A DNA stretch of 64,000 nucleotides from Candidatus Nitrospira allomarina (GTDB lineage Bacteria; Nitrospirota; Nitrospiria; Nitrospirales; UBA8639). The position numbers and the translations under genes are program-made. The notes under the pieces were generated by a model. The model saw nothing but the letters and a program-made list of their open reading frames with translations, made no database searches and was not told where the DNA came from. Positions 1-64,000 of this stretch are shown here, one piece after another; within the stretch, counting starts at the first letter, position 1, and the number at the start of each line of letters is the position of its first letter. Where the stretch lies: the NCBI RefSeq assembly GCF_032050975.1, contig NZ_CP116967.1, forward strand, positions 3,841,001 through 3,905,000. Reading direction: 5' to 3'.

Positions 1-487
1 ACCTGGTGAATACTGTCATGCATTGCGTGTTTTTCTAAGGAATAAAAAGGAAATGAGCAGATTGCCTCTGTTTTAAGCATTGTATAAAGATTTTTTTATG
101 CCCCTACAGGCAGTGGTGTAGGTTTTTTGGCGTAGGAGTAAAGGTAGAAATAGGACTTTTTTTCTTGACATGCGTCTCCATACCGATGCCCATTGATGTC
201 CGTCAAAAAGAATACGCTGTCAATGATTTTCTTATCCACAGAATTTCTTTAAAGATGTTGATAAGACGGCCATGATGTCTGAGATTTTCAGGCCTTCGGT
301 GAGGATTCATCCCTGCAGAACCAATCCCAAACGGAGTCGAAGTCTGCACCCGATTCCTGGACACCGCCAGGTTGGCATGGGAAAGAATGAAGGCTTTGAA
401 TCCTCTGATGAATCTCGGTAAGGTAGGCCTCCCTCGCTGAAAGCAGGAGATAACACATACATCCATATTGAACGCGGAGCGATCACC
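1..487. other. Intergenic region with two DnaA-box-like sites
   Basis: No gene is supported here. The open frames on the minus strand only mirror the start of pgm. The one notable signal is a perfect DnaA-box consensus (TTATCCACA) at 232-240, followed by the reverse complement of a close variant (TGTTGATAA) at 256-264. The stretch presumably carries the promoter of pgm. Confidence 0.4.
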
Positions 488-2137
488 ATGAAGGTCAGTG
501 CCCTTGCAGGAAAACCCACCCAACCGTCCATGCTCGCCAACATCCCCCGGCTGATCACCGCCTATTACACGGGACGGCCTGACCCGTCGGTACCGGAACA
601 ACGGGTCGCTTTCGGCACATCGGGACACCGCGGCTCCTCCTTAAAGCTTTCCTTTAATGAAGCGCATATCCTGGCCACCACCCAAGCCATCTGCCTGTAT
701 CGTCAACAACAGCATATTGACGGCCCTCTCTTTTTAGGCATGGATACCCACGCGCTTTCGGAACCTGCCCTCGCAAGCACGCTCGAAGTACTCGCCGCCA
801 ATGGTGTGGTCGTGATGGTAGACCGCGATAACGGGTACACCCCGACACCGGTTATTTCCCATGCCATTCTGACCTACAACCGTGATCGAAAAACGGGATT
901 GGCCGATGGCATTGTCATCACGCCCTCGCACAATCCGCCTGAAGACGGTGGTTTCAAATACAACCCGCCCCATGGCGGGCCGGCTGATGCCGACGTGACC
1001 ACCTGGATCGAGAAACAGGCGAACGCGTTGCTGGCCGATGACCTGCGCGGAGTTCAGCGCGTTTCGTATGAGAAGGCACGACGCGCCTCAACCACACACA
1101 AGCATGATTATGTCGGCGCATATGTTGACGATCTGGGCGCCGTGATCGATATGGAGGCCATCCGCGACGCGAAGTTGTCCATTGGAGTGGATCCCCTCGG
1201 CGGAGCAGGGGTGGACTATTGGGGACCCATCACCGAGCGTTACGGATTCCCGGTCACGGTCGTGCATGAAGACGTGGATCCGACCTTTCGCTTCATGAAT
1301 CTGGACTGGGATGGGAAGATTCGGATGGACTGTTCCTCACCCTACGCCATGGCCGGACTGATTGCCTTGAAAGACCGGTTCGACATTGCCTTCGCCAACG
1401 ATACCGACCATGATCGGCATGGAATCGTTACGCGCACGGCGGGCCTGATGAATCCCAATCACTATCTCGCGGTGTCTATTTCATATCTGTTTACCCAACG
1501 CTCCGGCTGGCGGAAGGATGCCGCCGTCGGAAAGACGGTGGTGAGTAGCAGCATGATCGATCGAGTGGCCGCCAAGATTGGTCGGCGTCTCGTTGAAGTG
1601 CCGGTCGGATTCAAATGGTTTGTAGATGGACTGCTTGACGGGTCCGTCGGTTTTGGAGGAGAAGAGAGTGCCGGCGCATCCTTTTTGCGTCATGACGGAA
1701 CCGTGTGGACGACCGATAAAGACGGCATCATTCTGGATCTATTGGCAGCAGAAATGATGGCCAAAACGGGTCGCGATCCCAGCCAACTCTACCTGGACCT
1801 CACCAAGGAATTAGGCGTCCCGGTCTACCAGCGCATCGATGCCCCGGCCACACCGGCGCAGAAGGCTATACTCAAAATACTTTCACCAGAGCAGATTCAA
1901 GCGACCGAACTGGCAGGGGAAAAGATTACCGGCATTCTGACCTCGGCACCGGGAACCGGCAGTGCCCTTGGGGGGCTGAAAGTCATGACGGAAAACGGAT
2001 GGTTTGCCGCCCGCCCCTCTGGAACAGAGGATGTCTATAAAATTTATGCGGAGAGCTTTCGAGGTGACACGCATCTCAAGCAGATCCAGGAAGAGGCGCA
2101 GGCCCTGATTACCAAGGTTTTGAAATCAGCATCGTAA
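488..2137 (+). CDS. pgm: Phosphoglucomutase (alpha-D-glucose phosphate-specific)
   Basis: Interconverts glucose 1-phosphate and glucose 6-phosphate in the cytoplasm, linking glycolysis to glycogen and nucleotide-sugar synthesis. The 549-residue product has the family's full length. The catalytic phosphoserine is visible at Ser147 in TPSHNPP. The metal-binding DxDxD-type loop (NDTDHDRHG) lies near residue 305, the sugar-binding loop GGEESAG near 393, and the C-terminal phosphate-binding RPSGTED near 515. An N-terminal FGTSGHRG motif also fits the bacterial Pgm branch rather than PgcA or phosphomannomutase. The ATG follows a 480-base gap, so the gene probably has its own promoter. The next gene begins 34 bases later on the same strand and may be cotranscribed. 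Confidence 0.95.
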
Positions 2138-2171
2138 TCAACTCCGTGTATTAAAAATCTTTAGGTTGACC

Positions 2172-3626
2172 ATGCCACGTTTGTGCTTACTGGGTTTGGA
2201 TGCCGGTGATTTCGACTATATTCAATCCCGAGCTTCTGCCTTACCGTGTTTACAGGAAAAATTGAAATCCGGAAACCTGGTCAAGCTTGATGTCCCGAAG
2301 GCCTTGAGTGGCTCCGTCTGGCCGACATTTTATAATGGAGCCGATCCAGGCGTGCATGGGATGTACCAGCACCTCGTGTGGGATGCAAAACGTATGGGGC
2401 TTCGCCGGATTGGAGCTGATTGGTCTTTTTATCATCCGTTTTGGCAGGACATAGAAAATACAGGCCACCATGTCGTCATCCTCGATGTTCCCTATAGTTT
2501 TCCAGTTGCCCTGAACAAGGGTCTAGAAATTACCGACTGGGCCACACACGGGCAAACCTATCCTCTTGGGTGTAGCCAGGAACGTGTAAAAGCCATCATC
2601 CAGAATATGGGCAACAGCCCTATTGGACGAGAAACCCCTATTCAAAAAACGTCCGGAGAACTGAAGACGATTCAACAACAACTGATCGCCAGTGCAGAGC
2701 TAAAAAGCCGTTTGATTATAGAGTTAATGCAAAAGGTGGAATGGGATTTATTCGTTGCCGTGTTTGCAGAAACACACCGTGGAGGACATGTGTTTTTCAG
2801 TAATGAAGATGAAAAGGCATTTGGCCCTGACACTCCGTTATTAAAGATTTACCAAGCCGTCGATCGGGCCTTAGCAAGAATTTTTGGTCATGTAGACGAG
2901 GAGACCACAATCGTCGTGTTTTCCGCTCATGGTATGACGAGGGATTATGCCCAGGGCCATATAGTCCGCCCGCTTATGAAAAGGATTAACGAGATTTTTC
3001 TAGAGAAATATTGCGGGGTTTCCCCTAAACGAAGGTTTCGAATGAACGGCCTTGTTCCCTACCTACGTAAGGTGGTGCCATCAAGATTACAATATGCCAT
3101 CGGTGCCAGCTCACCGGATTTTGTCAGACAATGGGTGGTCGAAAAGGAAATTATTGGGGGATTAGATTGGTCATTGACCCCTGGATTCGCCTTGCGAACA
3201 GATATTAGAACGGAATTACGTCTCAATCTTATCGGCAGAGAATCACAAGGAATGTTGGCACCGCACAGTAAATTACATACCCACTATGTTGCTTTTCTCA
3301 AGAACGTTTTCTTGGAATTGCGCGATCGGGATACAAATGTACACCTCGTAGATGAAGTCGTTGATACCCAGGAAATATTTTCGGGAGATCGGAGTGGACT
3401 GCTTCCCGACTATGTCATCACCTGGAATGCCCGGCCATTCGTTAAACGGGTCTACTCTCCCCTGGTGGGAGAACTTACATTCGCACAACTTCCTGGCGCC
3501 CGGGGAGGGGATCATACCGATTACGGGTTTGCCATCATTCCTGATTCTGTCCGGGACCTTCACCCTCTCCATCATATTAAAGATTTAGCGGGCTGGAGTA
3601 AGCGTTTTGTGAATATGGACGGCTAA
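2172..3626 (+). CDS. Alkaline phosphatase superfamily hydrolase (type I phosphodiesterase/nucleotide pyrophosphatase-like)
   Basis: The product of about 484 residues belongs to the metal-dependent alkaline phosphatase superfamily. Visible signatures are the N-terminal metal Asp in LLGLDAGD, the nucleophile region WPTFYNGADPGVHG, the middle metal site FSAHGM and the C-terminal GGDHTDYGF. Family members hydrolyse phosphodiesters, phosphonates or pyrophosphates; the actual substrate cannot be read from the sequence. No signal peptide is obvious, so a cytoplasmic location is likely. I chose ATG 2172, which has an AGG six bases upstream, over the TTG at 2166. It lies 34 bases after pgm, but no functional link is evident. 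Confidence 0.75.
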   Translation: MPRLCLLGLDAGDFDYIQSRASALPCLQEKLKSGNLVKLDVPKALSGSVWPTFYNGADPGVHGMYQHLVWDAKRMGLRRIGADWSFYHPFWQDIENTGHHVVILDVPYSFPVALNKGLEITDWATHGQTYPLGCSQERVKAIIQNMGNSPIGRETPIQKTSGELKTIQQQLIASAELKSRLIIELMQKVEWDLFVAVFAETHRGGHVFFSNEDEKAFGPDTPLLKIYQAVDRALARIFGHVDEETTIVVFSAHGMTRDYAQGHIVRPLMKRINEIFLEKYCGVSPKRRFRMNGLVPYLRKVVPSRLQYAIGASSPDFVRQWVVEKEIIGGLDWSLTPGFALRTDIRTELRLNLIGRESQGMLAPHSKLHTHYVAFLKNVFLELRDRDTNVHLVDEVVDTQEIFSGDRSGLLPDYVITWNARPFVKRVYSPLVGELTFAQLPGARGGDHTDYGFAIIPDSVRDLHPLHHIKDLAGWSKRFVNMDG

Positions 3627-4564
3627 ACCATTCCTCCCGCCAACGCAACTCACTCAAACCGCCACCTACCCGGTGTTGTGGTCAGAAGATTCGGGCGAGC
3701 ATAATCCGACTTACCCAGTCGCGGTGGATACTGGCTTCAGACAAACACAACTCAGCCCTTACCAAAATCGAGCTTGAGCGCATGTCGAAAAGGAACCTTC
3801 AGAGGCCTCGGTGAGGAAAAATGATCTCCGTTGCAAAGATTCAATACGCTCTAGAATTCCCCCCCACGTTTCACTTTTGGGTGTCTATGAAGCTCCCGCT
3901 GGGGGCCATTGACGATTCCCGGCAACGTTGCCTTTTCGCATAGGCAATTCGGCCGACGACGAGCCGGCATAGACGTAACACTTGAAAACACTTTCAGAGA
4001 TGAGGGAAACGAAGTATCTAGCTGAGTTACGATGACATTCGACCTGGACACCGACTATTCCCCAAAAGGGCGCAGAATGACCCAAGGGATCTTGTCCCTC
4101 TGAGGAAAATTTTGTCATTCTGTCCCATTCGTCAAGGCTCAGGGCAAGGTGAAACGAAGAATCTGGCTTAGCCGTGGACTCGTCACCCTGGGCACAGATC
4201 CTTCGCCGCTGGCTCAGGATGACCACCTGGTATGGCTCGCACTGGTCAATATGTATTCTCCTAACGTCAGCAGGGAGAACAATCAAAGTCACACACATCC
4301 CGTTGAACATTGTCATCCTGAGTGAAGCGAAGGATCTAGCTGAGCCGCAATGACGGTCAACCTGGCCACCGATCATTCCCCAAAATGGCACAGAGTAACC
4401 ACCCGGTGAGACCGCCCTGTTTGAAAGATACCCTTTCTTGATCCCCTCCCCTTTGCCCCCTCAACCGAATCGCCTACACTGCTACCCGACAAGCCGAAAA
4501 TATTTCAGGCGACCCAGGATTCGCATATCCCCATGACGAACAACTTTTCAAAACTCAGGATTAT
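3627..4564. repeat. Long intergenic region with decayed interspersed repeats
   Basis: There is no convincing gene in about 940 bases. Two diverged direct copies of an 80-90 base unit occur at about 4001-4083 and 4319-4402; both contain a 'CTAGCTGAG' core and a 'CCCCAAAA' stretch. A partial inverted copy of the 'CATCCTGAG...GAAGGATCT' part lies near 4197-4224. A minus-strand frame across 3885-4391 is a translation of these repeats, not a protein gene. Confidence 0.6.
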
Positions 4565-5752
4565 ATGATCAACACAACGAACAAACCATCCGGTCTTCAA
4601 CGACTGGCATTTTTTTCCTATGGATTTCGACCGTTTTTCCTGAGTGCCGCCGTCTTTGCCGGCATAGCCCTTCCTATCTGGGCCATGATTCTTTCCGGGG
4701 TAGACCGCACACATTTCCTCTATGTCCCGCGAGAATGGCATGTGCATGAAATGATCTTCGGCTTCCTTCCAGCCGTGATCGCGGGATTTCTTTTCACAGC
4801 CATGCCTAACTGGACGGATCGTCCTCCGATCAAAGGATTACCGCTGATGATGCTTTGGGCATTGTGGCTGGCAGGACGCCTGGTCATCGCCATACCCTGG
4901 CCTCCGCCATTGATCTGCGCCATCGTTGACGGAGCCTTTCTCATCGCCCTGGCCATCATTGTCTGGCGGGAAATTGCGATGGGGAAGGCGTGGGATCGTT
5001 CGCCAATCGGCATATTAATCAGTCTCTATGCAATCGCCAATCTGCTTTTTCACGTCCGCGCTCTAAGCGACGCGGCCACGGATCTCCCCGAGCGCATGGC
5101 GCTCTCGCTCATCATCCTGCTATTAGCGCTGATCGGTGGGCGCGTCATCCCCAGTTTTACCCTTGATTATCTGAACGAGCGCGGCATGCCCCAACAACCT
5201 CTCTCCTTTTCCCGTTTCGACGGTGCGTCGATCCTTCTTGCCGCCATCGCCGCAATCGCCTGGACGGTTCTGCCAGAGGGCATGGTGACCGGCTGGCTCC
5301 TGGTTCTGGCCGGGTTAATGAATCTGATTCGTCTGTTGCGCTGGTACGGCTGGATCACCTGGTGTGAACCGTTAGTGTTCATTCTACACGTGGGTTATGG
5401 GTGGCTGGCCATGTCGCTGCTCATCCTGGGAGCGGCGATTCTGGGGTTAGGATTGCGCCAGGAGGATGCGGTGCACGTGCTCACGACCGGCGCCGTGGGT
5501 TCGATGACCCTGGCGATCATGACCCGCGCCAGCCTGGGGCATACGGGACGGCCACGGCATGCAGGCACCATGACGGTCATGATCTACAGCTTGGTGAACC
5601 TGGGTGCACTGCTGCGGGTTTTTGGTCCGGCCACCGACCTCTCGACATCTCTGGTGCTTAGCATGTCGGCGATTATCTGGAGTAGTGCCTATGTGCTGTT
5701 CGCTTTTGTCTATGGACCGTACCTATTTGGCCCGAGCCTGGACGAGGAATAA
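4565..5752 (+). CDS. nnrS: NnrS family membrane protein
   Basis: A 395-residue, highly hydrophobic protein with roughly twelve predicted membrane segments. The opening (residues 17-27, FFSYGFRPFFL) and the following HVHEMIFGF are characteristic of NnrS. Family knowledge: NnrS is a haem- and copper-containing inner-membrane protein that helps cells withstand nitric oxide and nitrosative stress. The conserved His residues are present in WHVHEM, ILHVGYG and LGHTGRPRH. This suits an organism of the nitrogen cycle. The ATG is preceded by CAGGA. The gene stands alone between two repeat-bearing intergenic regions. Confidence 0.9.
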   Translation: MINTTNKPSGLQRLAFFSYGFRPFFLSAAVFAGIALPIWAMILSGVDRTHFLYVPREWHVHEMIFGFLPAVIAGFLFTAMPNWTDRPPIKGLPLMMLWALWLAGRLVIAIPWPPPLICAIVDGAFLIALAIIVWREIAMGKAWDRSPIGILISLYAIANLLFHVRALSDAATDLPERMALSLIILLLALIGGRVIPSFTLDYLNERGMPQQPLSFSRFDGASILLAAIAAIAWTVLPEGMVTGWLLVLAGLMNLIRLLRWYGWITWCEPLVFILHVGYGWLAMSLLILGAAILGLGLRQEDAVHVLTTGAVGSMTLAIMTRASLGHTGRPRHAGTMTVMIYSLVNLGALLRVFGPATDLSTSLVLSMSAIIWSSAYVLFAFVYGPYLFGPSLDEE

Positions 5753-5790
5753 AAACACACATCGCAAAAAACTTTACCTTCGTGTCGTCA

Positions 5791-6121
5791 TGATGTTTGA
5801 TGTTGCCGGGTTTCGCCCCGGCAGGCGAACTACTTTGGTTTCGGCCAAAGTAGTCAAAACCATTGACGCCCCGTCTGGCCTCATGAGAGCGGAGGGACGC
5901 CAAGTCCTAGGAGGGCGGACCAACTCGCCTGGCTCAAACAAGGCCCGCCAGCGGATAAGAGCGTCCCTCCGGTGGGCCAACCGACAGGCGTCGGATCAAG
6001 GAAGAAAAATGTTCATCAGGATTCATGGAAACGGCCGGGGCAGCACCACTCTCAACACAGTCAGGTAACTTTTTTGGGGTTATCCAACTTGACTAATTTC
6101 GTCATTTGCCCAAAAATTATT
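5791..6121. repeat. Hairpin-bearing dispersed repeat, copy A
   Basis: About 330 bases that recur as a direct copy at 7181-7737. It begins with a stem-loop (TGCCGGG/CCCGGCA, 5804-5823), followed by a perfect 10-bp stem with a TTTCGG loop at 5829-5854. It continues with a GC-rich body and ends in a conserved TATCCAACTTGACTAATTTCG tail near 6080-6101. Plus-strand open frames here are translations of the repeat and are not supported as genes. Confidence 0.8.
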
Positions 6122-6214
6122 CTGCACAAACGGAAAGAAAATGGGGCACTAAGAGTTGGTAATTCCAACACGGGGAACCTAAGCACCATTTAGTTGATAG
6201 AGAGGAATGGACCC

Positions 6215-7027
6215 ATGAATCCAAATCAAGCACTTTGGGAAAAAGGGGACTTTACCCGCATTGCCGAATCCATGCGAGAAAGCGGAGAGGCACTCGTCCA
6301 GCGACTTGGAATTAAACAAGGGCTTAAGGTCCTGGACCTCGGATGCGGGGATGGCACGACGGCCTTACCGGCGGCAAAACTTGGAGCAGAAGTGTTGGGC
6401 GTCGATATTGCCAGGAACCTGGTTGAGGCGGGAAACAAGCGGGCCAATGAACATGGCCTCACCAATTGCACGTTTCAGGAAGGCGATGCGTCCAATCTGC
6501 ACCAGTTGCCGGATCGAACGTTTGACCTCGTCGTGAGTATCTTTGGAGCGATGTTTGCGCCGAATCCATTAAAGGTGGCCAAGGAGAAAGTGCGCGTAAC
6601 CAGGCCGGGCGGTCGTATCGTGATGGGTAATTGGATTCCCAATGATCCGACCTTGGTGGCCCAGATTTTGAAAATCAGCTCCAGCTACACGCCGCCTCCA
6701 CCGGAAGGCTTCATCAGCCCGATGACCTGGGGAGTCGAGAGCCAGGTGATCGAGCGATTTGCCGGTGCGGGAGTTCCGGCCGAGCGGATATCCTTTTCGC
6801 GCGACACGTTTACGTTCAACTATCCCATGGCACCCTCAGCATTCGTCGAGGAATTCAGGAAATACTACGGGCCAACGATGAATGCATTTGAAGCCGCAGA
6901 AAAAAACGGGCGAGCCGCTGACCTGCAGCAGGAACTGGAGGATTTGTTCAATAGTCAGAATAAAAGCGGGCGTAAGGATTCCACGTCGATTCCGGCGACT
7001 TTCCTGCTCGTGACTGTTGCGCTTTGA
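6215..7027 (+). CDS. Class I SAM-dependent methyltransferase
   Basis: A 270-residue cytoplasmic methyltransferase with a Rossmann-type SAM-binding domain. Motif I is VLDLGCGDGT near residue 43, and the acidic residue that contacts the SAM ribose lies in GVDIA near 66. Motif IV-like FDLVVSIFGAMF and the post-motif RPGGRIVMGNW follow. The methyl acceptor is unknown. I chose ATG 6215, which has AGAGAGG nine bases upstream, over an in-frame TTG at 6194. The gene is bracketed by two direct copies of a hairpin repeat, so the cassette may have been moved or rearranged. It shares no close similarity with the methyltransferase at 7961. Confidence 0.88.
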   Translation: MNPNQALWEKGDFTRIAESMRESGEALVQRLGIKQGLKVLDLGCGDGTTALPAAKLGAEVLGVDIARNLVEAGNKRANEHGLTNCTFQEGDASNLHQLPDRTFDLVVSIFGAMFAPNPLKVAKEKVRVTRPGGRIVMGNWIPNDPTLVAQILKISSSYTPPPPEGFISPMTWGVESQVIERFAGAGVPAERISFSRDTFTFNYPMAPSAFVEEFRKYYGPTMNAFEAAEKNGRAADLQQELEDLFNSQNKSGRKDSTSIPATFLLVTVAL

Positions 7028-7180
7028 ACCGTTACCGCAGGGGATCAAAGAGGTGTTGGTACAGGCCTGAACCTAGACAGTTTGATGATGTATATTGGGA
7101 ATTTATTTTAGAGCCTGCCTGGGAAAGAGCGCGGATAGTTTCTTAGATCGCGAGTGTGCACCCTATTTTCATGTCAACGT

Positions 7181-7737
7181 TGATGTTCGATGTTGCCGGG
7201 TTTCGCCCCGGCAGGCGAGGTCCTTTTGTTTCGGCAAAAGGACCCAAAACCATTGACGCCCCGTCTGGCATTATTAAAGCGTAGGGACGCGAACTCAAGG
7301 AGGGCGGACCAACTCGCTCCGCTCAAACAAGGCCCGCCAGCGGATGAGAACGTCCCTACTTGGGCCAGCCGGCAGGCGTCGGATTAGAAGAGGAAAGTGT
7401 TCACCGAGATTCGCTCTCTATGGAAGTGTTGAATAATAATAATTTCCAAGGGCAGATTGACCCACAGACACGTGGCATATCAGAGGCCTCGGAACGGTTC
7501 AAAAAAGTTCGTCCAGCAAGGCCACGAATTGCTTGATAGGTCCTGAAAGGCCTCGCCGTTGTTTTGCGCGCAGAGCGTACTTCCAGTATGTGAGCACGGG
7601 AAAATGTCAAGAACGCCGCTGGCGGCATTTTTCAACAGCCCCTCTATAAAAAAGGCCCGGCCATCACCACTCTCGACAGATTCAGTAAACTTTTCTGAGT
7701 TATCCAACTTGACTAATTTCGACAATTGACGAAGAAT
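7181..7737. repeat. Hairpin-bearing dispersed repeat, copy B, interrupted
   Basis: Second direct copy of the element at 5791-6121. The first block (7181 to about 7412) carries the same TGCCGGG stem and a second perfect 10-bp hairpin at 7219-7244, whose stem differs from copy A but still pairs fully. The closing block (about 7650-7737) ends in the same TATCCAACTTGACTAATTTCG tail. Between them, about 235 bases (7413-7649) have no counterpart in copy A. No gene is supported in 7028-7960. Confidence 0.8.
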
Positions 7738-7960
7738 TCGCGTGTTGTTTTTCCAGTTCGAAGGCTGGACTTTGAGGCTAGGAAAGAATGTCGTTATTTT
7801 CAGAAAATTCGATTGAGTGTTTTACGGACAGATATTGGCAGATCCGGGTCTTATGAGGATTCGCCTCCACAGTGTTAGCCGGCGGTTCTAGAACTTCTCG
7901 CAGCTGTGTGCAGGGGCTGCGCGCGCCCACAATTCTCATGATATTGGAGGTCTCAGGACA

Positions 7961-8707
7961 ATGAACGAAGGCTGGCCAAGAGCCATCGAGGACGGGTTGA
8001 TCCCGACCGACAACGCGATGGGGATCATGACCGAAGAACCCTCACCCGCGGCGGAGGCGTTTATCGAACTGGCCGCCCGGGCCAGTCGTCCGCTGCTGGA
8101 AATCGGCGCCGCTTACGGCAATGCCACGCTGCCGGCCCTGCGCGCCGGAGGCACGATGATCGCAAACGACCTCTCGGCCTCCCAGCTGAGCGTGCTGGCA
8201 TCTACCGCGTCCATCTTGGATCGCAAGCGACTCGTGCTGATTCCAGCGCGGTTTCCCGAAGAGATCCGCCTCGGCGACGGCAGCTTGAGCGGAGTGCTTG
8301 CCGCACAAGTACTGCATTTTTTCGAGGGACCGACCGTCGATCTGGCCTTTCAGAGCGTTCTGCGCTGGCTTGAACCTGGTGGGGCGTTGTACCTGGTCGT
8401 GATGACACCTAGCTTGGGTTTCTACCGCACATTGCGGCCGGAGTATGAGAAGCGGGCGCGTAGCGGGGAACGCTGGCCGGGCATTTTTGACCCTCGCACC
8501 GTCGCCCCACCTGATTGGGCGGAGAGACTGCCGCCCTTGGTGCATCTCTTCGAGAAGGCCGTCCTGCACCGTTGTGCGGAGGAGGCCGGATTCATCGTGG
8601 AAAGCTTGGAATACTTTTGCTTTCGCCATTTCCCGGTGGAGTACCGCACCGACGGCCACGAGTATCTCACGCTTATCGCGCGGAAACCTGCCGCGGGTGC
8701 GGCCTAA
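7961..8707 (+). CDS. Class I SAM-dependent methyltransferase (second, unrelated to the first)
   Basis: A 248-residue protein with a SAM-binding fold. The motif I equivalent is LLEIGAAYGNATLPAL near residues 46-60, and the acidic ribose contact is in ANDLS near 70. A motif IV-like LAAQVLHFF and a post-motif EPGGALYLVV follow. The Gly-rich loop is EIGAAYGNA rather than DLGCGxG, which is seen in some small-molecule and peptide methyltransferases. The substrate is unknown. ATG 7961 follows GGAGG and AGGA. The coding region is richer in G+C than the repeat region before it. No partner gene is adjacent. Confidence 0.8.
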   Translation: MNEGWPRAIEDGLIPTDNAMGIMTEEPSPAAEAFIELAARASRPLLEIGAAYGNATLPALRAGGTMIANDLSASQLSVLASTASILDRKRLVLIPARFPEEIRLGDGSLSGVLAAQVLHFFEGPTVDLAFQSVLRWLEPGGALYLVVMTPSLGFYRTLRPEYEKRARSGERWPGIFDPRTVAPPDWAERLPPLVHLFEKAVLHRCAEEAGFIVESLEYFCFRHFPVEYRTDGHEYLTLIARKPAAGAA

Positions 8708-8904
8708 ACTACATTACCCATGCACCTATTTCTCGCTTACGGTAAGTATAGTTTCGACCATCTATGTCCCGCGCCAGTCTGGGCCTTTCTGAGCCCCCAC
8801 GACACACAGGTCCGATGACGGCCGACCGATGTCGAACGAAGGGAAACGAGTCTTGTTGTCCGAGCCCTGGTGGGGAGTATCTGGGAAATATCCTATTCAG
8901 ACGA

Positions 8905-9915
8905 TCAAAAGTGCGATCGTATAGCTTCAGTCGCTGTTCGACACATGGCATGTTCCAGAGCCGGACGGGTCATGGGCGTATGTGACGTTGAGGCCAACAC
9001 GGGGCTCTCTCTCCCCTGCTCTAGGTTTTGCGGGATGTCATCCGGCCAGAATTGTTCCCTTCTGATTTCCCGGCCATTTTTATCCCGATAGACCAGCTCA
9101 TCGGTAACCAGATCGTATTCCGGTATGTCGGTCTGCTCCCAACGCTGCATGAAATATTGATAACACAACGTGTACAGTCCGTGATCGTTTGCGTTGTGCC
9201 GCAGCACGTATTCCGGCATCTCCTGAATATCCAGATCGGTATGGTAATGCTGCATCCAGAGGTAGTCTCCAAGGATGACCAATTTTAGAAGCGGAGGATC
9301 CGAATAGAGTTTCAGTTTGACGGATTTTCCGACCCCCTGAAGCCTTTTGAGCAACTCAATGCTTTGCCTGACGCCCGCTCGATATTTCTCAATGGACATC
9401 ATCGGATCCGCAATCGCCCGGATCCGTGCACTGGCCCCCTGGCTAAAGGGATTCACCAGCATGATGTTGGCTCCCAGGCATTTATCCAGAATGGTCGATA
9501 AGTCTCCCACCTGATCACGCAACGTGTCATACCCACTTGACCCGATGACCAGGACGGTCCGGCCACGCCCCTGGGTCTGCCTAAGTTTGCGAATCCCATC
9601 CTCAGCCCGCCGCGCCCGTTTGGGGAAAAACGACACGAAGCCCGCATCAATGGCCATTTTGGCCAGCTTCCGGTCCTGCCAACTCCGTCTGATATAGGTC
9701 ATCACCACAATGAGTAACGCCGCGACGCCGATCTCCAAGGCCACGATCGACATTTTTTCCTTCTCCACCCTTGTCCAATAGGTCAGAAAACTTCTGGCCA
9801 CGGTCGGGAGCGACAACGCAATCCCCGCACTCAGGCACAAAATCACAATATGATAGCCAATGTCTGAGGCATTCTTGATACCCTCACCAATTTTGGCCAC
9901 AATCTTTTTTCCCAT
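8905..9915 (-). CDS. Membrane-anchored protein with a PLD-like cytoplasmic domain, function unknown
   Basis: A 336-residue protein that I do not recognise by name. Two hydrophobic segments near residues 18-45 and 57-78 should anchor it in the inner membrane. The remaining 250 residues read as a soluble alpha/beta domain: VLVIGSSGYDTL, then GANIMLVNPFSQGA, then LKLVILGDYLWMQHYHTD. This order resembles phospholipase-D-like domains, but the second half has HYHTDLD where an HxK catalytic motif would be expected, so enzyme activity is doubtful. ATG 9915 has AAGGA six bases upstream. The gene is isolated and convergent with the methyltransferase. Confidence 0.6.
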   Translation of the reverse strand: MGKKIVAKIGEGIKNASDIGYHIVILCLSAGIALSLPTVARSFLTYWTRVEKEKMSIVALEIGVAALLIVVMTYIRRSWQDRKLAKMAIDAGFVSFFPKRARRAEDGIRKLRQTQGRGRTVLVIGSSGYDTLRDQVGDLSTILDKCLGANIMLVNPFSQGASARIRAIADPMMSIEKYRAGVRQSIELLKRLQGVGKSVKLKLYSDPPLLKLVILGDYLWMQHYHTDLDIQEMPEYVLRHNANDHGLYTLCYQYFMQRWEQTDIPEYDLVTDELVYRDKNGREIRREQFWPDDIPQNLEQGRESPVLASTSHTPMTRPALEHAMCRTATEAIRSHF

Positions 9916-10485
9916 CACTTTTCCTTCTTTCTTTTCACAAGAAAACTACAAATAATTTACACTCACAATTCAACATATTCAGATACCAGCCCACTCTGAC
10001 AACCGTTACTGCTCTATCACACAACTCCTGGATCCTTGTGGGATTTTTCTGCCTTCAGAAGACCACGGAGGGTTTGCACAAAAAAATCGTGTAAGTCCCT
10101 GTTTCCATCTCGAGGGGGCCTGTCGCCCCGGAAAGAAGAGGTCTTACACGATACGTTTTACGGTATCACAGAGTTTTCACTCCGACAAGCCAGGCATATG
10201 AATGCCAGGCTTATTCTTTCTTCTACCTCCACTCCTTCGAATGATGAACATTACTGAGATTTCCTTACTCATATACCGAAGCTGCAAGTGACTTCAATCA
10301 GTCGCAGTCTCTGCATTCATTTTTTATTTGGTGGTACCAGATCGAAACGAAGCAACGGCCGATGATCTATCGGAGCAACAGCGTCGGAACTTTAGCGGAA
10401 CGGAATAAGTTGGAGGTTTTGCTGCCGAAAACCAGGCTCCGAAGAGGACAAGGGTAGAATGTAAGGGATAGTGGCCACCGTCCTT
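9916..10485. other. Intergenic region with a nested stem-loop
   Basis: No gene is supported in about 570 bases. A perfect 10-bp inverted repeat (ATCGTGTAAG at 10086-10095, CTTACACGAT at 10143-10152) encloses a TTTCC/GGAAA pair and an inner GGGGC/GCCCC hairpin. This gives one extended rod of about 67 bases. There is no U-run on either side, so it is not a simple terminator. Confidence 0.45.
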
Positions 10486-11784
10486 TCACTGAGGAGCGGA
10501 GAGTTCATCCTGGGCTACATGGCCGCGCATGGACTTCTCCGTAATATTGTCCTGGATTTCCCGGGCGATGACCCGTGCCAAGATCTCAGTCGGCAGGGCA
10601 CCCATGGGGAGCCCCTTCGTCTCCTCAAAGAAAGGATCATCAGGCGAGGCCGATCGGTGAATATTGATCAACACCGTGGCCGGTTGAATGGTTTTGTCCT
10701 CTTCGCCTGCGGTGATGGACTGCTCTTTGGGGACCACCCGGGTTCGCGTGGCCCAATCCCGATTATGAATGTCCGCAAAGGCGACGTTCCAGATTTTGCC
10801 ATTAAGCAGACTCCTCACCGCCTTCGGGGTCTGTTCCTGAAAGTCCGGTTCCCGCACAATTTTTTGCAGGGCTTCGCGTACCCGAATGTCATACAACTTG
10901 GTGGTGAAATCGGGTTGCGCCGGAGGAATCCGGGTGGTGGAACCGGTTTCATAATAGGGTTGCCCTTCCAAACTATTATGCCGGTCGGTGGTGGTTAAAT
11001 AGGTACGAAACAAGGCTTGAAGCAATTGTTCACGGTCCTCTCCTGACATTGCCGCAATCTCTTGATTGGTCTTGATCGGGGCCTGCTTAAGGTCGCTGGG
11101 GAACAGCTTCGCTTGACGTTTCGGGGTCGTGTCGCTTTTGCTCACCACCCATTGAAATTCTCTGGCCAGCACCGGCACCAGTTGTTCCGGATGATTGAGA
11201 TAGCCCTCTTCTTCCAGTGCGGACGCACTAATGAGGAGATTGACTTGATTGGGCTGTGAGGTGCGGGCCACCAACAATAAAAATTCTTTCCCCTCCCGAT
11301 TCACGACCTTCGGTTCAATAATGACTTTCTGCAGCGCCCCTTTGTTTAGCGCTTCATCAAATCTGGCGTAGTCAGTCCGATGTTCCATCAAGTGATTGAA
11401 CGCCCCAATAACCGTCTGGAGCGCGTCATCGGCTCTGGCTAGTTTCGCGCCGCCTTGTTCATCCGTCCCGATTCCCCCGGAAAGATAAATCTGAAACGGC
11501 GCACCCGCAATATCATGCTCCACAGATTTTTCGGTTACGGAATCCGAAACCACATGATGCTCTTCGGAGCCTTTATGGCTGCCCATGGCCAACGGAACGA
11601 CCGCTCCCATCCATAGGAATACCAAGATCGTCCCACCAAGCCTACTCGCCCAGGATCGCTTACTGGCGTGGGGTCCAATGCGGTGAACGGATCCTGGATC
11701 ACAAAAGAGCTCTTGCCCCATGCCTGCTGTCCGATATGCCTGTGAATGGAGGGGGGTTCCGAGAAATACGCCATGGCGTTTCAC
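10486..11784 (-). CDS. Membrane-anchored or exported protein of unknown function
   Basis: A 432-residue protein that I do not recognise. It starts with a GTG preceded by GGAGG and AAGG. The first 45 residues are polar and basic, followed by one hydrophobic segment near 48-66 (LGGTILVFLWMGAVVPLAMG). The rest is therefore probably periplasmic, held by an N-terminal anchor or uncleaved signal. The body is hydrophilic and of ordinary composition, with YLSGGIG near 95 and a C-terminal helical stretch ending in MRGHVAQDELSAPQ. No catalytic motif stands out. A plus-strand open frame at 10471-10998 is its shadow. Confidence 0.65.
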   Translation of the reverse strand: MKRHGVFLGTPLHSQAYRTAGMGQELFCDPGSVHRIGPHASKRSWASRLGGTILVFLWMGAVVPLAMGSHKGSEEHHVVSDSVTEKSVEHDIAGAPFQIYLSGGIGTDEQGGAKLARADDALQTVIGAFNHLMEHRTDYARFDEALNKGALQKVIIEPKVVNREGKEFLLLVARTSQPNQVNLLISASALEEEGYLNHPEQLVPVLAREFQWVVSKSDTTPKRQAKLFPSDLKQAPIKTNQEIAAMSGEDREQLLQALFRTYLTTTDRHNSLEGQPYYETGSTTRIPPAQPDFTTKLYDIRVREALQKIVREPDFQEQTPKAVRSLLNGKIWNVAFADIHNRDWATRTRVVPKEQSITAGEEDKTIQPATVLINIHRSASPDDPFFEETKGLPMGALPTEILARVIAREIQDNITEKSMRGHVAQDELSAPQ

Positions 11785-12057
11785 TGCCTTTTCCTCCCTT
11801 TGCTATTACTTCACTGAAATGACAGACCGGCCTCCAATTGATACTTTACACCCTCATGATGGGGTTATGCTTTCCTCCCGTTCCACGAATCATGAAGACC
11901 CTTTACATTTTTTGTTCTGCAGGGGGAGCCCTATTCCCTCTTGAGGACATCAGGATGGTACCATCCCGTCAGAAACAAGGAAGGCGTTTTGTTCTGACCT
12001 CTCGATCCATTTTGGATCTGAGATTCGCCCGAAACCATCTCAATCGGGATCCTCAAC

Positions 12058-12426
12058 ATGCTTTGGCAAGTCCTTGCTGAATTGGTCCTTCTCATCCACT
12101 TTGCCTTCATTGCCTTTGTATTGTTCGGGGGGATTCTCGCGATTTGGTGGCGGTGGATCCCCTGGGTTCATCTTCCTGCCGCACTGTGGGCGGCGGCCTT
12201 GGAATTTGGGGGGTGGATCTGCCCTCTTACGCCCCTGGAAAACCGGCTCCGACAGGCCAGTGGTGAGGCCGGTTATAGTGGAGGATTTCTTGAGCATTAT
12301 GCCTTGCCCATCATTTACCCAAAAGGCCTTACCCCGGATATGCAATTTTGGCTGGGCTTCGTCGTCGTCCTTTTTACGCTGGTGACCTATGGGTTTGTAT
12401 GGGGGAGAAGAACCAAAATTATTTAA
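12058..12426 (+). CDS. DUF2784 family small membrane protein
   Basis: A 122-residue protein with about three to four membrane segments (residues 5-30, 36-52 and 96-117). The conserved DUF2784 pattern is visible: HFAFIAFVLFGG near the start, then W.P..HLPAALWAAALEFGGWICPLTPLEN, and a C-terminal hydrophobic helix. The family's function is not known. The ATG follows GGGATCCTCAAC, a modest ribosome-binding site. It stands alone on the plus strand, with AT-rich non-coding DNA on its 3' side. Confidence 0.85.
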   Translation: MLWQVLAELVLLIHFAFIAFVLFGGILAIWWRWIPWVHLPAALWAAALEFGGWICPLTPLENRLRQASGEAGYSGGFLEHYALPIIYPKGLTPDMQFWLGFVVVLFTLVTYGFVWGRRTKII

Positions 12427-12812
12427 TTTCCCTCAGCCACCCCTCAGCGTTTACGTTGAAACATACATTATTCCATCATCATATTCTTTAAACACATAGG
12501 GTGCATCTCAGGCCCATTTTCCCTGAGATATAAATTAAAGCTATACATTACATTTAACTTTAACTACCTACTCTTTAAAATCGTCATTTGCCGCTGCCAT
12601 AAAGGTGAATATACATTTCAATGCTATAATGAATTATTTCATTTGCATGAGTCTCAATCGTGAGTACCGCACTTTATTTTTCGTTCAAAGAGAATCGCCG
12701 GCAAAACAACTTAAAGTTAAAACTAAACCATTGCATTATATTTATATAGGCAAAAATTGACCATGGTCTCCTGTCCTGTCCCCCTGTTTTTAGGGCATCA
12801 CGCCCCTCCCCG
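12427..12812. other. AT-rich intergenic region between convergent genes
   Basis: About 385 bases between the ends of the DUF2784 gene and cynS. It is clearly more AT-rich than the flanking coding DNA. I see no open frame with a ribosome-binding site and no clear terminator hairpin. Confidence 0.4.
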
Positions 12813-13265
12813 TTAGGCAGTCTGTTCGATGTGTGGCAGAAACTTTCCATTCCAGGTCATGACGACACGGTCCTCTCCTTTGTCACCCTTAATCTTCTCG
12901 ACGGTGAGCTTAAAATCAATCGCCGACATAATCCCATCACCGAACTGCTCATGCAGGATGTCCAGAATGGACTCCCCATAATGGGCGCACACTTCAGTCA
13001 TGCGGTAAATATGTGGCTCCTGCAGGACCGACGGATCATAGGATCGCATGGGAAACTCCCGCATCGCTTCAAGCAAATTTCCTGTGAGTCCCGGGACCAG
13101 CTTGACGAGCTTGATCTCGGTATCCTTCTTGAGTTGCGCCTGCAATCGGAATAACTGGGCAACATAGACATTACACAGCCCGAGGGCTGCTGCTAACTGG
13201 TCGTACGTCTTTCCTGAGGCCTTTTTCGCTGCAAGCAGTTGGCCGACAAGTTCCTTTTTATTCAT
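12813..13265 (-). CDS. cynS: Cyanate hydratase (cyanase)
   Basis: Breaks down cyanate with bicarbonate to ammonia (via carbamate) and CO2. The 150-residue length is close to the family norm of about 156. The catalytic triad known from the E. coli enzyme is present: Arg88 and Glu91 in IYRMTE, and Ser114 in GIMSAIDF. The N-terminal helical domain (residues 1-75) is followed by the compact catalytic domain. I chose ATG 13265, with AGGGAG six bases upstream, over a GTG at 13271 that would overlap the ribosome-binding site. No cyanate transporter or carbonic anhydrase is adjacent. Family knowledge: nitrite-oxidising Nitrospira use cyanase to release ammonia for partner ammonia oxidisers. Confidence 0.96.
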   Translation of the reverse strand: MNKKELVGQLLAAKKASGKTYDQLAAALGLCNVYVAQLFRLQAQLKKDTEIKLVKLVPGLTGNLLEAMREFPMRSYDPSVLQEPHIYRMTEVCAHYGESILDILHEQFGDGIMSAIDFKLTVEKIKGDKGEDRVVMTWNGKFLPHIEQTA

Positions 13266-13726
13266 TCTCACTCCCTACCCCTTTCAAGCCACCGAATGGT
13301 TGATATTCTCATGAACCCCATTAAGTTGAAATACTCTTCTCTGCCTCAGGTCCTGACAATACGTTAGGCGGGGAGTATGGACGTGTCAATCTAATATTCA
13401 CGCACCTGCGTGGGTCCGGTAGGTGCAGGAGAGACCATGAAGCCTTGCCGGATTTCCCTTCCAAAGAGGAAGCGCTCCAGCGGTCCAAGGAGTTTCCGCG
13501 TACCAATTCCCATTACCCTCCCCGGTCCTGCTCATGTTTTAGGCAATTCCTGGTTTCATTCTCCTCAAATCTCCCTTTATCCCGTAATACTTCCCTCCGC
13601 CACCTCCTAAACTGAGGAGGCCTTTATGAGGAAAAAAGAGCATAAATACACAATTTATAGCCTCCTGACCCCTCCCTATTTCACCATGGTTCTGGTAGGT
13701 TAGAGACTTCTTTTTTGGAGCAAGCT
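13266..13726. promoter_or_regulatory. Divergent upstream region of cynS and fabF, with a hairpin over a short ORF's ribosome-binding site
   Basis: This gap must hold the divergent promoters of cynS and the fabF operon. At 13603-13620 a CCTCCT/AGGAGG hairpin with a six-base loop would hide a strong Shine-Dalgarno sequence. That site precedes a 25-codon open frame at 13626-13703, which begins MRKKEHKYTIYS and ends 23 bases before the fabF start. It could be a leader peptide or chance. Confidence 0.35.
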
Positions 13727-14980
13727 ATGGCAGCGCGCGTGGTCATTACCGGGCTTGGCATCGTCTCCCCTATCGGGGTTGGCGTTCCTACGTTTTGGAA
13801 GTCCGCCCTGCAGGGTAAAACGGGGATAACAGCGATCTCATCTTTTGGGGATTTCCCCATGGAGTCCTATCGCTCCAGGGTTGGGGGGCAGGTTTCCGAC
13901 TTTGGCCTTCCCGATCCTTCAGAAGATAAATTCTCATCGCGTGTGGACCGCTATGCACAATTTGCCCTTGCCGCCACACGGGAAGCCATTCAGGATAGTG
14001 GACTGGACCTTGAGAAGGAACCGGCTGAACGGATGGGAGTGATGGCCGGTGTGGGCATGGGCGGGATGATGATGGGGGAACGTGAACTCACCACCCTCTA
14101 TCAGTCCCGTAAGCCACATCGGGTGCATCCGAACTTTATCCCGACCATTACGCTCAACTCTGCCTCTGGCATTCTGGCGTTGGCTTTTGGGGCAAGGGGC
14201 CCTAATCTCACCATTTCTACGGCCTGCTCCTCCAGCATTCATTCTATTGGACAAGCCCTACAGGCCATTCGCCTGAACCAGGCAGACGTCGTCATTGCCT
14301 CAGGAGCGGACGCCAGCATTACCCCGTTGGTATTTGCCGGCTTTTGCTCATTACGTGCCTTATCCACCAAATATAATGACCACCCCGATCAGGCCTCCAG
14401 GCCATTTGATCAAGGGCGGGACGGATTTGTGATGGGGGAAGGGGCCGGCACCCTGATCTTGGAATCCCTTCGCCATGCGACCCGTCGAAAAGCGAAAATA
14501 TATGCGGAACTGGCCGGATATGCCGCCACCAGCGAAGCGTATCATATGGTGATTCCCAGAGAGGATGGCTCCGATATTGCGCGAACCGTTACCTTGGCAT
14601 TGAAAGACGCCGGGGTTTCGCCCTCACAGGTAGACTATGTGAATGCCCATGCGACATCCACCGTGGTCGGAGACGATGTCGAGGTCAAAGGGTTACGGGC
14701 GGTGTTCGGAAAACGCCTGAATACCATCATGGTCAATGCCACCAAATCGCTCATTGGCCATACACTGGGAGCGGCCGGAGCGATCGGGACAATAGTCTCG
14801 GCCTTATCCATTCAAACTGGTATAATACATCCCACTGTAAACTATGATGACCCGGATCCCCATTGTGCCTTGCCGGGCCTTTCTACTAAGGTACAAAAAA
14901 AATCCGTTCGCGTGGGGTTGGTGAATGCCTTCGGTTTCGGAAGTAACAATGCGGTTCTGGTCTTAAAAAAGTTTTCATGA
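13727..14980 (+). CDS. fabF: Beta-ketoacyl-ACP synthase II (FabF type)
   Basis: Condenses malonyl-ACP with acyl-ACP to elongate fatty acyl chains in the cytoplasm. The 417-residue protein shows the thiolase-fold catalytic triad: Cys167 in STACSSS, a His in NAHATST near 308 and a His in IGHTLGAAG near 341. The C-terminal GFGSNNA is typical of FabF. I chose ATG 13727, because TTGGAG at 13715-13720 serves as its ribosome-binding site and makes the in-frame TTG at 13715 unlikely. The stop overlaps the next gene's start by four bases (ATGA), so it is translationally coupled to an acyl carrier protein and then lpxD. It is probably a dedicated, second-copy synthase. Confidence 0.92.
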   Translation: MAARVVITGLGIVSPIGVGVPTFWKSALQGKTGITAISSFGDFPMESYRSRVGGQVSDFGLPDPSEDKFSSRVDRYAQFALAATREAIQDSGLDLEKEPAERMGVMAGVGMGGMMMGERELTTLYQSRKPHRVHPNFIPTITLNSASGILALAFGARGPNLTISTACSSSIHSIGQALQAIRLNQADVVIASGADASITPLVFAGFCSLRALSTKYNDHPDQASRPFDQGRDGFVMGEGAGTLILESLRHATRRKAKIYAELAGYAATSEAYHMVIPREDGSDIARTVTLALKDAGVSPSQVDYVNAHATSTVVGDDVEVKGLRAVFGKRLNTIMVNATKSLIGHTLGAAGAIGTIVSALSIQTGIIHPTVNYDDPDPHCALPGLSTKVQKKSVRVGLVNAFGFGSNNAVLVLKKFS

Positions 14981-15348
14981 AATCTTCCGTCAACAAATCC
15001 TCTCAACTCAGTCAGCAGGTGTACCACACCCTCGGTAAATACCTTCAACGCGACCCGAAAGATCTACATCCTGAAGATTCGCTTCGTGATGATTTGGGGT
15101 TGGACTCTCTGCAAACCATCGAATTAGTCTATGAAGTCGAATCGGCTTTTGATCTTCAAATACCGGATGAGGACTTCGGGCGTTTAACGACCATCGGCGC
15201 AGTCATCCTTTATCTGGATGAACGAATACATGGTAAAGGGAGCGCCCTCTCCGGCCCTCAAGCCACACCGTCGGCCAAGAATTCACGCCCGACTCCACTT
15301 GGCAAAAAACCCAAAAGCCGTCCCACTTCAAAAAAATCGCGCACATGA
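14977..15348 (+). CDS. Acyl carrier protein with a basic C-terminal extension
   Basis: A 123-residue protein whose first 80 residues are a standard acyl carrier domain. The phosphopantetheine attachment site is Ser44 in [12 protein letters not shown]. The acidic helix II and helix III ([17 protein letters not shown]) follow. Unlike ordinary ACPs of 75-85 residues, it has a tail from about residue 88 rich in Lys, Pro, Ser and Arg (ending [10 protein letters not shown]). The tail may be disordered or bind membrane or nucleic acid. The gene overlaps fabF and lpxD by four bases at each end, which points to a carrier dedicated to those two enzymes rather than the general AcpP. Confidence 0.9.
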
Positions 15349-16454
15349 CGATATCGTCTTCCTCACGAACCGTGAATATTCCCCTTCAGGAATTAGCCCA
15401 AGCCATTCATGCCACCATTCACGGATCCTCTGACATTTTGATATCCGGTCTCTCCCATCTCGAAGGAGCCTCTTCCGGAGATATCTCCTTTGTCTTGAAG
15501 GCATCCTTCCAAAAACCGGCGCGTCAGTCACAGGCTGCAGCCTTAATTGTCACAGAGCCTATCCCCGACGACCCTCGACCACAACTCATCGTTCCGAATC
15601 CACTGGTCGCCGTCACGACGTTGGCTCAAAAATTTTTCCTCCCCCCTCTTCCACCACGTGGCATTCATCCCAGTGCTGTCTCCGGACTCGATGTGCGCAT
15701 TGGTCCGGATGTCTCAATTGGCGCCCTCGTCACAATTGGAGACCGTGTGCTCATCGGGTCCGGTGTCACCATCCATGCCGGAGTTCATGTTGGCGACGAT
15801 GCTATTATCGGGGACGAGTGCATCCTGTATCCCCATGTCTCGCTACTGACCAAGTGTGTCATCGGCAATCGCGTCATTGTACACAGCGGCACTGTCATCG
15901 GGAGCGATGGGTTCGGTTATGTGCAACACGAAGGCCGTCACCACAAAATCCCCCAATTGGGCCATGTGATCATTGAAGATGATGTTGAGCTCGGGGCCAA
16001 TGTGACCGTGGATCGGGCAACCTTTGGAAGTACCGTTATTAAGCGCGGCACAAAAATCGACAACCAGGTGCAGATCGCCCATAACGTGGTGATCGGGGAA
16101 GACTGTATTCTCGTCGCACAGGTAGGAATTGCGGGCAGTACTACATTAGGGCGCCACGTCATGGTGGGTGGCCAGGCCGGCCTGGTCGATCATGTCACCA
16201 TCGGTGATCAAGTGAAAATTGCGGCGGGTTCGGGGGTAACCAATAATGTAAAATCCGGTCAGATTGTGGGTGGTCGGCCGGCGGTCGAACATGGCATCTG
16301 GCGACGGTCACAGGTTCTTCAATACCAACTCCCCGAATTACGCAAGGAACTCCGGGCTCTTCAGAAACAGGTCCAACATCTTGAATCGCTTCTCCCGGAC
16401 CAATCTGCATCCATGTCTCCACCGGTCAAACGCCGTTCAACCTCAAAGCCCTAA
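15345..16454 (+). CDS. lpxD: UDP-3-O-(3-hydroxyacyl)glucosamine N-acyltransferase
   Basis: Transfers a 3-hydroxyacyl chain from ACP to the amine of UDP-3-O-acylglucosamine in lipid A synthesis. The 369-residue protein has an N-terminal uridine-binding domain (about 1-105), then a left-handed beta helix made of hexapeptide repeats (about 105-320), and a C-terminal helix. The catalytic His is in QIAHNVVIG, and the family's DGFGY and IPQLG segments are present. The usual lpxA, fabZ, bamA and skp neighbours are absent; instead it is coupled to fabF and an ACP. The last 25 residues are polar and extend slightly beyond the usual 340-residue length. It may be the only LpxD or a paralogue. Confidence 0.92.
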
Positions 16455-16493
16455 TCCCCCAGAGCGGACCCATGACCCAACAGCCGTAAGGCT

Positions 16494-17033
16494 TTATCTC
16501 TTTTTGCGTGCTGGCAGCAACACCACTCCTTTCCAAAAAAACAACTTTGCCCAAAAATAGCCTGCCCAGGGCAGGGCAAACGCGGCGACCGGCTCCATAT
16601 AACCCGTGGCCACGGTTAATCCGGAAAGCGCAAAAAACATTACGATCCCCAGAAAGTACCAGAGCGGAACCAATCCACGACCTCGATGCTCAATGTCATG
16701 CTCCGTGATGGCTTTCTTTGCCTTACGGACCGACCGTTGGCTATAGGCTTTCATGCGACTGGCGAAATGTCCGGGAAACTCCCGCAAAAGATACTGTTGG
16801 TATTTTGTTTGAATGATCCCCACAAGCACCCCGGCGATAATGAGGGCCGAGCTGTAGGTAAAGGTTTCCCATCCATACGTTCCTGCCCAGAATTGAAAGC
16901 CTAAGGCGATCACTCCGACGACAACCGAAATCAATCCCAACAAACTGGCAGGAAGCAGAATATTGGTTCGGACAAACTCTTGGGCTTTTTCCGTATCGTC
17001 CTCATGACGTTTAGCCGTGATCATTTTTGGCAT
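16494..17033 (-). CDS. Small integral membrane protein of unknown function
   Basis: A 179-residue protein with four likely membrane segments (about 28-50, 58-75, 121-140 and 145-168). Between the two pairs lies a basic cytoplasmic loop (KAYSQRSVRKAKKAIT). I do not recognise a family. It begins 21 bases after yacG on the same strand, so the two are probably cotranscribed. The 3' end converges on lpxD with a 39-base gap. The protein ends in a Lys/Arg patch (ARKKR). Confidence 0.65.
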   Translation of the reverse strand: MPKMITAKRHEDDTEKAQEFVRTNILLPASLLGLISVVVGVIALGFQFWAGTYGWETFTYSSALIIAGVLVGIIQTKYQQYLLREFPGHFASRMKAYSQRSVRKAKKAITEHDIEHRGRGLVPLWYFLGIVMFFALSGLTVATGYMEPVAAFALPWAGYFWAKLFFWKGVVLLPARKKR

Positions 17034-17054
17034 ACGTTGGTCTCCACATACAGT

Positions 17055-17246
17055 CTAGTCGGAAGAGGTTGAACTTGCCTCAGGATTCGTCTCATCCAAC
17101 CCATCGTCTTCCGCATCGGGAATGCGATAGCGCTCACTCAACCATCCCTCCAAATCCAGCAATTGACATCGCTTGGAACAAAAGGGTCGAAAGACATTAC
17201 CTTCCCATTGTTCCACGTTGCCACACATCGGACATTTCACGGTCAT
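17055..17246 (-). CDS. yacG: DNA gyrase inhibitor YacG
   Basis: A 63-residue zinc-binding protein. The four zinc ligands are visible as CPMC (near residue 5) and the later CSKRC (near 28), with the family-typical RPFCSKRCQLLDLEGWLSE. Known members bind GyrB and inhibit gyrase. The C-terminal 20 residues are acidic and probably flexible, also typical. The gene sits between an ABC exporter and a small membrane protein on the same strand. Confidence 0.93.
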   Translation of the reverse strand: MTVKCPMCGNVEQWEGNVFRPFCSKRCQLLDLEGWLSERYRIPDAEDDGLDETNPEASSTSSD

Positions 17247-17594
17247 GTCGTTCCTCCCGAGGGAGTGTGGAAAACACGTGTTGCACCCTTGAAGGGACTT
17301 CTATCGATGCCTTCTCGCCCTCTGGCCATGCTCACGTCCTCCTCCGTACCCTCCGCCCGCCCAAAACGGCGGCGACCTTTTCTTCGAGAGGCTTCAGGGC
17401 AGGGCTGGACACGACTTTTTGTCCCCTCACTTATGGCTTCCGCTGCCGGGTGCTGTCACTCATTTAGTCATGAAAAGAAAAAATTCGAAAATTATTCAAC
17501 CGTCCTTCGGATACACACGGCCCCTTCGTTCATGCCTGCACGCATAGGCCGACAGACCACAGGCTTGGGCAAGTCAGTTTTGTGCGGTGCCATG
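17247..17594. other. Intergenic region between an ABC exporter gene and yacG
   Basis: About 350 bases on the 3' side of the exporter gene. Open plus-strand frames run through it but have no ribosome-binding site and look like shadows. I see no clear terminator, repeat or RNA gene. Confidence 0.35.
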
Positions 17595-19319
17595 TTAGAC
17601 ATGAAATTGGGCTTCATACAAACCGGCATACAATCCCCCTCTCGCCAGTAAGGTTGCATGATCGCCTTCTTCAACGATCTGACCATGTTCCAGGACCACA
17701 ATTCGATCAACGGTTTGCAGAGTCGACAACCGATGGGCCACGATAAAGGTCGTCCGCCCACGCATCAACTCATCCATCGCAATGCGAATCTCGACTTCGG
17801 TTTCGGTGTCAATATTGGAGGTGGCTTCATCCATGACCACAATGGGTGGATTTTTGAGCAGCACCCTGGCAATGGCGATACGCTGTTTTTGCCCAACGGA
17901 CAATTTCACCCCGCGCTCCCCGATCCAGGTGTCATACCCGTCAGGAAGCGCTTGAATAAATTCATGCGCTTGCGCAACGCGCGCCACCGCTTCTATTTGG
18001 TCGTGCGATGCCGACAAGTCTCCATAGGCCAGATTGGCCCGCACGGTGCCATTGAATAAAAATGGCTCTTGCTGCACAAAGCCGATTTGTTCCCGAAGGT
18101 AGAATAACGGGAGATGACGAATATCGTATCCATCCAGTTCAATCGCTCCCTCCCCTACATCGTAATACCGGAAGAGCAGTTTCATGAGCGTACTCTTTCC
18201 CACTCCGCTCGGCCCGACCAAAGCCACATGCTCCCCCGCCTCCACCGACAGTGAAAGATGTTCATAGACCGGCATCTCCCGCCGATAGGCAAATGCCATA
18301 TCCTTCCATTCGACTTTTCCCGACAACCGGGGTTGAACGGGACGAAGGTGTCCCTGGTCCGGCACGGCCGGCTCTGCATCTAAGATATCGAACACCCGTT
18401 CACTGGCTGCCAAGGCATGCTGCAATAAATGATTCACCGAATGGATTTGATTGACCGGGGTATAAAACAATACCAGGTAAGATAAAAACATCACTAATTC
18501 ACCGGTGGAAAGACGACCGGCTACTACCTCACCCGCCCCATACCAGACAATCAAGACGGTTCCCAGGCTTCCGATGAAAATCATTCCCGGAGAATAAATC
18601 GACCATAAATACATCGCTTTCAGATTCGCCTGGCTGTACTTGTGGCTCATATCACGGAAACGCGTCTGTTCGTAGGGTTGTCGATTGAATCCCATGGTTT
18701 CCCGAATCCCGGACAAGGAATCCTGCAGATAGCCATTGAGTTCAGCCGCCTGCTGACGTATTTCGTGATAATACCGATGGACACGGCGGGTAAATCCTAC
18801 GCCCCCGATAATTAAAATTGGAATCGGCAGCAGCACGAGAACGGCCATTTTCCAGTTCAGCATAAATAAAATAGTGGTAATGCCAACCAGGGTTAACGTA
18901 GCCGTTAACATGCCCTCAAGCCCGTCAATAAAAATTCGTTGCACATGCTCCGTATCGTTCACAACACGCGACATGATTTCACCCGTCGATCGGTTTTCAT
19001 AATAAGTCAACGACAAGCGTTGCAGGGCCGCGAACACTTGTTGTCGAAGCCGATGCACCACCCGTTGCTCAAGCGTGTTGTTGAACCGGATTCTGAGAGA
19101 ATTGCAGAGATTCTTCAATCCATAGGCCAGGAATAATCCAACCAGCACCCAGGTCAGAACATCCATATTTTTTGCCGGGATGACGTCATCAATCACGATT
19201 TTGATGAGCCAGGGTGGGAGCAGTTCCAATGCCGTCGTTACCCCGGCAAAGAAGAAGGTGACGCACACGAGCCCCCGATAGGGGGCCAAGTACGACAGAA
19301 CTCGGAGGAGTGATTTCAC
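17595..19319 (-). CDS. ABC exporter, fused membrane and ATPase domains (MsbA-like)
   Basis: A 574-residue half-transporter that should act as a homodimer in the inner membrane. Residues 1-310 hold six membrane segments, and the rest is the ATPase. Walker A is GPSGVGKST near 371. The signature is LSVGQ rather than the usual LSGGQ, followed by the Walker B VVMDEATSNID and the switch His in VAHRLS. Lipid, peptide or drug export is typical for the family; MsbA-like lipid A flipping is possible but cannot be told from sequence. Peptide deformylase lies upstream with a 118-base gap, and yacG lies downstream. Confidence 0.88.
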   Translation of the reverse strand: MKSLLRVLSYLAPYRGLVCVTFFFAGVTTALELLPPWLIKIVIDDVIPAKNMDVLTWVLVGLFLAYGLKNLCNSLRIRFNNTLEQRVVHRLRQQVFAALQRLSLTYYENRSTGEIMSRVVNDTEHVQRIFIDGLEGMLTATLTLVGITTILFMLNWKMAVLVLLPIPILIIGGVGFTRRVHRYYHEIRQQAAELNGYLQDSLSGIRETMGFNRQPYEQTRFRDMSHKYSQANLKAMYLWSIYSPGMIFIGSLGTVLIVWYGAGEVVAGRLSTGELVMFLSYLVLFYTPVNQIHSVNHLLQHALAASERVFDILDAEPAVPDQGHLRPVQPRLSGKVEWKDMAFAYRREMPVYEHLSLSVEAGEHVALVGPSGVGKSTLMKLLFRYYDVGEGAIELDGYDIRHLPLFYLREQIGFVQQEPFLFNGTVRANLAYGDLSASHDQIEAVARVAQAHEFIQALPDGYDTWIGERGVKLSVGQKQRIAIARVLLKNPPIVVMDEATSNIDTETEVEIRIAMDELMRGRTTFIVAHRLSTLQTVDRIVVLEHGQIVEEGDHATLLARGGLYAGLYEAQFHV

Positions 19320-19437
19320 GGGACGCTTAGAAACCTTTTTCGTCGACAGATGGCGTGATCCTGATAGGAATCACGGAAACACACTCGTGGAATTGAGGAG
19401 CTGAAAACGCTCGACGGTTAGCTCTATCAAGCAGGGA

Positions 19438-19968
19438 TTAAATCACCGGGGCGGATTCTTCACGCCAATAGGCATCAAACTCTTCCAGTTGAGTCAGGGT
19501 CGACATATCAGTCATTCGATCAATGAACAATTTCCCGATGAGGTGGTCCATTTCATGTTGGATACACACCGCATAGAGCCCGTTGGCTTCGAAGTCTTGG
19601 AGTACCCCTTGTCTATCATAGGCCTGCACACGGATCATGGACGGCCGGATTACCTTCCCTCGCATATTATCAATACTGAGACATCCTTCCCACATTTCAC
19701 TCTGTGAGGGACTATAAAACACAATTTTAGGATTAATGAGGACGGTCTTGGGAAAACCATCCTTCCCCTCACATTCCATGACGACAATCTGTTCCGAATG
19801 TGCGACCTGCGGGGCTGCCAATCCGATTCCCTCATACTGAACCATCGTCTCAAACATATCATCAAGGAATGCCTGAACCCGCCGGCTCCCGATTGATGCA
19901 GGGTCCACAGGCGTTGCCTGTTGCCTGAGAACCGGGTTGCCGATTTTTGCTATAGGTAATACTGCCAT
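19438..19968 (-). CDS. def: Peptide deformylase
   Basis: Removes the formyl group from the N-terminal methionine of new proteins. All three conserved motifs are present in 176 residues: GIGLAAPQV near 50, EGCLSI near 95 with the metal-binding Cys, and QHEMDHL near 138 with the two metal-binding His and the catalytic Glu. The length is normal. It starts at ATG 19968, and a nearby AAGGAG gives a good ribosome-binding site. The usual partner fmt is not adjacent. Confidence 0.95.
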   Translation of the reverse strand: MAVLPIAKIGNPVLRQQATPVDPASIGSRRVQAFLDDMFETMVQYEGIGLAAPQVAHSEQIVVMECEGKDGFPKTVLINPKIVFYSPSQSEMWEGCLSIDNMRGKVIRPSMIRVQAYDRQGVLQDFEANGLYAVCIQHEMDHLIGKLFIDRMTDMSTLTQLEEFDAYWREESAPVI

Positions 19969-20080
19969 ACACCTTACTCCTTTTCGCGATCGTCTAGGTC
20001 TGTAATCTCATATACTACATGGCACTCCTTCGACCACCGTCCGGCGACGAGCCCAAACTACCCTCTTTGAAGGATCGGTG

Positions 20081-20914
20081 TTAACTCACATTCTGCTCTG
20101 CCGGTGATCGAGGGGGTTCTGCGGATGGCGGTGTCACACCCAATCGGTCCTTATTCTCTTCCCACCAAGCCCACCATTCCTTTACCCATTCCTTTCTGTC
20201 TTCGGGTGTCGAAACTTCCCAATCATGGATTGAGCCACTGAATCTGGTGAGAATCCAGAAAGAATCCCGCGCTGTGATCGACACATATTGCTCCGGATCT
20301 GAAATGGCACTAATAATCACAGGCAGCACTTCCTTTCGAGGCACCCTCCGTGATTCAAAGACAGCCGTGTTTCGAATCGTGGAATTGGGATCTTTCACCA
20401 TCACCTCGATGGCCGGAATGACTTGGTTGGGGTCCAATCGTGTTGCCACACGCAAGGCATGGGACCGGATTCGTGATTCTTCATCCGGATTCATGGCCAC
20501 CTCCAGTAGGCCCGGAATCGCAGAGGGATCATTCAACATAGAGAGGGTTTCCACCGCGTTGAACCGGACTCTGGGCACCGGCACCTTAAGCGCTTTTACC
20601 AAATACGGGATCGAATGTTTCCCAAAAAAGACAAACTCTCCCATGGCCCAAAATTCCTGCCGGCCTTCAAGCATGGGGATAAGCGCTTCCAGACGCTCAT
20701 GATCCTGGGGCGTTAAGATTTCAGGGGATTCCGTCGCCTCTACCCCCGTGGATTCTGGAGGGGGAGGAGCCTCATAGGGCACTTGCGTCAGATAGACGGA
20801 GAAAGGACTTCTTCCTGGTTCCTGAGCCCACAGCGGGGTGCCACACAGAAAAAAGGCACCAACCATCCAACATATTGTCTGTGACCAATTGGTGATTCGC
20901 TTCGTCATGAACAT
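20081..20914 (-). CDS. Exported HEAT-repeat protein
   Basis: A 277-residue protein with a signal peptide (residues 1-30, ending ...PLWAQ). The mature part has a Pro-rich linker, then tandem helical HEAT/PBS-type repeats from about 70 to 230. The repeats are visible as VRFNAVETLSML, IRSHALRVATRL and IRNTAVFESRRV spaced about 30-35 residues apart. A Trp-rich segment (EWVKEWWAWWEENKDRLG) closes the domain. Such proteins act as binding scaffolds; the partner is unknown. It follows the polyamine transport operon by 77 bases on the same strand and may be expressed with it. Confidence 0.8.
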   Translation of the reverse strand: MFMTKRITNWSQTICWMVGAFFLCGTPLWAQEPGRSPFSVYLTQVPYEAPPPPESTGVEATESPEILTPQDHERLEALIPMLEGRQEFWAMGEFVFFGKHSIPYLVKALKVPVPRVRFNAVETLSMLNDPSAIPGLLEVAMNPDEESRIRSHALRVATRLDPNQVIPAIEVMVKDPNSTIRNTAVFESRRVPRKEVLPVIISAISDPEQYVSITARDSFWILTRFSGSIHDWEVSTPEDRKEWVKEWWAWWEENKDRLGVTPPSAEPPRSPAEQNVS

Positions 20915-20991
20915 CCCTTTCGTGAATCCGCGTATATGAAACTTAGCAATCAGATAGTCTAGTAGCAGATGGCCAAAAGGGTCAAGCCAAG

Positions 20992-22053
20992 CTAGTGCAC
21001 TTTCAGCTCTGTCCAGGCTCGATCATAATAGCGAATGGCCTCCTGTACATCTTCCAACCACTCCATTCGGGCAAGCATATCACTTGGCGGGTAGACAGCT
21101 GTATTCGTGCGAATGTCTGCCGGCAGACGATCCCGAACATGTCGATTGGCTGAGGCAAATAATAGTCGCTGCGATGTGGCAAGCGCCACCTCCTCATCTA
21201 ACAGATAATTGATGAAGTCCATCGCGAGCGCTTGTTGACGGGAGCTGGCCAAGACCGCCAGACAATCCGTCCACATCATTCCGCCTTCCTGGGGGAGGGC
21301 ATACCGGATTGACGGGTGTTCACGCATCGCCCTGGCAATCGGCCCGCCCCAGGCATGCGCTAATACCACTTCACCGGCCACGAGGAGTTGGTCGAATTGT
21401 TCGCTCGTATAAGCCTTGACCAATGGCTTTTGCTTCATCAACTTATGTTTGGCTTGTTGAATGGCCTGGGGATCGACGCTATTGAGCGAGTAGCCTAACG
21501 TCTGAAGTGCCATCCCAAAGACTTCCCGCTCATCGTTCAGCAAACTGATTCGACCGGAAAATTTCGGATCCCATAAGGCCTCCCAACTGGTTGGCGGTTC
21601 AGTCACGACATCAGCATTATACCCCATTCCAACCGTGCCCCATAAATAGGGAATGGCAAACCGGTTTGTGGGATCAAACGAGAGCTGTCGCAGGTGAGGC
21701 TCCAGATCCTGCACAGGAGGAATTTTTGCCAGATCTAACTCAGCCAGTAATCCCAACCGTCCCATAATTCCCGCCATAAAATCAGATGGCACCACGACAT
21801 CATACCCGGTCATGCCGCTTTGCACTTTTGCTAATAACTCTTCATTGCTACTAAAGGTATCAATCACCACCCGAACCCCTCGGGTCGCTTCAAATTTGGC
21901 CACTACACCCGCATCCACATAATCGGACCACGTGAAATAATACAGTGTAGAGTGCTGGGAAGATGGCGATTCCGGGGATGTGGAAGATTCCGAACATCCT
22001 CCGGACACCAGGAGGGTCAAGATGACGACATACAGAGGCATCAGTGTTTTCAC
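20992..22053 (-). CDS. potD: Spermidine/putrescine ABC transporter substrate-binding lipoprotein (PotD-like)
   Basis: A 353-residue periplasmic binding protein. I start it at GTG 22053, which gives a clean lipoprotein signal (KTLMPLYVVILTLLVSGGC) with the lipid-anchor Cys. A longer frame to 22170 would put 39 unlikely residues in front and overlap potC. The mature part begins LYYFTWSDYVD, matching the PotD/PotF family, and holds the GYDVVVPSDFM motif near residue 90. Family members bind spermidine or putrescine. It is the last gene of a potA-potB-potC-potD operon. Confidence 0.9.
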   Translation of the reverse strand: MKTLMPLYVVILTLLVSGGCSESSTSPESPSSQHSTLYYFTWSDYVDAGVVAKFEATRGVRVVIDTFSSNEELLAKVQSGMTGYDVVVPSDFMAGIMGRLGLLAELDLAKIPPVQDLEPHLRQLSFDPTNRFAIPYLWGTVGMGYNADVVTEPPTSWEALWDPKFSGRISLLNDEREVFGMALQTLGYSLNSVDPQAIQQAKHKLMKQKPLVKAYTSEQFDQLLVAGEVVLAHAWGGPIARAMREHPSIRYALPQEGGMMWTDCLAVLASSRQQALAMDFINYLLDEEVALATSQRLLFASANRHVRDRLPADIRTNTAVYPPSDMLARMEWLEDVQEAIRYYDRAWTELKVH

Positions 22054-22066
22054 ATGCAAACTTTCA

Positions 22067-22864
22067 TCAATACGAAGATTCAGCCGAGGCCGGTGTGGAC
22101 CGCTGTTGAACGAACCAGGACAACCCCACGCACAGCATGGAGACCACCACCAAGACCGCCGACAAGGCATTAATCTCCGGGGTCATCCCTGTCCTGATCA
22201 TCGAAAACACTTTAAGTGGTAACGTCGTCGAACCGGGACCGGCCACAAAAAATGTCACCACAAAGTCATCCAACGATACGGTAAATCCTAATAGGGCTGC
22301 CCCCCAGATGGCCGGGCGTAACAAAGGAAGCGTAATCCTGGTGAGCACATCCCATGACGTGGCACCCAAATCACGCGCCGCGTCTTCCCAGGCAGGGTCC
22401 AGCTTACGAAGTCGTGCCCTGACGATGACGATGGTCAACGGGAGATTAAAGATCATATGTCCGATAATAATAGTACCAAACCCCAGGTGAACCTGACACA
22501 AGACAAACATCATCAATAAGGCCACACCCAATAAAATTTCCGGTATGACCAGGGGCAATACGAGGATCATATTAACCCAGGCCTTTTGCGGTCCTTGACG
22601 GGTTTCCAGGCCAATGGCGGTCCCCACTCCAAGGATAAGGGCCATTCCGGTTGAGAGCAATGCAATGACCACACTATTGACGGTTGCCTCGAGAATCGCC
22701 TGGTCCATCGCCAGCTTTTCATACCACTGAAACGTGAATCCTTTCCACACTACTCCCATCGTGGAGGCGTTAAAGGATAGCCCGATTAGAATGACCACCG
22801 GCAAATATAAAAACACCATGACCAGCAGGCTCATCACAATGAAGCTGGACGGCATCCGTTTCAT
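22067..22864 (-). CDS. potC: Polyamine ABC transporter permease (PotC-like)
   Basis: A 265-residue inner-membrane permease with about six membrane segments. The cytoplasmic EAA loop that docks on the ATPase is visible as DAARDLGATSWDVLTRITLPLLRP (with short breaks) near residue 170. The N-terminal VMVFLYLPVVILIGLSFN is typical of PotC. The start overlaps the end of potB by four bases and its stop lies 14 bases before the potD start, so the four genes are translationally linked. Confidence 0.92.
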   Translation of the reverse strand: MKRMPSSFIVMSLLVMVFLYLPVVILIGLSFNASTMGVVWKGFTFQWYEKLAMDQAILEATVNSVVIALLSTGMALILGVGTAIGLETRQGPQKAWVNMILVLPLVIPEILLGVALLMMFVLCQVHLGFGTIIIGHMIFNLPLTIVIVRARLRKLDPAWEDAARDLGATSWDVLTRITLPLLRPAIWGAALLGFTVSLDDFVVTFFVAGPGSTTLPLKVFSMIRTGMTPEINALSAVLVVVSMLCVGLSWFVQQRSTPASAESSY

Positions 22865-23724
22865 GACGGATCCTTCTCAACGGACGTACGACCCAACAGA
22901 AACCAGAGGAGAAGGACCGTTCCCATTAATCCGAAAGAAAGCGCGGAGCCAAACGGCCAGTCTCGTGCAACCAGGAATTCTTGTTGGATGAACGTGCCCA
23001 GCATCATGTTTTGTCCTCCACCCAATAGATAGGGCGTAATAAAAGCCCCGAGGGAAGGAATAAAGACCAACACCCCACCGGCCAGAAAACCCGGAGTACT
23101 GAGAGGAAGCAGCACGTGTCGAAACATCCCGACCATGGACGCATATAAGTCAAACGCCGCATCCTCCAATTGCGGAGAAATACGTTCTATGGCCACCACC
23201 AGAGGAAGCACCATAAAGGGCAGATAACCATAAACCAGTCCCAGGAATACCGATAGATCGGTGAATAATAGGGAAAGGGGCTCATCCAGCAATCCCAACC
23301 TGATCAACAGGCCATTCACAATACCGTCCGCTCGAAGAATTAATACCCACGCATAGGTCCGAACCAAAAAATTCGTCCAAAATGGAATCATCACAAGAGT
23401 CAGTAATATGAGTTGCCAGGGGCGGGAGGCCCTGGCCAGACAATACGCCAAGGGGAACCCCACCACGGCACAGATGAAAGTCGTCAATCCCGCCAAGAGA
23501 AGAGATCGGAAAAATATCACTCCCACCAGCGGATCAAAAACACGTTGATAATTTTCCCAGGTGGGGATCCAGGTAATTCCCCCATACATTCCCCGACTCG
23601 CCAGACTTACACCAAAGACCAATATCAGCGGGAGAAAAAAGAACAGGCCTAAAAAGAGACTTGCCGATAGGAGGGACAGCTTGACAGGGAAAGCGGAAGA
23701 ATGGTCAGAACGATTGTTCAGCAT
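22861..23724 (-). CDS. potB: Polyamine ABC transporter permease (PotB-like)
   Basis: The partner permease of PotC, about 287 residues with six membrane segments. The EAA-type loop is DAAFDLYASMVGMFRHVLLPLS near residue 200. The family segments PFWTNFLVRTYAW and GYLPFMVLPL are present. I start it at ATG 23724, which overlaps the potA stop by seven bases; the longer frame to 23769 adds 15 residues that only mirror the potA end. PotB and PotC together form the channel. Confidence 0.9.
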   Translation of the reverse strand: MLNNRSDHSSAFPVKLSLLSASLFLGLFFFLPLILVFGVSLASRGMYGGITWIPTWENYQRVFDPLVGVIFFRSLLLAGLTTFICAVVGFPLAYCLARASRPWQLILLTLVMIPFWTNFLVRTYAWVLILRADGIVNGLLIRLGLLDEPLSLLFTDLSVFLGLVYGYLPFMVLPLVVAIERISPQLEDAAFDLYASMVGMFRHVLLPLSTPGFLAGGVLVFIPSLGAFITPYLLGGGQNMMLGTFIQQEFLVARDWPFGSALSFGLMGTVLLLWFLLGRTSVEKDPS

Positions 23725-24851
23725 GGTGCCGGATGGGCGGGCAAGACCATTCCCTCCTGAGCCCGCCATTGCACATACACCGGCTGACCAACGGCCAATG
23801 GTCTGGCCTGCGCTTCGGCGATTGGCACCCGAGCCATCCAGATCGCCTCGTCTCGAAGCCGAACATGATACACCACTTCATTTCCGGAAAAAGCGACTTG
23901 GTGCACAATCGCTTGAAGCCTATTGTCATATCCGTTGGGGGACAGGTCAGAGGACACATGTATGCGCTCTGGGCGAACCATAACCGTGACAGCCCCCTGC
24001 AGAGAATCATGCGGGGAACACGTGACCTTCACGGATGCCAAGACGTCATGTTCAACCCGACACCATCCACTCTCACAGGATGCGATGGTACCAGACAAGA
24101 CATTGGAAAGACCGATAAACTGAGCCACCGTCGAAGATACGGGGCGATCATAGATCTCCTGCGGCGTCCCCACTTGCAAGACCTTCCCACCTTGCATGAC
24201 CGCAATTCGATCAGACAGCATGAGGGCCTCATCCTGTTGATGAGTCACGCAAATAAATGTCGCTTTCACCTCCCTTTGTAACCGCTTCAGCTCTCCTTGC
24301 ATCTCCTGACGTAACTGCTGGTCCAAAGCAGCCAAGGGCTCATCCAACAGCAGGACCACGGGACGATTCACTAGGGCTCGTGCGAGCGCCACCCGTTGCT
24401 GCTCCCCTCCGGACAATTGCCCTGGAAGGCGCTTTTCCTTTCCTTGCAGTCGTACCAGAGCCAACATGTGACTCACCGCCGTCTGAATATTGGCTTGACG
24501 CTCCCCTTTCATGTGTAAACCGAAAGCCACATTCTCAAACACCGACAGATGCGGGAAGAGCGCATAGTGCTGAAACACCATATTTACCGGTCGCTTATGA
24601 GGAGGATCTAAGGTGACAACACGTTGCTGAATAACGATGTCCCCTTGATCGGGCCGGTCCAATCCGGCAATTAATCGAAGGATGGTGGATTTCCCCGACC
24701 CGCTCGGCCCCAATATAGAAAAGAACTCTCCGCTTTGGATAGACAATGACACATGATCCACCGCCCTCACGAGGCCATGAGTTTTGATAACCTTATCGAG
24801 TACGACGCTTTCATTCACGAGCCAGAGATCCCTTCCGGGAGGAATGGACAA
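23718..24851 (-). CDS. potA: Polyamine ABC transporter ATP-binding protein (PotA-like)
   Basis: A 377-residue ATPase that powers the PotBC channel. Walker A is GPSGSGKST near 53, the Q-loop is VFQHYALFPHLSV near 95, the signature is LSGGEQQRVALARAL near 150, Walker B is VLLLDEPLAALD and the switch His is in CVTHQQDEAL. A C-terminal TOBE-type regulatory domain covers about 255-370 (VMVRPERIHV). The first 12 residues are uncertain, and a later start is possible. It is the first gene of a four-gene operon. Confidence 0.92.
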   Translation of the reverse strand: MSIPPGRDLWLVNESVVLDKVIKTHGLVRAVDHVSLSIQSGEFFSILGPSGSGKSTILRLIAGLDRPDQGDIVIQQRVVTLDPPHKRPVNMVFQHYALFPHLSVFENVAFGLHMKGERQANIQTAVSHMLALVRLQGKEKRLPGQLSGGEQQRVALARALVNRPVVLLLDEPLAALDQQLRQEMQGELKRLQREVKATFICVTHQQDEALMLSDRIAVMQGGKVLQVGTPQEIYDRPVSSTVAQFIGLSNVLSGTIASCESGWCRVEHDVLASVKVTCSPHDSLQGAVTVMVRPERIHVSSDLSPNGYDNRLQAIVHQVAFSGNEVVYHVRLRDEAIWMARVPIAEAQARPLAVGQPVYVQWRAQEGMVLPAHPAPC

Positions 24852-25174
24852 ATCGCCAGGGTGACGATTCTAGGAAGGGAGGAAAATGGAAGTCAATGCA
24901 GGGGCCAGCGGCCTTGCCATGCCAACTGCAACCTCTTGTAGGGGAGGGAGGAGCTAGAAAAATCTATGGCGACTGTCGGGATGGCTGGAGATCCGCTTTA
25001 GGCATTTGAGGGGGGGCATATGCATCAGTGAATGCCAAACCGCCATTTGAACTGTCGGATTTTGGTTATGGAGTGCCTTCCTTAAAGGCCCGAGCTCGAG
25101 GGGTTGGGAGAATTTTGATCGGCTCGTCCTCCCAAATTTCATCCGAGATATTCTCGCCCCTAATACACCCTTTT
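24852..25174. other. Intergenic region upstream of the polyamine operon
   Basis: About 320 bases between the 3' end of a STAS gene and potA, both on the minus strand. It should contain the potA promoter. I see no persuasive open frame, repeat or structured RNA. Confidence 0.35.
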
Positions 25175-25561
25175 TCACCCCGGTCGCTGTGGAAGAGCTA
25201 AAGATTCAATCTGACGTTGCTCAAAAGCCACCACGGCATCAACCGAATCATAGATAGGCACGATCTTCGGAAAATTGACAAATGTTAACATTTCAAGAAC
25301 TGCGGGCTTTGGATTGACCATACTGAGTCGAATGTGTTTCCGATTGAGGTGATGATAGGTGAGAAATAATTTGCCTAAGGCACGACTATTCAGGGTGGTC
25401 AAAGCTTCCATATTCAGAATGATGTGCTTGCCCTGTATTTCCTGCACTTGTAAGACAGCCGCCTCCAAAGCAGGTTCCGCAGACCCATCAAAGCATGTCC
25501 CGAATGTAATAACATGCATATCGTCAATGGGAGTCGATTGGGTAGGCATCGTAGACATCAC
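25175..25561 (-). CDS. STAS-domain protein (anti-sigma-factor-antagonist-like), first of three
   Basis: A 128-residue single-domain protein with the SpoIIAA/RsbV fold. The likely phosphorylation site is Ser59 in LTTLNSRALGKL, which aligns with the conserved DS of the family, although the preceding Asp is Asn here. The end, MVNPKPAVLEMLTFVNF, is closely matched in the next STAS protein (VINPKPSVRALLDLAGL). Family members bind and release an anti-sigma kinase or act in stressosome-like switches. No RsbW-type kinase or PP2C phosphatase is nearby. It lies 70 bases after the second STAS gene on the same strand. Confidence 0.85.
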   Translation of the reverse strand: MMSTMPTQSTPIDDMHVITFGTCFDGSAEPALEAAVLQVQEIQGKHIILNMEALTTLNSRALGKLFLTYHHLNRKHIRLSMVNPKPAVLEMLTFVNFPKIVPIYDSVDAVVAFEQRQIESLALPQRPG

Positions 25562-25631
25562 GGTTTGATAATTTCCATTTCGGTTTGTCTCTGCTGCAAC
25601 TTAAAGAAATTCAGTTCTCATTCCCAGAGGA

Positions 25632-25964
25632 TCAGGCAACCGATCGGACTTCAGGCTTTTCCTGCATAATCGGAATAATGGTGGCTAAGCCTGCCAAATC
25701 CAAAAGTGCCCTAACAGAGGGCTTCGGATTGATCACCGTCAAGGCCATGCCTTTCTTTCGAAGCGAATGATAGAGCAACAATAGTCTTCCAATGCCTGCA
25801 CTATCCATAGAGGATACTCGTGAAAAATCCATGACGACGTGATGGCAAGGTCGTCCCTCTCCCGCCGCCAACGCCGTTTCCACCGGGACCCGTCCAAATT
25901 TATCGAACCGACCAGAAAGCATCAAGATTCTCGTTCCGTTCTCCCACCGTGCTCGTACCAACAT
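25632..25964 (-). CDS. STAS-domain protein, second of three
   Basis: A 110-residue STAS protein. The conserved phosphoacceptor context is intact: Ser55 in SSMDSAGIGRLLLLYHSL. The N-terminal strand ILMLSGRFD and the central HHVVMDFSRV are standard. A strong ribosome-binding site (AAGGAGGG) precedes the ATG. Together with the genes at 25175 and 27650 it forms a family of three paralogues within 3 kb, which suggests local duplication and then specialisation. Confidence 0.88.
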   Translation of the reverse strand: MLVRARWENGTRILMLSGRFDKFGRVPVETALAAGEGRPCHHVVMDFSRVSSMDSAGIGRLLLLYHSLRKKGMALTVINPKPSVRALLDLAGLATIIPIMQEKPEVRSVA

Positions 25965-26126
25965 GAACCTGTCCCTCCTTATATTGTCCGTGACACATTT
26001 TGGTATTGAGTAGCCCCTTCTTTGCTATCCTTCAAACCAAATAATCAGCAACAGATATGCCACGCTCACATTTGAGATTATTCCGGCCTCCGCATTTTTC
26101 ATATCAAAATTTCCTTCAAAAAACAG

Positions 26127-26549
26127 GTGTGTATGAAACAAGGCATGACACAAGACTCTCGACCTCCTACCAACCGCCAAGCAGACCTTACCCAATGGGT
26201 AAAAACGTTCTATGGGAAAACTAATGGACACTGCAGTTTCCTGCCCCCACCTGTAACACTACAGTGGAATAATGGGGTTACCCACCGACAAGAATGGCGA
26301 CGACGGGCCTGGGTCAACGCGCTAATAGCTGGGAAGCCTGAGGGGAAGCCCAAAAAAGTGGCAATCTACTTCACCTCCTACAAACAGCCTGGAATGCATG
26401 ATTTCAGATTCACTTCCCCTTCTCCAAATTCATCCGTTTTGGCCCTCTTCTCACACCTAAAATCTAATTTTTTTCTCCTTCTTTGGATGACCGAGAGAGG
26501 AGGGTATCCTGAATCTCGTCCTCGCCACCAAACTAGCTTTCCTGTGTGA
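26127..26549 (+). CDS. Possible small protein of unknown function
   Basis: A 140-codon open frame that I do not recognise. It is basic and rich in Trp, Pro and Arg in its first 90 residues (WVKTFYGK, EWRRRAWVNALIAGKP), then less protein-like. No clear ribosome-binding site precedes either start. It could be a lineage-specific gene or chance; it is listed because nothing else occupies 25965-26764. Confidence 0.25.
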   Translation: MCMKQGMTQDSRPPTNRQADLTQWVKTFYGKTNGHCSFLPPPVTLQWNNGVTHRQEWRRRAWVNALIAGKPEGKPKKVAIYFTSYKQPGMHDFRFTSPSPNSSVLALFSHLKSNFFLLLWMTERGGYPESRPRHQTSFPV

Positions 26550-26764
26550 ATAAGATACGATCTGTATTAATTCCGATACTTCGGTCTGCATGGTTAGATC
26601 GAAACTTCCCTTTCGCAACCCTCCTTGTTTCTTTTAATAAAACAATTAGTTAGTAGCCTGAAGGCCGCCCAACTGGATACGCGGAAATTCGTGGCATTAA
26701 GGTTGCTATTTACAACAACCAAAAACAATAAGAAGAAAAATGGAGGAATAAGGAGGACATCATT

Positions 26765-26845
26765 ATGGACTGGACAACATTATGGATGATCGAATCGGTT
26801 ATAGCCTTTTTAGGAGTCTTCTCCCTTCACTGGTTCCGAGGATAG
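26765..26845 (+). CDS. 26-residue single-pass membrane peptide
   Basis: A tiny open frame with a strong Shine-Dalgarno sequence: AGGAGG at 26751-26756, eight bases before the ATG, plus a second GGAGG further upstream. It encodes MDWTTLWMIESVIAFLGVFS followed by LHWFRG, which is a short N-terminus, one hydrophobic helix of about 15 residues, and a basic end. The size and form resemble small membrane proteins that modulate larger complexes. It lies within the STAS island. The function is unknown. Confidence 0.5.
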   Translation: MDWTTLWMIESVIAFLGVFSLHWFRG

Positions 26846-26912
26846 CAATACACATCTCTCAACTTAGAGGGGTGATCATCAAGACCGATTTTTGAGAAAG
26901 GATTTGTAAGCA

Positions 26913-27113
26913 ATGCTGTCTCATGCACTCTCCTGGTGTCCAATAGAGGCGGTCAATTGGGGGAAGCTCTCCCCCACTTATCCTTTTCGATTCAATGGGC
27001 CAGGATATCTTTACTGCATGTGGTGTGCACATTTCATTCGTCTGGTTGCGGTCTCGAAAGAAGGGGCTAAGTGTTCTGACTGCCACCGTGACTTGGCTGT
27101 TGCCCTTAATTGA
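26913..27113 (+). CDS. Small protein with two CxxC motifs (zinc-ribbon-like)
   Basis: A 66-residue open frame with AAAGGA nine bases before the ATG. Two CxxC pairs (CMWC near residue 35 and CSDC near 54), about 15 residues apart, could hold one zinc ion. The N-terminal half is aromatic and Pro-rich. I do not recognise the family. It follows the 26-residue peptide gene by 67 bases on the same strand, so the two may share a transcript. Confidence 0.4.
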   Translation: MLSHALSWCPIEAVNWGKLSPTYPFRFNGPGYLYCMWCAHFIRLVAVSKEGAKCSDCHRDLAVALN

Positions 27114-27649
27114 TTCGGGGAGAACCTCAAGGTAGGATCTACAACCTCAACCGTTCTTTTTTGTCTCCAAGGAATCGAATTACAGGAATTTGGAAACATT
27201 TGATTGGAAAGGATTCAGTCAAATGGCTTTTTGATAAGAAAGAAAGCCCGCAAGGTGACTAGTTTATTAACGCTGATGCGAAAAAATGAAAAAATACATA
27301 ACGGGTATACACCCGAAACAGAGACATGCAAATAATACAATCCGATCATTTTCGACCCAAGGTGAAGCGGCACTTTGTCCTGCTCAAAACCTCCCACAAA
27401 CGTCACTCCCCCTGAAAATATTCATCTTCGGTGGCTATCACATCTTGCATCCATTGTGAAATTTTCCATGAGGATTCATGACAGACAAAACCCTGGACAT
27501 TCGATACATACCCTATCTGAGGTAGCCCTGCGGCGACATATTTCCTCAAACAAAATCAGAGATTGCTTACCGTAAATTCTCGAGCTGCGGATTAGAGGAT
27601 CAAAGCGCAGAGGATCAGGCCAATGCCTGAAGGAAAAAGCAAAGGCATT
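27114..27649. other. Intergenic region with no supported gene
   Basis: About 535 bases. Short open frames exist on both strands, but none has a ribosome-binding site or protein-like composition that I would defend. I see no repeat or hairpin of note. Confidence 0.35.
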
Positions 27650-27994
27650 CTAACCGTAGATTTCCTGTCGGACCGCCTCGTACTCAGAGGCATAGACCGG
27701 AACGCAGTCAGGAAGGTGACAGCCTTCCAGTGCAGCTCGGACGTTAGGAGAAGGCCCCACAATACTGAGCCCAATGTGTTGGGGTTTTAGTTTATGGTAC
27801 CAGAGGTACAGGAGCCCGAGACCCACCGAGTCAATCCCGGTGATGCCCATGAAATCCAGGATGATGTGTTGACATCTCATGTCTTTGGTACCGAGGATCA
27901 GGTCCCCGATACCAATGGTTGATTGTCGATCAAACCGTCCCGTAAATATGATGACGGTGGATTGGTGATTCAGTTTTTCGCAGACTTGGAGCAT
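27650..27994 (-). CDS. STAS-domain protein, third of three
   Basis: A 114-residue STAS protein. The phosphoacceptor Ser56 sits in ITGIDSVGLGLLYLWYHKL, closely matching the second paralogue. A GAGGT site lies eight bases before the ATG. The C-terminal IVGPSPNVRAALEGCHLPD parallels the NPKPxV...L segments of the other two. As with them, no cognate anti-sigma kinase is adjacent. Confidence 0.87.
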   Translation of the reverse strand: MLQVCEKLNHQSTVIIFTGRFDRQSTIGIGDLILGTKDMRCQHIILDFMGITGIDSVGLGLLYLWYHKLKPQHIGLSIVGPSPNVRAALEGCHLPDCVPVYASEYEAVRQEIYG

Positions 27995-28636
27995 ATAATC
28001 TACCTCTTAATTTGTGGAGCACCAAAATGGGAAGTTTTAATGCGTAGAGTTATATTCAATCTATTCCGGATGGGCCTAACAATTACTCGTTAAGACTAGA
28101 GGTAGGTACAGTGATCTTTTGGAACACCTACACACAAAGAAGGACCAACTCATGGAACTACAAAAAATGAAGGGGGATACGTGCTATTTCCAATCGTGGA
28201 TAAATGAAAGGTCAAGGAGTTGGTAGGGGGGACAACCGGAACCAGGCTCAAGCACTCGAAAACTCTCACCACGCACAGGACTGGCGGCAAACAAGAGGTC
28301 AAGACTAAAAACGGTTTTATGATGGAGAAAATTGGCCGCGAGCGGATCAAGGGTCCAATGACTTTCAAGCCTAAACACTCTGATTTCGGACCACAAACTT
28401 TAACGCTGGATATTTAATTCATGCAGCGGAGAGCCATTTAAGACTGCTTGTCAGAATGCTAGCATTCCAGCATTCCGATTTCATGATTTCCCGCATACAG
28501 GCATCACCGATGGGTGACGGGCGGAGATCCATCATTTGACCCTCTTGCGCATATTCGGGCATGAGACGATGGCTGGTTTTACCCGGTTCAGCAGCTACAG
28601 CTACCGCGCGCCTGACCTTCAAGCTGTTGATTCAAT
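27995..28636. other. Intergenic region between a STAS gene and tRNA-Leu
   Basis: About 640 bases with no gene that I can defend. Frames at 28220-28417 (+) and 28419-28622 (-) lack ribosome-binding sites and recognisable motifs. The part just 3' of the tRNA (28419-28622) could be old integrated DNA, but no integrase or tRNA-end duplication is visible. Confidence 0.3.
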
Positions 28637-28725
28637 TGGTGCCGGAGACCGGGGTCGAACCGGTACGAGCTTGTAAGCCCGAGGGATTTTAAGTCCCTTG
28701 CGTCTGCCTATTCCGCCACTCCGGC
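28637..28725 (-). tRNA. tRNA-Leu (anticodon UAA)
   Basis: An 89-base gene read on the minus strand, starting GCCGGAGTGGCGGAA and ending with an encoded CCA. The acceptor stem pairs GCCGGAG with CTCCGGC. The anticodon loop is CTTAAAA within a five-base stem (AGGGA/TCCCT), giving UAA. The long variable arm (CTCGGGCTTACAAGCTCGT) is typical of tRNA-Leu. The T-loop GGTTCGACCCC is intact. Confidence 0.97.
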
Positions 28726-28869
28726 ATCGCACAGATTGGCGACGAGACTGTACCACTCCTTAAAAACCGGTGCAAGATTTTCAGGCAGAAACATCGGTAG
28801 AGGATAACCTTATGCATCTCCTAGTCATTTCACTTTTTTCTTTTGGTTTGATGCCCGACGTACAGCTCA

Positions 28870-28904
28870 AAAAACAAGAGGATGCGAATGTTTCGCATCC
28901 TCTT
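28870..28904 (-). terminator. Rho-independent terminator of the Pal/OmpA gene
   Basis: A perfect 16-bp stem (28873-28888 with 28892-28903 and adjoining bases) closes a three-base loop. On the minus strand it is followed by a run of T residues. It lies about 40 bases after the stop of the OmpA-type lipoprotein gene, which is also on the minus strand. Confidence 0.9.
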
Positions 28905-28944
28905 GTTCGGGGCCACTGAGAAGGGTCCTATGAATGCCGAATCC

Positions 28945-30018
28945 TTAATTGACTCGAACAACCATATGATTCCGCCGATTCTCCTGGAAACAATCCTCAC
29001 TGTCATTTTGACAAAATGGTCGCTCTTTGCCGTATGAAACAATCTTTATTCGGTCCGGTTGCACACCCAGATTCACTAAATACTCCCGTGCCGCATCGGC
29101 CCGCTTTTGACCAAGCACCAGATTATAATCCTGTGTCCCCCTTTGGTCGCAGTGACCCTCAATCGTCAAAGCCTTTCCAGGATTCGCTTGTAACCATTGC
29201 GCTCCTTCTTCAAGATACTTGGCGGCGCTGCTAGAAATATTCCAACTGTCGAAGGCAAAATAAATATCCTGCACCTGGCCATGTTGGATCCCCATGGAAC
29301 CACTAAAATTCGACTCAAATATCGAGCCATTCGTATCGGTTCTCCCAATTCCCACTGAGGCTCCCCCTCGCTGGCCCTGGCCATTGGCAATGCTCGAGTC
29401 AGGATCGACATATTCCGGAGAAGGACCGCCATGTTCTTTCTTATAAGTTTCAGCCCAGGTTGCAGGATTCACTCCTCCTTTGGCAGAGCCATCATTGAGA
29501 GCCGCGGACTTCGACGGATCACCATAAAAATCCCGGCTATTCTTGCCGTTTCCCAAATAGGCATTTGCCCAAGCTTCTGGATCGGGATTTTGACTGGACG
29601 CCCTTCCATTTTCAAATCCAGACACAGATCCATGATTAGGGCCAGATCCATCCACACCGGGGTATTGGTGCCCATAGTTTGAACCACCCTGGGCCATTGT
29701 TCTTTCCGCTCCCCGAATTGTTTCTGGATTCGAATTTGGATCTGCCCCATTGACTCTGTCTTGAGAGACACCATTTGGATGCTGGGAAGCCCTGACTCCA
29801 TTGACCAATCCACCATTTTTACCACTTCCCTCAACTGAGCCGTTGGCTTGACTCATAATTCTATTGGGATCGAATGCATTTCCATCTTCACCTGAAACCA
29901 TCCCATCCCCTTCCGAGTTGGCCCCAGTTCGGACCGAATGGTTACTACAGCCCGAAGCCATAAGGACACCCAGCATAACCACGACTATTAAGTTGCTACG
30001 ATTTGGACAAACCCACAT
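28945..30018 (-). CDS. Pal-like OmpA-domain outer-membrane lipoprotein
   Basis: A 357-residue lipoprotein. I start it at ATG 30018, which has AGGAGG five bases upstream. The signal ends LGVLMASGCSN, with the lipid-anchor Cys near residue 24. Residues 30-245 are low-complexity, rich in Gly, Asn and Ser, with two related blocks (PDPEAWANAYLG and NPATWAETYKKE). The C-terminal 110 residues form an OmpA peptidoglycan-binding domain: VQDIYFAFDSW, TIEGHCDQRGT.DYN and RADAAREYLVNLGV. Pal of the Tol-Pal system has the same domain but lacks the long linker; no tol genes are adjacent. It may tie the outer membrane to the cell wall. Confidence 0.88.
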   Translation of the reverse strand: MWVCPNRSNLIVVVMLGVLMASGCSNHSVRTGANSEGDGMVSGEDGNAFDPNRIMSQANGSVEGSGKNGGLVNGVRASQHPNGVSQDRVNGADPNSNPETIRGAERTMAQGGSNYGHQYPGVDGSGPNHGSVSGFENGRASSQNPDPEAWANAYLGNGKNSRDFYGDPSKSAALNDGSAKGGVNPATWAETYKKEHGGPSPEYVDPDSSIANGQGQRGGASVGIGRTDTNGSIFESNFSGSMGIQHGQVQDIYFAFDSWNISSSAAKYLEEGAQWLQANPGKALTIEGHCDQRGTQDYNLVLGQKRADAAREYLVNLGVQPDRIKIVSYGKERPFCQNDSEDCFQENRRNHMVVRVN

Positions 30019-30036
30019 GAGATCCTCCTGGTGCAA

Positions 30037-30404
30037 TGGTGACTGTTGGTATCATGAGGTATGGGGAAGGTTAGTCCTTCATCCTCCTATACGGAATAAT
30101 TCTGGAAAAATCCGCTTAAATCTTGTTCATTCTTCAGCAATAGACACGTGAAAACCTTATCGGTTGCTTTGCAGGAAAGTTAAGGATGCTTCATAACATA
30201 CGGGATAAGGCCTTATTGAGCACCGTAGCGGGAGCACCACGTATCCGTTCCACCTCAACAACATGAATGAAACGGGAACAAACCGTTCCTCGCTGTATCT
30301 GAAAGAAGAAAAGAAAGAGTAATTCCCCGGTCTGGCGGAACCGGGGAATAGGGAAATATATTGAAAGTTTAAGAAGAAATATCGCTGGAATGAGAAATTC
30401 TGGG
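30037..30404. other. Intergenic region upstream of the Pal-like gene
   Basis: About 370 bases holding the promoter region of the Pal-like gene and the terminator of the epimerase gene. No open frame here is convincing. Confidence 0.35.
30320..30351 (-). terminator. Probable terminator of the nucleotide-sugar epimerase gene
   Basis: A perfect 10-bp stem (ATTCCCCGGT at 30322-30331 with ACCGGGGAAT at 30340-30349) closes an eight-base loop. On the minus strand it is followed by a pyrimidine-rich stretch (TACTCTTTCTTTTC). It lies about 55 bases after the epimerase stop. Confidence 0.7.
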
Positions 30405-31433
30405 TCAGAGCTTTGACTTTGGATCCTGTAAAATCTCCGATTGATACCAGACCCAGAATTTACCGACCCCCTCCGGCACTGAGGTTTGCGGGTCATATCC
30501 CAATAGCCTGCGGGTCTTTGAGATATCGGCAAAAGTGTAGGCGATATCGGCATCTAACATAGGTGCGGGAACGAGCTGTGCCTGGCGCCCTGTTAATTGT
30601 TCAATGCCTTTAACAAAGTCAACAAGAAGCACCGGCTCGCCTCGTCCAAGATTCAAAATTTCATACCCCATCGGACGGTCAACCGCCGCAACCAGCCCAC
30701 TGACAATATCTTCGACATACGTCCAATCTCGATGCATGTTTCCATTGTTATAGAGGGGGACTTCACAGCCGGTGAATATATTATCTAAGACTTTATAGGC
30801 CATCATATCGGGACGGCCACGCGGGCCATAGACGGTAAAAAATCGAAAGACGGTACAATCCAAACCATACAAGTGGTGATAGGTATACCCTAGCAATTCA
30901 CTTGCTCGTTTACTTGCCGCATATGGGGCAAGCGGTTTATCACAGGAATCTTCCGGAACAAAGGGAATGGTCTTGGTATTGCCATACACCGAAGATGTTG
31001 ACGCAAACACAAACGTTGGAGAAGGTGAATGTTTGCCCTGTGAACCGATCCGTCCCACACACGCATCCAATAAAGCCATCGTTCCCATCACATTGACATC
31101 GTAATACAGCACAGGATCATCAATTGACACCCGAACACCCGCCATCGCCGCTAAATGGACAACAGCGTCAAAACGATGATCAGAAAAAAGATGGGCAACC
31201 AACTCTCGATCACGAATATCTCCTTTAAGAAACTGAAACGTGCCAGGCCATTTTCCGGTTTTAGCATGTTCGGTTACCTCTCGAAGGTTTTTCTCTTTAC
31301 GGACAGGATCATAGTAATCATTGAGATTATCAAGACCAATTACTTGATCCCCCCGTCTGACCAATGCTTCCACTGCATGGCTTCCAATAAATCCCGCAGC
31401 ACCGGTTACCAATATCGTTTTACCCACGGACAC
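30405..31433 (-). CDS. NAD-dependent nucleotide-sugar epimerase (UDP-glucuronate 4-epimerase-like)
   Basis: A 342-residue extended short-chain dehydrogenase/reductase enzyme. The NAD-binding TGAAGFIGSH is at residues 10-19, and the catalytic YAASK near 155 follows a Ser-rich strand (FASTSSVYG). The opening LDNLNDYYDPVRKEKNL is characteristic of UDP-glucuronate 4-epimerases, which make UDP-galacturonate for surface polysaccharide. It sits alone without glycosyltransferases, and its own terminator follows. Other UDP-hexuronate epimerases cannot be ruled out. Confidence 0.88.
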   Translation of the reverse strand: MSVGKTILVTGAAGFIGSHAVEALVRRGDQVIGLDNLNDYYDPVRKEKNLREVTEHAKTGKWPGTFQFLKGDIRDRELVAHLFSDHRFDAVVHLAAMAGVRVSIDDPVLYYDVNVMGTMALLDACVGRIGSQGKHSPSPTFVFASTSSVYGNTKTIPFVPEDSCDKPLAPYAASKRASELLGYTYHHLYGLDCTVFRFFTVYGPRGRPDMMAYKVLDNIFTGCEVPLYNNGNMHRDWTYVEDIVSGLVAAVDRPMGYEILNLGRGEPVLLVDFVKGIEQLTGRQAQLVPAPMLDADIAYTFADISKTRRLLGYDPQTSVPEGVGKFWVWYQSEILQDPKSKL

Positions 31434-31656
31434 TCCTTCATGTTGCTTAAAGGGTTCATATTTGGCACATCTTCTCGCTGACTTTCAAATTGATACACTT
31501 CTGCAGTAATTTTTCTCGGCAACTACCGTGTGGTGCTTGATAAGTAAGGGCACTCATAGGTCGATTATCTCTAACTCTTGATCACTTAATTTACCTGATC
31601 AGACTTTCGTCAAATTGACGACCAACCCCATATTCACTTGAGGGACCTCTATTCCA

Positions 31657-31977
31657 TTGTTACAATGGAGAATGCTCGACCCTATTGTGTGTGGGATCGT
31701 CAAAGATCCCGAAACCCTAGAAACTACCGACCTAGGAACCGGAAAAGATTTCGAAGCCGAAGTCGTTGTCTACAATTGTGATTGTCATACCTACCAACAA
31801 GTCGTCAGTCTTTTTTGTCAAGTGATTCCCGGGATGACCCCCAAAAAAGCCTTTGAATTAGCCTGGCAGATTGATCACCACGGAAGTGCTATTGTCTTTC
31901 AGGGTGACATAAAAAACGCTGATGTAATTGGAAAGCAGCTGGCAGCGGGTGGCTTGCGAGTTGAAGTTCGCTACTGA
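31657..31977 (+). CDS. ClpS-like adaptor with a changed substrate pocket
   Basis: A 106-residue protein with the ClpS core fold: VVVYNCDCHTYQQVV (residues 36-50), then MTPKKAFELAWQIDHHGSAIVF (60-81) and a final strand. Family knowledge: ClpS delivers N-degron substrates to ClpA/ClpC, and its pocket uses an NDD motif and a His before the YEG. Here the first motif reads N-C-D and the His position is Asp73. The ClpAP partner genes are not adjacent. The start is uncertain: TTG 31657 has GAGGGA ten bases upstream, while ATG 31672 is too close to its GGAG. Confidence 0.72.
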   Translation: MLQWRMLDPIVCGIVKDPETLETTDLGTGKDFEAEVVVYNCDCHTYQQVVSLFCQVIPGMTPKKAFELAWQIDHHGSAIVFQGDIKNADVIGKQLAAGGLRVEVRY

Positions 31978-32016
31978 ATTCTGACACCACACGACAGAAT
32001 CGTCTACTTTCCCAAG

Positions 32017-32499
32017 TTATTTTTTCTTCACGCGGGCCGGTCTCGCAGACAAGGCAGATGTTTTTTTGGATTTGCCGCCTGGAACAGATTTTTTATTTTT
32101 TCCAACTTTGGGGGCAGTTTGTACGGGCTTCTTGTCTGTGGGCTTTGCCCCTTTGACCTTTCCAATTTTCTTGATGGGCAATCCCGACTTCATTTTTGAC
32201 TCTTGCACTGAATTGTGGGGTAAGGGGGCAGGCGTCATGTCTCCTGGAGAAGCTCTAGAATTTTTTCCTAATTTCTTCACGCCTTTGCCCGTGCCTTTCC
32301 CTGAGGTTCCTGTTGGGGTGGGCAAAGGGAACGATGGGAGTTTCTTTTTTTTCAAAGCGTCACCTGAAAAAACACGAACTTGATACAATTCGAATAACGA
32401 TTCAACCGCCTTTTGATCTCCTTTCCGTGCAAGCGTGAGAAGGCGACGGCGTTGATTCATTTCTTCTTCTTCCGTATGGGAAGTGACTCGCCGTTCCAT
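32017..32499 (-). CDS. Small protein with a Lys/Pro-rich, histone-H1-like tail
   Basis: A 160-residue protein that I do not recognise. I start it at ATG 32499, with AAGGAG six bases upstream. Residues 1-45 are charged and helical (RRRLLTLARKGDQKAVESLF), which faintly resembles the opening of sigma-factor region 2. From about residue 50 the chain is low-complexity, rich in Lys, Pro, Gly, Ser and Thr with repeated KKxGK and KKPV motifs, ending ARVKKK. Tails of this type often bind nucleic acid. The gene is isolated. Confidence 0.6.
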   Translation of the reverse strand: MERRVTSHTEEEEMNQRRRLLTLARKGDQKAVESLFELYQVRVFSGDALKKKKLPSFPLPTPTGTSGKGTGKGVKKLGKNSRASPGDMTPAPLPHNSVQESKMKSGLPIKKIGKVKGAKPTDKKPVQTAPKVGKNKKSVPGGKSKKTSALSARPARVKKK

Positions 32500-33041
32500 G
32501 CTCAACTCCTTTCCTTTTCGCGAAATCAAACTTTCTGACATTCCACTGCAGGCCGCATCTTACACTAAACCACATGACATTGGCAATATTCCCTAATGAA
32601 CATTTCTAGGCATTAGAAAGTAATTTTTAAAAGGAAAAATGCACGTGAATTTTGTTCAAACCGATGTTTGGGAAAATCATCAAAAAGAGTTCAGGTTATA
32701 GAATTAAAACATGGCAGAATAGCCTTTGATCTTTTTCGTGAATGAATTTAATGGCCTTTCTCGAAAAAGATGAGCCCCTCATTTCTGAGTCGGCCATGAT
32801 GTTAAGGAGAAACTTTAGACATGATTGCCCATTCTCATCAGAGAATATTCGCAAATTGAATCGTTTCCCTAAAGACGAACCTACAGAGAACCTTCGCCTA
32901 CCCCTTTCTATCCCGATCAACATCTGCTTGATTGACAGGCCAAAGAAACCATCGATATAGTGTTTTGACTTTCCCCATTGAATTTTCAAAGAAATTCCCA
33001 TTTTGTGCTGCTTCGTTCATTCTTATCCAAAGGCTATTCTG
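32500..33041. other. Intergenic region with no supported gene
   Basis: About 540 AT-rich bases between divergent genes. Overlapping frames at 32696-33001 (-) and 32742-32960 (+) cancel each other as evidence; neither has a ribosome-binding site. It should contain the divergent promoters. Confidence 0.35.
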
Positions 33042-33863
33042 ATGACCCAACGCACCACCCCCTATGACATTGAACAAATTGGATATACCCTTGTGCGATT
33101 CAATAGTACAGGAATATTTGAAACGCACAAAGACCACATGGTAGATCCCTATGCCGATACACGACCCCCTAAGGGCCCGCAGGTGGAGGGCATTCAATTC
33201 GCCCCACAAGAGGCCAACAAAATCTTACCGGCTATGGTCCTCCTGCATGATCGTTATGGACTCACGTCCCACATTCAGGAATTAGCGAAAGGCCTCTCCT
33301 GTCAAGGGTACGTCGTCTTGGTTCCCAATTTGTATGTGAGACAGGGCGGGATGGTGACGGCCAATGCTGAAGTGGCCAATGCCTTAATGGAGCGAGTCAA
33401 TGAACAACAAGCCTTGCAGGATATCAACGCCAGCTTTGAATTTCTCAACGCCAACCTCACAGAAGATTCCTTATTGGAAAGAACCACCCGAAACGCCCAT
33501 GCAGTGATCGGGTTTGGCATGGGGGGAACCCTGGCAATAAAAACTGCCGCGCATCGGCGTCGTCTCCAGGCCGCAGTGGCAATCTCTGGGACTTTGCCAA
33601 CCGATCTTCAATTGGCTCAACGATTGTATTGCCCTCTCTTACTCCAGACACCAGGACAAAGCGATCTCAATTCGGCAGAAGAACGTGACCAGTTTTGCCA
33701 AATGGCCAATGAAGCTGGGAAAAAGATCGAAGTTCGATCTTATCCTGAAGCTTCTGATGAATTCTGGCAAAGTAGCACTCCTAGCTACCGGGCATCAGAT
33801 ATGGAAGAAGCCTTGCAGACCTCAATAGACTTCATCAATGCGATCATCAACAAAACCATATAA
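33042..33863 (+). CDS. Dienelactone-hydrolase-like protein lacking the catalytic Cys and His
   Basis: A 273-residue alpha/beta-hydrolase-fold protein. The family's MVLLHDRYGL..HI.ELA..L...GYVVLVPNLY is clear near residues 65-98. At the nucleophile elbow the expected G-x-C-x-G-G reads GFGMGG, placing Gly159 where Cys should be. The catalytic His position, usually in GH, reads S-D-E (Asp239). The Asp (208) remains. It is therefore probably a binding protein or has another chemistry. ATG 33042 has AAGG eight bases upstream. It lies about 90 bases before an exported protein gene on the same strand. Confidence 0.78.
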   Translation: MTQRTTPYDIEQIGYTLVRFNSTGIFETHKDHMVDPYADTRPPKGPQVEGIQFAPQEANKILPAMVLLHDRYGLTSHIQELAKGLSCQGYVVLVPNLYVRQGGMVTANAEVANALMERVNEQQALQDINASFEFLNANLTEDSLLERTTRNAHAVIGFGMGGTLAIKTAAHRRRLQAAVAISGTLPTDLQLAQRLYCPLLLQTPGQSDLNSAEERDQFCQMANEAGKKIEVRSYPEASDEFWQSSTPSYRASDMEEALQTSIDFINAIINKTI

Positions 33864-33949
33864 GCATCAATTTGATTTTCGAAAACCATGGCCGACTCGT
33901 TTCATCAATTCATCCCTACCGAGCACTAACGCTTACATTGAGAAATCTC

Positions 33950-35113
33950 ATGGCTTGGCGTGGCAATCGAACTATATGGTTGATTCTCTGGCTTATTGGC
34001 GCCCACATTTTTATTTTCAGTTCTCTTTCCCCCGCATTTGCCAATCAGGGATCAACCGGGATCCCCTTGTCCTTCCTTAAGGAATACCGTACACAAATTC
34101 TCCAGCTTGACTCTGATGACGCTGCCTTAGCCTTCTTCAATTCCACAACCACCATAGGGGCTAGAGACTCTCGTATTTACAGGAATTCACATTCGAGACC
34201 TACGCAGTTGAACCTGCCACCAGAGATCATCGAGGCCGTTATTAGCTACTTAAAATTTCTGGCAGTCTCCAACCAGGCGCAATTATTTCGAGAGATCCTT
34301 GTAAAGCCAACAACAGGCATCCCACCACTTTCGGACGTCCTTCCGGGTGAAGCGCACCTGCAATGGATCATGACCCACTCCACCCTTCAAGGCTTGAAAT
34401 TCATACTTGATGGCTATAGACAAGTATCAGCCTGGTCTCACATGACGACTTCCCACCCCGTCCCTCCTGACGAAGAGTTTGCCAAATTTGCTTCATATTA
34501 CGACCAAACTTATCAGGATTGGGATGAAAGCCCAGAATCCTGGACAAGCCTTTTTACACAGCACGGCCCAAAAGGTATCGAGGATCGATTACTCGAGTAT
34601 TGGCAAACATCTAATCACCCAGCCGATACGCACCACCCCTTCCTTCCCATTCAAGATGCCTATACCCAACACTACATCGAAATCCGGCTCTTACCGATGT
34701 TTAGAATGAGCCTGCTCACCAAAACCAGCGAGTTGGAGGCCACGGCGTATGGGAAAGCATGGGAGGCCTGGCAAAAAATTCAGCAGTGGCAACAACAGGA
34801 ACAAACCAATTCTGCCAGTACTCGGCTATGCGGAACCTGGCGATGGGTGGTACATAACCATCAAAACCATGGGGATCGTAAAATGACCGTCACCTTTTCG
34901 CCCCCTGACCAATCCTCACCGTCTCAAATTGCCCCATCCGCCATTGAGATTCACGGGGATACGGTCTATCTCAAATGGACCTTTCCCCAAGGAGTTCAGG
35001 AAGATAGTTTGCTCCTCAGCAACAATGACTCCCATCTTGAAGGCACCTTCAAAAACTCCCTCGGCCCTCATGGCAGTATTTCGGGTAAACGTTTGTCAAC
35101 CTGCCAACCCTAG
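33950..35113 (+). CDS. Exported protein of unknown function
   Basis: About 387 residues. The N-terminus is a signal peptide (MAWRGNRTIWLILWLIGAHI, then ...SPAFA), so I start it at ATG 33950 rather than the earlier frame start at 33872. The mature part is mostly helical and rich in aromatic residues (about 40-290). A C-terminal beta domain follows (about 300-387), opening CGTWRWVVHNHQ and ending GSISGKRLSTCQ, with two Cys that could form a disulfide. No family is recognised. Confidence 0.65.
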   Translation: MAWRGNRTIWLILWLIGAHIFIFSSLSPAFANQGSTGIPLSFLKEYRTQILQLDSDDAALAFFNSTTTIGARDSRIYRNSHSRPTQLNLPPEIIEAVISYLKFLAVSNQAQLFREILVKPTTGIPPLSDVLPGEAHLQWIMTHSTLQGLKFILDGYRQVSAWSHMTTSHPVPPDEEFAKFASYYDQTYQDWDESPESWTSLFTQHGPKGIEDRLLEYWQTSNHPADTHHPFLPIQDAYTQHYIEIRLLPMFRMSLLTKTSELEATAYGKAWEAWQKIQQWQQQEQTNSASTRLCGTWRWVVHNHQNHGDRKMTVTFSPPDQSSPSQIAPSAIEIHGDTVYLKWTFPQGVQEDSLLLSNNDSHLEGTFKNSLGPHGSISGKRLSTCQP

Positions 35114-35195
35114 CCTTTCTTCCCGTTTCGTTTCACCTTTATCTCTCTTCCGCATTCTCCGAAAAGGTGTAAAATATCTTTAGGAGGGAAAGAGG

Positions 35196-38186
35196 ATGAT
35201 CGCCCATGATTCATTAGAATCTGACATTCGGCGTATTGGACAGACATTAGCGAAAAATGCTCGCCACCATACTCCAGGATTTTGGGATCACCGCTGGTGG
35301 ACGTCACTTCTCTTAGACTGGGGAACCCGTGATGAACAGTTCAAGGTGCAGCTGTTTCGCTTTATTGACGTCCTTCCCTCCCTTCAGACGGACGCACAAT
35401 TTGTGCGTATCCTGAAGGAATACTTTCAAGACCTACCGTCTCTCCCCGGTCCCCTGAAGTGGGCACTTGGTCGGTTTTCAAACAATTCGCTTACAGCCCA
35501 AGTGGGCACACGGATATTGCGGCGCCAGTTTCTGAAAATGGCCTACACGTTTATGGCAGGGGAAACCGTCAACCACGCTATCCCCACGCTCACACAACTT
35601 TGGCATGCAGGAAGTGCGTGTTCGCTTGATTTGCTTGGAGAATCCACGGTCAGTGAGGAGGAGGCTGATCATTATCACACGCGATGCCTTCAGACGTTGA
35701 CCCAATTACATGAAGTCATCCCACAATGGAATCATCAACCTCTATTAGAAACCGATCATCTCGGCTCTCTTCCCAGAATCAATCTTTCCATCAAACTCTC
35801 CGCCTTATATTCGCAATTAGATCCGATTGATCCTGAGGGCAGTTATGCAGGCGTTGCCCCCCGCCTACGCTCGATCCTGGACCTTGCACAGGCCCTGCCG
35901 GCCTCTCTCACGTTTGACATGGAGCAGGCCGAATTGGAGCCGATCACTCTTGGGGTCTTTATGCGTGTATTTTCTGAACCGGCCTACCAACACTTTCCGC
36001 ATGCAAGCATTGCCATACAAGCCTACCTCAAACACAGTAACGACACGTTCGATACTCTTCTAGCATGGGGAAAACAGCGAAATACTCCATTTGGTATTCG
36101 CCTCGTCAAAGGCGCCTACTGGGACTCTGAAGTTATTCGCTATCAACAACAAGGTTGGCCCATCCCCGTCTATCTAAAGAAAACGGACACCGATGCGAAC
36201 TACGAATACCTTGCTCACCGGATTCTGGAACATCGAGCCTTCATTCGCCCGGCTTTTGGCTCGCACAATATTCGAACATTAGCCATGGTCCGGGCGATGG
36301 GAGACTCGCTTCATCTCCCGCCGGGAACGTTTGAATATCAGATGTTGTATGGCATGGCCGAGCCTCTACGTGATGCCGTGGTGGAACAAGGATTTCGACT
36401 TAGGGTCTACGCCCCCATTGGGGAACTTCTCCCTGGTATGGCCTATCTCGTACGTCGCTTATTGGAAAATACCTCCAATGAAAGCTTCATTCGACGCCAA
36501 TATGAAACTGCCGAGTCACTTGATCATCTGTTATTGTCTCCCTCGAACGGGGACAGGAATGGAGAGGAGGCGATATCTCTGGAAATTCAGTCGGAAGCCA
36601 CATTACTTGATGAAAACAATCCTGACAGATTCGTCAACGAACCACATTCGGATTTTTCTCAACAGAACGTACAACGAGATTTCTCTCTCGGCCTTGCACA
36701 CATCGCCCCTCTCCTGGGACAGATCCATTCCTACCCCCTTCCGACCCCCATGCCCTGGCTTGGGCCAGAACTGATCTCGACTAATCCCAGTTTTCCTGAC
36801 CAAATTATTGCCAAATTTCCAACTCTATCTCCTGAACAAATTGATTCCATTGTCCAGCGCGCCCACGCCCATATGAGCACCTGGGGAAAAATCCCTTCGC
36901 GCACCCGTGCGCGGATTTTATTTCATGCAGCCGAGCTGATGCGACAACGCAGGTCTGAATTAGCCGCTTGGGAAATATTGGAAACCGGTAAGCCATGGCG
37001 GGAAGCCGATGCGGACGTCGCTGAAGCCATCGATTTCCTGGAATTTTATGGACGGGAAATGATTCGTCTGGGCATTCCGGAGCGGCTAGGAACAGAGCCA
37101 GGAGAACACAATCAACGGATTTTCCAACCACGAGGGTTGGCCGTGGTGATTTCGCCGTGGAATTTTTCGTTAGCCATCCCCACCGGTCTTGTTTCGGCGG
37201 CCTTAGTCGCTGGAAATGTTGTTCTATTTAAACCATCCGAGCGCTCACCGATGATGGGGTATCACCTCTTCATGCTGCTCAGGGAAGCAGGGTTACCTGA
37301 AGGCGCCTTGCAGTTTCTGCCCGGTGGACCTGACGTGGGACAGGCCCTTGTCAAACACCCCAAGGTCCACCTCATCGCCTTTACAGGATCACAAACCGTC
37401 GGATTGAATATTATTCAAGAGGCCAGTCACGTGTCGGCTGGGCAAAGACATATCAAACATGTCATTGCCGAAATGGGCGGAAAAAATGCCATTATTGTTG
37501 ATGAAACGGCCGATTTGGATGAAGCCGTGGTGGGAGCGTTAGCCAGTGCAACAGGCTACCAAGGACAAAAATGCTCCGCCTGTTCTAGAATTCTTATCTT
37601 AAAGGAGGTGTTTCCCCAATTTCTTGAAAGGCTTAAACAGGCGGCTTTAAGCATTCCGATTGGTCCACCGGAACACCCTGGGAACCGTATGGGACCGCTT
37701 ATTGATCGAAGGGCCTTGGAACGAGTTCGGCACTTTGTGGACCTTGGGAAAACGGAAGGCACCTGCATTCTTGATCGCCAACTCGAGGGACCTGGGTATT
37801 TTCAAGGGCCGGTGATACTGGCAAATCTGCCACCTTCCCACCCGGTCGTTCAGGAAGAAATATTCGGCCCGGTTATGGTTGTATTAAAGGTTTCCACAAT
37901 TTCGGAGGCATTGGAATTAGCCAATGATTCCCCTTATGCCCTGACTGGAGGGATATTCTCACGCAGTCCTGCCAATATTCAACTGGCTCGTGACACATTT
38001 GATGTAGGGAATTTGTATATTAACCGACCGATTACCGGATCATTAGTGAGCAGGCAACCCTTTGGAGGGCATCGGTTATCAGGAATCGGCCGGAAGGCCG
38101 GAGGAAGCGGGTATCTTGAGCAATTCATGGTGGAAAAGGTGATTACGGAAAACACGCTTCGCCGTGGCTTCGCTCCGACTCAATAA
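35196..38186 (+). CDS. putA: Bifunctional proline dehydrogenase / L-glutamate-gamma-semialdehyde dehydrogenase
   Basis: Oxidises proline to glutamate in two steps within one 996-residue protein. The FAD-dependent proline dehydrogenase barrel covers about 130-440, with RLVKGAYWDSEVIRYQQQGWP (in two parts) and the FGSHNIRT segment. The NAD-dependent aldehyde dehydrogenase covers about 510-985, with FTGSQTVG, the general-base EMGGKN and the nucleophile Cys in GYQGQKCSA. The N-terminal ribbon-helix-helix of trifunctional PutA is absent, so it should not repress its own gene. ATG 35196 follows AGGAGGG. Its last 108 bases overlap, tail to tail, the minus-strand gene at 38079. Confidence 0.95.
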   Translation: MIAHDSLESDIRRIGQTLAKNARHHTPGFWDHRWWTSLLLDWGTRDEQFKVQLFRFIDVLPSLQTDAQFVRILKEYFQDLPSLPGPLKWALGRFSNNSLTAQVGTRILRRQFLKMAYTFMAGETVNHAIPTLTQLWHAGSACSLDLLGESTVSEEEADHYHTRCLQTLTQLHEVIPQWNHQPLLETDHLGSLPRINLSIKLSALYSQLDPIDPEGSYAGVAPRLRSILDLAQALPASLTFDMEQAELEPITLGVFMRVFSEPAYQHFPHASIAIQAYLKHSNDTFDTLLAWGKQRNTPFGIRLVKGAYWDSEVIRYQQQGWPIPVYLKKTDTDANYEYLAHRILEHRAFIRPAFGSHNIRTLAMVRAMGDSLHLPPGTFEYQMLYGMAEPLRDAVVEQGFRLRVYAPIGELLPGMAYLVRRLLENTSNESFIRRQYETAESLDHLLLSPSNGDRNGEEAISLEIQSEATLLDENNPDRFVNEPHSDFSQQNVQRDFSLGLAHIAPLLGQIHSYPLPTPMPWLGPELISTNPSFPDQIIAKFPTLSPEQIDSIVQRAHAHMSTWGKIPSRTRARILFHAAELMRQRRSELAAWEILETGKPWREADADVAEAIDFLEFYGREMIRLGIPERLGTEPGEHNQRIFQPRGLAVVISPWNFSLAIPTGLVSAALVAGNVVLFKPSERSPMMGYHLFMLLREAGLPEGALQFLPGGPDVGQALVKHPKVHLIAFTGSQTVGLNIIQEASHVSAGQRHIKHVIAEMGGKNAIIVDETADLDEAVVGALASATGYQGQKCSACSRILILKEVFPQFLERLKQAALSIPIGPPEHPGNRMGPLIDRRALERVRHFVDLGKTEGTCILDRQLEGPGYFQGPVILANLPPSHPVVQEEIFGPVMVVLKVSTISEALELANDSPYALTGGIFSRSPANIQLARDTFDVGNLYINRPITGSLVSRQPFGGHRLSGIGRKAGGSGYLEQFMVEKVITENTLRRGFAPTQ

Positions 38187-38993
38187 GGCGACATCAGATG
38201 CCACGGTCACCTTTTCTAATTCCTCAATCACTTCGACCATGCGTTCATTCTGACTACGAATGGAAGGAATGGTTTGGCGTTCAATGTATTTGAGCAATCC
38301 CACTCCTCGAGCAAACCAGGCTGTCATCGTATCCGTTCCTTGAATCGACTCCCCGCTCTCAGACAAGTGAACCTTCATGATCATTTTGGCTTCAAGACGA
38401 ATGGCTTCCTGATATATGCCAGCCGGTACGACCACAGTATCCTGCCCCTGAACAGACACGGTTGCCACAATATCCACCGTTTCTTTTTCTCCATCACGAT
38501 CCACATCCATGCCAAAATCCAACCCGGTCCGGTGAAATTGCTCAAAAGAACTGGGTACCTCTAAGGGAAATCGAACGATTTGATAGGGCACCAGTTGGCG
38601 CTCCAACGTCGTGCCGGGTTTCGATCCATAATATCGGATCCCTGCAACATCCCGGAAATAATAACTATCCGACGGCCCTTGATTCCCAGGATTGGTATCG
38701 TTGAAAACGGTGACCTTCACTCCTTCTAGGATTTCGGTCCCTATAACTTTTGAAACATTCGTAAACCGTGAATTCTCATTCTTAATCTGGACCATGCCCC
38801 CTTCGATCATCGTGCCCTGATACACCCATTCATTCCCTACCTGATCAGGAAAATACTCATGACTGTTATCTATTACAATTTTCGTGGAATCAGCGGAATA
38901 GACCGTGCCTGGGAGAAACACCAGGGAAAGGCCAAGTACAACCAAGGTTCCAGTTGTGGACAAAATTCCACGCGATGTAAATGAATTTTTCAT
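38079..38993 (-). CDS. Exported protein of unknown function
   Basis: About 304 residues with a signal peptide (ILSTTGTLVVLGLSLVFLPG, cleaved near SADS). The mature part begins with an acidic DNSHEYFPDQVGNEWVYQG and continues as a beta-rich domain with GIRYYG, VVVPAGIYQEAIRLEAKM and WFARGVGLLKYIE. This pattern recurs in many bacterial periplasmic or surface proteins of unknown role. The last 36 residues are encoded antisense to the end of putA, which may indicate a stop lost and a readthrough tail. The start at 38993 is chosen for the signal peptide; 39020 is possible. Confidence 0.7.
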   Translation of the reverse strand: MKNSFTSRGILSTTGTLVVLGLSLVFLPGTVYSADSTKIVIDNSHEYFPDQVGNEWVYQGTMIEGGMVQIKNENSRFTNVSKVIGTEILEGVKVTVFNDTNPGNQGPSDSYYFRDVAGIRYYGSKPGTTLERQLVPYQIVRFPLEVPSSFEQFHRTGLDFGMDVDRDGEKETVDIVATVSVQGQDTVVVPAGIYQEAIRLEAKMIMKVHLSESGESIQGTDTMTAWFARGVGLLKYIERQTIPSIRSQNERMVEVIEELEKVTVASDVALLSRSEATAKRVFRNHLFHHELLKIPASSGLPADS

Positions 38994-39273
38994 AGGCAGA
39001 AAGTGATGTGAACCTACCATAGGATCATTAAAACCGGCAAGACATCAACCAAGATCAACCTATCCAGGCCGCATTCATCGTGAAAACCCCCAATTTTGCT
39101 TGACAGACTGTGCAATGATTGACAATTTCTCTTCCCTATGCAGTACTAGAAACCAAGGAGACCCAATGGCAATCAATGCAGAACGATCCCAAGTCAGTCC
39201 AATACCACCCCCTCATCTCGCTTCTACACTTTTTGTATGATGTGGCGGGAATGACACGTGGGGGCGCCCAGAT

Positions 39274-40035
39274 ATGAACGAACCTTTTTGCCAAACACCT
39301 GAGGACAAGGTGAGTACCCGTTCGAACGTCATGGTGTTTGGCGGATCCGGAATTATCGGTGGAGCCATTGCGAGGGTGTTCGGACGCCAGGGTTGGAGAG
39401 TAGGTCTTCATTACCATCAACATCAAACTGTCGCAAAAGAAACCGCCGCCGTGATCACGAAGGCCGGAGGGGAAAGTTATCTGTATCAAGCCGACGTCAC
39501 CAACAGCTCGCAAATTCAGACTATTCTTCAGGAATTCATCCAATCCCATCATTCTCTGAATGTCATGGTGTGGGCCGTGGGGATGGGCCCTTCGAAGCTC
39601 CTAGTCAAAACCTCCCCTGAGGACTGGACCAGGATTCTTCATACCAACCTGACCGGTGCCTATACCGTACTTAAAGCCATGGCCCCCGTCTTTGAACAAC
39701 AAAATAATGGGTCCGTCATTTTGGTAGGCTCTCTTTCTGGTGAACAAGGCGTAGCAGGACAAGCCGCCTACGCGGCGTCTAAGGCAGGACTGGTTGGATT
39801 GATGCACACAGTGGCAAAGGAGTGGGGGCCCTTCAATATTCGAGTGAATATGGTATTCCCAGGCTGGCACCTCTCACCCATATCAAAACCGGGATGGCAT
39901 GCGGCCATGGAGCTCCGCAACCACACGCTCCACAGAACTCCTTCTCTACAAAATGTGGCCACGTCTATCTATCACATGGCCCTATCGCCTGATACGTCTG
40001 GACAAATATGGAATCTGGACAGCCGGACTTGGTAA
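39274..40035 (+). CDS. Short-chain dehydrogenase/reductase (FabG-like)
   Basis: A 253-residue NAD(P)-dependent oxidoreductase. The cofactor-binding VFGGSGIIGGAIA is at residues 22-34 and the catalytic YAASKAG near 168, with the active Ser in VGSLSGEQG. The length and pattern fit FabG-type 3-oxoacyl-ACP reductases. The C-terminus ends QIWNLDSRTW. It lies 30 bases before bioD on the same strand, so a role in making the pimeloyl precursor of biotin is worth considering, though this is only context. Confidence 0.85.
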   Translation: MNEPFCQTPEDKVSTRSNVMVFGGSGIIGGAIARVFGRQGWRVGLHYHQHQTVAKETAAVITKAGGESYLYQADVTNSSQIQTILQEFIQSHHSLNVMVWAVGMGPSKLLVKTSPEDWTRILHTNLTGAYTVLKAMAPVFEQQNNGSVILVGSLSGEQGVAGQAAYAASKAGLVGLMHTVAKEWGPFNIRVNMVFPGWHLSPISKPGWHAAMELRNHTLHRTPSLQNVATSIYHMALSPDTSGQIWNLDSRTW

Positions 40036-40065
40036 TTCTTTCCATTCGTCAACCTTTCCGTAACC

Positions 40066-40812
40066 ATGAGCACTCACCCTGACCATCTCGCCATATTCAT
40101 AACCGCGACCGACACCGGGGTCGGAAAAACAACTATCACGGCGTCTCTGGTTCTGGGGTTGAAAAAACAAGGGTATCAAGTGGGTGTCATGAAGCCGGTC
40201 GAAACCGGTATCGATCCCCAACAGACAGAAACTTCCGATACAGTCCGTCTTCAAAGTCTACTCTCCCCTCCTCCTCCCTTCGCGTCAATCTGTCTCTATG
40301 CCTTTCCTCAGCCCATTGCACCGTTAACTTGCGCGCGCGAGACTGGAACAACCATTGAGCTTGCGCGTATTGCCACCGCCTTTCATCTCCTCAGACAACA
40401 GCACCCGGTGTGTCTCGTGGAAGGGGCTGGAGGCTTACTTACTCCACTCTCACCAACGCACACCATACGAGACCTGATCGCGACTCTGAATCTTCCCGCT
40501 CTCGTAGTCGGCCGGACAAGCCTGGGCAGCGTGAACCATATGCTCCTGACTTTGGAAGCATTGAAGGGTGCCGGGATTAAGCCGTGTGGAATCGTCCTGA
40601 ATGATCCCCTGTCTACAACTCAAACCGAGAGGTTCATTCAGCAGCGCACCTCCACGATTCGTCTGATTCAAGAATGGTCGGAAGTGCCGGTATTTGGCCC
40701 CTTGGAGTTTCAAAAAACCATGCAGAGGGATTGGCGAATGGGAGTGGAAACCCTAGCCGAGCATCCTGAAATGCAACGGTTGGCCAGGCATATTATTGAA
40801 ACTCAGCCATAA
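40066..40812 (+). CDS. bioD: ATP-dependent dethiobiotin synthetase
   Basis: Closes the ureido ring of dethiobiotin from diaminopelargonate, CO2 and ATP, the penultimate step of biotin synthesis. The P-loop is TATDTGVGKTTITA at residues 14-27. VMKPVETG near 45 and VEGAGGLLTPLS near 125 are family signatures. The 248-residue length is typical. The 3' end overlaps the end of thiE by 20 bases on the opposite strand. Biotin supply links it in function to the accB-accC genes nearby. Confidence 0.93.
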   Translation: MSTHPDHLAIFITATDTGVGKTTITASLVLGLKKQGYQVGVMKPVETGIDPQQTETSDTVRLQSLLSPPPPFASICLYAFPQPIAPLTCARETGTTIELARIATAFHLLRQQHPVCLVEGAGGLLTPLSPTHTIRDLIATLNLPALVVGRTSLGSVNHMLLTLEALKGAGIKPCGIVLNDPLSTTQTERFIQQRTSTIRLIQEWSEVPVFGPLEFQKTMQRDWRMGVETLAEHPEMQRLARHIIETQP

Positions 40813-41446
40813 ACTGCGCCAGGACCCTAGGCCGATCAACCGCATCGAGTATGGCCGAAGCCACCGCCACGCCATTGGCCCCCGCGCCTTGGAGTGCCGG
40901 AACGGAACCGGGAACAATCCCACCAATGGCAATGATGGGAAGAGCGGTCAGGCTTCGAACACCAGCCAGTCCTTGAATACCAACGACCGGCTCATGATTC
41001 GCTTTGGTTCTCGTTGAAAAAATAGGGCCGAACCCTAAATAATCCGCACCTTCTTCAGTAGCCAATCGCACCTGTTCAGGACTGTGTGTCGAAACCCCAA
41101 TCAACATTTTCTGTCCAACGACTTTCCGCGCAAGATGCAGGGGAAGGTCGCCCTGACCAAGGTGTACACCATCGGCCTCGAGAGCTAACGCCAAATCACA
41201 GCGATCATTCACAATAAACGTCATGCCCCTTTCTGCCGCCACCTTTCGAAGGGCAAGGGCCGCTTCATAGGCCTGTTTCATCGATCCGGTTTTATTGCGA
41301 TATTGCACCAACTTGACCCCAGCTTCGCCAGCCTGTTGAAGGACCTCCAGCAATGAACATCTCGAGGCCCAGTGGTCATCCACAATGAGATAGAATCGTG
41401 AAAAAATATCAGGAGGAAAAATGCGCGGAGTATGAACTGCGGTCAT
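40793..41446 (-). CDS. thiE: Thiamine phosphate synthase
   Basis: Joins the pyrimidine and thiazole halves of thiamine phosphate. The 217-residue barrel protein shows [31 protein letters not shown] (in two parts), [21 protein letters not shown] and PIIAIGGI, all family hallmarks. The start overlaps the accC stop by four bases, so it is translationally coupled to the acetyl-CoA carboxylase genes. No TPP riboswitch is visible before it. Confidence 0.93.
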
Positions 41447-42792
41447 GGGGACTGTAAAGCAACAAGCCGGTCCAAAAATCGAGTCGACACTGGACCCTTC
41501 TGGAAATCAGGATGATCAAGAATCCGTCGATGGAGAGGAATGCTGGTTTTAATTCCGTCAATTACAAATTCATCCAACGCGCGTCTGGTTCGAGCTATGG
41601 CTTCATTTCGATCTCGCCCAAAAGCAATAAGCTTCGCAATCATCGAGTCATAATAGGGATGGACAATACCGGTTGTATCCATGGCCGTATCGACGCGTAT
41701 TCCTGGTCCACCTGGGGGACAAAATTTTGTGATGGGTCCGGGGCTAGGGGTAAATCGGTCCGGACATTCGGCATTGATTCGGCATTCGATGGCATGTCCG
41801 GTCAATTGAATATCCTTTTGTCGGTAGGACAGTTCCTCACCGGCGGCAATGCGAATTTGCTCCTTAATCAGATCAACTCCCGTCACCATTTCGGTGACCG
41901 GATGCTCAACTTGAATTCGCGTATTGACTTCCATGAAATAAAACTTTCCACTTTGATCCATGAGAAATTCAACAGTTCCGGCGTTTCGATATTTCACGGA
42001 TTTGATGGCTTCGACAGCAACCTGTCCCATTTTTCGTCGCAACGTGTCGTCCAACGCTGGAGAGGGGGATTCCTCCAACACCTTTTGATAGCGCCGCTGT
42101 ATGGAACAATCTCGTTCATGAAAATGCACAACATGCCCATGGTTATCCGCCATAATCTGAAATTCAATGTGTCGTGGATCTTCAAAAAAACGCTCGAGAT
42201 ACACGCCCCCGTGACCAAAGGCTGTTTGCGCTTCTAATTGGGCGGACTCGATCGCCTGGGTCAACTCTTCTTCATGCCAGACCACCCGCATGCCACGCCC
42301 TCCGCCACCGGCTGAGGCTTTCACAATGACCGGAAACCCAAGCTTTTTGGCAATAGCGACGCACGTTTTGGAATCGTCAATTTCACCATCGCTCCCGGGC
42401 AATACAGGGATCCCCCGCTTCTTCATGTGGGCCCGGGCTTTTGATTTATCGCTGAGTAAGGCAATATGCTCTGAGGTGGGCCCAATAAAGGTAATCCCAA
42501 TCGATTCGCAGACTTCCGCAAAATGCGCATTTTCAGCCAAAAACCCGTACCCTGGGTGAATCGCATCCACTCCGGTAATCTCCGCGGCACTCAATACATT
42601 CGGGATATTCCGGTAGCTCAGTCCACCTTCGGCAGGTCCGACGCATACATGCTCGTCTGCATAACGGACATGGAGTGATTGGGCATCAACGTCGGAATGG
42701 ATCGCAACAGTGCGAATGCCCAACTCCCGGCACGCTCGATTCACCCGCAGGGCAATTTCTCCACGATTGGCAATCAATATTTTTTTAAACAC
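41443..42792 (-). CDS. accC: Biotin carboxylase subunit of acetyl-CoA carboxylase
   Basis: Carboxylates biotin on AccB using ATP and bicarbonate, the first step of fatty acid synthesis. The 449-residue protein opens [14 protein letters not shown]. It has the ATP-grasp glycine loop [11 protein letters not shown] near 165 and the catalytic segment [15 protein letters not shown] near 290. It starts with GTG. Together with accB, 92 bases upstream, and thiE downstream, it forms one operon. Confidence 0.96.
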
Positions 42793-42883
42793 GTCGTATC
42801 CTTAGATAAAAAGACTCGAGGGAAGCATCTTATTCTTCAAGAGAAACGGACTTTTCGCATTCCCCTTCAGAAAAAACCAGAGT

Positions 42884-43348
42884 TCAAGACCCGGACAATG
42901 GATCAATTAAATAGAGTGGTTGGCCGAACTCAACGGGAGTCGTGCTTTCTACGAGAATTTTTACAACTTTTCCATCGGTTTCTGCCTCAATTTCATTCAT
43001 CAGTTTCATGGCTTCGACAATACAGAGCACCTGCCCTTTTTTGACGATATCACCTTCCTCGACATAGGGATCCGTATCAGGAGAGGGGGAACGATAAAAG
43101 GTTCCCACAATGGGCGAGGTCACAGTCAAGAAATGTGCGGGTTCGGAGGAGAGGAGAGGAACCGGTTGGTCCTGGAAAGAACCAGCCTCTACGGTCCTTG
43201 ATACGTCTACCTGTTGGGAGGAAGCCGGCACATGATCCCGCCTAATGCGTATTCGCACACCTTTTTTTTCGAATTCCAACTCGGTCAGGTGGTACCGGTT
43301 TAACACTTCGACAAGGTCTTCGATTTCTCTTCTGGATGAATCAGCCAT
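42884..43348 (-). CDS. accB: Biotin carboxyl carrier protein of acetyl-CoA carboxylase
   Basis: A 154-residue carrier whose biotin is attached to the Lys of VEAMKLMNE, near residue 120. The C-terminal biotinyl domain (about 78-154) includes the thumb-containing [18 protein letters not shown]. The N-terminal 35 residues, rich in charge, contact AccC, and a flexible Ser/Val/Pro-rich linker joins them. The ribosome-binding site TAGGAG is five bases before the ATG. It is 42 bases after efp. Confidence 0.96.
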
Positions 43349-43390
43349 AATCTCCTATTTCGTGTATATCTGAAGAACAGGAATTCCGGA

Positions 43391-43951
43391 TTACCGTGCC
43401 CGTTCTACATAGGTGCGCGTCCGCGTATCAATTTTAATAACTTCTCCGGATTCCAGATAGAGAGGAACTTTTACCGAGGCCCCGGTCTCGACAGTTGCCA
43501 ACTTAGTCCCACCGGATGCCGTATCTCCCCGGATACCGGGATCGGTTTCCACGACTTTTAACTCCATAAACACGGGCAACTCTACCGCGATCGGCTCATC
43601 ATGATACAGTAAAATTTTGACGACGGTATTTTCTTTGAGCAAATCGACGTTTTCGCCCAATTGGTTTTTAAGATAGGTAAACTGCTCAAAACTACTAATA
43701 TCCATAAACGCATATTCTTCCCCAGCGTTATAGAGAAACTGCATGTCGCATTCCTCAAGATTGGGTTCGTCGAATTTTTCTCCGGAACGAAATGTACGAT
43801 CAATAACATTCCCTGTTTTATAGCCCTTCAATTTTGTTCGAACAAAGGCTCCGCCTTTACCGGGTTTTACATGTTGAAATTCCACAATATAATAGGGTTG
43901 CCCATCAAGTTCCAAGCGAGCCCCATTTCGAAAATCTGCAGTCGTAATCAC
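43391..43951 (-). CDS. efp: Elongation factor P
   Basis: Relieves ribosome stalling at polyproline stretches. I start it at GTG 43951, giving 186 residues, the usual length; GAGGAG lies nine bases upstream and would fall inside the longer frame that begins at 43972. The modification loop is HVKPGKGGAF, with Lys32 at the tip. Domains II and III follow, ending in GEVIKIDTRTRTYVERA. The aroQ-efp-accB-accC order is common in bacteria. Confidence 0.95.
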   Translation of the reverse strand: MITTADFRNGARLELDGQPYYIVEFQHVKPGKGGAFVRTKLKGYKTGNVIDRTFRSGEKFDEPNLEECDMQFLYNAGEEYAFMDISSFEQFTYLKNQLGENVDLLKENTVVKILLYHDEPIAVELPVFMELKVVETDPGIRGDTASGGTKLATVETGASVKVPLYLESGEVIKIDTRTRTYVERAR

Positions 43952-43990
43952 GGCATCAAACTCCTCATACAATAAACGTGAACAGAAATG

Positions 43991-44443
43991 TTAGCGGTGT
44001 GCTGGGATAGTCCGCTGAAGTGCATCAACCAACGCTCTCAGTCCAAGCAGATAACTTTGTGGTCCAAATCCCGAGATTTGCCCAAGCGAAACCGGGGCAA
44101 GGTAGGACCGCCGACGAAAACTTTCCCGGCGATGGATATTCGATAGATGCACTTCGACCATAGGAATTCCCACGCCCACAACAGCATCTCGCAGGGCAAT
44201 ACTGGTATGGGTATAGGCAGCAGGATTAAACACCAACCCCTCAAATTGTGTGTTGGCCTCCTGGATCCAGGTGACCAATTCCCCTTCCAGATTGGATTGA
44301 CGGCTCTCGACCGAGACCCCTAAATCCATTCCCAATTTTTTCAGTGACGCATTCACCTCATCCAAGGTGATGGTTCCATAGAGATCCGGCTCGCGAGTTC
44401 CAAGTAAATTCAGATTAGGCCCATGTAATACCAAAATATTCAC
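43991..44443 (-). CDS. aroQ: Type II 3-dehydroquinate dehydratase
   Basis: Third step of the shikimate pathway. The 150-residue protein has [16 protein letters not shown] near its start, with the catalytic Tyr in LYG. It also has the QSNLEGELV segment, NPAAYTHTS, and [15 protein letters not shown] with the active-site His and Arg. The length is normal. It starts with GTG. It heads the aroQ-efp-accB-accC-thiE run. Confidence 0.95.
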
Positions 44444-44591
44444 TAGGTATTTTCCATAGATAAATGGCGTTGGCGAGGATTCAGAATATCTAGGACACAG
44501 ACATCGTTGGACTGGTGGAGTCTGGGAAAGACGGAATGCGTGAAATTCTAGCAGCGACGGACGAAGGGGTCAACGGAATTTGACGCACTTT

Positions 44592-46166
44592 CTAAGTTAA
44601 GCGACCTCCTGTACGATCGAGTAGAACCCGTCTCAGCTCAACCATTGCCCAGGTGTCCCGGCCACAATATTCATGTAAGGCTTGGGCAATATGAGCACGC
44701 TCCATTAAATCCGTTTCATGAAAGACCATTTTCTGGTACATGACCGCAGCCACCGCCCCATTTTGAATCGTTAAATCATCGTAAGCCAAGGCAGGCACCA
44801 AAGCTGGCAGGACGGTTTTAATAGAGTAGGATCCGTGAAAGTCCGGATGATAATAATGTTCCTGGATGACCGAAAGAAGATCCCACAACCGGCGAACCAC
44901 CTTCGATAGGACGGGCTTCAGTTGAGGCAGCACATCACCCAGTGCAAAAAGCAAAAACCGTTCATACTCCGAATAGACACAAATGGTTCCGGCATCTCCT
45001 ACGCTTTCCAACAGACTCAAGGCCACTTCTTCGCGAGGGTCCCGGCCATCTGTGCAGAGATAATGATGATGAACGATTGTGCCATCAGGATATTCAATAT
45101 GGTTAGACCACTGAAAGGGAATCGGACGATACGGACGAGTATGGGGAAAGGCCGGGATCGCCGGCATAAACGTCTCAAAATCCAAATGATGAACCGGAAA
45201 CCTGACGGATTGCAGCCGGGGCCGAAGTAGAGGTGAGATCCATTCCACATTATCCTTCACTCGTTGCTGAGTTGCAGACAACTGAATATGGTCGGGAATC
45301 TCATCAATGGTTTCAATCCCCTCCTCCAGCAGGAGGGTTTGTAATTTCGAGCTGCCAGGCAGATGAAACACCCAACGCTGAGACTTCTCTTTCGTACAAT
45401 GGTTCCAAAAGGGGCATTCATAGGGCTGATGGCAATGGCTATCCGGGACAACGGCAGGTGGCGTCGGCTGTTCCAATGTCATCCACATATCTTCAAGCTG
45501 TGCCTGAATCAATGGCCGACGTGCCTCCACTTCCTCGGTCTTATTTTCCAAAACAAACATTTCTTCTAAATTCAGGTCTCCGCCAAGAAATGAATACTGA
45601 GTATTCAGATGCATCAAAAAACACCCGCTGACTTGAATGCCCGCGCCTTCCAGCACTGCAGCTTGAATGGCCAGATCGTCTAGATGCGTGGCTTTCACCT
45701 TCGATGTCGCCTTCACTTCAATCAAGCGCCACCGCGTGGCATCAATTCGTTCTAAGATGTCAACCCGAACCAAAATGCCTTGCCAGACAAACGCTCCTTC
45801 AAATAGGGACGGGATGCCTTCATCCTTTACGAGCTCACTGGTGCGAAGGAGCGCTGCAGGAATTTGACGGTGTGTGTGTTCAACCAGAACGCCATGAGGA
45901 AAACATTGACGGGCAACGACCCCAACGTCGGTGCCCATATCCATAATGGCCCGGCGATCCGGTGTAGGCGGTGTGGCTAATTCTGGCGAATGGATTTCCA
46001 AATACAACCGCTTGGCACATTGCAAGCCCGCAAGAAAGCGGCTTTTGGATAAACGATGTGTTGAAACGGATCGGCCCAATTTTTCTGATCCGGAAATGAG
46101 GGGGATAGGAGAAATTGGGTTCATGGGATTAACGACGGCACACCAGAATAATGCTGAATATTCCAT
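44592..46166 (-). CDS. DUF2779 protein: Cas4-like nuclease domain joined to a DEDD-type exonuclease-like domain
   Basis: A 524-residue protein with two nuclease-like parts. The N-terminal half resembles PD-(D/E)XK nucleases of the Cas4/AddB kind: Asp136 in VRVDIL, Glu150 and Lys152 in IEVKATS, and Gln168. Four Cys (50, 245, 251, 257) are placed as in their iron-sulfur sites. The second half opens HHLDFETF (Asp329, Glu331) and ends with YCGRDTWAM, in the manner of DEDD 3'-5' exonucleases. Family knowledge: DUF2779 proteins are widespread and uncharacterised. It stands alone; there is no CRISPR array or helicase beside it. The start is uncertain (M15 is an alternative). Confidence 0.8.
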   Translation of the reverse strand: MEYSALFWCAVVNPMNPISPIPLISGSEKLGRSVSTHRLSKSRFLAGLQCAKRLYLEIHSPELATPPTPDRRAIMDMGTDVGVVARQCFPHGVLVEHTHRQIPAALLRTSELVKDEGIPSLFEGAFVWQGILVRVDILERIDATRWRLIEVKATSKVKATHLDDLAIQAAVLEGAGIQVSGCFLMHLNTQYSFLGGDLNLEEMFVLENKTEEVEARRPLIQAQLEDMWMTLEQPTPPAVVPDSHCHQPYECPFWNHCTKEKSQRWVFHLPGSSKLQTLLLEEGIETIDEIPDHIQLSATQQRVKDNVEWISPLLRPRLQSVRFPVHHLDFETFMPAIPAFPHTRPYRPIPFQWSNHIEYPDGTIVHHHYLCTDGRDPREEVALSLLESVGDAGTICVYSEYERFLLFALGDVLPQLKPVLSKVVRRLWDLLSVIQEHYYHPDFHGSYSIKTVLPALVPALAYDDLTIQNGAVAAVMYQKMVFHETDLMERAHIAQALHEYCGRDTWAMVELRRVLLDRTGGRLT

Positions 46167-46677
46167 TCTAAAACGTCATTTTTAGGCATTTTTTGCACCC
46201 ATCCAGGATTCGATGATGAGAGCATACTGCTCAATTTTTTCATCCCATGCAACATGCCTTATTATTTATTCCTCCCGGGACATTTCACAGAAAAACCCGA
46301 CCAGATTACCTTTATCCCCATTATCCTGTGGAAAACACCATCCTTTGAGCCCCAACATATAAAACTCCTAAAATGATCTATGGCATTCCATTTCACCATA
46401 CAATGGCATAACTATTTGTTTTTTATCATCTTTAACATTATTCTTGCCACAAATTGCCAATAACCCTACATACAAATAAACGGCCAATTCATGGCGATTT
46501 AAAAAAATTCAAGAAGATATTTTATCCACAAAAGCTGTGGAAGATCTCTGCATAAATCTGTTTATAACCCGACCAAATCCGCCATCTACGCACCTCTCAG
46601 CAAAACGCCTTAATAGCAGGCACTTTTGCTCAAGAACCTCGAGTACTCAGTTCAGATTTCGATTCTTCCACTCCATT
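46167..46677. other. AT-rich intergenic region with DnaA-box-like sites
   Basis: About 510 bases without a gene. A perfect DnaA box (TTATCCACA, 46522-46530) is followed by TGTGGAAGA at 46536-46544. Further up are TTATCCCCA (46312-46320) and TGTGGAAAA (46328-46336). Between them lies an AT-rich tract (about 46360-46520). The layout resembles a replication origin or a DnaA-titrating site, but the usual dnaA, dnaN or gyrB neighbours are absent. Confidence 0.4.
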
Positions 46678-47859
46678 TTACAATAGCCGCATTCCAACCG
46701 TATCAGCGAATCGCCGTCCCTTTTGGGTTAATTGCACACCTGTGTCCATCTGAAAAAGATAATCCTCTTTCACCAATGCTTCAAAAGATGTTGCCCATAC
46801 TTCGTCTTGAGATGCCTGTTGAATCCAATCAATTGGCACGCCTTCAAGCAAACGCAACCCGAACACTATACGTTCTTTATCTTGTTGAGCCCGTGACAAC
46901 CGTTCTCTGTTGGCAATGGGCAACTGCCCGGCCCCCAGGCGCTTCGAATACTGTTCGATACTGGGCACATTGCCATAGCGGATTTCTGAGACATACGATT
47001 GGGCACTCGGGCCTAATCCCAAATATTCCAATCCTCTCCAATACCGAAGATTATGTTGACAGGCACCCCCTGGCTTCGCCCAATTTGAAAGTTCGTATCG
47101 AGACAACTGCAGTGGCTCCAGTTGGGTTTCAGCCTGCTGCAGAAAACCCGCCTCATGATCCGGGTCCATCACTTCAAATAGCCCGCGCCGGAATTCCGTG
47201 TAAAATCGAGTCCCTTTTTCAAGTGAAAGCGCATACAAGGACAAATGAGAAGGATCCAGCTCCAGAGCCTGGGTCAGAGTCATTTCCCATGACAGCACTG
47301 TTTGGCCAGGGATCCCGTAGATGAGGTCAAGATTGATATTGGCAAATCCAGCCTGTTTCGCTATCTGTATGCCGGATATGACTTCCTCCATGATTCCTGA
47401 AAGTCCCAACATTGTCCGTTCCTGTTGATCAAAGGATTGGACTCCTATACTCACACGGGTCACGCCCGCCTGCTGAAGAAAATCGGCATACTGATCCGTG
47501 AGAGATTCCGGTGTCGCTTCGACGGTAATTTCACACTGTTCCGAGAGGGAAAACCCAGATTTGATGCTGGAAAAGATTGTTGCCAACTGTCCAGGATGTA
47601 AGACTGTGGGCGTCCCCCCTCCGAAATAGACCGTAGACACGGTTCGCTCACGCATTCCGGGTTGGCTCGCATACAGAGCGATCTCTCGTTCAATGGCCTC
47701 TAGAAATTGATCCACCCGTTGCTGGTCATGGAGGACAAGATAAAAGGCACAAAAATGACATCGTTTCTTACAAAAAGGAACGTGCAGATAAATACCAAGA
47801 TCGCCCGCAACCCCATCGGGTTCGCCTAAGCGCTCACTTTTCTGTTCCATAACACTCAT
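46678..47859 (-). CDS. hemW: Radical SAM HemW-like protein
   Basis: A 393-residue member of the coproporphyrinogen-III-oxidase-like radical SAM family. The iron-sulfur Cys are 30, 34 and 37 in CKKRCHFC, followed by the HemW-type AFY; the GGGTPT SAM-binding motif is near 88. Family knowledge: HemW is a haem chaperone and lacks the coproporphyrinogen oxidase activity of HemN. The Cys (CxxxCxxC) and the length fit HemW better than HemN. It follows an AT-rich gap with DnaA-box-like sites on its 3' side. Confidence 0.88.
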   Translation of the reverse strand: MSVMEQKSERLGEPDGVAGDLGIYLHVPFCKKRCHFCAFYLVLHDQQRVDQFLEAIEREIALYASQPGMRERTVSTVYFGGGTPTVLHPGQLATIFSSIKSGFSLSEQCEITVEATPESLTDQYADFLQQAGVTRVSIGVQSFDQQERTMLGLSGIMEEVISGIQIAKQAGFANINLDLIYGIPGQTVLSWEMTLTQALELDPSHLSLYALSLEKGTRFYTEFRRGLFEVMDPDHEAGFLQQAETQLEPLQLSRYELSNWAKPGGACQHNLRYWRGLEYLGLGPSAQSYVSEIRYGNVPSIEQYSKRLGAGQLPIANRERLSRAQQDKERIVFGLRLLEGVPIDWIQQASQDEVWATSFEALVKEDYLFQMDTGVQLTQKGRRFADTVGMRLL

Positions 47860-47994
47860 CTCATCTTGGACTTCATCTATCGTTCAACCAATTCCAAACC
47901 ATTGCCTAGAGTTTAAAGTACGGGCATCCATAAGGAACCCAAGCCCCAGCTTGGAAGGGTGAAAGGACAAATATGGATATTGGCAGCCATCACC

Positions 47995-48756
47995 CTATTT
48001 TCCGTCATGATGGCGTTCTCGATAGACAGGACACATCCCCTTGCACTGAAGAAGGCTGGTGACCTCCGTAACCATTTTTCGATTGCCACAAACATACGCC
48101 GCCAGATGGTCTACATTCGGAAACTCCTGGAGCAGATGCGTCACGCGCCCTCTTTTTCCCCTCCAATGATGACCAGGTTGAGACAGAGTCAGGGTAAAGG
48201 AAAAATTTTTAAAGCAATCGGCCCACTTTTGCAACTCGTCCAAATAGTAGATATCCGACTCACTTCGAAGTCCCCATAGTAAGGTCATGGACTGAGGACA
48301 AGATTGCTCAAAGAGACTGGACAACATAGACCATAACGGTGCAATGCCGGTTCCCGTCCCAATAAATAACAGGTCTCGTTCAGGGTCCTCATGAAGGTGA
48401 AATGAACCAAAAGGACCGGAACAGTCAAGTTCTTCACCAACCGAATGCTCCAACGCAAAAGTCGCGCCCTTTCCTTTTTCTCCGGCATTAAAGAGTAATA
48501 CGAGCTGATGAGAGGAACTGGGAAGTGAAGCCAGCGAATAGTATCTCAGGTAGGAGAGGCCAGACGCTCCATAAGGGATGGTCACAGCAATTGATTGACC
48601 CGGGAGAAATTCTAAGGTCGGGCTATCCACTAACTCCAAGATCAATTCTCGAACATCCTGAGTCAAATGCCGAACGCGAAGAACCTTGGCCCGAAATCGT
48701 CTGGGGGTCATGCCTAGGAATGTAGAGAATCTTGTGACATCTGGCAAGAGCCTCAC
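47995..48756 (-). CDS. Ferredoxin-NADP-reductase-like flavoprotein
   Basis: A 253-residue oxidoreductase with an FAD-binding domain and a pyridine-nucleotide domain. RYYSLAS near residue 72 is the FAD-binding RxYS motif; GKGATFALE near 98 is the second FAD contact. GTGTGIAPL near 133 binds the nucleotide, and YVCGNRKMV near 223 is the family's CG-N motif. No ferredoxin domain is fused. The electron partner is unknown; Fpr/CysJ-type and oxygenase reductases share this fold. Confidence 0.85.
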   Translation of the reverse strand: MRLLPDVTRFSTFLGMTPRRFRAKVLRVRHLTQDVRELILELVDSPTLEFLPGQSIAVTIPYGASGLSYLRYYSLASLPSSSHQLVLLFNAGEKGKGATFALEHSVGEELDCSGPFGSFHLHEDPERDLLFIGTGTGIAPLWSMLSSLFEQSCPQSMTLLWGLRSESDIYYLDELQKWADCFKNFSFTLTLSQPGHHWRGKRGRVTHLLQEFPNVDHLAAYVCGNRKMVTEVTSLLQCKGMCPVYRERHHDGK

Positions 48757-48894
48757 ATCGAGATTTTCTCCATCAGGGCAGAGAAATCAACACTGGGATG
48801 CTCCTGACACTCGTTTTGTCTTATTTAGGAAATGCTGTCTGGGGTTTCAGAGGATTGTGCTGGTTAATGCGATTTCTCAAAAACGGTGAGGACC

Positions 48895-50976
48895 TCACAG
48901 GTCAACGGAACCGGCGAGATCCAATAAAAAGGCATAGATCATCGCGGTTTCCTCATAACGTTTAAACCGGCCGGAGGCTCCGCTATGACCTGCATCCATA
49001 TTAGTTCTGAGCAAAAGGCGTTGTTGATCGGTCTTCAGCGCCCGCATTTTCGCCACCCATTTTGTCGGCTCCCAAAATTGTACTTGTGAGTCGTGCAAAC
49101 CTGAAGTCACCAAAAGGTGAGGATACGACCGGGGTTGAAGATTATCGTAAGGCGAATAGGAAAGCATGTACTCATAAAACTGTTGTTGGTTGGGATCCCC
49201 CCATTCATCATATTCTCCGGTCGTCAGTGGGATATTGGGATCTAACATCGTGGTCACCACATCTACAAAAGGAACCTGGGCCACCACACCATGAAACAAT
49301 TCAGGCCGCATATTCATAATTGCCCCCATCAACAAACCACCAGCACTTCCACCCAGAGCGAATAATTTTTGAGGTGCGGCGTACCCTTGTTGAATAAGAA
49401 ATTCGGCACAGGCGATAAAATCCGTGAAGGTATTCTTCTTGTATAAGAGCTTACCGTTTTCATACCATTGTCGGCCTAGCTCCTCCCCACCTCGAATGTG
49501 GGCTAGCGCATAGACAAAGCCACGATCCAGCAAACTGAGACGGGGGGAGCTAAAGCTTGCATCCATGCTCGCACCATAAGAACCATAGCCATACAATAAC
49601 AGAGGATGCGTGCCATTCGGGGCAAAACCTTTTCGGTAGACCAGGGATATAGGAATGGAGATACCATCTGGCGTTGAAGCAAAAAGACGTTCCGTCTGGT
49701 AGTGGCTAATGTGAAAATTCCCGAGGACCGGCTCTTGTTTGAGAAGAATTTTTTCCCGTGTTTCCATGTGATAGTCATAGATGGTCATGGGAGTGGTCAT
49801 GGAGGTATATCCATACCGTAGATAGGAAGTATCGGCTTCCAAATTATCCCCCAAGGTGGCCAGGTAAGCCGGCTCTCCAAAATCCAATTCATGCTCAGAG
49901 CCATCCATAGTCCGAATCATTCGAAGGTGGATGAGTCCCTGTCTTCGTTCTTCTAGCACCAGGAAGTTCTCAAACAGCTCGAATCCTTCCAAAAATACAT
50001 CCGGGCGGTGAGAAATAACTTCTTGCCACTGCGTGAGATTCGTCATATTTGTTTCAGTCCGCATCAAACGAAAATTTTTGGCCTCATCATTGGTGCGAAT
50101 AAAGAAATGATCGCCAAGATGATCCACATCGTATTCATGTCCGCGTTTCCGTGCCTGGAAAATTTGAAATTCGCCTTCCGGATGATCCGCATTTACATAC
50201 CGGTACTCACTCGTGATGGACTGATGCGATCCGATCATCAGGTACCGTTTGGATTTTGTTTTTTCGATAGAAACCGAAAAGGTCTCATCCGCTTCTTCAT
50301 AGACCAACGTGTCCAGCTCCGGATTCGTTCCCACACGATGACGAAGGATCTGGTTTGATCGCAATGTTTCAGGGTCCTGTCTGGCATAAAAAAGTGTACG
50401 ATTGTCATTTCCCCACTCCATATTCCCAGTCACCGAAGAAATGCATTCATCAATTGTCTCGCCCGTTGTCAGATTTTTAAATCCGATAGTAAATATACGC
50501 CGCCCTTGGGTATCAATGGCATAGGCCAGAATATCTTGGCCGGGACTTACCGCCCAATTCCCCAAAGAAAAATAATCATGCCCCCGAGCCAATTCGTTGC
50601 CATCGACCATGATGGATTCGGGATTCGTTAAGGATTTCTCTTTCCGGCAATAGAGGGCATATTCCTTTCCCTCTTCATATCGAATGTAATACCAAAAATC
50701 TCCAAGCCGAAACGGAACAGATAAATCCGTTGGTTGAATGCGGCCACAAATTTCTTCAAATATGGTCTGCTCCAAATCTCTGGTATGGCTCCTCAACGTG
50801 GCGGCATACTCATTTTCGGCCTGTAAATAGGCCAAGACTTCAGGATTCTCACGATCTCTAAGCCAATAATACTCGTCGGTTCGGACGTGACCGTGATGTT
50901 CTAGCCGGTGCGGGACCCGTTTAGCACGGGGTGGAGTGGGCATCAAGGGACTGGACTGGGAGGGACGCATTGTCAT
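48895..50976 (-). CDS. ptrB: Oligopeptidase B (S9A serine peptidase)
   Basis: A 693-residue peptidase with an N-terminal beta-propeller (about 75-410) and a C-terminal alpha/beta-hydrolase domain. The active Ser is in ALGGSAGGLLMG near 548, the Asp in SGLHDSQV near 630 and the His in MDAGHSGASGR near 665. The opening HHGHVRTDEYYWLRDRENPEV (in parts) and IRGGEELGRQWYE are hallmarks. Members cut short peptides after Arg or Lys, usually in the cytoplasm. No signal peptide is seen. Confidence 0.93.
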   Translation of the reverse strand: MTMRPSQSSPLMPTPPRAKRVPHRLEHHGHVRTDEYYWLRDRENPEVLAYLQAENEYAATLRSHTRDLEQTIFEEICGRIQPTDLSVPFRLGDFWYYIRYEEGKEYALYCRKEKSLTNPESIMVDGNELARGHDYFSLGNWAVSPGQDILAYAIDTQGRRIFTIGFKNLTTGETIDECISSVTGNMEWGNDNRTLFYARQDPETLRSNQILRHRVGTNPELDTLVYEEADETFSVSIEKTKSKRYLMIGSHQSITSEYRYVNADHPEGEFQIFQARKRGHEYDVDHLGDHFFIRTNDEAKNFRLMRTETNMTNLTQWQEVISHRPDVFLEGFELFENFLVLEERRQGLIHLRMIRTMDGSEHELDFGEPAYLATLGDNLEADTSYLRYGYTSMTTPMTIYDYHMETREKILLKQEPVLGNFHISHYQTERLFASTPDGISIPISLVYRKGFAPNGTHPLLLYGYGSYGASMDASFSSPRLSLLDRGFVYALAHIRGGEELGRQWYENGKLLYKKNTFTDFIACAEFLIQQGYAAPQKLFALGGSAGGLLMGAIMNMRPELFHGVVAQVPFVDVVTTMLDPNIPLTTGEYDEWGDPNQQQFYEYMLSYSPYDNLQPRSYPHLLVTSGLHDSQVQFWEPTKWVAKMRALKTDQQRLLLRTNMDAGHSGASGRFKRYEETAMIYAFLLDLAGSVDL

Positions 50977-51007
50977 GAATTTTCCTTATCGTAAGAGTTT
51001 CAGATTG

Positions 51008-51454
51008 TTACGTTTCGTCAAAATTTTTGGGGTTTTGTCGTACCCGCTTCACGCGAGTACGAAGTTTTTTCTCTTCCAAACGCTTCTCACGCACTCGGTA
51101 CGGCACTCGGGTTGCCACCCGGGGTTTTTCAGGACGCAAGGCGTCCTGCAGAATTTTCACAAACTTTTCCAATAAATCAGCCCGATTGGCCGACTGGGTG
51201 CGATGTCGTTGAGCCTGCAGCCTCAGAACCCCGTCTTGATTCATCCGTTGTCCAACCATTTCGGCAATTCTTCCTTTTTGATAGGAACTCAGAACGGTAG
51301 TATGCTTGACATCAAACTCCAAAATGACCCGACTATTCACCTTATTGACATGTTGACCACCAGGACCTGCGCTTCGGGCAGCCGAAAATCGCACATCAGA
51401 ATCAGGAATGCAAAGATGGGAATTGATCACAATTGGCATACTGATTCCGGTCAA
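51008..51454 (-). CDS. arfB: Alternative ribosome-rescue factor ArfB
   Basis: Frees stalled ribosomes by hydrolysing the peptidyl-tRNA. The 148-residue protein has the catalytic GGQ in SAGPGGQHVNKV near residues 29-40. It lacks the codon-recognition domains of full release factors. The basic C-terminal tail (about 105-148, RLEEKKLRTRVKRV) would enter the empty mRNA channel. The length fits ArfB (about 140) and not RF1 or RF2. Confidence 0.92.
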   Translation of the reverse strand: MTGISMPIVINSHLCIPDSDVRFSAARSAGPGGQHVNKVNSRVILEFDVKHTTVLSSYQKGRIAEMVGQRMNQDGVLRLQAQRHRTQSANRADLLEKFVKILQDALRPEKPRVATRVPYRVREKRLEEKKLRTRVKRVRQNPKNFDET

Positions 51455-51569
51455 AAATGAGTCTGTTTTTCTTTCTTTGTGTCTCGGTCAGGGAATATTC
51501 CCACGACACCGCGCAATGATGGAATACGTTAAATACTCTCGAGAACCCATAAGGAGGAAGCCTCACTCG

Positions 51570-51608
51570 AAAAAAGAAAAGCAGGAACCTTATTAAGATT
51601 CCTGCCTT
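51570..51608 (-). terminator. Terminator of the alternative sigma factor gene
   Basis: GCAGGAA (51581-51587) pairs with TTCCTGC (51599-51605) around an 11-base loop that can pair further. On the minus strand it is followed by a T-rich stretch (TTTTCTTTTTT). It lies about 90 bases after the sigma factor stop. Confidence 0.75.
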
Positions 51609-51696
51609 TCAAAATCTTCCACTTTTTGAAACTCTACGTCAATCTGTTAGCATGGCACTGTATCCTGTATAATTTAAATTTCGCAACCAAACTAAC

Positions 51697-52941
51697 TCAC
51701 TGAATTTCAGCCAGCATGGCCTTGACATGGGACTCTTTGAGCTTTTTTAAGGCCACAACCTCGATTTGACGAATCCGTTCACGAGTCACGGACATGGACC
51801 GCCCTACCTGCTCTAACGTCCAAGCTTCATCCACTCCAATTCCAAAGCGCAAACGAATGACTTGTTGCTCGCGAGGAGTCAAAACCTGAAAAATCTGATT
51901 CAACCATTGGGCATTTGATTTACGGGACACTTCTTCGTCCGGAGATTGGCACGCCAGATCAGGAATTAATTCTCCTAATTCTGTCTCTCCATCAACGGAT
52001 GGAGCATCTAGAGATATTGGTTCCTGAAACGCTTCAATCGTTTCTTTCACCCTATCGCCGGTCATCTCCAGATGGTGTCCAATTTCTTCAAAGGTAGGCT
52101 CTCGGTTAAATTGCTGGGCAAGACGCTGTGCAGTTTTGGCGATTTTGGTGGATGCCTCATTTGTATGAACCGGCACACGAATGGTCCGGCTTTGATCGGC
52201 AACCGCTCGCGAAATACCCTGGCGAATCCACCAGGTGGCATAGGTACTGAATTTAAACCCACGGGTGTAATCAAAGCGTTCTGCCGCTTTCATCAGTCCA
52301 ATATTCCCTTCTTGCACAAGGTCTAGGAAATTCATCCCTCGCCCTAGGTATCGTTTCGCGACATCTACGACCAAACGAAGATTCCGTTGCACTAAGGCAT
52401 CTTTGGGTTCTTCGATATCTACCCGGACTTCATCAATCGACCGACGAATTTCTCCAAACTGCCGACTGAGCTTTTGGGCTGCTTTGCCATACATCGCTGA
52501 GAGAGACTCGATGTTAGACAAACACTCCAGGATGTTTTCCACCACAGGAGCTGAATACCCATTGAGCTCTTTGAATTTCGTCAATTCTTCTTGAAGCGAC
52601 TTAACCTCAGGCTGTGGACTCAGCCCTTGGGAAAGCTCTAGAGCTTGCTGTAACAAAAGTCGAAGATCGGCCGTTCCCTGGTACAATTGGGTGGCAAGCG
52701 CTAATTCCTCCTGAGCATTCAAAAGTGGGCGCGAGCGAAACCCTCGAAAATACATAGATTCTAAATTTACCGACCCGGGTTCAGCAATGGACTTTGAACT
52801 CTCCTCCTGATCCATATCCATCTGGTTTATGGAATTTCGATACCTTACTGGAGTCCGCTTCTTAGATCGGCCCTTATGCAAAGACGATGTGTGGTTTTTT
52901 GGTGTTTCCGTGAATTGTGAAGCCGTTTGAAGTGTGATCAT
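51697..52941 (-). CDS. Sigma-70 family RNA polymerase sigma factor (group 2, RpoS-like)
   Basis: A 414-residue non-primary sigma factor. Region 2 is clear near 195-260 (RNLRLVVDVAKRYLGRGMNFLDLVQEGNIGL in parts, then [17 protein letters not shown]). Region 3 follows (TIRVPVHTNE), and region 4 has [19 protein letters not shown]. The N-terminal 75 residues are polar and unlike region 1.1 of RpoD. A strong GGAGGGGG precedes the ATG. The closeness to rpoD, with a two-component pair between, suggests a general stress or stationary-phase sigma, but that is inference. Confidence 0.9.
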   Translation of the reverse strand: MITLQTASQFTETPKNHTSSLHKGRSKKRTPVRYRNSINQMDMDQEESSKSIAEPGSVNLESMYFRGFRSRPLLNAQEELALATQLYQGTADLRLLLQQALELSQGLSPQPEVKSLQEELTKFKELNGYSAPVVENILECLSNIESLSAMYGKAAQKLSRQFGEIRRSIDEVRVDIEEPKDALVQRNLRLVVDVAKRYLGRGMNFLDLVQEGNIGLMKAAERFDYTRGFKFSTYATWWIRQGISRAVADQSRTIRVPVHTNEASTKIAKTAQRLAQQFNREPTFEEIGHHLEMTGDRVKETIEAFQEPISLDAPSVDGETELGELIPDLACQSPDEEVSRKSNAQWLNQIFQVLTPREQQVIRLRFGIGVDEAWTLEQVGRSMSVTRERIRQIEVVALKKLKESHVKAMLAEIQ

Positions 52942-53184
52942 GAATTCCCCCTCCGAACATTACAGGGTTAGAGCCCACAAGACTTGGCCGTTACATGAAT
53001 TTGTGCAGGCAGATCAACCAGGATGCAAATGGATCCGGACGTTGCCATTCAATGCAACCAAGAACTCAATTTCTGGCAACGGAAATTTTACTTTTGTCAT
53101 GCCTGGTCAAGGGTCGTCTCCCTTCAGATTTGCTCAGTACAGGGAAATGTACCACCCAGAGATGAAAGAGAAATTAGGGGAAAA

Positions 53185-54639
53185 TTAAAACTTTTTAATA
53201 GAGCGAGAAGTGTTTGTGTCTTTCACTTTCGCCGGGGAGGGAGCCAAAGGCAGGAAAACCGTAAAACAGGAACCACCATGAACGACACTTTGAACCTCAA
53301 TGGTCCCATGATGAACTTCCACAATCCACTTACAAATCGCCAAACCCAGTCCTGTCCCTTTTGCCGCATGAGCACGCGCTTCATCCGTACGGTAGAACCG
53401 ATCAAAAATTCTGCCATGATCCTCAGGGGCAAGACCAATACCGTGGTCCCGAACCACTAGTTTTCCCTTGTTTCCGGCAACACTCAAAGAGATCTCCACC
53501 GTTTGTCCTTCTTGAGAATATTTCACGGCATTGTCGACCAAATTTAAAAGTAATTCCCGCAAACGCAGATCGTCTCCCTGAACAACGACGGGCTCAATGG
53601 CTTCGAGCACCGTGTGAATATTCCGTTCCTGGCCCAATACCAAGGCCTGCTGTTGGATTTCTCGCACTAAATCGTCCAACTGGACTGGGAACATCTTAAG
53701 CTTAATTTCTCCAAGATCGGCTCGCGACAGGAATAAGAGCTCATCCACAATCCGGCTCATGCGGTCAATCTCCTCCAAATTACTCTCCAACACCGCCCGA
53801 TAATCTTCTGCTTGCCGCGGTCGCCGCAACGCCAGCTCAGTCTCCCCTTTTGTAATGGTTAAGGGTGTCCGAAGTTCATGGGACGCATCCGCACTAAACT
53901 GCCGGATTTGGCGGAACGACACTTCCAAACGTCCAATCATGTCATTAAAGGTCGAGGCTAATTGTCCGATTTCATCGTTGGAATGGGGAGTTTGAATTCG
54001 TTGGGTCCAATCCCCAGCCGCAATACGTTGGGCGGCTTGCGTAATAGCATGAACCGGGCGCAACGCCCGTCCTGCCAAAAACCACCCTCCGACCAAAGAC
54101 ACAAGTAAGGCCAAAGGAGAGGCGATATAGAGACCGGCTAAGAGCCGATGCAACATTCGTTCTGTAGGATAAAGAGATGTCCCCACACGTAAAATATTCA
54201 CCAATTGATCATCTTGACGAATAGGAACCGACAACAATCGCAGTGGAACCCCTTTTTCAAATTGGACGGATTCAAACGTTGATTTTCCATCAAGAGAGGC
54301 ACGGAAAGATGTCTGACTCAATGGAATCTCTCGGCTTTGAATATTAGCCGACTGAATCGTCACTTGCCCCGCCGGCCCAAAAATTTGAAAAAATTTATCC
54401 AAAAGCGCAATTTCAGGAAAGTCCTGAGATAAATCTTCAAAAATCAAAAACGGGCCAAACCGATGTTCTCCCAACGTTCGAATCGCCACAGCGGCAGCCT
54501 CATCCAACGAGGCATCTACCTGTTCCCGAAGTGCGCGGGACATCACCAAATATAAAGCCACGGCAAAAAGAACCAGAATTAAAGCTAATGCAGATCCATA
54601 CCACAAAGTTAATCGAACTCGAATCGAGGTGGTTTTCAC
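53185..54639 (-). CDS. Sensor histidine kinase with HAMP domain
   Basis: A 484-residue membrane kinase. Membrane segments at about 14-34 and 158-182 enclose a periplasmic sensor domain of about 125 residues. HAMP follows (RALRPVHAITQAAQRIAAGDW, in parts), then the phosphoacceptor His in SADASHELRTPLT near 250, and the ATPase with N-box LVDNAVKYS, DHGIGL and GTGLGLAIC. The layout matches CusS/heavy-metal-type kinases, but the signal is unknown. Its start overlaps the regulator's stop by four bases. Confidence 0.92.
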   Translation of the reverse strand: MKTTSIRVRLTLWYGSALALILVLFAVALYLVMSRALREQVDASLDEAAAVAIRTLGEHRFGPFLIFEDLSQDFPEIALLDKFFQIFGPAGQVTIQSANIQSREIPLSQTSFRASLDGKSTFESVQFEKGVPLRLLSVPIRQDDQLVNILRVGTSLYPTERMLHRLLAGLYIASPLALLVSLVGGWFLAGRALRPVHAITQAAQRIAAGDWTQRIQTPHSNDEIGQLASTFNDMIGRLEVSFRQIRQFSADASHELRTPLTITKGETELALRRPRQAEDYRAVLESNLEEIDRMSRIVDELLFLSRADLGEIKLKMFPVQLDDLVREIQQQALVLGQERNIHTVLEAIEPVVVQGDDLRLRELLLNLVDNAVKYSQEGQTVEISLSVAGNKGKLVVRDHGIGLAPEDHGRIFDRFYRTDEARAHAAKGTGLGLAICKWIVEVHHGTIEVQSVVHGGSCFTVFLPLAPSPAKVKDTNTSRSIKKF

Positions 54640-55310
54640 CCGTCCGACCTCATCATATATCCGCTCCCCCTAACCGTTTGAATTAAACTTCGTTCTCGTC
54701 CTTTATCGATTTTATTTCGCAAGTAGCTAATATACACATCAATCACATTTGTAAACGTATCAAAATCCAAATCCCACACATGTTCCGTAATCATGGACCG
54801 CGTTAACACCCGCCCCGCATTTCGCATTAAATATTCTAAGAGCGCATATTCTTTAGTTGTGAACTCAAGTCGCTGGCCCGCACGAGTCACCTCCCGGGTA
54901 ACAGGATTTAATATCACATCATCCACCTGAAGAATTCCGGTTGGTGCCCCTCCAGCTCGACGAAGGAGCGCTCGAGCTCTGGCGAGCAATTCTTCGATTG
55001 CAAAGGGTTTCGTTAAATAATCGTCAGCCCCCGCATCCAGTCCCTTAACCCGTTGGTCCACTTCTGAACGAGCCGTTAAAATAAGTACCGGAGCTTTGAC
55101 ACCTGCAGCCCGAGCACGTTTAAGCACTTCCAATCCAGGCAATCCCGGCAACATTAAATCCAAAACAATCAAGTCATAATTGACGGCCTGAGCCCAATCC
55201 AACCCTCCTGGTCCATCTGCGCATACATCGACCGCATAACTTTCTTCCTCCAGCGCACGCCGGATAAAGGAAGCCACCTTTGGTTCATCTTCCACGACTA
55301 AAATACGCAT
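54636..55310 (-). CDS. OmpR-family response regulator
   Basis: A 224-residue regulator, partner of the kinase that follows it. The receiver domain begins MRILVVEDEP, and the phosphoacceptor Asp lies in YDLIVLDLMLPG near residue 51. The conserved Lys is in DYLTKPF. The C-terminal winged helix includes TTKEYALLEYLMRN and the recognition helix VIDVYISYLRNKID. The start is placed at ATG 55310, because the preceding 16 codons do not look like a receiver start. It probably controls genes in response to envelope or metal stress. Confidence 0.92.
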   Translation of the reverse strand: MRILVVEDEPKVASFIRRALEEESYAVDVCADGPGGLDWAQAVNYDLIVLDLMLPGLPGLEVLKRARAAGVKAPVLILTARSEVDQRVKGLDAGADDYLTKPFAIEELLARARALLRRAGGAPTGILQVDDVILNPVTREVTRAGQRLEFTTKEYALLEYLMRNAGRVLTRSMITEHVWDLDFDTFTNVIDVYISYLRNKIDKGRERSLIQTVRGSGYMMRSDG

Positions 55311-55389
55311 CTTAGGAAAAGCATACCATCTACATACCCGGACCGAGAAGGGGAACACAAAATGAGTGAATGGAGAATAAAGGATATGG

Positions 55390-55430
55390 CAAAAAAAAAG
55401 GCCCCGTCATAATCCATGACGGGGCCTTAC
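55390..55430 (-). terminator. Rho-independent terminator of rpoD
   Basis: A 13-bp stem (AAGGCCCCGTCAT at 55398-55410 with ATGACGGGGCCTT at 55416-55428) with a five-base loop. On the minus strand it is followed by nine T residues. It lies about 20 bases after the rpoD stop. Confidence 0.93.
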
Positions 55431-55449
55431 CATTTAAAATATACTCAAA

Positions 55450-57279
55450 TTAGAGATGATCTACTAAACTCCGAAGTTTGTGACTGCAACTCGGATGACG
55501 AAGCTTCTTTAGAGCTTTGGCCTCAATCTGGCGAATCCGCTCACGAGTCACGTCAAAATCCTGGCCAATTTCTTCCAATGTATGATCGGTACTATCACCA
55601 ATCCCAAACCGCTTTCGGATCACAGTCTCTTCGCGAGGGGTCAGCACACCCAAGGCATTCGCAATCTGACGTTGCAGATCATACCGGTTTGCCGCATCCA
55701 TGGGAGAGACTGCATTTTTATCTTCAATCAAATCCCCTAACTGGCTATCCTCTTTTTCCCCGATCGGCGTTTCAAGAGAAATGGTTCCCTTGGAAATATC
55801 CAACATCATGCGGACCTTTTCAGGAGTTAAGCCCATCCGTTCGGCAATTTCCTCTGGAGTAGGTTCACGTCCTAATTGTTGCACTAACTGTCTTGCCGTC
55901 CGTGCTAGTTTAGTATTGGCCTCAATCATATGTACCGGAATACGGATGGTACGGGCCTGATCAGCAATAGCACGTGTTACACCCTGGCGGATCCACCACG
56001 TTGCATAGGTGCTAAATTTATATCCACGCTGATACTCAAACTTATCGACAGCCCGCATTAATCCGATATTGCCTTCTTGGATCAAATCGATAAACTGCAA
56101 TCCGCGATTCGTATATTTTCGGGCAATACTGACCACCAAGCGCAAATTAGCCTCGATCAATTGCGCCTTCCCCCGCTTCACTTTTTCCTCAGCTGTCTCA
56201 AGAATAGTCAGAGCAGCCGTAAATTCTTCCATCGGCATACCCAGCACCTCATTCTGAAGGCGCAAGAGGGTAGCCTTCCCCGCTTCAACTTCTTGTTTTA
56301 ATTTTTCAATTTCTTCCGGGGTTAATTGTTGCTTGCGCCTCAGGGAACTTCCCTTTGTGGTAGCACGTGGTTTTTTCCCAATCACCTGAATACCGTCCTG
56401 CCCCGCAAGCCCAAGCCTTTTAGTATGACGTGCAGTCATCATTTCAACTGATCGAATTTCCTGACCAATGTCTTTAACACGTCTTAACATCTGATCTTTA
56501 ACCCGCTGATGCAGATTAAGAGCTTCAATTTGATCCACAAATTGATCGGCCAAAACAATCCGGCGCTTCTCAAGTTGTGCCTTGCTATTTTTCGTTGTTT
56601 GCCCATCCCGATTTTGGGTGTAAAGGGAAAGCAATCCACGCCCAAGCTTTCGAACCGTTGCCAGACTCTCTAGCGTTCGGAATCGGAGTTCCTCATCTTC
56701 CTGTTCACTAGCCATGGCCTCTTCTTCAACTTCCTCATCCTCCAGGGTCTCTTGGAGGAGCACAATATCTCGAACACGGATCTCCTCAAGTTTTAATTGA
56801 TCGTGAAGTGATTCCAGGTAATGGATATTTAGCGGCATGCCGTAGACGGCACACGCCAACTCACGCTTGCCTTCTTCGATGTGTTTCGCAAGTTCAATTT
56901 CGCCTTCACGGGTGAGCAATGGCACTCGCCCCATTTCTTTCAAATATAACCTGACCGGATCATCGATACGAGTAGGTTCACCTGGGGTCAAATCAATATC
57001 AAGGGAAGAATCCGCTTCCTCATCGGAATCATCTGAATCTTCTTGACCCGCGTTCTTTTTTAAAGCTGCCAACTGCGAGGCCGTCCGTTTTGAAGGATCG
57101 ATCACTTGAAGATTGACTTCATGCAACTCACTTAAAATCGTATGTAATTGATCAGAGGTAATCTGATCGGCAGGGAGAATGTGCGTTAGGTCTTTTATGG
57201 TGACATGCCCTTTGGGCTTGCCAATCTCAATTAATCGTTGAATCACCTCCGGCAATGACGCTGTCTTCCCCATTAACAT
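55450..57279 (-). CDS. rpoD: Primary RNA polymerase sigma factor
   Basis: A 609-residue housekeeping sigma factor. Region 1.1 (about 8-75) is followed by an acidic linker ([18 protein letters not shown]), region 1.2 ([21 protein letters not shown], in parts), and a large non-conserved insert. Region 2 has [22 protein letters not shown] (in parts) and [14 protein letters not shown], region 3 [10 protein letters not shown], and region 4 the helix-turn-helix [26 protein letters not shown] precedes the ATG. It ends in a strong terminator. Confidence 0.96.
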
Positions 57280-57889
57280 AGCTCCTTCAAAATTAAATAG
57301 CTTAACCTAAATCATACCACTTTTAGCCTGAACCAATGGGTAATCCTATCAATAGGATAAACCTATCGCTGTTCTCTCGTCCTTTTTCTTAATGGACCAC
57401 ATTAGAGTGCAGAATGGTGTGCTAGCGTTTATAAAGATTTAGAGAGGAATCGCACTCAGCCTATAGACTTAAGTACGTCATATCCTCTTTGAGGCGAAAC
57501 CAGGAAAAAGACCTATTGTTCAAAAAAATAGAAGGTAAAAATACAAGGCGCAATTTGATAACACTATATAAAAATTTTCCCTATAAAGTAAAGTTAAATT
57601 TTCTAAGTGAAAAAACATAAAACCCTAGCATATTGTACTTATTGCCTTATCTGAAAAATCTATCGAATTTTCCCCCTACAATCATGAATAAATGTCTGTT
57701 TTTATTAAGTTGTTGGATTCTTAGGCTCAGGCAATCGATAGATGGTATTAGCTTACTAAAATGGACAAAATTTGCAGAAACTATCAAGAAAATACTGTTA
57801 TCTCCGACAAGATAACTTAGAACCCTTTTCCCGAATCTAAAAAGTCTCTGAACACAGGAACGAGCTGAAATGGGGAGAACGCCGCAATC
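57280..57889. other. AT-rich divergent upstream region of rpoD and the c-di-GMP gene
   Basis: About 610 bases, AT-rich, between divergent genes. It must hold both promoters. A 60-codon frame at 57633-57815 has no ribosome-binding site and is not supported. I cannot place the promoters reliably. Confidence 0.35.
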
Positions 57890-59572
57890 ATGATTTCACT
57901 TTTGTTGGTTGAAGATAACCCAAAAGAAGCGTTGGTTATTAAAAATATGCTGAAAGAAGGCCTCCAAAACCAATTTACGTTGAAGCATAGTCGTTCTCTC
58001 AGCGACGCTCTCAATCTTATTCAACAAAATCAGTTTCAAGCCATTATTCTGGACTCCCATCTCCCGGACGGCAAATCATTTGAATCCATTCCTCAATTTC
58101 TGCAGTTTTGCCCTGATGCCCCAGTTCTGATTTTAAGCGGGGTGGAGGAAGAAGACCAGGCTATTCAAGCCGTGAAAAGTGGAGTCCAGGACTATTTAAT
58201 CAAAGGCCAGACCAGCAGTTCGACTCTTTGCCGGGCCGTTCGCTATGCCATGGAACGCCAGAGAGCCACCCAACGCATTACCCAGTTGGCTCATTACGAC
58301 CATCTGACAGGACTCGCAAATCGAGGTCTTTTTTATGAACGATTAAATTGTGCGGTGGCTCGCTGTCATCGGAACGATACGGCAATCGCTCTGATGTTTT
58401 TAGATCTGGATCATTTCAAAGACATCAACGACACACTCGGCCATGATTGTGGGGATTCCTTACTCAAAACCGTGGCCGCACGCATCAAAAAATGTATCAG
58501 AGAAATTGACACCGGTGTCCGATTGGGCGGAGATGAATTTGCCGTCCTTTTGGAACAAATTGTGTCGATTGAGGACGTGGCCTCTGTTGCACAACGTATT
58601 CTTCACCTACTGGCTCAACCCGTCATCATCAAACAGCACCAACTGCATGTGACTGGAAGTCTCGGAATCACCATCTACCCTTGGGATAGCGCCAATCCCC
58701 AGGAACTTTTATCTCATGCCGATGCCGCAATGTATCGAGCTAAAGCCCAGGGAGGAAATACCCATCAATTTTACACCGCCGGCATGAAAACAGCTGGCCT
58801 CGATGGCTCCACGCTTGAGATGGAACTCAGTCGAGCTTTGGCCAAAGAGGAATTTCTCCTCCACTATCAACCACAAATGAATCTTCGCACCAAGCAAGTC
58901 ATTGGCATGGAAGCTTTATTGCGTTGGCATCACCCCTACCAAGGCCTCATTGGGCCGAATCAGTTCATTCCTCAAGCGGAGGAAAATGGCATGATCATTC
59001 CCATAGGTGAGTGGGTTTTACGTACAGCCAGCAAACAAGCTAAATACTGGGAAAAGCAGGGATTTCCGGCTCCTCATGTCGCTGTAAACCTCTCAGCCAG
59101 ACAAATTCATCAGGGAAATCTCCCTGCACTCATGCAAGATATCCTCAAGCATTCACATCTAGACCCGGAAAATCTCAAACTGGAATTGACAGAGACGTTT
59201 CTAATTCATGAGACAGAAGGAACCATCCAGACGCTTCGTGAACTCAAGGCAATGGGCATCCACTTGTACATTGATGATTTTGGAGCAGGTTATGCTTCGC
59301 TTCGATACCTGAAGTCATTTCCCATAGACGGCATCAAACTTGACCAAAGCCTCATTCAAAATCTTCCACACAGTCCTAACGATGCCGCTATTGTCATGGC
59401 CGTCATTTCTCTAGCCAAAGCCCTGGGGCTACAAGTCATTGCCGAAGGAGTGGAATCACAAGAACAAGTCGATTTCCTGGAAGAATATGGATGCGATGCG
59501 ATGCAAGGGTATTGGATTGCGCCGCCACTCCCCGCTAATGAAAGCACCCAGCACATGGTGCACATGTCATAA
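57890..59572 (+). CDS. Receiver-GGDEF-EAL protein (c-di-GMP synthesis and/or breakdown)
   Basis: A 560-residue cytoplasmic signalling protein. The N-terminal receiver (1-120) has its phosphoacceptor Asp55 in IILDSHLP. The diguanylate cyclase domain follows (about 135-300) with an intact GGDEF in RLGGDEFAVLL. The phosphodiesterase domain (about 315-555) has EAL in GMEALLRWHHP, the metal-binding DDFGAGYASL and the later Glu in AEGVES. Both catalytic signatures are intact, so it may do either reaction depending on phosphorylation. No dedicated kinase is fused; the hybrid kinase downstream is a candidate partner. Confidence 0.93.
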   Translation: MISLLLVEDNPKEALVIKNMLKEGLQNQFTLKHSRSLSDALNLIQQNQFQAIILDSHLPDGKSFESIPQFLQFCPDAPVLILSGVEEEDQAIQAVKSGVQDYLIKGQTSSSTLCRAVRYAMERQRATQRITQLAHYDHLTGLANRGLFYERLNCAVARCHRNDTAIALMFLDLDHFKDINDTLGHDCGDSLLKTVAARIKKCIREIDTGVRLGGDEFAVLLEQIVSIEDVASVAQRILHLLAQPVIIKQHQLHVTGSLGITIYPWDSANPQELLSHADAAMYRAKAQGGNTHQFYTAGMKTAGLDGSTLEMELSRALAKEEFLLHYQPQMNLRTKQVIGMEALLRWHHPYQGLIGPNQFIPQAEENGMIIPIGEWVLRTASKQAKYWEKQGFPAPHVAVNLSARQIHQGNLPALMQDILKHSHLDPENLKLELTETFLIHETEGTIQTLRELKAMGIHLYIDDFGAGYASLRYLKSFPIDGIKLDQSLIQNLPHSPNDAAIVMAVISLAKALGLQVIAEGVESQEQVDFLEEYGCDAMQGYWIAPPLPANESTQHMVHMS

Positions 59573-59849
59573 GGACAGTCGGCTCACACCTTCTCTCTTT
59601 ATCCTTAAAACTTCGGTCATCCTTTCTCTGATATTCTCACTCTTCACTCTGAATTTCCCAATCGGTTGTTGTCTTTCAAATTGATTCTGAATTCCACTGC
59701 TTCTTGCAGATTTTCCTATCAGCCCTGATTGAAGGCCGACATAAGGAGAGGGGTCTAGGCCCTCTAATACTCATGGCACAGCTCGGCGCCCGTACGGAGC
59801 GCTCAATTTTTTCGTGACCGGGGCAATCCTTATTGGGATCATTCCATCA
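59573..59849. other. Intergenic region after the c-di-GMP gene
   Basis: About 275 bases with no defensible gene. It may hold the decayed 5' part of the kinase remnant that follows. Confidence 0.3.
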
Positions 59850-60049
59850 GTATTATTCAGACGAATCAGCAAAACTTATTTCGAATGTTTGAGCGATTGC
59901 ACGGCCATATAAAATTCGGAGCCGGGAATGGTCCCGGACTCACCATTGTGAAAAAAATCGTCAAACACCCTGACGGAATGGCTTTCCTGGGGATGATTAT
60001 CGTCACCATGCGGCCCTTCTCACCGAACGAATCCGGTTTCGAAGCCTAG
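59850..60049 (+). pseudogene. Remnant of a sensor histidine kinase (ATPase-domain C-terminus)
   Basis: One frame reads ...NLFRMFERLHGH (from 59873), then GNGPGLTIVKKIVKHPDG, then an ordinary tail to a TAG at 60047-60049. This matches the F-box and G2-box region of histidine kinase ATPase domains (IFRxFxRLHG...GxGLxIxKKIVExHxG). The rest of a kinase is missing, the first glycine box is changed, and the start of the frame is not recognisable. It is therefore a decayed gene end, just upstream of an intact hybrid kinase. Confidence 0.65.
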
Positions 60050-60215
60050 AATTAGGCAGTGGCCAACAGTTATATTGTGAAAACTTTTAAAAACGATAAC
60101 CCATTTGAAGGCATGGTAAAGTTATAACAATACCGGTTTACGTTAGGCATTCACTCGAAACTGGGCAAAGAACCCCCACTGAATAACCCGCGGTAATAGA
60201 GGGCCTTGCAATTGA

Positions 60216-62237
60216 TTGACGAATGCATCTTTGCATTCCCTCCCAATCTCAGTTGCTTCACTTACATTCATGGGATTGCCGTCAACCATGCCAAGCCGTG
60301 TTGAAAAACCTCAACTCACCACTCTCCGGATTTTTATCGTCGATGATAGCCCCATTGACCGATCCACCTATACTCGATGGATCCGACGCAAAACCTCATT
60401 TCGCCTCGACATTCAGGAAATGGAAACAGGAACCCAGGCATGGAAAGCCTGCAGGATCTCCCCGCCTCACTGTCTGCTTTTGAATGACCAATTGCCGGAT
60501 ATGACCGGATTAGAATTCCTGGCGAAAATACGGGGAACGCACTCACAGTCGAAAACTCCCATCATTTTTCTCACCGGATACGGTAGTGACGAAATGGCAG
60601 ATCAGGCCATTCGATCCGGCGCACAAAAGTATTTCAACAAAAACACCCTAACGGAAAAATTCCTCTGGCATCATATGGAACAAGCGATCGAGCAGGTCAT
60701 CACCATCCCTCGCATACGCTCTCTTGAACGTCAGGCCAGCATCATTCTGCAATCATCCAGCGATGGAATCCTTGTTGTCGGACATGACGGACTGATCCGG
60801 TATTCCAATCCTGCAGCAGAGCATCTCTTCCAAAGGACATCCGAACAACTCAACGGATCCCCCTTTGGTTTTCCGATCTCCGCAAACCAGACGACGGAAA
60901 TTGGCATCATGGGCGAATCCGGTCAACCGACTCCTGTAGAAATGCGAGTTGTCCCTATTGAGTGGGATGAAGAACCCGCCTATTTGGCCTCACTGAGGGA
61001 TGTGACAGAGCAGCGAAGGGCCGAAGACGAACGACGCCGTCATGAGATCGAACGCCAGTATTCACAAAAACTGGAAAGTCTGGGAGTGCTCGCCGGAGGA
61101 ATCGCTCATGATTTCAATAATCTCCTGATGACTATTGTAGCCCGCTCCGGCCTGGCTCTTCGCGCTCTTCCTTCTGACGCTCCAGCTCGGGAACACTTGG
61201 ACTTCATTGAAAAAGCCGGTCTTCGGGGTGGGGAATTGGCCAATCAAATGTTGGCATTTGCCGGACAAACCCGCTTAAATTTTCAAGTCATCAATCTTCC
61301 AAAACTCCTCGAAGACATGACCCCTTTCCTCCGGGCAACCCTTTCAAAACGACTAACGTTCGAATACGATCTCGCCCCCTTTCTTCCGCCCATTCGAGCC
61401 GATCAAGCTCAATTGCGCCAAATCATCATGAATATTGTGATAAACGCATCAGAAGCCTATGGAGAAGGAGATGGCGTCGTTACCATCCGTACATTTGAAT
61501 GGGAACCTACAATAGAAAATTTTCAGAGTTGGTATGTGATTGGAGAGCTCCCGGATAACCGCAGCGTTGCCCTGACCATTCAGGACACTGGATGCGGAAT
61601 GGCCTCGGAGACAATCCCGAAAATATTTGACCCGTTTTTTTCGACCAAACTTCCTGGACGCGGGCTTGGACTCGCAGCCCTTCTTGGACTCGCTCAGGCC
61701 CATGCCGCCACCATTGCCGTCCGAAGTCAACCAGATGTCGGTACAGAATTTACGTTACTGTTTCCCGCCACCACGCCCCATCCTTCAACAAAGAAAGGAC
61801 CGGTCTTCTCAATTCCCACTCAGGAGGCCTCACTTCCCAAACAATCCATGGTGTTGGTGGTTGATGACGAAGAAGACGTTCGGGTGGCCTGTTCGATGAT
61901 CTTTGAAGAAATGGGATTGCAAACATTAGTCGCCTCTGATGGACAAATCGGCATTCAGGTCTTCGAGCAACATCAACACGAAATTATGGTCGTGCTCTTA
62001 GACCTCACGATGCCGAACATGGACGGGCGACAATTCCTCGAACACATCCAAAGGCTTAATGCGACCATTCCGGTTATTTTGTCCAGTGGATATTCCGAGG
62101 AAGAAGCGATGAAAAGATTTCTCAACCCGGACATGGCAGCGTTCATTCAAAAACCCTATCAAGTGGAAACACTCATCGCCAAAGTCGAAGAGATCAGGCA
62201 GAGACAAACGACGTCCTCCAATAAACCTGGTCTGTAG
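60216..62237 (+). CDS. Hybrid sensor histidine kinase: receiver-PAS-kinase-receiver
   Basis: A soluble protein of up to 673 residues. The N-terminal receiver (about 37-155) has the acidic pair Asp43-Asp44, but the phosphoacceptor position is Asn90 in CLLLNDQLPDMTG, so it may not be phosphorylated normally. A PAS domain follows (about 170-285), then the kinase: phosphoacceptor His in GGIAHDFNNLL near 298 and ATPase boxes DTGCGM and GRGLGLAALLG. The C-terminal receiver has an intact Asp in VVLLDLTMPNMDG. The start is uncertain: TTG 60216 is used here, but ATG 60270 or 60288 is possible. Confidence 0.88.
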   Translation: MTNASLHSLPISVASLTFMGLPSTMPSRVEKPQLTTLRIFIVDDSPIDRSTYTRWIRRKTSFRLDIQEMETGTQAWKACRISPPHCLLLNDQLPDMTGLEFLAKIRGTHSQSKTPIIFLTGYGSDEMADQAIRSGAQKYFNKNTLTEKFLWHHMEQAIEQVITIPRIRSLERQASIILQSSSDGILVVGHDGLIRYSNPAAEHLFQRTSEQLNGSPFGFPISANQTTEIGIMGESGQPTPVEMRVVPIEWDEEPAYLASLRDVTEQRRAEDERRRHEIERQYSQKLESLGVLAGGIAHDFNNLLMTIVARSGLALRALPSDAPAREHLDFIEKAGLRGGELANQMLAFAGQTRLNFQVINLPKLLEDMTPFLRATLSKRLTFEYDLAPFLPPIRADQAQLRQIIMNIVINASEAYGEGDGVVTIRTFEWEPTIENFQSWYVIGELPDNRSVALTIQDTGCGMASETIPKIFDPFFSTKLPGRGLGLAALLGLAQAHAATIAVRSQPDVGTEFTLLFPATTPHPSTKKGPVFSIPTQEASLPKQSMVLVVDDEEDVRVACSMIFEEMGLQTLVASDGQIGIQVFEQHQHEIMVVLLDLTMPNMDGRQFLEHIQRLNATIPVILSSGYSEEEAMKRFLNPDMAAFIQKPYQVETLIAKVEEIRQRQTTSSNKPGL

Positions 62238-62457
62238 GAAGGCCCCCCTCCATGCTCCACCATCTTCCAGCTCGCATGGCTGCGGAAAAAGACAGTCACT
62301 ACACAGCCACAAATAATGCCAGTCGATCCCGAAGGACACGGCACACAGACCGTCCGGCAACTGCCTTTTCTCCTTGAGACCGTTCATGCTACATACTTCT
62401 ACCCGAAATTCGACCATGTAAATTTGCTCAATTCATCTATCAGAACAAGGCTTTCAC

Positions 62458-63843
62458 ATGACCTATTCTCATGACCTCATCATTATTGGAGGGGGCTCGG
62501 CAGGCTATGCGGCCGCTCGCACCGCTCAAGCTCAAGGAGCCGATGTCGGCATTGTCGATCAGGGTCCGTTGGGTGGCCTCTGCATCTTAAGAGGATGCAT
62601 GCCCACCAAAGCCATTCTCCGCTCCTCCGATCTCGCGGCACTCATCCGCCGTGCACCGGAATTCGGGCTTCACTCAACGAACCTTCAAGTGAGCCTCGCA
62701 GCCATTATTGATCGAAAAAATCGGTTAATCAAGGAATTTGCTGAAGATCGCATTCAAGCCCTCAAGCATCCGCGATTTACCCTTTACCAGGAACATGCCC
62801 ATTTTGTTTCGCCAACGATCATTCAGGCCGGTCACCAGCGGCTATCCGCAAAGGCCTATATCATCGCGACGGGGTCTGTGATCTCACACATCCCCATTCC
62901 AGGATTAGAAGAAGCCGGATACCTCACCAGCGATGAGGTATTAGAGCTTGATACCATGCCTGAATCCATGATCGTCCTGGGAGGAGGGCCGGTCGCGTTG
63001 GAACTCGCTCAATTTTTTTCTCGCATTGGCGTTAACGTCACGCTGATTCAACGAAGCGGCCACATTCTCTCGGACTCGGACGAAGATCTGGTTCGGCCAG
63101 TTGAAGCACACCTTCGGGCTGAAGGAATGACCGTCTACACCAATACACGCCTCCAACATATCAGCACTTCCGGCGGAACGAAGACCGTCCACTTTCTGCA
63201 TCAAGGCCAACCACAGCAAGTCAGCGCTACGACAATCCTCCAGGCCCTCGGCCGCCGCCCAAATATCGACGGCCTTAATTTGGAGGCAGCGCAAGTCGCC
63301 CATCAAACGAATGCCATTTTCGTCAACAAGGACATGAGAACATCTCAACCACAGATTTTTGCCGTGGGAGATGTCAACGGCGGGTATGAAATCGTCCATA
63401 TTGCCATCGAAGAGGGCGAAATCGCCGGATGGAATGCCGTTCATCCCAATCTCCCTCCTAAACATTTTGATTCCCGCCTCAAAACCCAGGTCGTCTTTAC
63501 TGATCCCCAGTTGGCCAGCGTGGGACTGTCCGAGCGGGAATGCCTGGACCGTCAACTCCCCTATCTTGTCGCTTCTTACCCCTTTAACGACCATGGAAAG
63601 TCTCTCTGTCTGGGCGAAACGTATGGACACGTGAAAGTGCTCTGTCATCCTGAGTCTGGTGAGATTCTCGGTGGACACATCGTTGGACCGGAGGCTTCAG
63701 AACTTATTCATGAATTGATTGCCATCATGCACTTTCATGGGACAGTCCACGATCTTCTCCGCATTCCCCATTACCATCCAACCCTAGCTGAAATTCTCAC
63801 CTATCCTGCTGAGGAACTCGTCGGAAAATTACCCTCCGTCTAG
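62458..63843 (+). CDS. FAD-dependent pyridine nucleotide-disulfide oxidoreductase (Lpd/MerA-like)
   Basis: A 461-residue class I flavoprotein disulfide reductase. FAD binds at IIGGGSAGYAA (9-19), and the redox-active pair is Cys42 and Cys47 in CILRGC. NAD(P) binds near 175 (VLGGGPVALELAQFFSRIG in parts), and the second FAD motif is IFAVGDV near 300. The catalytic His-Glu of the dimer interface is in HYHPTLAEIL. These features fit dihydrolipoamide dehydrogenase or mercuric-reductase-type enzymes; no lipoyl or MerA metal-binding domain is fused, and no 2-oxoacid dehydrogenase genes are adjacent. The true substrate is open. Confidence 0.88.
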   Translation: MTYSHDLIIIGGGSAGYAAARTAQAQGADVGIVDQGPLGGLCILRGCMPTKAILRSSDLAALIRRAPEFGLHSTNLQVSLAAIIDRKNRLIKEFAEDRIQALKHPRFTLYQEHAHFVSPTIIQAGHQRLSAKAYIIATGSVISHIPIPGLEEAGYLTSDEVLELDTMPESMIVLGGGPVALELAQFFSRIGVNVTLIQRSGHILSDSDEDLVRPVEAHLRAEGMTVYTNTRLQHISTSGGTKTVHFLHQGQPQQVSATTILQALGRRPNIDGLNLEAAQVAHQTNAIFVNKDMRTSQPQIFAVGDVNGGYEIVHIAIEEGEIAGWNAVHPNLPPKHFDSRLKTQVVFTDPQLASVGLSERECLDRQLPYLVASYPFNDHGKSLCLGETYGHVKVLCHPESGEILGGHIVGPEASELIHELIAIMHFHGTVHDLLRIPHYHPTLAEILTYPAEELVGKLPSV

Positions 63844-64000
63844 GATGACCATGCACACTTAAAAGAAGCCCTATGTCGGGATGACTCGAACAGTGGTTAC
63901 AAAGAGAAAGGAATCGCTTTCTTCACTATTCGAATCTTTCTCGTAACAAATGCCCCTGAAGCGCGACTACAGCTCAATATCGCCGAAGACGCCGCTGGAT
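63844..64000. other. Window end, no gene seen
   Basis: About 157 bases after the flavoprotein gene. I see no start codon with a ribosome-binding site and no clear terminator before the window ends. Confidence 0.3.

Follow-up and report, generated by a model that had tools for sequence, protein, structure and literature searches.

A beta-ketoacyl-ACP synthase, a tailed acyl carrier protein and LpxD form a recurrent gene trio in Nitrospirales that may supply acyl chains to lipid A

Why does the lpxD gene of Candidatus Nitrospira allomarina lie beside a condensing enzyme and an acyl carrier protein (ACP)? An earlier note on a 64,000-nucleotide stretch of this genome (the window) had described a fabF gene, the gene of an ACP with a tail of about 35 residues beyond the normal fold, and lpxD, joined by two four-base ATGA overlaps. 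From the double overlap it had derived a fixed stoichiometry, and it had suggested an acyl chain for lipid A or a related amide-linked lipid as the product. The three genes and both overlaps are indeed present in the sequence (Table 1); a promoter scan returned no match. We call the three trio proteins FabFt, ACPt and LpxD, with a t-suffix for the trio synthase and carrier. As argued below, the trio may represent a module dedicated to supplying acyl groups for the N-acylation of lipid A, providing its amide-linked chain, a reading to which our analysis assigns a probability of about one half.

Table 1. Coordinates of the trio and its flanking genes in the window.
Feature	Position	Strand	Remarks
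FabFt, condensing enzyme of the beta-ketoacyl-ACP synthase II type, in a clade of its own	13727..14980	+	ATG start at 13727
Alternative in-frame start of FabFt	13715	+	TTG; also possible
ATGA overlap, fabF stop / acp start	14977..14980	+	seen in sequence
ACPt gene	14977..15348	+	123 aa
ACPt core, residues 1-85	14977..15231	+	phosphopantetheine Ser44 in GLDSL, codon 15106-15108
ACPt C-terminal tail, residues 86-123	15232..15345	+	38 aa, net charge +10, predicted disordered
ATGA overlap, acp stop / lpxD start	15345..15348	+	seen in sequence
LpxD, UDP-3-O-acylglucosamine N-acyltransferase	15345..16454	+	only copy in the genome
LpxD C-terminal extension beyond E. coli residue 338	16377..16451	+	25 aa, weakly basic (last 20 residues net +3)
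Cyanase (PF02560)	12813-13271	-	upstream of the trio; lptF-lptG in this place in other members of the order
179-aa protein	16494-17033	-	convergent to lpxD; no Pfam match

The genome (one contig of 4,553,057 bases) contains a single full copy of lpxD, the other three matches of the genome search being weak and partial, with one of them corresponding to LpxA. Its bamA-skp-fabZ-lpxA-lpxI-mviM-lpxB cluster lies elsewhere and carries no lpxD between skp and fabZ, so that lpxD has, as proposed earlier, left its usual surroundings; lpxC is present in a single copy at another site. Because it is the only copy, the trio LpxD should be the lipid A enzyme, not an additional one serving some other amide lipid, which corrects the second product suggested by the earlier note. 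A second FabF, 44% identical to FabFt, adjoins a plain AcpP within an ordinary fab cluster (plsX-fabH-...-fabD-fabG-acpP-fabF-rnc). The search for second copies was thus positive for fabF and acp and negative for lpxD. Gene names in the fab and lpx clusters were assigned by eye from translations, with Pfam confirming LpxI, LpxB-MsbA and the reductase that precedes fabD.

Several other genes attracted attention in their own right. In the genome of the window, LpxB and an MsbA-like ABC transporter are encoded together in a single 960-aa open frame (PF02684, PF00664 and PF00005; L012:10509-13391, about 2880508-2883390 of contig C1). A third, untailed ACP of this genome is found in L009 (C1:72520-75711, at 7-2964), between the end of an AMP-ligase, a gene resembling NAD-epimerases and a member of the aminotransferase family. 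The latter appears by eye to be AONS- or serine-palmitoyltransferase-like and reads in two frames, suggesting a synthase gene that is broken or mis-assembled; we take this cluster to resemble a bacterial sphingolipid cluster. A separate locus (L015:3981-6683) encodes a 900-aa fusion of an AMP-binding enzyme, an ACP domain and a PlsC-type acyltransferase.

To place the trio in its phylum, we used 148 Nitrospirota genomes with a completeness of 85 or more, taken from a larger group. LpxD was detected in 143 of them, with one match each at E 1e-25 or better. The order of the window, Nitrospirales, accounts for 46 of the 148 genomes (six in the window's own family, f1, and 40 in f2), 44 of which carry lpxD. 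Leaving the window aside, 142 genomes carry lpxD, and we fetched the neighbourhood in 80 of them, namely in all 43 of the order and in 37 of the 99 outside it. The genes for FabF, ACP and LpxD are adjacent in 38 of the 44 sampled lpxD-bearing genomes of the order, window included, indicating that the trio is not due to chance. Outside the order, by contrast, lpxD is located directly before fabZ or lpxA in each of the 37 loci examined. The survey recommended in the earlier note thus bears out the unusual position of the gene. Relatives of the convergent 179-aa protein occur at all 43 fetched loci of the order, including those without the FabF-ACP pair.

Some genomes depart from this arrangement. 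In G127, the FabFt-ACPt pair lies about 27 kb away from lpxD, with the break falling within the ACP tail (loci L102 and L054), a separation that reflects either a rearrangement or a misassembly. The pair is absent at five lpxD loci of the order (L022, L024, L053, L060 and L023), one of which, L023, has kept a decayed ACP whose start resembles the start of FabF. A further genome, G084 (L103 / L237), shows lptFG and FabFt followed by unrelated genes, with neither ACPt nor lpxD adjoining; it has no lpxD match anywhere, yet contains lpxC, pointing to a deletion or an assembly fault. LptF and LptG matches accompany all 37 other trio loci and four of the six pairless or split ones; neither protein has a match anywhere in the window. 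When a tailed ACP was sought elsewhere in the pairless genomes, the single further ACP match in each of G056, G067 and G113 proved tailless, and G109, G141 and G137 yielded AcpP alone at E 1e-4, a threshold that weaker ACPs may escape.

The scan of named genomes relied on six short peptide patterns taken from the window protein; its figures cover the matches listed, so that absence elsewhere is not exhaustive. Among at least 80 named loci, 21 showed at least 62% FabF identity, the other 59 being ordinary FabFs at 47% or less. By the matches listed, these 21 comprise 18 labelled as members of the Nitrospirota (one as Nitrospinota) and three labelled Ca. Rokuibacteriota; 19 contain all three genes, including L127, whose lpxD is cut by the contig end, and 15 have a relative of the 179-aa protein. 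At the remaining two loci, the contig is cut after FabFt (L138) or the pair gives way to other DNA (L140). The lpxD gene of the latter genome is found on another contig, adjoining neither fabZ nor lpxA, yet its ACPt and its separated LpxD both still have basic tails (LpxD last 20 residues +8, counted by hand). The separation of the genes and the retention of the tails have opposite bearing on the supply-module reading.

Close inspection of the gene junctions speaks against a fixed stoichiometry, as derived from the double overlap, being a conserved property. The ATGA sequence occurs at both junctions in only one of the 38 surveyed trio loci, that of the window, at the ACP-LpxD junction alone in 13 and at neither in 24; overall, 14 of 38 loci, window included, have overlapping ACP and LpxD genes. 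Among the matches listed, 11 of the 19 named three-gene loci have the double ATGA, all of them with at least 74% FabF identity to the window. We therefore reject the double overlap as a conserved feature and regard it as lineage-specific.

FabFt represents a synthase type of its own. It passes the NCBIfam model TIGR03150 narrowly (495.1 bits against a cut-off of 493.75), and a search of 41 genomes recovered FabFt-type proteins, with 66-70% identity to that of the window, in 19 of 25 members of the order (window's genome included) and in none of the 16 genomes outside it, where the next best match reached 48%. In a 67-row tree obtained with a quick method, FabFt forms one clade (SH-aLRT 100, 100 starred; stem 0.86) that excludes every one of the 45 ordinary FabFs, those of Nitrospirota among them, although a long outside branch joins the FabFt clade and thus leaves the root unsure. 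FabFt did not group with the housekeeping FabF of its phylum in this tree, and its deep clade rules out that it is a recent copy of that enzyme. The Cys-His-His-Lys catalytic set is kept in all 61 FabFt sequences (60 distinct), and 24 positions are clade-specific fixed differences. E. coli position 108, presumably at the acyl pocket, is Met in 61/61 FabFts and Ile in 73 of 78 ordinary FabFs. On the ACP-facing helix, whose basic positions we take to be the AcpP docking site in E. coli, FabFt has lost the basic residue at E. coli position 68, and the charge of the patch shifts from +1 to -1.

The carrier is similarly distinct. ACPt passes Pfam PF00550, the normal PP-binding domain, while scoring below all 17 NCBIfam cut-offs listed for it, including those of the housekeeping AcpP models TIGR00517 (58.7 bits against 70.45) and NF002148 (63.7 against 71). 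An AlphaFold2 model built from 19 sequences (mean pLDDT 72.5) places helices at residues 5-23, 44-58, 64-69 and 73-85 of the core (block means 85-89) and predicts no secondary structure for residues 86-123 (block means 47-52 from residue 91). The tail noticed previously is thus real and predicted to be unstructured. Tails are found on ACPt in all 38 trio loci, ranging from 18 to 101 residues (median 32) with a net charge of +5 to +24; they consist of Lys, Ala, Pro, Ser and Thr, with 27% Lys and about 2% Asp and Glu. The earlier note had named sole copies of the three genes together with the same tail on other ACPs as grounds for abandoning its reading; we found instead a second fabF, a second acp and tailless AcpPs in 19 of 19 genomes. 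Compared with AcpP, ACPt is changed at E. coli positions 38 (Ala in 36/38), 44 (Tyr or Phe in 38/38), 45, 49 and 53, in and after docking helix II, and its core charge is -5 (-11 in the window) against -17 for AcpP. Judged from their sequences, the surfaces of ACPt and FabFt could be those of a matched, insulated pair.

LpxD passes TIGR01853 with 362.5 bits (cut-off 242.5), and the residue corresponding to E. coli His239, which we take to be catalytic, is kept in all 38 trio LpxDs. At the position of E. coli M290, assumed here to be the acyl-chain ruler, most LpxDs of either kind have Gly (33 of 37 canonical proteins, 37 of 38 from trio loci). Since both groups are alike, LpxD itself does not hint at a special chain, and we dismissed the ruler residue as a mark of one, with Gly present in nearly all Nitrospirota LpxDs examined. 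The C-terminal end of LpxD differs between lineages. In the 37 trio loci other than the window, the last 20 residues carry a charge of at least +5 in 37/37 LpxDs, in 0/37 FabFts and in 7 of the 278 other open reading frames of at least 170 aa, and they do so in all 27 ACPts counted, 10 of the 37 ACPts having been removed by the overlap filter. The corresponding value of LpxD is +3 in the window, -2 to +5 in eleven named relatives, 0 to +4 at pairless loci and -4 to +4 in 27 canonical proteins. In five independent contrasts, with a tail threshold of +3 that we chose ourselves, LpxD tail and pair occurred together 2.3 times on average and never in opposition, a result that is not significant. 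Given these contrasts and the weak tail in the window's lineage, the LpxD tail is no rule, and the case for its strictly accompanying that of the ACP is weakened. The basic LpxD tail as a companion of the ACPt tail is suggestive.

The history of the locus can be traced in the LpxD tree, in which the LpxDs of the order form one clade together with the trio LpxDs from a second phylum (100 starred). The order thus appears to have moved its native gene, and the single clade fits a history in which lpxD relocated once, in the order's stem. The state of the FabF-ACP pair changes five times on this gene tree, which is blind to gain versus loss; we read the changes as one gain and about four losses of the pair with lpxD kept. 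Such repeated loss indicates that LpxD can use another carrier and speaks against an essential role of the pair. In the second phylum (that of G148, a Rokuibacteriota record that also belongs to the sample), LpxD matches were present in 60 of 60 genomes, with two matches each in G166, G178 and G189. Among the best-scoring 30 LpxD neighbourhoods, from 30 of the 60 genomes, the trio appeared in three (G148, G150 and G167) and did not show in 27; the named scan added G149, giving four trio genomes at the loci seen. Their LpxDs nest in the clade of the order on two branches, and no match to the order's LptF or LptG was found beside the trio in these four genomes. G167 has a canonical lpxD besides that of the trio. 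These data are most simply explained by transfer of the whole unit, with contamination possible, above all for G167.

The trio resembles several known systems without coinciding with any of them. It shares the LpxD family and the conserved His with the canonical bamA-skp-lpxD-fabZ-lpxA arrangement, but its lpxD is relocated, has a private synthase and carrier and often encodes a basic C-terminal tail, whereas LpxD is normally taken to draw on the general AcpP pool. Mycobacterial AcpM likewise exceeds the normal ACP fold (chain of 115 residues, 1klp) and works with FabF-type synthases in the AcpM-KasA operon. However, neither a polycationic tail nor a link to lipid A is known for AcpM, and ACPt scores 39.7 bits against the AcpM model NF040636 (cut-off 146). 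We know of no earlier case of a dedicated carrier for LpxD, and a search of the open-licence literature likewise listed none; among the papers listed, nothing concerned the FabF-ACP-LpxD set, and none dealt in its title or abstract with the lipid A of these organisms. The supply-module reading has a parallel in the rhizobial AcpXL / FabZXL / FabF1XL / FabF2XL / LpxXL cluster for the very long chain fatty acid of lipid A, where LpxXL is reported to go on adding shorter chains in acpXL mutants (PMC5613085). Another account terms this system a unique case requiring a dedicated ACP (PMC8406137). In both instances, a dedicated ACP and a FabF-type synthase adjoin a lipid A acyltransferase, although in the trio we infer the service to LpxD. 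Moreover, the persistence of LpxD after loss of the pair parallels the fallback of LpxXL to shorter chains, so that the pair losses fit the same behaviour. Nevertheless, the trio is not a member of the AcpXL cluster: rhizobia use LpxXL, two synthases and the dehydratase FabZXL, a set that the trio does not contain, whereas it combines one synthase and a long basic ACP tail with an acyltransferase, LpxD, that acts at the primary amide step and is the only copy.

How might such a supply module operate? FabFt would perform the condensation that sets the chain length on a chain borne by ACPt, the housekeeping FabG would reduce the product to (3R)-3-hydroxyacyl-ACPt, and LpxD would then take the chain from ACPt to form the amide linkage on UDP-3-O-acyl-GlcN. 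The remodelled recognition surface could separate ACPt from the pool of AcpP. The polycationic, disordered tail of ACPt, assisted in most lineages by the basic LpxD tail, may hold carrier and enzyme at one anionic surface. The most likely candidate is the inner membrane, on its inner face, the site at which the lipophilic product would next be used. In this scheme, the pairing of FabFt with ACPt and of ACPt with LpxD, the identity of the chain and the target of the tail are all points that we infer. That the trio contains neither fabG nor fabZ, and that its adjacency is broken in G127, L140 and G084, bears against it. For the tail, a function as a membrane tether is conceivable, though doubtful. 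Equally conceivable, and viewed with the same reserve, is that the tails bind nucleic acid or polyphosphate or regulate the turnover of ACPt, with the module still feeding LpxD, an idea that concerns the tail only; the Lys, Ala, Pro, Ser and Thr composition with almost no acidic residues, which is like that of histone H1-type tails, and the predicted disorder agree with it.

Two further explanations concern the module as a whole. FabFt and ACPt could make a chain for another envelope lipid, for example one destined for phospholipids or for a secondary position on lipid A, and share an operon with lpxD and lptFG only for joint control of outer-membrane supply. In its favour are the loss of the pair while lpxD stays, the lptF and lptG genes at the 37 other trio loci, FabFt without lpxD in G084 and a pair apart from lpxD in L140. 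We nevertheless consider it unlikely, given that four genomes of the second phylum hold the trio without a match to the order-type LptF/LptG, that the genes for ACP and LpxD overlap in 14 of 38 loci and that LpxD and ACPt have a basic tail in common in 37 of 37. Still less probable is neutral reshuffling of operons, by which FabFt and ACPt would be redundant parts that came to lie beside lpxD by accident and the tail a drifting low-complexity extension. While the wide range of tail lengths among relatives (18-101 aa) and the repeated loss of the pair are compatible with drift, the set has been kept together in 38 of 44 genomes and recurs as a unit in a second phylum, the tails are basic in 38/38 cases as opposed to 7/278 other open reading frames in the loci, and FabFt has 24 clade-specific fixed residues.

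Returning to the supply-module reading, it is tempting to speculate, although with some hesitation, that the trio constitutes a transferable, order-wide cassette, in which a private synthase clade, a tethered carrier and a matching LpxD tail would take primary acylation out of the common pool and provide a lineage-specific chain. If the supply-module reading is true, the trio would be a second, independent route to specialised lipid A acylation, acting at the primary step and across the order Nitrospirales. The pairless relatives and the copies in the second phylum would then amount to a natural experiment, in which the lipid A of trio-bearing and pairless organisms is directly comparable. In addition, the ACPt tail suggests, in a simple and testable form, how a membrane might retain a carrier that is soluble.
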